This document shows positions 1 through 32,072 of a stretch of DNA of 32,072 nt, piece by piece. Under the pieces are notes generated by a model. The model was not told the origin of the DNA. It ran no database searches and worked only from the letters and a program-made list of their open reading frames with translations. Made by a program: the position numbers and the translations under genes. Source of the stretch: a virus. Position 1 is the first letter of the stretch. Each line of letters begins with the position of its first letter. The stretch is from positions 1-32,072 of the IMG/VR virus record IMGVR_UViG_3300040856_002671; one strand, given 5' to 3'.

Positions 1-934
1 ATGAGCAATCAATGTTATGCATGTCTTGCTGACCCTTAGAGCGTGCGCAGAATGACTTACGACGCTTGGCATCCTTACTTCCTGGTTCTGGATCTCCTGT
101 TACGGCAGTTTTGAGTTTAGAACCTGGGTTCTCTCTGCGATATGCTTTGACTGCGGCAGGACTCATTCCATCAGTTTTATCCGACTTATTAACTTTCTGC
201 CAGTCTTCAACTTGAAGAAGTGGTTGACCAGGCTCATAGTCTCTCATTGTAAAATAAGTGACTCTACAATCTGGATATACTTTTCTTACTTCATTTTCAA
301 TATCTTGTCTTGAAGGGCGAGCAGTATATGGGAAGAACATTTGTAGGGAGTAAACCTTTCCTCTCCAGGAAACCATTACATAATAAATGTTTCCACTTTT
401 TGCTGGCATTCTTACCGATTCTTCAATTTCTTTTACATAGTTTTTATTTTTTCCAGGCTTTCCAGCATCTCCACCATGCTTTTTGGTTTCGCAACCACAA
501 GTTTCCGCAACTACCTCTTCAGGAACGCAGTTTGGAACTTCTTTTCCACCCTTCATTTTAGTTTTAGGTGTACCAAGTTTTTTGCCTTTCCAGCACTTGT
601 CGGCACCAACATTATCTCTAGCCTGCTCAATACCCTCAACATTTAATGTTTTTGGATAATCTTTATCGCCAGGTTTTGCTGGTTTTTCTCCACGCTTTCT
701 CTTAGCATGAATATTTGCCCAAAGACCCTTTTTTTCTTCTCCAATTTCTTGAAGAATCTTATCTACAAGCATGACCTCTTCTTTTTTTACTTTCGGTAAA
801 TCTACGGAAGCAGCTTTTTTCTTTTGAAGCTCTACTGCTTTTGGTCCCAACTCTTTTGCTGCAGTTGGAGTAAGAGCACCAGCACCTGTAGATCTTTTGA
901 TTTGATTTTTTGGATCTTTTAATGGGTTATTCAT
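1..934 (-). CDS. Partial phage protein with DUF6321-like C-terminal motif, downstream of gp16
   Basis: An open frame of 311 codons starts at the ATG at 934-932 and runs off the left edge without a stop. In order it shows a Lys/Ala-rich N-terminus (1-55), a basic GLWANIHAKRKRGEKPA motif (70-86), and a Cys motif KCWKGKKLGTPKTKM (113-127) followed by VPNCVPEE (133-140) and CGC (146-148). A folded-looking segment follows (about 183-245, YYVMVSWRGKVYSLQ), then YRRENPGSKLKTAVTG (265-280) and AKRRKSFCARSKG (289-301). I recall the last two motifs from DUF6321-type marine phage proteins; that name is from memory. In T4 the large terminase gene 17 follows gene 16, so this ORF sits where gp17 would begin but has no terminase motifs. 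A T4-late-like octamer lies 26 nt upstream. Function is unknown; the basic, Cys-bearing motifs could suit nucleic-acid or metal binding, which is inference. Confidence 0.85.
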   Translation of the reverse strand, partial: MNNPLKDPKNQIKRSTGAGALTPTAAKELGPKAVELQKKKAASVDLPKVKKEEVMLVDKILQEIGEEKKGLWANIHAKRKRGEKPAKPGDKDYPKTLNVEGIEQARDNVGADKCWKGKKLGTPKTKMKGGKEVPNCVPEEVVAETCGCETKKHGGDAGKPGKNKNYVKEIEESVRMPAKSGNIYYVMVSWRGKVYSLQMFFPYTARPSRQDIENEVRKVYPDCRVTYFTMRDYEPGQPLLQVEDWQKVNKSDKTDGMSPAAVKAYRRENPGSKLKTAVTGDPEPGSKDAKRRKSFCARSKGQQDMHNIDCS

Positions 935-960
935 TTATCTATAAAAGTCTTCCGTTTTAC

Positions 961-968
961 TATTTATT
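961..968 (-). promoter_or_regulatory. Candidate T4-type late promoter (AATAAATA)
   Basis: The minus strand reads AATAAATA, one mismatch from the T4 late -10 element TATAAATA. It lies 26 nt before the ATG at 934 and overlaps the gp16 stop codon. T4 late promoters have no -35 box, which fits the AT-rich surroundings. Confidence 0.4.
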
Positions 969-1401
969 CATCATCATCTTTTTGTTGCTTAAGCAACTTA
1001 CTGAGTTCAGCAGTAGAACCTATAAACAAAGCATTGTTTGTAACACTTGTTGGACCTTTCTTATTGTCTTCAGACTGAATATCTTTTAGTTTTTTCTGTA
1101 AGTCAATTAACTTTTCAGTAGCGTCAGAGACGCTTTTGATTAACTGTCCAGCAACTTCATATGCTCTTGGCATCTCAGTTTCTTGAGCAAGTTCTATAAC
1201 ACCATTAAGTGCTTCTTGCCCCTTTTCTATAATGGAGTAAAGATTTCCTCTACTATATTCATAGTCTTTTTTGATATCATCTGATATTTTTTCAAACTTG
1301 TCTATTGAACTATCTACATTAAAACTTTCAACTTCTACTGCTGGCGTCATAGTTTCTTCCACATTAAAGGTCTCATCTAAATTTTCGAATTTATTGCTCA
1401 T
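964..1401 (-). CDS. 16: Terminase small subunit (gp16-like)
   Basis: This 145-aa protein is close to T4 gp16 (164 aa) and follows gp15 directly, as in T4. The family role is to form a ring that recognises concatemeric DNA and regulates the gp17 packaging motor. The body (about 45-110) is helical and charged and includes YSRGNLYSIIEKGQEALNGV, then AQETEMPRAYEVAGQLIKS and a Leu/Lys heptad-like segment. Those motifs match my memory of cyanophage gp16. The N-terminus (1-35) is acidic and the C-terminus ends in an acidic QKDDDE tail; both look disordered. The start lies 2 nt after the gp15 stop, with no clear Shine-Dalgarno, so translational coupling to gp15 is likely. Confidence 0.85.
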   Translation of the reverse strand: MSNKFENLDETFNVEETMTPAVEVESFNVDSSIDKFEKISDDIKKDYEYSRGNLYSIIEKGQEALNGVIELAQETEMPRAYEVAGQLIKSVSDATEKLIDLQKKLKDIQSEDNKKGPTSVTNNALFIGSTAELSKLLKQQKDDDE

Positions 1402-1403
1402 GT

Positions 1404-2408
1404 TTAAATAAATCCATCATCGAATCCAAAATTGTCTCCAATTTGAACAAAGGCATTATCTGCTTGTGTTATTAGTTTTACCTCGGATCCAGATACGTGC
1501 ATAGATATTGGAGTTCCATACTCACCTCTTCTAACAGTTAACTTATTAGAGGATTTTGATTTAACGTATAAAGTTTCAGTATCTATGGTAATGTAAGAAT
1601 CATTGCTTATTTGAGAAGCATCGGCAACTTCAAAAATGCCAGTTTCTAAAGTTATGTCTTCGGAAAGAGTTGTTGCAACTTCATCAATATATTTTTTAGT
1701 TGCTTGTGGTTCTACTCTATAAGTAACATCTCTTGTTGGATTTCCTGAAGGATGTCCTGCAGCATAACCAATATTGACTTTTTTGATAATATCTGAATTT
1801 GCTGATCCTGATGTTGGTCCAAAGATATAAGTTTTTGCTGTGAATCTTAAAGTGTAAATTAAAGCTCTTCTAGAAGAAAAATCTCCTTCATAAGAATCGT
1901 CCATAGTAATATTGTCCAAAGTAATTGGAATATCTCTTTTTTCGCCAATCAATTCAATCAAGTCTATACTTATAGTATATGAAGGTTGAAAATAAGGTAT
2001 TATCTGCTCAACAATTTGGAGCATATCATCATTACTTTTTGTCATTATAGACAATTCAAATGATACATTATATGGAACTGGCATGTAAGTTACTCTTACA
2101 TCGCTAGAATTTTCTTTTGTTGTCGAAACAAAAGTTTGTATTGGAGTGACTTTCCTTGTAGGATCATAACTTAAACCCACCATCTCAAAAGATAGTCTAG
2201 GTAGAGTAATCTGAGTTGGTTTATTGAGATCTGGGGATTGTTCAAGTCTAGCTAAAAACTTTTGAGTTGGACCATATGCAATAGGAACTTCTACTATAGA
2301 AAAAATATTGTTAGAAGAATCTTTTCTTCTAATTTCAATACTATTAAAAAGAGTTCCAAAACCAATTACAGTTTTTCTTATTATTTCGTTATAAAAATAT
2401 TCAAACAT
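1404..2408 (-). CDS. 15: Tail sheath stabilisation/completion protein gp15
   Basis: The N-terminal 200 residues match T4 gp15 closely. The protein opens MFEYFYNEIIRKTVIGFGTLF (T4: MFGYFYNSSFRRYATLMGDLF) and has a shared segment YELSI/FELSIMTKSNDDMLQIVEQI followed by PYFQPSY. A further shared part is the GDFSSRRALIYTLRF stretch. In T4, gp15 forms a hexamer that caps the finished tail sheath and tube and joins them to the neck. At 334 aa it exceeds T4 gp15 (272 aa). The extra part includes a module at about 241-315 with YITIDTETLYV, RRGEYGTPISMH and SGSEVKL, which recurs in other virion proteins of this window. Order gp14-gp15-gp16 is as in T4. Confidence 0.93.
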   Translation of the reverse strand: MFEYFYNEIIRKTVIGFGTLFNSIEIRRKDSSNNIFSIVEVPIAYGPTQKFLARLEQSPDLNKPTQITLPRLSFEMVGLSYDPTRKVTPIQTFVSTTKENSSDVRVTYMPVPYNVSFELSIMTKSNDDMLQIVEQIIPYFQPSYTISIDLIELIGEKRDIPITLDNITMDDSYEGDFSSRRALIYTLRFTAKTYIFGPTSGSANSDIIKKVNIGYAAGHPSGNPTRDVTYRVEPQATKKYIDEVATTLSEDITLETGIFEVADASQISNDSYITIDTETLYVKSKSSNKLTVRRGEYGTPISMHVSGSEVKLITQADNAFVQIGDNFGFDDGFI

Positions 2409-2431
2409 TTATTTTTCCAATTACTATTAAG

Positions 2432-2439
2432 TATTTAAC
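2432..2439 (-). promoter_or_regulatory. Candidate T4-type late promoter (GTTAAATA)
   Basis: The minus strand reads GTTAAATA, two mismatches from TATAAATA, 23 nt before the gp15 ATG. The following bases give AAATACTTAATA, a 12-mer also present in the stronger site at 7382-7389, which raises its credibility. Confidence 0.3.
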
Positions 2440-2442
2440 TAT

Positions 2443-3816
2443 TTAAGGCGTTCCAAATGGATTTTTTTCTGTAAAATCTAAAATACTATCTGCTTCTGTC
2501 TCAATATCTATATTTTGAGCATAAGCATCATCAGTATCTTGAATGTTTATTATTCTAACTTTATACGATGCTCCAGATTTTTGTCCTACAATAGTTTCTC
2601 CAGATACAAACTCGCCATCAATATTCTTCAACTCTAGAACATTGGTTAATGAGTTCCAAGATTCTACATAAGCGCTAGTACTGCTTGAAGATCCAATAAC
2701 AACTTCATTGAATCTATATGTCCCAACTCCAACCAAGTATGGATCTGATATTGTTATTTGGGGGACTTCTGTATACCCAACTCCAGCATTTGTAAATCTT
2801 ATTGCAGTAACTACCCCATCAGTTATTGTTGCTACTGCTGATGCTTCTGTAGATGCTGAACCAATAATATTAACTGTTGGTGCTGATATGTATCCTGATC
2901 CTCCATTGGATATAGTTATTGCCCCAAGCACACCATCCGCTATTGTTGCTGTTGCTTTTGCTCCTGATCCTTTACCACCAAATATTGCTACCATTGGAGA
3001 TTTTGTATATCCACTTCCTGGATTTGCAATTTCAATTCCTTGAACTTTTGATGATTCTTTAGAATCTGAACAAAAATCAAAAAGTCCAGATATTAGTGTT
3101 GCTATTCCTACAGCGGTAACTCCTGGAGATTTTGATAAAGTTACTGTAGGAGTTGAAGTATAACTATTGCCTCTGCTTGTCACTATAATTTGATTTACTG
3201 CGCCATTTAATATACTCGATATAGAAGCAGTAGCTGTTGTTCCACTACCAATCATAGTAAATGATTGGGTGTATGAATTATTTACGAAATTGTCGTCAAC
3301 TTCATCAAAGGAAGTATCTACTATTTCATCGCCATATCTAAAGAGTTCACATCTCAACTCATAAACATAATTTTTTTGAAGTTGATAAAATGGACTCTCA
3401 TGTTCTACATATTTTATTTCAAAAACTCTATCCCCCAAAGGAAAATAAATTAAATCTCCTTCTTTTGGTCTTGTAGTTAGTTCAACACCTGGAAGATCTT
3501 CTAATAATGGACTTATATAATTTTCAAATCTTTCCTTAGAAATTACCAAAGTTAAATCATCAATATCCTGTATTCCGAATTTTGAAAGTAACGTTCCCTG
3601 CCCACCATAACCATCATATGAAGATACATAGGCTTCTATTGGATATGCTCCATCAAATTTAGATTCTATAACTTCTCTTATTACTGTATTTGTGGTAAGA
3701 TATTTTCTTGGCATATAATATATTTCAATGCCATACATCCTAATTTGTTCGTTTATTAAATCTTGAACAAGATTTTGTTCTCCACTAGAACCCTGAAGAA
3801 AAAATGGATTTAGCAT
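2443..3816 (-). CDS. 14: Neck protein gp14, enlarged by GxGY repeats
   Basis: The N-terminus (1-175) resembles cyanophage gp14: MLNPFFLQGSSGEQNLVQDL, then EIYYMPRKYLTTNTVIREV, PIEAYVSSYDGYGGQG and LRCELFRYGDEIVDT. gp14 forms part of the neck with gp13, between the portal vertex and the tail; its place between gp13 and gp15 is as in T4. At 457 aa it is nearly twice T4 gp14 (256 aa). Residues about 185-360 carry at least four Gly-x-(Ser/Gly)-Tyr units, for example NPGSGYTKSPMVAIFGG and NGGSGYISAPTVNI, each followed by an Ala/Thr-rich strand and an (A/T)DGV turn. An SGA-type strand pair follows (TIVGQKSGASYKV). The C-terminus EADSILDFTEKNPFGTP looks like the conserved family tail. The start is 6 nt after the gp13 stop. 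Confidence 0.9.
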   Translation of the reverse strand: MLNPFFLQGSSGEQNLVQDLINEQIRMYGIEIYYMPRKYLTTNTVIREVIESKFDGAYPIEAYVSSYDGYGGQGTLLSKFGIQDIDDLTLVISKERFENYISPLLEDLPGVELTTRPKEGDLIYFPLGDRVFEIKYVEHESPFYQLQKNYVYELRCELFRYGDEIVDTSFDEVDDNFVNNSYTQSFTMIGSGTTATASISSILNGAVNQIIVTSRGNSYTSTPTVTLSKSPGVTAVGIATLISGLFDFCSDSKESSKVQGIEIANPGSGYTKSPMVAIFGGKGSGAKATATIADGVLGAITISNGGSGYISAPTVNIIGSASTEASAVATITDGVVTAIRFTNAGVGYTEVPQITISDPYLVGVGTYRFNEVVIGSSSSTSAYVESWNSLTNVLELKNIDGEFVSGETIVGQKSGASYKVRIINIQDTDDAYAQNIDIETEADSILDFTEKNPFGTP

Positions 3817-3822
3817 TTTTAA

Positions 3823-4653
3823 TTACCCAATCATGTCTAAAGGTGGAATTTCATTATCATACGACATCCTTTCTATAAGAACATCCAATTCTCTTTGAGC
3901 GTCATCATATATCTGTCGTCCATTAAATTCAATTCCTCCAGGAAGCTTAACGCCTTGGAATTTAATCAAATTCATTCCCCACTGCCTTTTAATGAGTGAA
4001 GTCAGATACTTCTTTAAAAATGAATCGTTCCAAACTCCCGAAAAAGTGGTAGGATTTAATGCTCTATAACAATCTATTATTAAATAGTCCCCAGAATTGA
4101 CTTCTTCCCAGTCAATATCCATATACAATCTATCTTGGCGTCTATTATATCTAATCTGTTTATCTGTAGTTAATAAGAAACTAATATCTTCAAGATAAGT
4201 TTTTGTCATTGAATATGTTAAAAGATCAATAGAATTCCAATAATAAATATCATTCAAGAAAAGCTGATACTCAATATTAAACATATTGCTGGAAATGCTA
4301 TTACTTCCACCAAATTTAAATACTTTGTTTATTCCAATAATATGGTCAGGGACTTGAATAAAATTACTGTTTTCAAAATATTGGAATTGATCTCCTAATG
4401 TAGATGTTGCAGATGTTGTAGCAATTCCTACACCGCCACTTTTTGCTCTTCCTCTATCAATATCTTCTTGCGTCAATTTATATTTCAAATAAGTTTGTAT
4501 AACTCCGTCAAAATGTCTTTCTTGAAAAAGTTGTACTGCATCATCGACAAGATCATCAATTTGCTCATCAGCAACATTAATCTCCAAAACCGGATGACCT
4601 AACTGCCTTTTACAGTAATCTATTAATTCTTGCCTGGATGATGGTTGAGCCAT
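3823..4653 (-). CDS. 13: Neck protein gp13
   Basis: At 276 aa this is near T4 gp13 (309 aa). The N-terminus matches cyanophage gp13: SSRQELIDYCKRQLGHPVLE, INVADEQIDDLVDDAVQLFQ and ERHFDGV. The middle holds IIGINKVFKFGG and a segment FNIEYQLFLNDIYYWNSIDL, and the C-terminal part holds FLKKYLTSLIKRQWGMNLIK and FNGRQIYDDAQRELDVL. The family forms the head-completion and neck connector with gp14. It is followed 6 nt later by gp14. A 30-nt gap separates it from the upstream 74-aa gene; the sequence there includes TATAAGGAAG, which could be a weak promoter or ribosome site. Confidence 0.92.
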   Translation of the reverse strand: MAQPSSRQELIDYCKRQLGHPVLEINVADEQIDDLVDDAVQLFQERHFDGVIQTYLKYKLTQEDIDRGRAKSGGVGIATTSATSTLGDQFQYFENSNFIQVPDHIIGINKVFKFGGSNSISSNMFNIEYQLFLNDIYYWNSIDLLTYSMTKTYLEDISFLLTTDKQIRYNRRQDRLYMDIDWEEVNSGDYLIIDCYRALNPTTFSGVWNDSFLKKYLTSLIKRQWGMNLIKFQGVKLPGGIEFNGRQIYDDAQRELDVLIERMSYDNEIPPLDMIG

Positions 4654-4683
4654 TATTTTTTAGTGATTACTTCCTTATACTAT

Positions 4684-4908
4684 CTATGATTTAATATTGT
4701 TCATTAACGAAGATAACATAGATTTTATTTCATCTATGTTATCTCTCATTTCCTTCATTTCATTTTCAATATCTTCTATTTTTTTGATGTTATTTTTTTT
4801 GCTCCTTTTCAAATTTAGATAATTTTGATATTCCAAATGATTTGTATTTACAATAGCATTTGTTTTTTCGTCTCTTATTAAGTTTGAATGTTCTTTAACC
4901 TTTTTCAT
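4684..4908 (-). CDS. Small coiled-coil phage protein
   Basis: This 74-aa protein has an N-terminal segment with SNLIRDEKTNAIVNTN and EYQNYLNLK. A charged helix (about 38-72) follows with heptad-like hydrophobic spacing (IEDIENEMKEMRDNIDEIKS) and ends in LLS-type leucines. The pattern of an L(I/V)RD...AI(V/I)N motif, a Tyr-rich stretch and then a coiled coil is one I recall from small proteins in cyanophage and other T4-like genomes, with no established function. Its ATG overlaps the stop of the 818-aa gene (TAATG), so it is probably translated by coupling. It sits just before gp13, where T4 has wac (fibritin, also a coiled coil), but no sequence similarity to fibritin is visible. Confidence 0.8.
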   Translation of the reverse strand: MKKVKEHSNLIRDEKTNAIVNTNHLEYQNYLNLKRSKKNNIKKIEDIENEMKEMRDNIDEIKSMLSSLMNNIKS

Positions 4909-7364
4909 TATGCAACAGCAATAACTCTTAGATCTTTAATTCTTGGTGGATAAGCTTGATTTTTAGAATTTCCTATTAACTTAATACTGAAATATCTAAA
5001 AGATTCTATATTATTTTCAGTAAATTCGTATTCTTTGAAAATATTTAAAGGACTATCTACTGTTAAGAAATCTACTTTTGGTACATTTCTATCGGGAGTT
5101 CCATCAGATAAAGATTCATCTATAGTTTGACCCAAATTGTTGAGATTTTTAAACCCTGGGAAAGGAACATAAATTGGTTCTTCATATGGATCATTTTGTA
5201 TAGCATAAAAAGCTCTTAAATCGCTAAAAGTATTTACATAAGCACTACACAACAATTTAATTGAGGTTGCAGGAACCTCTAAAGATATTGTTTTTGTTGC
5301 ATATATGAATGCTGATGGATCAGAATTTAATGTAGAAACTCTATTATCAGTAGCATAGTTTTTAATTCTACTGTTAGTTCTATTTGATGTTAATATTAAT
5401 GCTGTTCGGTCAAGATCTACCACGGGAGAAACATACTTGTCGGCACTAGACAAAGCCAAATTTAAATTTATAGATTTATTGCCAGGCAAATTTGTAAGTC
5501 CAGTTTCTTCATTTAATTTTGAGAATAAAGCTCTTGGAGAATCAAAGTAGTTATTTTGATTTAAATTTATTGGTTCAAATCCCTGATCATCAAAAGACCT
5601 TTCAAACCCGTCAATACTTCTCCCAGAAACTGTTCTTATTGTTGGATTTATATTAGTACCTGTTAAACTTAAAGTTTGGACGACAGGTCTGACTGAACTA
5701 TATTGTATGTTTTGAGTTGCATTTGAAAAACTTCCGCCGCATGATTTAGATTCTCTGACATAGAGTTTGGGAGTAGAAGTTCCAATTGTTCTATCTATTC
5801 CATTATTTGCAGTATCAATCTTTATTGTATAGTAATCTAAACCAATTGGATCTTGTACAGTAGCATCCTCTAGAGTGTGGATCTTATTGATCCTCCTCAA
5901 AGAAATCCCATTTAATTCATATTTCAATACTAAATCATCTGCAAAGTGGTTTTCTATTGGAGTAGAATCAATCCCTCTCGTTATTCCTGTCAATTTTCCT
6001 GTGGAAGTTCCTGTATATTGTATAATCTCACCATTAATCTTTACATAACCCGGATTTCCAGATGATACCGGCAAATTTTCAAATGTTTCATAATTTGTTG
6101 TTCCCGTAACATTTACTTCTACTGTTGAAGTTTTAGGCAAATCCGCAGATAGACTTACAAGATCCACATCTCCATTTACATTAGACAATTCTACTCTGTC
6201 TGTTGGAGAATGCATACCATGATTTCTATGATTCACTCTTACATTAAGTCCGTCATTTATAGTAGTTATTCCATCAGTCTCTATTAAAACATTTGCCCCA
6301 ACTCCATTAAGAAGAACTTCCGAACCAGAATTGTCCAAATATTTAATGCTGTTTCCAACACTAACAAGAAAGTCTCCCTGAACATTATCTACGATAATTT
6401 CTCTAATATTCCCTACATTAGAAACTGATAATCTCAAATTTCTTCCTAAAGTACTTCCGCCAAGAGTGTCTACTGTAAGAATATCTCCAATAACGTATCC
6501 ATTGCCTCCAGAAGTTATTGAAGCAGCTATAGCTACACCTTCAGAATCTATTTCAATATCTGCTAAAGCATTAGATCCAGATCCAGTTACTGAAACTAAC
6601 TGCTGATTGAAAAATGTTGCTGGACCTCCAACATACCCAATTCCCTCATTAATTATGTTGAGTTGACCCAAAGCGGTTCCAGCGAAACCCACATAATCAC
6701 CAGAAACATTTACTCCTTCTTGTAATATTGTTGTTCCTAGTTTGAGACCAATGTCAGTTATTTCTTGATCAAGTTTTAATCTTACTGACTTGGAATTCAT
6801 TTCAAGAGAATTTTGAGGAAGAGTCGCTATTTGATCATTTCCTAAAGAAAGTTCTGGGTTGTAGAAATTTATATTACCATTTTGATAATTAAAATTTGCT
6901 CTGTAAAGAGTAAATTTGAGATCCTGAAAAGGTTCTTCCACCCAACTAGAAGAATTTTGAGACTTAAATAATCCCCCATTAAGGGGTTGTTTATCAATAA
7001 CTACAGTATTATCAGATTCAGTATCAATTTGACCCATTTCTGCCACCCAGACAAGATACTTATCTGAATTGGAAGATATTACTATGGAATGAAATTTATT
7101 TCCTTCCAAATAAACTGGTGATGGGAATGTAACAGTTGTTGGAATTATTCCAAATTCTGTAATGTCAATGTCTGAAGGATCTACTACAACTTCTCCAAAT
7201 GGGTAAACAGTCCTAGACGGTTGACCCAATTCTACTGGTCTTAATTGAACAGTTACTGGAAGATTATTATCTTTTTCATAGAAAAATAAATCTACTGAAG
7301 TCACAAACATTCCATTACTATGTTCAACATAGAATGTTTGTGCTAATGGATTTAATAATTTCAT
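4908..7364 (-). CDS. Virion structural protein, PLAQTF type (baseplate periphery/fibre region)
   Basis: The 818-aa protein begins at once with NPLAQTFYVEHSNGMFVTSV, followed by LFFYEKDNNLPVTVQLRPV and a TVTFPSPVYLEGNKFHSIV strand region. I recall this domain from large T4-like structural proteins, often joined to a DUF4815-type N-terminus. GxGY units lie near 241 (NEGIGYVGGP) and 285 (SGGNGYVIGD). A module YVKINGEIIQY...ITRGIDSTPIENH lies near 435-472. The C-terminal half includes RTVSGRSIDG and SPVVDLDRTALIL...NRTNS, also typical of this group. It fills the T4 gp9-gp12/wac part of the map, so a role in the outer baseplate or fibre attachment is likely but unproven. A good late-promoter match lies 17 nt upstream. 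Confidence 0.8.
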   Translation of the reverse strand: MKLLNPLAQTFYVEHSNGMFVTSVDLFFYEKDNNLPVTVQLRPVELGQPSRTVYPFGEVVVDPSDIDITEFGIIPTTVTFPSPVYLEGNKFHSIVISSNSDKYLVWVAEMGQIDTESDNTVVIDKQPLNGGLFKSQNSSSWVEEPFQDLKFTLYRANFNYQNGNINFYNPELSLGNDQIATLPQNSLEMNSKSVRLKLDQEITDIGLKLGTTILQEGVNVSGDYVGFAGTALGQLNIINEGIGYVGGPATFFNQQLVSVTGSGSNALADIEIDSEGVAIAASITSGGNGYVIGDILTVDTLGGSTLGRNLRLSVSNVGNIREIIVDNVQGDFLVSVGNSIKYLDNSGSEVLLNGVGANVLIETDGITTINDGLNVRVNHRNHGMHSPTDRVELSNVNGDVDLVSLSADLPKTSTVEVNVTGTTNYETFENLPVSSGNPGYVKINGEIIQYTGTSTGKLTGITRGIDSTPIENHFADDLVLKYELNGISLRRINKIHTLEDATVQDPIGLDYYTIKIDTANNGIDRTIGTSTPKLYVRESKSCGGSFSNATQNIQYSSVRPVVQTLSLTGTNINPTIRTVSGRSIDGFERSFDDQGFEPINLNQNNYFDSPRALFSKLNEETGLTNLPGNKSINLNLALSSADKYVSPVVDLDRTALILTSNRTNSRIKNYATDNRVSTLNSDPSAFIYATKTISLEVPATSIKLLCSAYVNTFSDLRAFYAIQNDPYEEPIYVPFPGFKNLNNLGQTIDESLSDGTPDRNVPKVDFLTVDSPLNIFKEYEFTENNIESFRYFSIKLIGNSKNQAYPPRIKDLRVIAVA

Positions 7365-7381
7365 TTTTTATCTTTATTAAG

Positions 7382-7389
7382 TATTTATA
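7382..7389 (-). promoter_or_regulatory. T4-type late promoter (TATAAATA)
   Basis: The minus strand holds a perfect TATAAATA, the T4 late -10 element read by gp55-containing polymerase. It lies in the 31-nt gap after the 1815-aa gene and 17 nt before the ATG at 7364. The downstream bases CTTAATA are shared with the site at 2432-2439. Confidence 0.6.
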
Positions 7390-7395
7390 TTAAGT

Positions 7396-10300
7396 TTATC
7401 CAAAATTCCTAATTGCTTTTCTAGCAGCTCTCTTATCAAGAGCTGCCTTTTGCTCTTTAGGTTTATTGTTATTATTTGGTTTGTTATTGGACTTATTATT
7501 TGGAGATGGTCCAGTAGTTCCAAAGTCATATTTTTCAGCAACAGCTGGATTTGCTTTTACTGCTTTATTAAATAATCTTTCTGCTCTAGTGTTTGACATT
7601 CCCTGCTTTGCTATTGGATCTTGATTTGCATCTTTTAATGCATCATTTAATCTATCTGCTGCTCCAGCACCTACTCTTGTTCCTGATTTATTAATTCTTG
7701 TCTTTTCTTTATCTGCAACAATTTCTGGAGTAACTGGTTTTGGATCTGTTGGTTTTGGAGGTGTAGAAGTTGGATAAGAATATCTTCCGTTATTTTGAAT
7801 TGGCAGTGGATCTCCTATTATTACTGGGGGTTGATATGGAGGTTCTATTGTTCCTATTACTGAACTCTCAACAAGTTCATTGTCACCAACTTCTGTAGCT
7901 GGGGAGGTTTCTATGAAGTCTTCTGTTTCAATTCTAGAATTTCTAGTTACAATTATATTTTCTTGTACTGTATCTACTTTCCCTTCGGAATAGTAAGACT
8001 CTTCAGCAGAACAATTTACAGTTCCTTCAAGGAGGGAATTTGTTGAACTGCTTGTTATTTTGAAAATTTTAGTTCCAGCTTCAAATTTGGGATTAACATC
8101 TACATTTGGATTTGGTATCCACAAACATCCAATAACATCACCAACTTGATCTGTAAATAGATCTAAAGAAGTAACTCTTGCTGTAGCTCCACTAGTTCTT
8201 CCAATTAATACCATTCCAATGTTTGGTTTAGAATAATATTCTCCCTGAGGTTTATTTGCCAGAGAATATGTATCAATATTCAATATTGAAGATGCTGAAG
8301 AATATGTGTCTGGAAGATTTGTAGATCTGTCGTATGGATTCTTTATAACTTTTTTGGTTGGAGAATTGTATGGACCAAATTTATGGTTTATTTGAGCTAC
8401 TCTAGCTCTAAAAGTAATGAGTGGTCCACATCTTCTTGAAGATTTGTTTCCAATTCCTGAGGATGGTGTATAACCCTTACCAGCATATCCTACAACATCT
8501 TCACCAACTTCAAATGTTCCATCAAGCATAGTTACTTGTATCAATTTTGGCATAATATATTTTGTAACATCTAAACCATCAAAGAAAGAATACAATTGAG
8601 TAAATGGCTTTAATCTTCTTCCAGTAAATTCAATATTTCTTGATCTTATATATGGAATTACCGAAGAATCTAATACCTGATCTCCAAAAGAAGTATTTTC
8701 AAAAACTTCCTTTAAAATCTTTCTTTTTCCTGTTCTGGTTGAAGTTCCCGTTTTTGTTACTTGTTCATAGTCTTCTTGTATTATTTGATTTCCCAAAGTA
8801 ACTTCTTCTGAAGTTTTATTTACTACTTCACCTGTCCATATTGTTTCCCAAGAGTTCCAAACTGTTGGGCTGAACCCAGATTGTTGGTCAAAACCTTCAT
8901 CTTCCAACTCTAATTCATTCTTTACATAATCACCTTCAACATTAACTAATTTTGGTTCTATTCTAATTTGATCTACCCAAACATCGGAAGATGGAAATAG
9001 TTCTAAAGTACCATTAAAGAAGGATGAAGAATATGCAGATACATTAGTTACCTGACTTGAATATGGTTGTATTATTTCTGGAACTTCTTGATAATCTAAG
9101 GTTAGAAGTTGTCCAGTTTTTCTTACATTTAAACCCACAAGATCCTGAACAAATCTTGCATCTGCCTTTGGATTCGGTGACGTACCTATTCCCGAAAGAG
9201 AACTTGAACCCAAAATTAAATCAATTTCTGTAGAGAAGTGTGCTGGTCTTAACTCGGAATTTTTAATGTCGATACAATTCTTTGATCCTACAGATTTCTT
9301 TTGATTTCTTGTTGTAGAAAAGTCGTCTACAAAAAATCCAGACTTAAACCTATTGAGACCATCAGCATCAGTTATTTGTAAATTTGCAGTTTCAGACTCT
9401 AAAACTGTTAATGAAGTATAATACTCCAAATTTTTAATTCTATCTTCAAGACGCTTTATATCAGCCATCTGATATCTCTTATAATCTGTCAAAGTTATCT
9501 TTGCATCTTTAATATTGCAGAGATAAGCAGGAAGATCAATTTTTGCTATTTCAATAGAATTTTGTATTTTTTGGGGTATTTTGGGACTTTCTGAAGGTTC
9601 TCCTTTACTTAATTGGAATTTACCGTCTTTCGATAAGAAAATCTTGTCAATTCTTGGCAAATAATATGAAAAATTGATAGAGAATGATTCGTCGGATGCT
9701 AAAATAAACTTGGAAGAATTATTTGTATCACTAATGCTTCTTCCTAAAAATTCAAATGGTGATCTGGTTCCTTCAGAAACTGTGTATTTTGGAACTCTTG
9801 GTCTTATATCGATAATATCACTAGTTCTTATTCCATTAATGGATAACAAATCACAATACTCAAATTGATCGTAAGAATTTTTTGTTGTAATGTCTCCAGA
9901 ATCTGTTGACAAGAAACTTGAAGATTCAAAAACTATTCTTATTTTTCTAGTAGGATGTTTTTTATTTTGTTTTAGTGTTATCTTGGAATAGTCATATATT
10001 GTATTTTTTTGGTTTGTATTTAGTTTATAATTTTCGGTAATATCAACACTCCCTTCAACAGTATTTGAAACTACTGCTCTAATACCAGATTTTTTAAATG
10101 TTAATATTTCTCCTGGAATTATTTGTGCAGAAGTAACTTTAGAGTATCCAATATTCAATCCACTATTTTTTTCTACAAAAACTCCAATTGAATTGCTTTC
10201 AGATCCAATAAATTCTTCTCCAATTAATAAATCTGTTGTCGTCCCAGATGGACCACTAAGACTAGAAAATATAACAGATGGTAGTCTTGGATTTGATATG

Positions 10301-12843
10301 TCACTAGACTCATATATTCCAAGAATCTTATTGACTTCACATTGATTTAGACAAATATCATCATCTTGTACTCTTGTTCCATAAGCATAATTTCCAAACT
10401 CAAGTCCGTCATTTAAAGTTGTACTTCCAATTCCTGAACCAGATAATCTGGATTTTGATACTATAATAGAATTTACTGTGTTTTTATTTTTTACTTTCTC
10501 CTTTATATTTGTTTTTCTTAGAGTTGCTATTAGTTTAGCATTTCCATCATTTTCCAGTCCATTTATTGTTATTGATGAAGAAGCTGTGGTATTTACCTTG
10601 TCCGCAGTTAATTCTTCTGTAGAACCATTTTGATTTATTAGACAATATCTTTCTTCATCATAAGGCAAGAATACTAAATTATCTCCAGCAGACTGTGTGA
10701 AAGTACCAGAAGTAACTATTACATCATATTCTTTTCTTACAATAAGATCAGAATTTGATAAATCAACATTGCTTACATTTGCCTTTGGTAATTGTGTATA
10801 AAGTGTATTATCTTCCGATCTTTGATATGAAGATGTAAGAATTCTAAAATCTGAAGGAGTTATTTGAGATTGTGGTAAAATTCCACTACAAACTCCAGAA
10901 ACAGTTTCTACAGATTCTATTATCAGGGATCCAGATTTTACGCTAGAAACTTTAGCAAAATTTGGAGATTCTTGTCCTGGATTTGTAAATGCTACTATAT
11001 CATTTGGTTTTACTAAACCGGAAAAAACAAAATCTGCCGAAGATACTGTGCTCTTCCCAAGTGACTCAGAACTAATAGAAACAAATCCTACATCAAGACC
11101 TAACTTTTGTTTTATGTCTGCTGTAAATGTAAATCCAGATCCAACTACACCATACAAAGATTTGACATCATTTGAACCATATGCAGTTACATCTCTACAA
11201 ATTCTTGTATTTTTTATGCCGTCAAAATCAAAAGTTTCACCTATTAAAAATTTGCCACTTGTATTATAAGCAGTTATAATTCCCGAATTATTTGTATCAT
11301 ACCTTAAAAATCCTGTTGCTCCACTAGAATTTCCCTTAATAAAAGTGGGAGTATCTAAAGTTATTGGTTCATTTAAAGTTATTTCAGTGTAAGTTTGAAC
11401 ATCATATAAAGAAATGTCCCATTCATTTGAATCAGGATTCGCTGTACTATACGATCCAGACTCTAAAGCAAAATCATAAATTCTTGCTAATCCTATTTCT
11501 TTTCCTGATGATATTGCTTGATTATTTCCTACTCTATCCAAATGAAGACTTACAAAATAAGTAGAAAATCCTACTTTAGGAGCACCATAAACCCTATTAA
11601 GGGTGAATGTTGGACCAGTAAAATAATTTATGTTTTGGTTTTCTAAAGTTTTTGTTGTTCTGGGCTTTTCAAAATCAAGATAAGTTGATCCAATAGTCTT
11701 AATTTCAAATCCCTGAACATATGCTTTCATTGGGGAAATTATGTAAGTTCCCAAACTTTCACTTGGAACATTTCCATTATAAGTTTCTCTATTTGGAGGA
11801 AATACTCCATTATTTCCTTTGTAATTATTTAATGTCTCCTTTAAGGATAAATTTGGAGATTTTACATAATAATTTCCGGATTCATCAAAAGTTCTTCTTG
11901 CAAATTCTGTAGCCAATTCACTATATTGACTAAGATTTTTTGAAGTTATTTCTTCTCCATCTCTTATTTCTGTTATTGTAATAAAATCACTTGTTTCTAA
12001 GTCATTTAGATCAATTTTATCTAAAGTTGCAAATACTTGAAATCTGTCAGATCCAGGAGCAGCAAAATTTGAAAATCCATTAGAATTGTCATTTAAGGTG
12101 GAATCTTCATCAGAAGTTATTATATCTTCTGATATTCTAAGTCCTACTTTAAAGTTTCCTTTGCTCCTATAGGCGTCCAATAAAATACTAGAATACCCAA
12201 CGCTTACAAAATATCCCCTAATAAAAAATATTCCAGTTTCTATGGTTGCTGCCGATGCAAATCCTGTAGAATTTGAACTTTTTGTTAAAGCAAATCCTTC
12301 TCCAGCAGATAAAAACAGTTGAATACCATTTTCATCGGTTATTATACCATCTTCGTCATCATCATTTAAATCTGGAACATTGTTTTCTACTTCTAATACT
12401 TCTCCGTCCAAAAACTTTTCACTTCTGGCATCATCAGTTCCTGGACTCAAATACTTTACATAAATTGTGGTAGAATTTTTATATGATAAATCTTGAGGAA
12501 GATAAGAACTTATTTCTGCCCTCACTCCAGATGTTCTACCTACAATTACCGATCCATTCAGAAAATTTAAATATGTCTGAACGTTAGTTCCAAAATAATC
12601 TTCTTCTACGATAACATAATCTAGTCTATTATTATAGGATAACTGTCCTCCAAGTACCCTGGATCCGTCAGTAAAGATAGAATTTCCAAACCTTTCAATT
12701 TGAGTTTGTAAGATTGTCTGTAGTGTTGTCAGTTCTCTTGCTTGAACAGGATAACCTGGTTTAAACAATACTTTATGAAAATCTTTATTCGGATCGTAAT
12801 CGTCGAAATATGGAAATACGTTTAAATTAGTTTCCTGTGGCAT
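7396..12843 (-). CDS. DUF4815-type virion structural protein (1815 aa)
   Basis: The N-terminus matches the DUF4815 family from memory: MPQETNLNVFPYFDDYDPNK, then FKPGYPVQARELTTLQ and QTQIERFGNSIF. SGA-type strand modules occur near 98-106 (VGRTSGVRAE), near 505 (GNSSGATGFLRY) and in the C-terminal third (IGRTSGATARV). Near 1114-1171 a coiled-coil-like stretch RYQMADIKRLEDRIKNLEYY leads into GLNRFKSGFFVDDF, a motif I recall as conserved in cyanophage homologues. The last 125 residues are low-complexity: Pro-rich, then Lys/Asn-rich, ending KRAARKAIRNFG. It lies directly after gp8, where T4 has gp9 and gp10, so a role in the wedge periphery or fibre connection is inferred. The start is 10 nt after the gp8 stop. 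Confidence 0.88.
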   Translation of the reverse strand: MPQETNLNVFPYFDDYDPNKDFHKVLFKPGYPVQARELTTLQTILQTQIERFGNSIFTDGSRVLGGQLSYNNRLDYVIVEEDYFGTNVQTYLNFLNGSVIVGRTSGVRAEISSYLPQDLSYKNSTTIYVKYLSPGTDDARSEKFLDGEVLEVENNVPDLNDDDEDGIITDENGIQLFLSAGEGFALTKSSNSTGFASAATIETGIFFIRGYFVSVGYSSILLDAYRSKGNFKVGLRISEDIITSDEDSTLNDNSNGFSNFAAPGSDRFQVFATLDKIDLNDLETSDFITITEIRDGEEITSKNLSQYSELATEFARRTFDESGNYYVKSPNLSLKETLNNYKGNNGVFPPNRETYNGNVPSESLGTYIISPMKAYVQGFEIKTIGSTYLDFEKPRTTKTLENQNINYFTGPTFTLNRVYGAPKVGFSTYFVSLHLDRVGNNQAISSGKEIGLARIYDFALESGSYSTANPDSNEWDISLYDVQTYTEITLNEPITLDTPTFIKGNSSGATGFLRYDTNNSGIITAYNTSGKFLIGETFDFDGIKNTRICRDVTAYGSNDVKSLYGVVGSGFTFTADIKQKLGLDVGFVSISSESLGKSTVSSADFVFSGLVKPNDIVAFTNPGQESPNFAKVSSVKSGSLIIESVETVSGVCSGILPQSQITPSDFRILTSSYQRSEDNTLYTQLPKANVSNVDLSNSDLIVRKEYDVIVTSGTFTQSAGDNLVFLPYDEERYCLINQNGSTEELTADKVNTTASSSITINGLENDGNAKLIATLRKTNIKEKVKNKNTVNSIIVSKSRLSGSGIGSTTLNDGLEFGNYAYGTRVQDDDICLNQCEVNKILGIYESSDISNPRLPSVIFSSLSGPSGTTTDLLIGEEFIGSESNSIGVFVEKNSGLNIGYSKVTSAQIIPGEILTFKKSGIRAVVSNTVEGSVDITENYKLNTNQKNTIYDYSKITLKQNKKHPTRKIRIVFESSSFLSTDSGDITTKNSYDQFEYCDLLSINGIRTSDIIDIRPRVPKYTVSEGTRSPFEFLGRSISDTNNSSKFILASDESFSINFSYYLPRIDKIFLSKDGKFQLSKGEPSESPKIPQKIQNSIEIAKIDLPAYLCNIKDAKITLTDYKRYQMADIKRLEDRIKNLEYYTSLTVLESETANLQITDADGLNRFKSGFFVDDFSTTRNQKKSVGSKNCIDIKNSELRPAHFSTEIDLILGSSSLSGIGTSPNPKADARFVQDLVGLNVRKTGQLLTLDYQEVPEIIQPYSSQVTNVSAYSSSFFNGTLELFPSSDVWVDQIRIEPKLVNVEGDYVKNELELEDEGFDQQSGFSPTVWNSWETIWTGEVVNKTSEEVTLGNQIIQEDYEQVTKTGTSTRTGKRKILKEVFENTSFGDQVLDSSVIPYIRSRNIEFTGRRLKPFTQLYSFFDGLDVTKYIMPKLIQVTMLDGTFEVGEDVVGYAGKGYTPSSGIGNKSSRRCGPLITFRARVAQINHKFGPYNSPTKKVIKNPYDRSTNLPDTYSSASSILNIDTYSLANKPQGEYYSKPNIGMVLIGRTSGATARVTSLDLFTDQVGDVIGCLWIPNPNVDVNPKFEAGTKIFKITSSSTNSLLEGTVNCSAEESYYSEGKVDTVQENIIVTRNSRIETEDFIETSPATEVGDNELVESSVIGTIEPPYQPPVIIGDPLPIQNNGRYSYPTSTPPKPTDPKPVTPEIVADKEKTRINKSGTRVGAGAADRLNDALKDANQDPIAKQGMSNTRAERLFNKAVKANPAVAEKYDFGTTGPSPNNKSNNKPNNNNKPKEQKAALDKRAARKAIRNFG

Positions 12844-12853
12844 GATTTTTTAC

Positions 12854-14437
12854 TTAGAATTGTAAAATAACCTTAATATCTTCTTTTTGATTGGCAGATC
12901 TAACTATTGATGGTCTATTATCAATATAGATAATGTCTCCAGAATACTTTTCAACTTCTGGTTGAGAAATGCCCGAATCAAATTTTTGTCCCAGATTATA
13001 AGTTGTGTTATTATTTATGACTGTTGTGATACCAGTAAACCCACTATCTATCTGGAGATTTATGCTTCCTCCACTTATCTGAAGAGATCCTCCAGATTCT
13101 GGAGAAGAAGTAAACCTATTTAATTTATATCCATATTCTGGAGTTTCTGGCGCCAAATCTAAAGAAGAGGTGTTAAAACCTACTAAAGCTCTATCTTGCC
13201 AATATTTTAAAACTCCCGTAGCATTATCATAATAAACCACTCTACCGACAGCAGTAACACCCAATCCAATTGTTTGAGTTATAATTTGATTATCTGCAAA
13301 AGTAGCATTTTCAAAATCGTTTTTATTAGTAATTCCAACAAGTTTTAATGCATATACTGAACTGACTTTATCTTCAGACAAAAATTCGCTAGAAAAATTT
13401 TTGGTTGGATTTTTTACAATTCCAATTCTAGATACCTTATTTCCCACTATAAAATCGGGGTTTAATACATCATTTTCAATTCTACTATAAATTAATATAT
13501 TATTAGCGCCAAGTTCTCTGTATATATCACTTCCATGACCTCCTGGTGGAGGAATTATGACATTAAATACTGGTTTTACTGATCCAGACCCTAAAACCAA
13601 TCCACCAGACAATAAATCAAGAGATCCAAAAGTATATCCAGATCCTCCAGATGTTACAGTGACAGATTCTACTGTGGAATCTTCACCAACAACAACTGTT
13701 GCCTTTCCTCCAGTACCATCACCAATAATATCTATTCCAGCATATGTTCTTGGTGCGCCCAACCCACTTCCCCTAGATTCGATAGTTATAATTTTTAATT
13801 GTCCACTGGTTCCTGCATAGTCTCTAACCAAAGAATACTCAGAACTATTCCAATCAAGAGGAACGGGTATATAATTTAAAGAATCGAATTTTACAACTTC
13901 ACTTGGATTTATAGTATAAAGATATTTCCAAATATACCCATCTCCACTATCTCCAGGAGTTCTTGGATCTAAGTCAGTAAATGTTGGTTCATCCAGAGAA
14001 GGTCTTCCAGTTTTGTTATCTGGATTTGTTCCATTATTTAAACAAATATAAACTCTGAAATCTTTGTTTATAACATAAAAATTTGAACTGTATAAACTAG
14101 TTTGTCCCGATGGTTTGGATTGCTTATCTGATTCTCTACTGACATCATTTCTGTACATATCATAAGTTGTTCCTGAAGTCCATTTAATTTTTCTAACAAC
14201 TCTTCTTACGTCATCACTGAAATTAATCTTTTTCAAAGTTACCATTGTATCCCATATGTCATTAGAATAATTAAATGAGTCTACAGGAGATTCTGGAAGA
14301 TTGTCCCAATCTGGACTATAATCTTCTGGATTTGTCAATCCAACGAAAGTATAATATGAAGAATTAGTAGATCCTATAGAATTTACTAAATTTTCGCAAT
14401 TTATTATCCTAAACTGATCAGTTATAATTGCTGACAT
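12854..14437 (-). CDS. 8: Baseplate wedge protein gp8, enlarged
   Basis: Both ends match T4 gp8. N-terminal shared features are a FR....LVNSIGS start, YYTFVGLTNPEDYSPDWDN (T4 has ITFGRSEPW), DSFNYSNDIWDTMVTLKKI and GDGYIWKYLYTI (T4 GDGYVWEYLFEI). The C-terminus SGDIIYIDNRPSIVRSANQK then EDIKVILQF matches T4 SGEMIYMENRPPI...EEINILFTF. gp8 is a dimeric wedge component that binds gp7 and gp10 in T4. At 527 aa it is longer than T4 gp8 (334 aa). The extra length lies between these ends and includes GxGY-type units near 220-275 (SRGSGLGAPRTYAGIDIIGD, SGGSGYTFGSLDL). A candidate late promoter lies 21 nt upstream. Confidence 0.93.
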   Translation of the reverse strand: MSAIITDQFRIINCENLVNSIGSTNSSYYTFVGLTNPEDYSPDWDNLPESPVDSFNYSNDIWDTMVTLKKINFSDDVRRVVRKIKWTSGTTYDMYRNDVSRESDKQSKPSGQTSLYSSNFYVINKDFRVYICLNNGTNPDNKTGRPSLDEPTFTDLDPRTPGDSGDGYIWKYLYTINPSEVVKFDSLNYIPVPLDWNSSEYSLVRDYAGTSGQLKIITIESRGSGLGAPRTYAGIDIIGDGTGGKATVVVGEDSTVESVTVTSGGSGYTFGSLDLLSGGLVLGSGSVKPVFNVIIPPPGGHGSDIYRELGANNILIYSRIENDVLNPDFIVGNKVSRIGIVKNPTKNFSSEFLSEDKVSSVYALKLVGITNKNDFENATFADNQIITQTIGLGVTAVGRVVYYDNATGVLKYWQDRALVGFNTSSLDLAPETPEYGYKLNRFTSSPESGGSLQISGGSINLQIDSGFTGITTVINNNTTYNLGQKFDSGISQPEVEKYSGDIIYIDNRPSIVRSANQKEDIKVILQF

Positions 14438-14458
14438 TTATCTTAAAAATTTTAGAAC

Positions 14459-14466
14459 TATTTATT
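14459..14466 (-). promoter_or_regulatory. Candidate T4-type late promoter (AATAAATA)
   Basis: The minus strand reads AATAAATA, one mismatch from the T4 late element, 21 nt before the gp8 ATG and overlapping the last codon of the preceding gene by two bases. Confidence 0.4.
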
Positions 14467-17400
14467 ATATTACTGTGTAAGAACTTGTCTTCAGTGGATT
14501 TAATCTTTTAACTGTCGGAGTACTATTAAGACCTACAACTCCATTTGATGTTCCAACTTCAAATGAAGTCTTTAATCCCACAGAATCAGTTTCTATTAGT
14601 CCCCAGCTAAAGTTTCCAAAATACCTGTCACTACCAAATCCGGTCATAGACTTATAATCCTTTATACTAACAACAACTCTTACAACTTCTTTTGCTAATG
14701 ATGGAGAAGAGTCGTAACCAAAAACGTCAACAGTATGAATTCCTACAGATGCTACCTGATAAACATTGTCAAGAAAAACAGTTCCTACTCCTATAAGAAA
14801 ACCATTTTCATCTAAAGAATCTACAGTATTTCCTATATTAGTATTTGATACCTTTAAATAATAATTTTCCTTTATCCTACTAACATTTATAGTTGGATTC
14901 GTAAATCTGGAGTCTTTCAATGGCGAATTTCCTGGTATAAAAAGATCAAATGCCAATCCAGTTACGGCAAAACCTACAGAAGCGGGTTGTATCGCAGTAA
15001 TTATTCCATAATCTCCAAGATATTTTGTATCTTTTAGATATTCTTTTTTAAATCTTGGGGATTCTATTAATACTGTCGGTGGAGATGAAGTTGTATATCC
15101 AAATCCAGGATTATCAACTATAATAGAAGACACAGATCCTGAGGAAATACTAGAAACTGCAGTAGCTTTTCCTGAGGTTCCTATACCAACAGGACTTGAA
15201 ATTGATATAGTTGGATTTTCCAAATAACCAAATCCTGGAGAATTCACGGATATTGAAGATATAGTTCCTGCAGCAGAAACAACCGCAGTAGCTATAGCAG
15301 TATTTTTATCTGCTGTTTCTATTATTTCAATTTGGTCTATAAATGAAATTGATGTTGGATTTTCATTTTTATAATTAAATCCAGTCTCTAAAGAATCTAC
15401 AAATATGTTTGTTTCTCCAACTCCAACACTCTTCAATAAATTGCATGTGGGATTAATCCTAGACTCATATTCACGCCTATTTTTTGTGACACTATTACCA
15501 TTTATATTAATATCTTCTCTCTGCTTACACCATGTTACCGGTCTCAAAAGTTCAAAATTTTGGGATATTCCTTCAGAAGAGTATGTATTTGTTTCTACAG
15601 AATTTGGAGATAATATGTCTTGAACCAATCTTTCTTTTTCTATCAATTTAATGGTATTTCCTACTATTTTTAAAGTATCTCCAATTTTAACAGTGTCTTC
15701 AATATCAACATCAACAACATCAATTCCATCTGTTCCTCTATAGAATAAAATGCTACAAGAATTTCCTTTTTTGGGAGGTTCTTTAAATGTTATTCTACTT
15801 CCTCCAGAAAAAGTATATGATTGTTCTGGAACCTGTATAACGTCATTTAATACGATTAAAATTACAGATTTTAAATCTATATTTGAACCCTTTTTAGATA
15901 AAATTGAAAATATGTTGCCATTATCCTTTAAGAAAAATGTTTTTCTTTCACCATCAAACTCCGAACTTATATCATCAAGAAGTTTTAGTCCCCCCACATA
16001 CCATCCAGAAAAATTGTCCCTTACTACATCAATTATATTAATATAAAAATCTTCAAATGGCTTAGATAAGTCTGAAGGAATTCCTGTCAATCCTCCAGTT
16101 TCTATAGTCAAAACATCTCCTGAAGAATATGAATATCCATAATTTTTAATATTGAAACTAATAACACTAGACCCTTGACCAACAACTACGTCTATTTTTG
16201 CTTCCGTACCTAATCCAGAAAAACCGTTTGCGTATATTAAAGGTATGTCTGAATATGATAGAGGAGAATCTATGATTAACTTTGGAGGATCTGATTGAAG
16301 GTAACCTGATCCTGGATTTGTTATACTTACTCCAACAACACTTCCACCAGAAATTGTAGCATTTCCAATATATTCTATATTTGGAACTCCAGTACTATAT
16401 GTCTGAACTCCAACTCTGACTAATGTTTGTATTCCTTCTCTATACCCCGAACCACTGTTTCCTATTGATACTGAAGATATTGTTCCTGCAGTAGAAACTA
16501 AAACTGTTCCTCCTGCTGAAACTAGTGGTTGATATCCAAATCCATTTGAAGAACCTATAGAAATTGGAACTCCTCCCCTAGGAATAGAAGCATTATTTTG
16601 ATCGTATGATATTGAAGATGCAGTTCCCGTAAATTCTAAAGTAGTGTTTGTCAAATTTTGACTTAAAGAAAAGTCATCTTCTGGAATTTGAATTACATTG
16701 TTTATCAATAAAATTGATCTGTCCGTAGAAATTCCAAGTACATCCAAATTGTTGGACTTTAATATAAATTCCTTATCTTTTGAATTAAATTGATCCGAAA
16801 TATCATCAAAAAGATAATTTTCTTTATATGTTTCTTCAGAACTGCCAGGAATTCCGGATCTCATAAAGACTCTTCCATGGAAAGAAGACTTTATTGTTCC
16901 ATCAATATTAACGCTCCCTAGAGAATTTGTACTTAAAACATCTTCACCAAAAGGTGCTTCTCCAAAATAAATTCTACTTCCAACTATGTTATAATTACCT
17001 TCAATTTTTTCTATTAAGGTATTTGTAGTGTGCGATGATATTCCAGTACCATAAAACCCCCTGATTACTTCAACTGAATTAGTTAATTCATTTGAAGAGG
17101 TTATTTTTAATACTTCATCATCTATTTTAATAAAATCTCCAGCAGAAAAATCTTTTATGCTAGGCAAATTTAAAGTAGTCTCTGAAGTATTTGAAACTAA
17201 ATCATTTAAAAGAATGCTGGTTCCAAAAGCACTTACATTAATGGGAGATTGAATTATATTATCTATAGTTATAATGCACTTTTGGTTTTGTTTTGTTGAT
17301 TCAATATAATGGGTTTTTCCCAGTCCAACTGAAGTAATATCTATTAATTTTGGAATCTGTGCGAGAGCGTTTTCAGCAGAAGTTGCAAGTTTTATTCTAC

Positions 17401-18754
17401 TTTCATCGACTTTATACACATAAAGTTCTCCAGAAAGTTTATTTGTTATACCCACTCCAACAATTGTAGTATTAGATATTCCTATTGCAGAAAATGTGTT
17501 CGAAGAGTTGAAGATATCTGTTTTATACGATACTTGCTCTCCGGTAACAAAAAAGTGGTTTGGAATTTTAATTATATCATCATCTACATCAACTATAGAA
17601 GGAAGATCTCCTCTAAAAAGTTTTTCAAATATAAAATCTCCTCTATATTTTAAATCAAAAGATGTTTTGTCTGCAGAACCAAATATGGCAATTCCTGTAC
17701 TTACATTAGAATTTTCGAGATCAATATCTGTAGGAAAACCACCAAACTCTACTGAAGACAAATCATTTAAAAATAGTACAACCTCTACATTAGTGCCTGG
17801 TAATGGTGTGTAAAGTATTTGAGTAGTTGATCCTATTACATTAGTACTATAAGATCCTAAAAATCCGGAAGTTACAGAATTTCCATATTCGACAAAAGGT
17901 GCGTCTAAATTATTACTTACAACAAATAATTCTGAAAATTCTATTTCTCCAGTATCAATATCGGTAACTTGAGCAATTATATAAGTAGATTCAAAATTTT
18001 CGTCATAAGATCCGACAACAGTTGCTATAGGAGACGGACTTGAAGATATTGAAGTTTTTACTGACTTTAAAGTTCCAAATCTTAATGGAATAGATCCTTC
18101 AAGATTAAAGTTTGTATTTGCAATTGAAATATTGACCGTATTTGTAGTAACTTCACCAATAGATAAACTATCTGGAAAAAAATCTAAATTTATTGAAGAT
18201 CCTGAAACATAAGCATCAAAAGTGCCTAAACCAGCAACTGTAGTATCATTATCAAAAATTATTTTTCCAAAATCAGAAATAATAATTCCATTAGTGCTAG
18301 GATCTTTTACTAAAGTTATTTCAGTATATTCATAAAAATTATTTGAAGTTGAAATCTCTACCAATATTTTTGAAGAAGTAAAATCAGTAGGTATTTTTGT
18401 TATAGTTCCGGAAGAAAGTCCCAAAAAAGAATTTGAAGAACCTATACTTACAATGTCTCCAATAGAAGTTGAATCTACATCAACAATATTTTGCATTATA
18501 TTATAGCTTATAAAGCTATAATTGTATTCATTTACTCTTCCGTCCAAAGGGAAAAAATCTAGAGTATTCTGCCCGTTAGGTTGAACAACTACATCAAAAC
18601 TACCAAGTTCGTCTTCAGTAAAAACTTTAGCATAAGTGTTGATGAAAAGGTCTGTTCCATTTGTTAAGGATCCAACAATGCTGGATTGCCTTCTACCACT
18701 AAACCTAGTATCTACTGCATTTAAAAATAATTTTTGAGATCTTATTTTTGCCAT
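14465..18754 (-). CDS. Large virion structural protein between gp7 and gp8 (1429 aa)
   Basis: I recognise no T4 homologue. The N-terminus (MAKIRSQKLFLNAVDTRFSG) is followed by beta-rich, Ser/Asn/Gly-rich sequence without signal peptide or membrane segment. It is built from modules seen elsewhere in this window. There is a TGEQVSYKTD...YVYKVDESRIKLATS block (about 395-475) and an IKIDDEVLKI...VIRGFYGTGISSH block (about 541-580). GxGY units lie at about 768-825 (NSGSGYREGI, NPGSGYLQSDPPKL) and at 1165-1232 (PGFGYLENPTISI, PGFGYTTSSPPTVLI). It sits where T4 has gene 7 directly followed by gene 8, so it is an extra member of the baseplate cluster. A role in decorating or bracing the wedge is inferred. 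The gap to the preceding gene is only 11 nt. Confidence 0.85.
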   Translation of the reverse strand: MAKIRSQKLFLNAVDTRFSGRRQSSIVGSLTNGTDLFINTYAKVFTEDELGSFDVVVQPNGQNTLDFFPLDGRVNEYNYSFISYNIMQNIVDVDSTSIGDIVSIGSSNSFLGLSSGTITKIPTDFTSSKILVEISTSNNFYEYTEITLVKDPSTNGIIISDFGKIIFDNDTTVAGLGTFDAYVSGSSINLDFFPDSLSIGEVTTNTVNISIANTNFNLEGSIPLRFGTLKSVKTSISSSPSPIATVVGSYDENFESTYIIAQVTDIDTGEIEFSELFVVSNNLDAPFVEYGNSVTSGFLGSYSTNVIGSTTQILYTPLPGTNVEVVLFLNDLSSVEFGGFPTDIDLENSNVSTGIAIFGSADKTSFDLKYRGDFIFEKLFRGDLPSIVDVDDDIIKIPNHFFVTGEQVSYKTDIFNSSNTFSAIGISNTTIVGVGITNKLSGELYVYKVDESRIKLATSAENALAQIPKLIDITSVGLGKTHYIESTKQNQKCIITIDNIIQSPINVSAFGTSILLNDLVSNTSETTLNLPSIKDFSAGDFIKIDDEVLKITSSNELTNSVEVIRGFYGTGISSHTTNTLIEKIEGNYNIVGSRIYFGEAPFGEDVLSTNSLGSVNIDGTIKSSFHGRVFMRSGIPGSSEETYKENYLFDDISDQFNSKDKEFILKSNNLDVLGISTDRSILLINNVIQIPEDDFSLSQNLTNTTLEFTGTASSISYDQNNASIPRGGVPISIGSSNGFGYQPLVSAGGTVLVSTAGTISSVSIGNSGSGYREGIQTLVRVGVQTYSTGVPNIEYIGNATISGGSVVGVSITNPGSGYLQSDPPKLIIDSPLSYSDIPLIYANGFSGLGTEAKIDVVVGQGSSVISFNIKNYGYSYSSGDVLTIETGGLTGIPSDLSKPFEDFYINIIDVVRDNFSGWYVGGLKLLDDISSEFDGERKTFFLKDNGNIFSILSKKGSNIDLKSVILIVLNDVIQVPEQSYTFSGGSRITFKEPPKKGNSCSILFYRGTDGIDVVDVDIEDTVKIGDTLKIVGNTIKLIEKERLVQDILSPNSVETNTYSSEGISQNFELLRPVTWCKQREDININGNSVTKNRREYESRINPTCNLLKSVGVGETNIFVDSLETGFNYKNENPTSISFIDQIEIIETADKNTAIATAVVSAAGTISSISVNSPGFGYLENPTISISSPVGIGTSGKATAVSSISSGSVSSIIVDNPGFGYTTSSPPTVLIESPRFKKEYLKDTKYLGDYGIITAIQPASVGFAVTGLAFDLFIPGNSPLKDSRFTNPTINVSRIKENYYLKVSNTNIGNTVDSLDENGFLIGVGTVFLDNVYQVASVGIHTVDVFGYDSSPSLAKEVVRVVVSIKDYKSMTGFGSDRYFGNFSWGLIETDSVGLKTSFEVGTSNGVVGLNSTPTVKRLNPLKTSSYTVI

Positions 18755-18765
18755 TTTTTCTTAAG

Positions 18766-21700
18766 TTAGATATTAAATGATGTTACAAAAGTTGCTGGTA
18801 GTCTTGTATTAAATTCATTACTTATATCATCTATTAACAAAACTCTGTTTCCTATAGATTCGGAATAATCTTGTATAATTTTTCCATCCAGATAAATTTC
18901 ATCGGAAGTTAAACTATCATTAATGTAAAAATAATTTTCTGTCACCAAATCAAAATCAAAAACACAATTAACGTCCACTTCACTATTTAAGTCAACTACA
19001 ACTTCCAATTTTTCTTCTCTTTGAACTGTGCTTATTCCAGTAAAATCTTTTGGAGATGATATTACTTGAAGATCAGAAAATTTCTTAAATCCTACAGTAT
19101 GATTTAAATCATTTACTGAAGTAATCCAATTATTAATTCCAACCTCAGACTTTAATGAGTAAGAAAAATATTGATAATAATCATTATCGGGTATTCTTTG
19201 AATTGAATCATTTAAAAACCCTGTGTTAGTTCTCCATCCATTCTCTATGTTGGAAGATGAAGCAATATCATAGTAAGAATCAAAAGATTGATTTGCTCTT
19301 ATAAAAGCCTTACTATTAGAAGAAAGTCCTTCCATAATGGATTCATTTTCATAATCAAATTCTGTTGAAATTTTTATTACTTCATTTTTAGAATCCCAAT
19401 CAACAACTTTTCCTGTTTTATTTCCATATCTAACCGTTTCTTTCAATGAAAAATTATTTTTTCCTAAAGTAACATTAAAAATTGGAAAATATCTTTCTGG
19501 AGTTATAGTTCCTGAAGAATTATCTTCATCATAAATTCCTGGAATTTGAGATCCTGTTAATTTTCCCTCTAAAGAATATTTTATGATTGGAAGAGGTCCT
19601 AAAAGATTTACATCCGTAATTTTAAATAAAGAATAATTATAATTTTTGGAATTATATCCAATTCCAGAACTTGTTGATACTCCTTCTACAATTAAATTTT
19701 CTCCAACTTTAAATGGATTATTTGAAATTGAAGAAAAGTTATTCTTTAAGGTTACTGAGACTTCTTTATTAATAGAATCGTATGTTATGTTTGATATTGA
19801 AAACCCATTACTATTGTTTGTTGGTATTATTGTTGGAATATTATTATAAAATCCCTGAGTATTTTTTATTATTTTAACTTCAGATGCTTTTAAGTCATAA
19901 TCTAATATAATGTCTTCTACAATTTTATTTGTGAAATTATCTTTAACTACTAGTTTTGGTGGGAATTTATAATTAAAACCTGCAGAAGATATTCCCACAG
20001 ACTTTATATTTGATAGGGGCTCTAATCTGAATATTTGTGGTAACCTTATAAATGGCTTTAAAGTCGTATCCGCAGTATACTCATACCCAATATCCCTTAT
20101 TTCTATAGATTTTACTGATCCAATTTTAAATGATACCGGTATTAAAATAGCACCTTTTCCTTCATTTGACTCTACACCAGTTATATTGGGAAATTTTTCA
20201 TACTTAGATCCAAAAGATATTGATTCAAACCCAGATATTGGTCCTTTAGAACTATTAGAATTTGTTGTGTAAGATAATGCCGAATTGCTTGTATCATACG
20301 ATGCAACTTCATTAGTTTCCATTATATTATAACTAAAAGTTGTAAGTCCTACTGAAGAAATTATCTGTTCTCCAGATAAAGAACTATCTTTTAATATTAT
20401 TTGATTATTGAAATCGACTTCGGTGTCAACTTGAACCTCTGATTTTATTTTTACAACATTTTCATTTATGGGTTCTAAATTATAATAAAATGTATCTGGG
20501 AATGTAGAATCTATATCAACTTCTAGTTGTCTAATTGAAGAACCTGTTGTTTGAGAAGCAATTTTTGAATTGCCATTTTGATCAAATGCAAATAAAACAT
20601 CAGATAAACCTATATCCTTATATAATGTAAATTTAAATGCTGGTGGTATTGCTGATACCTTTCCTCCACCTATCGGTGAAGTAAGGCTTGCATCGGATAA
20701 GTCAAATATAAGTTTAGAATTTTTTACAACTTTTATTGGTGGGTTTATTGGCGATAAAGTTCCAGATGAAGTGGATTGGATATTAATATAATTTTTATCT
20801 TTTTTAGTAGAATCATATTTTGAGGAAGAAAGTCTTATTCTATTTTTATCATAAACAACAATATAATATATTTGATTGTCTGATAATCCAATTGAAGGAG
20901 AATTTGAATTATAAATTACTTTTTGTCCGTCAACAAATCCATGATATTCAATTCTAATTGTATCCAAATCAATATCAACATCCGCAGAATCAAAAGAAAC
21001 CTCTCCAACAATAATTCTTCTATATGAGTCATTATATTTTACTTTATATTCTGTAGAAATTCCAGAAGAGATATTAATTTTTACTAAATCGTTTACTGAT
21101 AAACCATGACTAGATGCTGTAGAAACTATAGCAGTATTTTTTTCTGCATTTACCAGTAATCTATCATCATATACTGTTGTAATACTGTGATATGATCCAA
21201 TCCCAGTACTATTAAAATATAAAAGTCCTACCGATAAATCTGAATTTGTATATTCTCCTAAAGTATTTAATCCTACCCTATCTGTAGATAGTCCAATGAA
21301 GTCATCAGACAATTTGGCAACATAAAACCTATCAAAATCATTTATAGAAAAGATTGAACTTCCATCTGTAGAAACTGCTATTGGACTTCCATTAGATTGG
21401 TATGTAACTATATTTCCAGTCTCTAACTCGTGATTTTTAAGATAAATTGATCTTGGGTTGAATTGTAAAGTGGTAACTCCTACTCCAGGATTTGTAAATA
21501 CTTTTTGAGACCTTTCTGTACCAAATCCAATTGACTCTTGAGGATCAAAATAATACTCTCTGTTGATTTTATATCTAAAGTTTTCATTTGGATAATCAAC
21601 AGATATTTTATTACTTTCTTCTATTAAAACTGATGCGGCTGTATGCGCTGCACCAACAGTAGAATCAAACTCTCTCAAAACTCTAATTCTAGAAGACTCT

Positions 21701-24700
21701 TTTTCTATATTCAATACTTTAATTTTTTCAGAATCTATGGTATAAATGTCATTTTCTTTAATTGAAGGGTATGATAGTTCCCCATCAACTTCAAAATATT
21801 GAACTCCATTTCCTGCAGGAACGTCCCTTGTCAATACTAAAGTATTTTTTAAAACTTGAACTTCAAAATTTCCTTTTATTGCAGAATTTCCTGTAGAATT
21901 TAATAATACATTATCCTTATCAAATAGATTGTGTGGAACTGTAGAAAATCCTATAATTTTAGAATTTCCTCTATATGAAGTAAATTCTAAATTATCTAAA
22001 GAAATTGTTGATAAATTTATTGATTGTATTGGTTTTCCTGCAATGCTATTTACTTTAAAAATTGCTCCAGATCCTCCAGTACCTTCATTGTCAAAAATTA
22101 CTTGATCTCCAATAGAATAATTATCCCCACCAGAAATAACTCTTATATTATTAACTCCAGAAGTATTTGTCGATTTTATTATAGAATCTCTTACTTTATA
22201 TGATTTGTTGTTATTTTCTAAAAATTTATATTCAGAAAATTTACTTCTGGTATTATACGGAAAAGTATTTCTTATTAAAGGTGTTTCTATAAAATTAAAT
22301 TGATCCTGATTAGACTCTAAATTAAAGTTGAAATTTATAGGATCAGAATTAAAACTTTTTCCAATTACATATGGGAATTTTGGTTCTCTATCGTTATTGA
22401 ATATACCTACACCTCTACCACTAGAGGTTTTTACATCAGTTTCACTTATGGTGCAAAAATATGCATAAGTTCCTTGAGGAAATTCTGGGGTTACACAAAA
22501 TCTTCCATTATTTTCATCTAAATCTCCTTCGGAATTGAAAATATAATCATCAACAAAAAATCCTGATGGATATAACTTTTTATCTGGTCTACCCTCTTGA
22601 GTGTCTATTGGATCCGCATATCCAGATTTCATTTGCAATACTCTAAATTCACTTCCCTTTGTGTTTAATTGATATCCATAAGGTCCGTATATAGGGTTTC
22701 CGTCATAAGCCCATCCTATTATTGGTGAATGGAACTTTGTAATATTTTTGTCATTTGAATAATCGGATCTGTAAACGATCTTATCGTCTTCTCTTGACTC
22801 GGAAAGTAATTTTTCTCTTAATTTTCTTGGGGCATATAGGTGACTGTACTCCAGTCCATAATTTGGATTCAATCCCTTGTAAACAATTCCATCATCATTA
22901 CCAATCTTGTTTTTCTTTATTAGTCTTTCATAATTGTTTATTGTCCATTTCTTTATATTGGCTTTAAGTTTGCATCCAGATCCTGGTGACACTAAATTTA
23001 TTTTTGTATTTTCTTTATTATAACCATATCCTCCAAATATTACTTTAACTTCTTTAAGTCTTCCTTCTTCAATTATTGGAGTCAATACAGCACCTAAACC
23101 ATTACCCTCTATAACAACATCAGGTGGTTCTGTATAATTCGAACCAGAATTTAAAATTAAAATCTCTTCAATTTTTCCTTCGGATATAACTGGAATTACT
23201 TCTGCTCCACTACCAAGTAATAAATCAAAACCTGGTTGTCTATTGTAATTAATTATATCGGAAGATCCATAACCAACTCCAGAATTTTCGATAAAGATTG
23301 AAGATACGGACCCTCTAAAAATTGGTCTTAGTATTGAATTAAATTGTTTTTGATTTATTGTAGAAACTCCAACATATCCACTTACAGAAATTTTTATTGG
23401 TTCATAGTTAAATACATGCTTTCCAGATCCTTGATCTACAAAATTTAAATATTGCTGCGTTTTAAAATAAAAATCTTTCGCTATAGTCCCAATACCGATT
23501 TGGGAAAGTTTAAACTTTTTATCATCTATTCTTGTGACATAGTAAGATCCTGAAGAAACTCCTGCAATATTTTGTCCTGTAGAATAATAAGTTAATATTT
23601 CCCCTGTTTTATAAGGATGCTCATAAACTTCTATTTGGTCAAAAGAAGTATTGACTCCAATAGGATCTACAGTAATTTTTTTATTTTTATATCCAGATCC
23701 AGACTCTAGTATTGATAAAGATCCTATACTAAATTTCTTATTCTTTGATTTTATCGTATGGTTACCTTGACCATATGTATTGTTAGAAACTCCACCAATG
23801 TCAATTTCATTTGTTCCATCTATAGAATCTTGGAAAGATTTAAATAATTTTACTGTAAAATCATCTATAACTTTTACAAAATAATTTGAATTACTCTTTA
23901 ATCCTAATATTTCGACTTGACCATTAGAAGAATAGTTTACTATTTCACCTGTATTAAATCTATGGAAGGTATTAAATCCAACTTGATTTGCTAATAAATT
24001 TATTCTTTGATTTCTTATAGTCGAATCAAAGTCTATACTATTTTCTATTGGTATTAAGTTTACAGAAGCTTTTGCTCCAGAACCAGATCCTCCGGAAATG
24101 TTAACAACTGGATCTTGTATATAATCAAATCCAGGATCAATAATATCAATTCTTTCTAAAGATCCCTCCAATCCACAATATCCAAATGCCGAATTTCCTA
24201 TAGCAGAAGTAATTTTTAATTCTGGAGGATTTAATATGCTATAGTTTTCTCCGGGAGAAACTACATCAACAGATTCTATTCCTCCATAAAAAATTACATC
24301 ATTTGACTTATAATTTAATAATTCAACACCATTTAGAAATATTCCTGTAGGACCGGGAGAAGTTTCTTTTTTTAATGCTGTTGTTTTTGGATTTATTAAT
24401 TTTCTTACTAACTTTTGTGGTCCAATTGAATCTGGATTTAGGTTTTTTGTTGAAAAACTTAAAAGCCCAATAAAGTTATTCGAAAATCCAGTTTTTCTTG
24501 GTACAATATCTTTTGAATCGTCAAGTAATTTTACAAATCCGCTGTTATTTTTTAAATTATTGCTTTTTTCAATATTTTCTTTACTTCTTGCAAGTTTAAA
24601 TTCGGATTCATTTATAAATTTTACATAATAAACTCCTGGTTGTATTGAAAGAACTTCTCCAGTATATCCTTCAGTATAACTATAAACTACTGCATCTCCT

Positions 24701-26469
24701 GTGATAAATCCATGGTCGCGTGAAAATATTGAAAAATTGTCTAATTCATTAATTTCTAATTTAAAATCGTCAATCTGGATTATAGAATCTCCATAATTTG
24801 GGAGAGAATTTGAAGTTATATACAAGTCAGATTTTCCATTCTCCTGATAAGTGTTTATCACATCTGAAGGAGATCCATCTTTAAATGTTGATATTACCTT
24901 TCTTATAGAAAATATTTTTCTTATTTCAGATCCAACTTTATTGATAATAAACTCTCTATTTGGTATACTTCCCTCAGAAACTAAAGCCTTAAAAATTCTT
25001 GTAACTCTTCCTTCATCGGTAGAATAGTCTATTTCTACAAAATCTTCATTTTTTATGTTGTTATTATCAAATGTCTTAATTTTAAAATATCCCGAACCTT
25101 CTGAAGTAAAACTTTCAACTTCACAACTTACTGATACATTAAATATCCAATTATTAGACTTAAAATCATTTTTATTGTTATATCCAAAAGAAGAAAGTTT
25201 TATTGGATCATTTTTAAAATATTTTCTACCTTTTCCTACAACCTTTGCATCAGATATTACGCCACCTATTCTAAATCTAATTTCTTCACTTGAACTAGAA
25301 AATCCATAAGCATATACATTTAAAGGTAAATCATCACCACTCTTCAAATCTTCTACTATGCCCGAACAATTTATAAATTGTGTTAATGTTTTATCTTCGT
25401 AAGAGATCAAAAAATTACCATTAAGGCCTGAATATATTAAAGTTCCACTTTTTGGAAATCCGACTGTAGAATCTACAATAATAGATTTGCTATTTGCAGA
25501 AACACTTTCTACAATTTTTGTTTTGGGGTGTATAGAAAAATCGCCAAAAATTGTACCTAAAACATTAATATCCTTATTAAAATCTTTATCTAATTTTAGT
25601 ATATAATATTTTTTTCCATTCCTAAAAATCTCTTCTACTTCAGTAACAGTTCCAAAAGCCTTATTAATAAATCCCTGCTCATCTTGAAATATTGTCTTAT
25701 TTCTCAATTCCAATACATTGCCACTAATTTGTTCGACAACAATATTTTTTGTTACTCTATACTGAGCATCTGAAGGTTGTATAAGATAATCTCTTGGTTT
25801 TATTACGTCTACTTCTTTTCCAAATAAAACTCTAAACAAAATTTTAAAAGACTCATCTGTTCCTTTTGAGGAATAAAAATCTTTAGAATTTTTTAAGAAC
25901 GTAGCAGAATTTAAAGATTCAAAAAACTTTCTCCCTTCAAATCCAGGAAGAAATTGTTTTTTAGTTTTTTCAAAATATTTTTTTAGGAAAAGTATACTTA
26001 AATTTAATACAGTTTTTGGATTATTTTCTGTTCCTACATTGTGAATTTCAGATAAAGTATTTTCAAAAGTGAAATTTTCATCCAGTCCACTTCTATAAGA
26101 AGTTATAGCACTAAACCCTCTTACACATCCTTCAAATGTAGTTCTGGTTTTGTTTTTATATAATATAACTTCAGAGTCTATTTTAATCAATCCATAAGTA
26201 TCAGGAAATCCATCAGTAGAATCTACATTAATAACATTATCAATAAGACTAACATTTGAAATAAGAAAAGTGGATTCTACAAGATTTGAATTTTTATCTA
26301 CTTTTATATGATCATCAATATTTTGTATAATATTATATACTCCACCTTTAACGTCAAGTGAACGATAATATTCTGTCAAAAACTCTTTTACTAGAGGAAA
26401 ATTTTCTCTAACAAAAATTGGAAGTTGACTTTCTACTATTGAGCTAATTTTTATTCTTGTATTGTCCAT
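18766..26469 (-). CDS. 7: Giant gp7-like baseplate wedge protein with YHYH domain (2567 aa)
   Basis: Two N-terminal stretches resemble the C-terminal third of T4 gp7. Residues 15-60 (LPIFVRENFPLVKEFLTEYY, then VYNIIQN) recall T4 NFEAFCEAYIQYLSDGYG and the following NNLRNLIRN. Residues 197-231 (DFYSSKGTDESFKILFRVLF then GKEVDV...YLIQPSDA) recall T4 DFYSTKGIEASYKFLFKVLY. The rest is far larger than T4 gp7 (1032 aa). It holds repeated TG(E/D)xVxY...YYV blocks, about nine GxGY-like units, and a YHYH-type domain near 1250-1345 (GWAYDGNPIYGPYGYQ, NNGRFCVTPEFPQGTYAYF). gp7 starts wedge assembly in T4 by binding gp10, gp8 and gp6. Order gp25-gp6-gp7 supports the call. The start follows the gp6 stop by 3 nt; no strong Shine-Dalgarno is present. 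Confidence 0.85.
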   Translation of the reverse strand: MDNTRIKISSIVESQLPIFVRENFPLVKEFLTEYYRSLDVKGGVYNIIQNIDDHIKVDKNSNLVESTFLISNVSLIDNVINVDSTDGFPDTYGLIKIDSEVILYKNKTRTTFEGCVRGFSAITSYRSGLDENFTFENTLSEIHNVGTENNPKTVLNLSILFLKKYFEKTKKQFLPGFEGRKFFESLNSATFLKNSKDFYSSKGTDESFKILFRVLFGKEVDVIKPRDYLIQPSDAQYRVTKNIVVEQISGNVLELRNKTIFQDEQGFINKAFGTVTEVEEIFRNGKKYYILKLDKDFNKDINVLGTIFGDFSIHPKTKIVESVSANSKSIIVDSTVGFPKSGTLIYSGLNGNFLISYEDKTLTQFINCSGIVEDLKSGDDLPLNVYAYGFSSSSEEIRFRIGGVISDAKVVGKGRKYFKNDPIKLSSFGYNNKNDFKSNNWIFNVSVSCEVESFTSEGSGYFKIKTFDNNNIKNEDFVEIDYSTDEGRVTRIFKALVSEGSIPNREFIINKVGSEIRKIFSIRKVISTFKDGSPSDVINTYQENGKSDLYITSNSLPNYGDSIIQIDDFKLEINELDNFSIFSRDHGFITGDAVVYSYTEGYTGEVLSIQPGVYYVKFINESEFKLARSKENIEKSNNLKNNSGFVKLLDDSKDIVPRKTGFSNNFIGLLSFSTKNLNPDSIGPQKLVRKLINPKTTALKKETSPGPTGIFLNGVELLNYKSNDVIFYGGIESVDVVSPGENYSILNPPELKITSAIGNSAFGYCGLEGSLERIDIIDPGFDYIQDPVVNISGGSGSGAKASVNLIPIENSIDFDSTIRNQRINLLANQVGFNTFHRFNTGEIVNYSSNGQVEILGLKSNSNYFVKVIDDFTVKLFKSFQDSIDGTNEIDIGGVSNNTYGQGNHTIKSKNKKFSIGSLSILESGSGYKNKKITVDPIGVNTSFDQIEVYEHPYKTGEILTYYSTGQNIAGVSSGSYYVTRIDDKKFKLSQIGIGTIAKDFYFKTQQYLNFVDQGSGKHVFNYEPIKISVSGYVGVSTINQKQFNSILRPIFRGSVSSIFIENSGVGYGSSDIINYNRQPGFDLLLGSGAEVIPVISEGKIEEILILNSGSNYTEPPDVVIEGNGLGAVLTPIIEEGRLKEVKVIFGGYGYNKENTKINLVSPGSGCKLKANIKKWTINNYERLIKKNKIGNDDGIVYKGLNPNYGLEYSHLYAPRKLREKLLSESREDDKIVYRSDYSNDKNITKFHSPIIGWAYDGNPIYGPYGYQLNTKGSEFRVLQMKSGYADPIDTQEGRPDKKLYPSGFFVDDYIFNSEGDLDENNGRFCVTPEFPQGTYAYFCTISETDVKTSSGRGVGIFNNDREPKFPYVIGKSFNSDPINFNFNLESNQDQFNFIETPLIRNTFPYNTRSKFSEYKFLENNNKSYKVRDSIIKSTNTSGVNNIRVISGGDNYSIGDQVIFDNEGTGGSGAIFKVNSIAGKPIQSINLSTISLDNLEFTSYRGNSKIIGFSTVPHNLFDKDNVLLNSTGNSAIKGNFEVQVLKNTLVLTRDVPAGNGVQYFEVDGELSYPSIKENDIYTIDSEKIKVLNIEKESSRIRVLREFDSTVGAAHTAASVLIEESNKISVDYPNENFRYKINREYYFDPQESIGFGTERSQKVFTNPGVGVTTLQFNPRSIYLKNHELETGNIVTYQSNGSPIAVSTDGSSIFSINDFDRFYVAKLSDDFIGLSTDRVGLNTLGEYTNSDLSVGLLYFNSTGIGSYHSITTVYDDRLLVNAEKNTAIVSTASSHGLSVNDLVKINISSGISTEYKVKYNDSYRRIIVGEVSFDSADVDIDLDTIRIEYHGFVDGQKVIYNSNSPSIGLSDNQIYYIVVYDKNRIRLSSSKYDSTKKDKNYINIQSTSSGTLSPINPPIKVVKNSKLIFDLSDASLTSPIGGGKVSAIPPAFKFTLYKDIGLSDVLFAFDQNGNSKIASQTTGSSIRQLEVDIDSTFPDTFYYNLEPINENVVKIKSEVQVDTEVDFNNQIILKDSSLSGEQIISSVGLTTFSYNIMETNEVASYDTSNSALSYTTNSNSSKGPISGFESISFGSKYEKFPNITGVESNEGKGAILIPVSFKIGSVKSIEIRDIGYEYTADTTLKPFIRLPQIFRLEPLSNIKSVGISSAGFNYKFPPKLVVKDNFTNKIVEDIILDYDLKASEVKIIKNTQGFYNNIPTIIPTNNSNGFSISNITYDSINKEVSVTLKNNFSSISNNPFKVGENLIVEGVSTSSGIGYNSKNYNYSLFKITDVNLLGPLPIIKYSLEGKLTGSQIPGIYDEDNSSGTITPERYFPIFNVTLGKNNFSLKETVRYGNKTGKVVDWDSKNEVIKISTEFDYENESIMEGLSSNSKAFIRANQSFDSYYDIASSSNIENGWRTNTGFLNDSIQRIPDNDYYQYFSYSLKSEVGINNWITSVNDLNHTVGFKKFSDLQVISSPKDFTGISTVQREEKLEVVVDLNSEVDVNCVFDFDLVTENYFYINDSLTSDEIYLDGKIIQDYSESIGNRVLLIDDISNEFNTRLPATFVTSFNI

Positions 26470-26472
26470 TTA

Positions 26473-28380
26473 TTAATTTCTTACTAGGTCTCCGTTGAAA
26501 TAGCTTGATGTAAAAATGTAGTTTGATCCAGAAGAATCTGATCCAGATTCAATATTATCTGGAGTCATTACAATTTCAACTCTATTACTATCTAGTTGCA
26601 AATAAAGATCTTGTAAACCAATAATATCATTTGATTTTGGTATGGCTGATATTTCTATAATTGGAGTTCCGCCAAAAGAATTTAATGTAGAAACCACATT
26701 TAGAGGAAAAGTTCTAATCTCTCCCTTTTCATAATCAATAAAACCAATATTTTCTTCAACGATTACTGGTTCTGACTTTGAATTTAAATAGAATAAGAAT
26801 ATATTTCCAGTTTTTAAATCTGAATTTGGAAAGTCTGAAATATAAACAGGTCTCTGTATACCTGCAACATTAAATCCTGAAGATTTTATATTATATCCCT
26901 CATCATCTTTAATATAAAATTTATTACCAAAACAAATTTCATATTCTACTGGTTGATTTGCCAGTATTTTCAAGTCTCTTCTTATTTGAATTTTTGTTAT
27001 ATTTGAAGTTATAGATTGGTCAGAATTGTCTATTATATTTTGGTACTTACTATATTTAAATCTTGCACCAAATTTATTAATTTCTTTTGAATTTGCATAT
27101 TTATTAATATTATCGGTTATTTCTCCTTTTACATCATTTGGGGAAGAAGTTAGATTTTGATTATAATATACATTAGATAATGATTCAATATAAAGAATTT
27201 TAGCATCAAGTATTTCTGGTATTATTCCAGCAACACTAAATTTTTTTAAATCATTTTTTATATTATCTTTTATAGTATTTGATAAAAATGTTCCAAAGGA
27301 AGGTTTTATTGTTATAAAAACCTTTCCATACTGTGGAGGATCCAAATCTTCTCCACCAAAAACATTTACAGAGTCTGCTTCTGGATAAATTTTTGGAATT
27401 ATGACTTCATAGTCCGAAGAAGTTACAGCACGGTTTTGTGTCGAATAAAGTCTTGGGGCAAAGTTTTTAATTGAAGATACTGATTCTATTTCAGAACCTC
27501 CTTGAGAATTAAAATCTACTGTTAATATAGAAATTCCTTGCCTTACTGGATTTCCTCTACTATCAACAATTCTTCCCGAAAAATTAAAACTATTAAATCC
27601 ATTTCCCTCAGGACCATTAGTTACAATGTATGATGCTTCTATTATATTTCCATTATCTAATTTTTTGCCTATAACATTATCTCCAAAAATTAATTCATAT
27701 TGTTGATCTTGAACTTCCTGAATAAAAAATACTTTAGAAGTAGAATTGATTTGAAGTATGCTGCTAGAATTTATAAACTTTCTTGTTTCAGTGCTACTAG
27801 AACTATCTTTTACAGAAACCCTGAGAGTATTTGTATCAATATTTCTATTTTCTAAAATGTATCTTTGATTTTTGTTGAGACTATCTACAGTAAAACTATT
27901 TTTTATATAATTTCCTTCAAAAATTTCTATAGAATCGAAAGTTGCGATCCCATTTACAACTGGAGCAGTTATATCATCTAATATTGAAAAAGTATAATTT
28001 CTATTTCCAAATGATGTAGAAGAGCAAACTAAACCTTTTTGTAAAGTTAAAGATAATGGTGCCGGAGTTATATCACTAACGTCTACAAAAAAACTTACTA
28101 TTGCCTTTGCTGCTGTTCTAGACTTCGGAACATATCCAATATTTCTTGCAAGAGATACAACATTCTCTCTAAGAGTTGCGCTATCAATAAAAACTTCATT
28201 ACTAACCATATTCGCATTATATGATGCAATATATGTGTTATACGCTAAGGTGTCAATAATAACAGATAAATTTGATCCCTCAAAATCATAATCCGTAAAA
28301 TCGGAATTTGATCTTAAGTAATCTTTTATTGAAGTCTTAATCTGATCGAAATCTAAATTAGTGAAGTTTACTAGTGCCAT
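26473..28380 (-). CDS. 6: Baseplate wedge protein gp6 (J-like)
   Basis: The 635-aa length is near T4 gp6 (660 aa). The N-terminus is the typical wedge start: MALVNFTNLDFDQIKTSIKD, then SNLSVIIDTLAYNTYIASYN and NMVSNEVFIDSATLRENV followed by ARNIGYVPKSRTAAKA. The middle has the baseplate J-like region with YELIFGDNVIGKKLDNGN and VTSSDYEVIIPKIYPEADS. gp6 dimers form the inner ring of the baseplate and interact with gp25, gp53 and gp7 in T4. Its ATG overlaps the gp25 stop as TAATG, pointing to coupled translation. Nothing unusual in length or motif was seen. Confidence 0.95.
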   Translation of the reverse strand: MALVNFTNLDFDQIKTSIKDYLRSNSDFTDYDFEGSNLSVIIDTLAYNTYIASYNANMVSNEVFIDSATLRENVVSLARNIGYVPKSRTAAKAIVSFFVDVSDITPAPLSLTLQKGLVCSSTSFGNRNYTFSILDDITAPVVNGIATFDSIEIFEGNYIKNSFTVDSLNKNQRYILENRNIDTNTLRVSVKDSSSSTETRKFINSSSILQINSTSKVFFIQEVQDQQYELIFGDNVIGKKLDNGNIIEASYIVTNGPEGNGFNSFNFSGRIVDSRGNPVRQGISILTVDFNSQGGSEIESVSSIKNFAPRLYSTQNRAVTSSDYEVIIPKIYPEADSVNVFGGEDLDPPQYGKVFITIKPSFGTFLSNTIKDNIKNDLKKFSVAGIIPEILDAKILYIESLSNVYYNQNLTSSPNDVKGEITDNINKYANSKEINKFGARFKYSKYQNIIDNSDQSITSNITKIQIRRDLKILANQPVEYEICFGNKFYIKDDEGYNIKSSGFNVAGIQRPVYISDFPNSDLKTGNIFLFYLNSKSEPVIVEENIGFIDYEKGEIRTFPLNVVSTLNSFGGTPIIEISAIPKSNDIIGLQDLYLQLDSNRVEIVMTPDNIESGSDSSGSNYIFTSSYFNGDLVRN

Positions 28381-28781
28381 TATCGTGTTGGTAGTAATGC
28401 AAATGATAACTGTTGAGGTAAAGCTTCAATCCCAATAATGTCATAAATTAAAGTAACGTCAAATTGATTATCCTCAAAATTTGGTTCCACTTTTACTTGA
28501 GTTAAATTAACCCTAGGTTCATAATTTTTAATTGTATTTTTAATTTCGTCTTTTATCACAGAAGCAGACAAAATATCAATGTTTTCAAAAAGACTTTGGG
28601 ATACCTTGGATCCTATATTTTGATTAAAGAATTTTTCTCCAGGAACAGTAAATACTAGATTTCTAATAGAACGTGCTATTGCAGTTTCATTTTTTAATTC
28701 AATTAGATCAAAGCTTAAGGGATTAACCTGAAACGACAGGCTAATGTCCTTAAAACTTTTACTAACACGTTCTAGAGGCAT
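28380..28781 (-). CDS. 25: Baseplate wedge protein gp25
   Basis: The 133-aa product equals T4 gp25 (132 aa) in length. It carries the hallmark EPR motif of the gp25/TssE family at residues 88-90 (NYEPRVNLTQVKV) and the conserved segment VFTVPGEKFFNQNIGSKVSQ (44-63). gp25 links gp6 and gp53 in the wedge core and contacts the first sheath ring; in type VI secretion, TssE plays the same role. It opens the structural block and overlaps gp6 by one base. A late-promoter-like octamer lies 22 nt upstream. The leader is AT-rich and has no clear ribosome site. Confidence 0.95.
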   Translation of the reverse strand: MPLERVSKSFKDISLSFQVNPLSFDLIELKNETAIARSIRNLVFTVPGEKFFNQNIGSKVSQSLFENIDILSASVIKDEIKNTIKNYEPRVNLTQVKVEPNFEDNQFDVTLIYDIIGIEALPQQLSFALLPTR

Positions 28782-28803
28782 CTAAAAAGTAATAATTCTA
28801 TCT

Positions 28804-28811
28804 TATTTATC
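28804..28811 (-). promoter_or_regulatory. Candidate T4-type late promoter (GATAAATA)
   Basis: The minus strand reads GATAAATA, one mismatch from TATAAATA, 22 nt before the gp25 ATG. It overlaps the stop codon of the upstream 80-aa gene and could drive the gp25-gp6-gp7 block. Confidence 0.4.
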
Positions 28812-29052
28812 ACCCAAAAATAGGTTCTGTTCCATATTCCCAGTCGTCATAGTCGCTGTCATTACGTATTTTTGAATGAATTTCATTTTGAACACCAAAA
28901 TCATGTTTTTTAGGTGTCATGTCATCATTATTGATCTCTCGAAGCATCTTTTTTTCTGGTGCTTTGGTCCAATAATCAGTAATAAGACCACTTGTGCCCC
29001 ACATTTCTCTCATGTAACTTGAATCGCGGTCTGGATTTGGGTGCATTGCCAT
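28810..29052 (-). CDS. Conserved-looking small phage protein of unknown function (80 aa)
   Basis: I do not recognise the family. The protein is hydrophilic and rich in Asp, Met, Trp and Tyr: it opens MAMHPNPDRDSSYMREMWGT, has LITDYWTKAPEKKML in the middle, and ends DSDYDDWEYGTEPIFG. No membrane segment or enzymatic motif is visible. It has the clearest Shine-Dalgarno in the window, AAGGAG with a 7-nt spacer, which supports the start and suggests stronger translation than most neighbours. Its place directly before gp25 suggests a virion or assembly role, but this is inference only. Confidence 0.75.
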   Translation of the reverse strand: MAMHPNPDRDSSYMREMWGTSGLITDYWTKAPEKKMLREINNDDMTPKKHDFGVQNEIHSKIRNDSDYDDWEYGTEPIFG

Positions 29053-29059
29053 CTGTTTT

Positions 29060-29065
29060 CTCCTT
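29060..29065 (-). promoter_or_regulatory. Strong Shine-Dalgarno (AAGGAG)
   Basis: AAGGAG on the minus strand lies 7 nt before the ATG at 29052. It fixes the start of the 80-aa gene and contrasts with most neighbouring genes, whose leaders lack such a site. Confidence 0.7.
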
Positions 29066-29086
29066 TTTGGGGTTGAACAGAACTTT

Positions 29087-29704
29087 TTACGGGGTTTCTA
29101 TCCCGGAATCAATGTAAAATCCTTTTCTTAAGTAATCTTCATCCTCAACAAAGTGTAAATTATCGTATTCTACCTTATCATTTTCTTTCCAAACTGGTAT
29201 TGCGACTCTATTACCATATCTAAAGTCGGGATTTCTTCTAAAATGAACCTCTATAAGTCTATTTCCAATGAATTCACAGTTGATCCACTCATAATCTCCA
29301 ACCAATTCTTCTAATATTTGTGGAAATTCCACTTCCTTGTCTATTATATACCACTTTTTCCATTTATAGTAAGGATCATTAACATCTCTTTCACCTTTGA
29401 CAACCAATTTTGCCTTTTTGTTCTGGTAATCAACACTTATGTGCTCACCTTCAAAGATCTCACACCAGAATTCAGAAGGATGAAAGTGTTCAGTGTCCTT
29501 ATCAATCCACTCCTTACGCGAAAATCGCCCCATACCAAGTAAATTAATACTTGGTCGGACGATATAATACCCTGAATATGAAACAGGCACCCCTGTAGGT
29601 CCACAGAGATGCCCTAGAAGACGATTTAAAATGAGTTTATTATAAACCCATAAGTCTTTTGGATGGATTGAATTCCATTCTGTAGAAGGTTCTAAATGGT
29701 ACAT
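29087..29704 (-). CDS. Conserved phage protein of unknown function (205 aa)
   Basis: The 205-aa protein starts MYHLEPSTEWNSIHPKDLWV and continues with LLGHLCGPTGVPVSYSGYYI and VRPSINLLGMGRFSRKEWID. It then has HFHPSEFWCEIFEGEHISVD and a C-terminal stretch HFRRNPDFRYGNRVAIPVW. The aromatic-rich, mixed alpha/beta look suggests a compact soluble domain. I recall similar proteins near the baseplate genes of cyanophages, without known function. The GYYIVRPSINLLGMG segment is faintly like a nucleotide-binding ATP-grasp strand, but I cannot support an enzyme call. It does not resemble T4 gp53, the wedge protein that might be expected near here. The gene follows the 43-aa gene by 21 nt. Confidence 0.8.
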   Translation of the reverse strand: MYHLEPSTEWNSIHPKDLWVYNKLILNRLLGHLCGPTGVPVSYSGYYIVRPSINLLGMGRFSRKEWIDKDTEHFHPSEFWCEIFEGEHISVDYQNKKAKLVVKGERDVNDPYYKWKKWYIIDKEVEFPQILEELVGDYEWINCEFIGNRLIEVHFRRNPDFRYGNRVAIPVWKENDKVEYDNLHFVEDEDYLRKGFYIDSGIETP

Positions 29705-29725
29705 CCAAAAGAAACTATTCTTTAT

Positions 29726-29857
29726 CTATTTACCTTGCCCACGATACTTTTTCTTGCGTCCATTACGAGATGTTGCGGAAAGCAAAGTGTGAGCAGAACG
29801 ACCTTGGCGAGTCTTTTTAGGAGGCGCCGGAGTAAAAATAGTCTTATTAAGTGCCAT
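29726..29857 (-). CDS. Small basic phage protein (43 aa)
   Basis: A 43-codon ORF opens MALNKTIFTPAPPKKTRQGR and ends SRNGRKKKYRGQGK. It is strongly basic, Gly/Pro-rich and probably unstructured, with a short central HTLLSATS segment. A ribosome site GGAG with a 9-nt spacer supports the start, and the gene fills most of the gap between its neighbours (15 nt after the upstream stop). I recall near-identical short proteins in several cyanophages, always without known function. The composition would suit binding to nucleic acid or to a virion surface; this is inference. Confidence 0.75.
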   Translation of the reverse strand: MALNKTIFTPAPPKKTRQGRSAHTLLSATSRNGRKKKYRGQGK

Positions 29858-29872
29858 AAGTTAAATCTCCAA

Positions 29873-30643
29873 TCAAATTACACGAGTTTTTTCGTGTCCA
29901 ACACGAATACGAGGATCGCACCAGATCTCAAAGCCTTCTTCCTTTGCATCTAAACAGAAGGAAACGTCCTCTCCACACATATCTTGTACGGCACCAGACT
30001 CAAAGACTTGCATCTTAGGTGCAAACCAAGGATACTCAAGATTCTCAAATACCCCATTCTTAATCAGAACCCAACCAAATCCAGTGTAATCCACTGTAAA
30101 AGGCTTCTTACGCTTCGACATGGTTTCTGTGGTCTCATGATTCATAACTCCGCCATTGTTACGGAAGTCATCTTCCTCCAACCAGTGAGCAACTGAGGTC
30201 GTGCGCCCGTCCTCTGTAGCATACCACCCAGCTGTGATCTCACGTTCTGTGCCATCTTCAGAAAGTGCGAGATCGCAAAGTTGCCAGAACTTTTCTGTGT
30301 TGAAAACAATATCACTATCAATCCACAATTGATAATCATACTGCAACTTACCATCCCATGGCTTTTGCTTTGGTCCCCTCAGAACATTTGCACCAAGACA
30401 CTTACAACGTGCAAAGTTAACCATTGAAGAATAGTCCTGAGAAATTTGAATACTCATACCATTCTGTACCATATCAAAGCACAGTTGTACAAAACTCTTC
30501 AAGAATGTAAAAGAACATCCGCGACCTGGAAGACAAAATACAATGCTCTTTCCTGCCATACGCTCCCTAATCGCAGCATAATCCCATTCTTCAGTCTTTG
30601 TAATCTCTGGTGCCTTTGCTTTTACAGTAAATCCTTTTGCCAT
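29873..30643 (-). CDS. GT-A-fold glycosyltransferase-like protein
   Basis: The 256-aa protein has features of a GT-A (GT2-like) glycosyltransferase. After a first strand SIVFCLPGRGCSFTFLKSF (33-51) it has a DSD motif at 109-111 inside YQLWIDSDIVFNTEKFW, the usual metal/nucleotide-sugar site. A late GEDVSFCLDAKEEGFEIWCD segment (224-243) and His250 (VGHEK) follow, typical of the catalytic acid and the terminal metal-binding His. Many T4-like cyanophages carry such a gene. Possible substrates are virion proteins or host surface glycans; the sequence does not decide. A perfect late promoter octamer lies 36 nt upstream and GAGG precedes the start by about 14 nt, so it appears to be expressed late with the structural genes. 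Confidence 0.7.
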   Translation of the reverse strand: MAKGFTVKAKAPEITKTEEWDYAAIRERMAGKSIVFCLPGRGCSFTFLKSFVQLCFDMVQNGMSIQISQDYSSMVNFARCKCLGANVLRGPKQKPWDGKLQYDYQLWIDSDIVFNTEKFWQLCDLALSEDGTEREITAGWYATEDGRTTSVAHWLEEDDFRNNGGVMNHETTETMSKRKKPFTVDYTGFGWVLIKNGVFENLEYPWFAPKMQVFESGAVQDMCGEDVSFCLDAKEEGFEIWCDPRIRVGHEKTRVI

Positions 30644-30679
30644 TTGTTTAATAAAACCTCAATGTCATTTTATTCCCAA

Positions 30680-30687
30680 TATTTATA
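30680..30687 (-). promoter_or_regulatory. T4-type late promoter (TATAAATA)
   Basis: A perfect TATAAATA on the minus strand lies 36 nt before the glycosyltransferase-like ATG, in the gap just after the 75-aa gene. It is placed right after a stem-loop at 30700-30724, consistent with the start of a new transcription unit. Confidence 0.6.
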
Positions 30688-30691
30688 TCTG

Positions 30692-30919
30692 TCAATAAGA
30701 ACCCTCTTGAATCAGTTGAGGGTTTTTTGTAACTACCTCATACTGTAAATCGCTCCTACCAACCTCTGTGTATATCTCTACAAGCTTGTTGAGAGATTCC
30801 CATATAATCTCAAATTCTTCTTTTTTTAGTGAGTGATATATGCAACGATCCTTTGCATATATGTGATAAACATTTTCAACCATAAAAAATTTTTCAGAAT
30901 TTTTTTCTCTGAGTCTCAT
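30692..30919 (-). CDS. Small cyanophage-type protein with YHIYAKD motif
   Basis: The recognisable part starts at residue 13: MVENVYHIYAKDRCIYHSLK, followed by EEFEIIWESLNKLVEI and a polar C-terminus. I recall YHIYAKDxCIYHSL proteins of 60-70 aa from many T4-like cyanophages, of unknown function. Two starts are possible. The ATG at 30919 overlaps the stop of the upstream gene as ATGA and gives 75 aa. The ATG at 30883 gives 63 aa and fits the homologues I remember better. Neither has a good ribosome site. The last codons overlap a stem-loop (30700-30724) that may terminate transcription. Confidence 0.7.
   Translation of the reverse strand: MRLREKNSEKFFMVENVYHIYAKDRCIYHSLKKEEFEIIWESLNKLVEIYTEVGRSDLQYEVVTKNPQLIQEGSY
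30700..30724. terminator. Stem-loop, possible bidirectional terminator
   Basis: AACCCTC (30700-30706) pairs with GAGGGTT (30718-30724) across an 11-nt loop. The plus strand continues into a run of six T. The minus strand continues TCTTATTG, a weaker U-rich tail. On the minus strand it overlaps the last codons of the 75-aa gene and precedes the late promoter at 30680-30687. Confidence 0.5.
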
Positions 30920-31074
30920 TTTGAAACTGAATTATATATCACAATTACGCAAATGCCCACTAGCATAAAAAACGGAAATCGGAATATATTAAAGAATCTC
31001 CCCGGATATCGTATCAACCATCCCGCAAAGACTACCTTCCAGAAATTCCAATAAGGGTCACGGCGTCTTCTCAT
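30916..31074 (-). CDS. Small membrane protein (52 aa)
   Basis: A 52-codon ORF starts with four arginines (MRRRRDPYWNFWKVVFAGWL). A short basic/aromatic stretch follows, then a hydrophobic segment at about 33-48 (RFPFFMLVGICVIVIY) that could span a membrane, with the basic N-terminus predicted in the cytoplasm. Its TGA overlaps the next ATG as ATGA, a typical phage gene junction that supports the ORF. The region upstream has only a weak GAG ribosome site. I do not recognise a named family; cyanophages carry many such small membrane proteins of unknown function. Confidence 0.65.
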   Translation of the reverse strand: MRRRRDPYWNFWKVVFAGWLIRYPGRFFNIFRFPFFMLVGICVIVIYNSVSK

Positions 31075-31180
31075 AGTAATCTCGGCGGGGTTCTCATGGT
31101 TTTTTTACTCGGCGAAAAATTTTTTGATCCTTATAGTTCTCTCGCGTTTTGTCACCTCTGTAGGTTAGGGTAGTTTCGAA

Positions 31181-31210
31181 TTCTTATACGGGCACGCCCG
31201 CCTATAAGAA
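31181..31210. repeat. Strong palindrome (hairpin)
   Basis: TTCTTATA (31181-31188) pairs with TATAAGAA (31203-31210). Inside, CGGG pairs with CCCG around a CACG loop, with two unpaired C on one side. The GC-rich core flanked by AT-rich arms gives a stable 12-bp hairpin on either strand. No T tract follows on either side, so a plain terminator is less likely. Confidence 0.7.
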
Positions 31211-31240
31211 TAAACAATTAATCGCATATACTGCTGATAC

Positions 31241-31288
31241 GAATAACGAATAAACTGCTTATTCGTGATATAAAGAATAACGAATAAA
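31241..31288 (+). repeat. Direct repeat GAATAACGAATAAA (two copies) with GAATAA iterons
   Basis: The 14-mer GAATAACGAATAAA occurs at 31241-31254 and 31275-31288, starts 34 bp apart. Each contains two GAATAA units 7 bp apart; a fifth unit lies at 31208-31213 and an inverted one at 31259-31264. CGAATAA (31247-31253) can also pair with TTATTCG (31259-31265) across a 5-nt loop. Confidence 0.6.
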
Positions 31289-31291
31289 GAA

Positions 31292-31314
31292 GGGGTGCTA
31301 AGTATAAGCACCCC
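31292..31314 (-). terminator. Intrinsic terminator of the KTSC-like gene
   Basis: On the minus strand GGGGTGCT pairs with AGCACCCC across the 7-nt loop TATACTT, followed by TTCTTTATT. The perfect 8-bp GC-rich stem with a U-rich tail starts 9 nt after the stop codon at 31324. Confidence 0.8.
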
Positions 31315-31323
31315 ACACAACTA

Positions 31324-31548
31324 TCAGGCAGCAGCGATAGGCATAAGAACCTCAGATTTGATGCTGTTGTTCACAAACCGACCGACAGATTCACCGCTTT
31401 CAATAACCTTGCTCAGTGCACTTACAAAGTTGGCAACATCGTTCAGCGTGTAATCATAGGAGCGGTTACCCTTAAAGGTCAAAGTAGCGGTGTTGTCGTT
31501 GATAGCAATGTTCTCGATAGAGGTGCTGTTAGAGATAGCGAATTGCAT
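31324..31548 (-). CDS. Small KTSC-like domain protein (74 aa)
   Basis: The 74-aa protein looks like a KTSC-type domain: an N-terminal strand NSTSIENIAINDNTATLTF, then KGNRSYDYTLNDVANFVSAL (the Y-x-Y plus helix part). It ends with GESVGRFVNNSIKSEV, where KTSC domains have the SVGk-F-N--IK signature. The domain is named after the C-terminal part of a lysyl-tRNA synthetase; its role in phages is unknown. The leader is Thr/Cys-coding-like and pyrimidine-rich (CTTTACTCTTTTCATC before the ATG) with no Shine-Dalgarno. A copy of the 38-bp repeat lies 58 nt upstream and an intrinsic terminator follows, so it is probably a single-gene unit. Base composition is visibly more GC-rich than the structural genes. 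Confidence 0.7.
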   Translation of the reverse strand: MQFAISNSTSIENIAINDNTATLTFKGNRSYDYTLNDVANFVSALSKVIESGESVGRFVNNSIKSEVLMPIAAA

Positions 31549-31605
31549 GATGAAAAGAGTAAAGAATCAGAGTGGATTTTTTGGAGTCTTTAGGGCGCTG
31601 CCGTT

Positions 31606-31643
31606 CCCCTTACACCTAAGCGACACTCAAGAGGTGAGTAACT
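31606..31643 (-). repeat. 38-bp direct repeat, copy upstream of the KTSC-like gene
   Basis: The stretch is identical over 38 bp to 32035-32072. On the minus strand it starts AGTTACTCACCTCTTGAGTG and ends TTAGGTGTAAGGGG. It lies between the end of the 110-aa gene and the KTSC-like start. TTGAGT could be a -35 box, but no -10 box stands at normal spacing, so its role is open. Confidence 0.85.
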
Positions 31644-31663
31644 TTAATTGCTCACCCCTAAGT
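31625..31663. other. Imperfect stem-loop after the 110-aa gene
   Basis: On the minus strand ACTTAGGGGTGAG pairs with CTCACCTCTTGAGT (one bulge, G-T pairs) across the loop CAATTAAAGTTA. It begins 5 nt after the stop codon at 31669 and overlaps the 38-bp repeat. No T tract follows, so it may stabilise or process the transcript rather than terminate it. Confidence 0.5.
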
Positions 31664-31668
31664 ATAAC

Positions 31669-32001
31669 TCACCCGAAGGCAACTTGCAGGGCAGAGCGAT
31701 ACGAACGAACCTCAGAGATAGCGTCTTTCACGAACGGAATCACGACGTTCTGAACATAAGGAACTGCGACATTACGCACCCAGGTATAAGAAACCTTAGC
31801 GTACTTTTTGACTGCGCGGAACGCAATCTTGCAACGGGTGGACATACGGTGCTCAACCCACTTCTCAGAGGCAAGAGTGCAGACAGCGGCGACAATCGCA
31901 CAGACCATGACTACAGTATCCATCAGGGAATTGTAGTGCTTTTTATAATCAATGCCCATCAGGAAGGAGATCAGGGCAGTAGCGGGGGGGAAGGATTTCA
32001 T
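31669..32001 (-). CDS. Small membrane protein (110 aa)
   Basis: The product from the ATG at 32001 is 110 aa. An N-terminal segment MKSFPPATALISFLMGIDYK is followed by a hydrophobic stretch at about 27-45 (SLMDTVVMVCAIVAAVCTLA), a likely membrane span. The rest is basic and amphipathic: KYAKVSYTWVRNVAVPYVQN, then FVKDAISEVRSYRSAL. I recognise no family. The frame stays open upstream to an ATG at 32055, but that extension lies in the 38-bp repeat and would encode an unlikely Arg/Pro/His-rich lead; the inner start mirrors the leader layout of the KTSC-like gene (repeat, then a pyrimidine-rich CTCTTTCTTTATC, then ATG). Composition is more GC-rich than the virion genes, as expected for a separate expression unit. 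Confidence 0.65.
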   Translation of the reverse strand: MKSFPPATALISFLMGIDYKKHYNSLMDTVVMVCAIVAAVCTLASEKWVEHRMSTRCKIAFRAVKKYAKVSYTWVRNVAVPYVQNVVIPFVKDAISEVRSYRSALQVAFG

Positions 32002-32034
32002 GATAAAGAAAGAGTTTGGGTGGGGCGGTGAGCG

Positions 32035-32072
32035 CCCCTTACACCTAAGCGACACTCAAGAGGTGAGTAACT
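32035..32072 (-). repeat. 38-bp direct repeat, copy at the right edge
   Basis: Identical to 31606-31643 and cut by the window end, so the true repeat may be longer. It lies 33 nt before the ATG at 32001. Confidence 0.85.

Follow-up and report, generated by a model that had tools for sequence, protein, structure and literature searches.

A repeated promoter-like motif with an unusual −35 box ahead of small genes in T4-like cyanophages

Results

Two identical repeat copies precede consecutive small genes

At the right end of a 32,072-nt sequence from an IMG/VR virus record (IMGVR_UViG_3300040856_002671; the whole stretch is referred to as the window) the same 38 bp occur twice, which raises the question of whether such a repeat serves to express the small genes that follow it, acts in their RNA or allows them to be exchanged. 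Based on its gp25- and gp6-type baseplate wedge genes and on DNA matches to Synechococcus myoviruses, the phage is assigned to the T4-like cyanophages (Kyanoviridae). A search for tRNAs in the window found none. In the block beside gp25, positions 29873-30643 (minus strand) encode a 256-aa protein assigned to PHROG 1574, which matches a glycosyltransferase family more weakly. The repeats and the genes they precede are arranged as follows:

31324..31548, minus strand: 74-aa gene, PHROG 4357, with the ORF start at 31548
31606..31643, minus strand: repeat copy 1, a promoter-like motif ahead of the 74-aa gene, assigned by 38/38 identity and by the family definition
31669..32001, minus strand: 110-aa gene, with the ORF start at 32001
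32035..32072, minus strand: repeat copy 2, a promoter-like motif ahead of the 110-aa gene, truncated where the window ends and assigned by 38/38 identity

As the initial annotation had described, each of the two identical copies stands ahead of a small ORF. Both ORFs lie on the minus strand, along which copy 2 leads into the 110-aa gene after a gap of 33 nt and copy 1 into the 74-aa gene after 57 nt. The 110-aa protein has no match in PHROG, Pfam or the phage collection. The copies are 429 bp apart, and the probability that two 38-mers are identical by chance in 32 kb is negligible. Their length of 38 bp is a minimum set by the window, as the record stops at the final base of copy 2; copy 1 goes on as ...TTTAATTG, and in relatives the repeat spans at least 41 nt. 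The perfect identity may in part be an assembly effect at the contig end, because two equivalent copies in the related contig L044 differ at several positions. A contig-end artefact, or else a mobile palindromic or MITE-like repeat, would account both for this identity and for copy 2 ending exactly where the record ends. We consider either highly improbable, as comparable junctions, including the equivalent of copy 2, are complete in the independent contigs L044, L048 and L052, nearly all copies of the family described below lie on the gene strand at a fixed position, and the family displays no excess of hairpins.

The repeat is one version of a motif found in many Kyanoviridae sequences

The complete 38-mer of the window, scanned against viral contigs, found no match, because the spacer and the hexamer within it differ among phages. 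Judged by its conserved parts, the repeat is a variant of a motif that many Kyanoviridae sequences share and that reads RTTACTCACYT-N11-C-TATAGT-GTAA on the gene strand. The family comprises more than 400 distinct copies at approximately 120 loci, and exact matches are present in 114 IMG/VR stretches, often with several copies each. Complete isolates, searched with up to 3 mismatches, provide counts that are unbiased, unlike those from loci chosen by one exact match: SynMITS9220M01 and RB11-B each carry 10 copies, S-B05 carries 12 on one strand plus 1 on the opposite strand, and nearly all copies in the isolates share the same strand, with 0-1 hits for the reversed-pattern control. The 12 copies of S-B05 fall within a 9-kb block of small hypothetical genes, and comparison by hand places 9 of these 12 minus-strand copies 14-22 nt ahead of an annotated CDS start. 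Around 90 gene families lie downstream of the motif, mostly encoding proteins of less than 110 aa. Since the motif is missing from 13 of the 16 cyanophage records searched, amongst them Syn9, S-PM2, P-SSM2, Bellamy and S-RSM4, it is not a general cyanophage promoter. A literal search for the letters of the motif, in literature other than Doron 2016, Arbiol 2010 and Comeau 2014, returned no description of it.

The motif resembles a promoter with an unusual −35 region

Within the two copies, the following promoter-like elements can be assigned:

31632..31641, minus strand: −35-like box TTACTCACCT of copy 1, from the invariant block of the motif
31614..31619, minus strand: TTAGGT as the −10-like hexamer of copy 1, where most of the family has TATAGT; left free in the family search
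31607, minus strand: predicted transcription start of copy 1, 6 nt past the hexamer, placed by the conserved initiator position in the family
32061..32070, minus strand: −35-like box of copy 2, the same motif as in copy 1
32043..32048, minus strand: −10-like hexamer TTAGGT of copy 2, left free in the family search

Across 432 copies the hexamer, which the search left free, carries T at −12 in 409, A at −11 in 389 and T at −7 in 429, and a purine, mostly preceded by C, stands 6 nt past it (+1) in 366 of 430, so that a conserved C-A dinucleotide occurs at the expected transcription start; these frequencies are mildly biased, as the loci were selected by at least one exact match. In its −12, −11 and −7 bases and in its start spacing the family thus agrees with a sigma70-type −10 element, while the window's own TTAGGT departs from it at −11. 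At the −35 position the spacing of 16 nt is that of sigma70 promoters, but the hexamer is TTACTC instead of TTGACA. An AT-rich patch lies immediately upstream of the −35 box. The spacer between the two boxes measures 11 nt in 330 copies of the collected loci and no copy has any other length from 6 to 17 nt, whereas its sequence is free to vary, with an identity of 0.87 within genomes versus 0.55 between them; the flanks show no such difference. As to gene borders, 176 of 242 copies are followed by an ATG at 14-20 nt, and in 105 of 248 the upstream gene's stop codon lies no more than 5 nt from the motif.

These features suggest a promoter whose −10 is normal and whose −35 region is conserved and unusual. 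The proposal of the initial annotation that the repeat is a shared expression signal is well supported by the invariant two-box architecture, the orientation along the gene strand, the fixed distance to the start codon and the conserved initiator. Three features count against a promoter: the T at −11 of the window hexamer is poor for sigma70, TTAGGT or TAAGGT being the form found in the window's clade; the leaders that it predicts are very short, in many cases 9-15 nt; and 231 of 240 of these leaders do not contain a Shine-Dalgarno sequence.

The repeat takes the place of host-like promoters ahead of a conserved leader element

Copy 1 runs straight into a second conserved sequence:

31583..31608, minus strand: conserved 26-nt leader element GGGAACGGCAGCGCCCTAAAGACTCC, exact in 45 IMG/VR stretches

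The element is also exact in S-RSM4 and DSL-LC03, and S-CAM4 and ACG-2014h/e contain GGGAGAGG variants. Each complete isolate that has the element carries one copy per genome, approximately 20-50 nt upstream of various small genes and located either at the expected transcript start or right after a stop codon. Ahead of it, the window, L036 and L044 carry the repeat, and L004, L005, L006, L007, L026, L050, L062, L063 and L067 carry TTGACA/TATAAT-type promoters, with 8-9 nt between the end of their −10 and the element. As the repeat is found where other cyanophages have TTGACA/TATAAT promoters, it occupies a promoter slot. Counting against the promoter reading, phages that do not carry the motif show no consistent strong sigma70 promoter upstream of one orthologous gene (T4-GC 66).

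The element itself might, as a guess, be a 5' leader or a processing site. A six-codon leader peptide (ATG GGA ACG GCA GCG CCC TAA) was considered and rejected, as the ATG is not conserved. Host origin was likewise dismissed: none of 84,980 bacterial and archaeal genomes contains an exact match to the 19-nt core of the element. At the junctions directly upstream of the 74-aa gene in L052 and L057, which follow the 110-aa gene and an unrelated gene, respectively, the repeat is missing and a diverged form of the element (GGGATGCGCTCTAAAGACACCC) directly follows the stop codon.

RNA stems are confined to part of the window's clade

Three regions of the window are predicted to fold:

31614..31663, minus strand: region after the stop codon of the 110-aa gene that can pair with copy 1, z = −4.1 to −5.2
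32022..32038, minus strand: hairpin GGGGCG-CUCAC-CGCCCC at the predicted 5' end of the mRNA of the 110-aa gene, −12.4 kcal/mol, z = −4.2
31292..31314, minus strand: terminator-like hairpin after the 74-aa gene with loop TATACTT and a T-rich tail, −15.8 kcal/mol

The pairing of half of each copy with sequence after the preceding stop codon, noted at the outset, was recovered for copy 1 (predicted −29.1 kcal/mol, z = −5.2) but is not general to the repeat. Some junctions in L044 and L052 also fold strongly, so the gene-stem-repeat-gene layout describes part of the window's clade; in the rest of the family the stem is absent, 120 copies from other phages folding no better than shuffled sequences (mean z +0.29). 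For this reason the folding predictions identify the stem as a local addition and not as a defining feature of the repeat, and an RNA hairpin as the common feature of the family was ruled out. The hairpin at 32022-32038, a perfect 6-bp GC stem, is retained in L044 and L052, and the TATACTT loop of the hairpin at 31292-31314 recurs in a hairpin after the gene termed C below in L036 and L044. Searches with Rfam covariance models, covering the repeat region and the 26-nt element, gave no relevant match in the window (one chance SprD match elsewhere) or in five related loci.

These results bear on the possibility that the repeat acts in RNA, serving within a polycistronic mRNA as a cis element that governs how the following small gene is translated or processed. 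Its site between stop and start codons, the tight, short distance to the start codon and the strong hairpin at some junctions of the window's clade would fit such a role. We nevertheless regard it as quite unlikely: folding is not in excess outside this clade, the spacer is free in sequence and never in length, Rfam offers no match, and the hexamer and the distance between the boxes suit a promoter.

Small genes turn over between repeat copies

The initial annotation had anticipated more copies to the right, and such arrays are indeed seen in the near relatives L044, L048, L052, L057 and L036, with 3-7 copies of the exact pattern per locus; L036 carries at least 8 copies of the repeat. Read with its genes, L044 has the order D-C-B-A, where B is the 110-aa and A the 74-aa gene of the window, and each gene has its own repeat copy. 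The 110-aa gene lies between repeats in the window, L044 and L048. In L036 the order is D-C-A: B is precisely absent, and upstream of A's copy lies the sequence found in L044 ahead of the copy of B. In L057 (D-C-X-A) an unrelated 54-aa gene X follows the copy that elsewhere precedes B. The suggestion that the repeat lets small genes be swapped thus holds as far as gene content is concerned, with the 110-aa gene present, absent or replaced between repeats, while the recombination step is one that we infer. The spacer of one copy in L036 is of the type seen in the window's lineage (CTTGAGTGTCC), a hint that promoter cassettes may be exchanged between lineages.

Discussion

Taken together, we think it probable that the repeat serves a T4-like cyanophage as a promoter cassette, its −35 region being read with the help of a phage factor, and that the cassettes provide homology at gene borders. 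Each copy would consist of an AT-rich flank, the −35-like box TTACTCACCT, a lineage-typical spacer and a sigma70-type −10 hexamer, and transcription would start about 6 nt past the hexamer and extend into one or a few small genes. We propose that a phage-encoded factor at the −35 region would aid host RNA polymerase, since an ordinary −10 is combined here with a −35 that departs from TTGACA and keeps its sequence over 10 nt. This conservation, together with the lineage-typical spacer, suggests either a dedicated factor or homogenisation between copies. The same sequence ahead of neighbouring genes would provide the homology by which small genes could be gained, lost or replaced with the promoter kept.

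The nearest known kinds are the T4 middle promoters and the PeSL cassettes, each of which differs from the motif in one tested feature. T4 middle promoters (a MotA box with a sigma70 −10) likewise have a conserved box replacing the −35, an ordinary −10 and fixed spacing. The box sequence here is different, however, and the three motif-bearing complete genomes S-B05, RB11-B and SynMITS9220M01 contain no match to MotA (PF09114) or AsiA (PF09010), both of which were found in the T4 control (3e-63 and 2e-43, respectively), so that these two were discarded as the factor reading the motif. The proposed factor would act at a position analogous to the T4 MotA box without being homologous to MotA or AsiA. 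T4-like marine cyanophages have been reported to lack T4-like middle promoters and motA and/or asiA (PMC5780444, citing Doron 2016 and Thompson 2016); their expression nonetheless comprises early, middle and late classes.

PeSL (promoter early stem-loop) cassettes of T4-like phages (Arbiol 2010; Comeau 2014), as far as the account of them in PMC4503421 goes, are similar in that they contain promoters, recur in intergenic positions between small genes of early type and lie in regions where genes turn over. A strict cassette of this type, combining an early promoter with a stem-loop terminator and serving chiefly to shuffle genes as modules, would be consistent with the dense array among small genes (12 copies in 9 kb of S-B05), with gene presence, absence and replacement between copies, with the stem at copy 1 and with the terminator-like hairpin after the 74-aa gene. 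This reading overlaps the one we favour, the difference being the main purpose of the element, and we consider it unlikely: hairpins occur in only part of the window's clade and are no general part of the motif family, the stems between genes have no T-tract, and the 10-nt −35 box is not host-like. PeSL density in S-PM2, which also does not carry the present motif, was judged too low to explain its ORFanage (PMC4503421).

Two further systems invite comparison with the promoter cassette proposed here. Like the host-like sigma70 early promoters of cyanophages, it occupies the slot ahead of the 26-nt leader and has a −10 hexamer of their type, but at −35 it has TTACTC versus TTGACA, and its copies share a lineage-typical spacer. 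The Class I/II intergenic repeats of halovirus HF2 (PMC8707807) also are repeated intergenic viral promoters, in an unrelated virus and with unrelated sequences.

More tentatively, and with somewhat less than even confidence, we suggest that a group of T4-like cyanophages possesses its own activator-dependent promoter class as a counterpart of the MotA/AsiA middle promoters, in which an unrelated factor would read the −35-like box and co-evolve with the lineage-specific spacer, and the cassettes would be exchange points for small genes. A motif present in up to a dozen copies per genome ahead of small interchangeable genes points to a new route by which these phages may switch on genes. If this is true, the existence of a conserved promoter class whose −35 box is not of the host type would bring the missing regulator within reach of a search, the motif would serve as a marker for co-regulated small genes in metagenomes, and it would explain how small genes can be exchanged without loss of expression.
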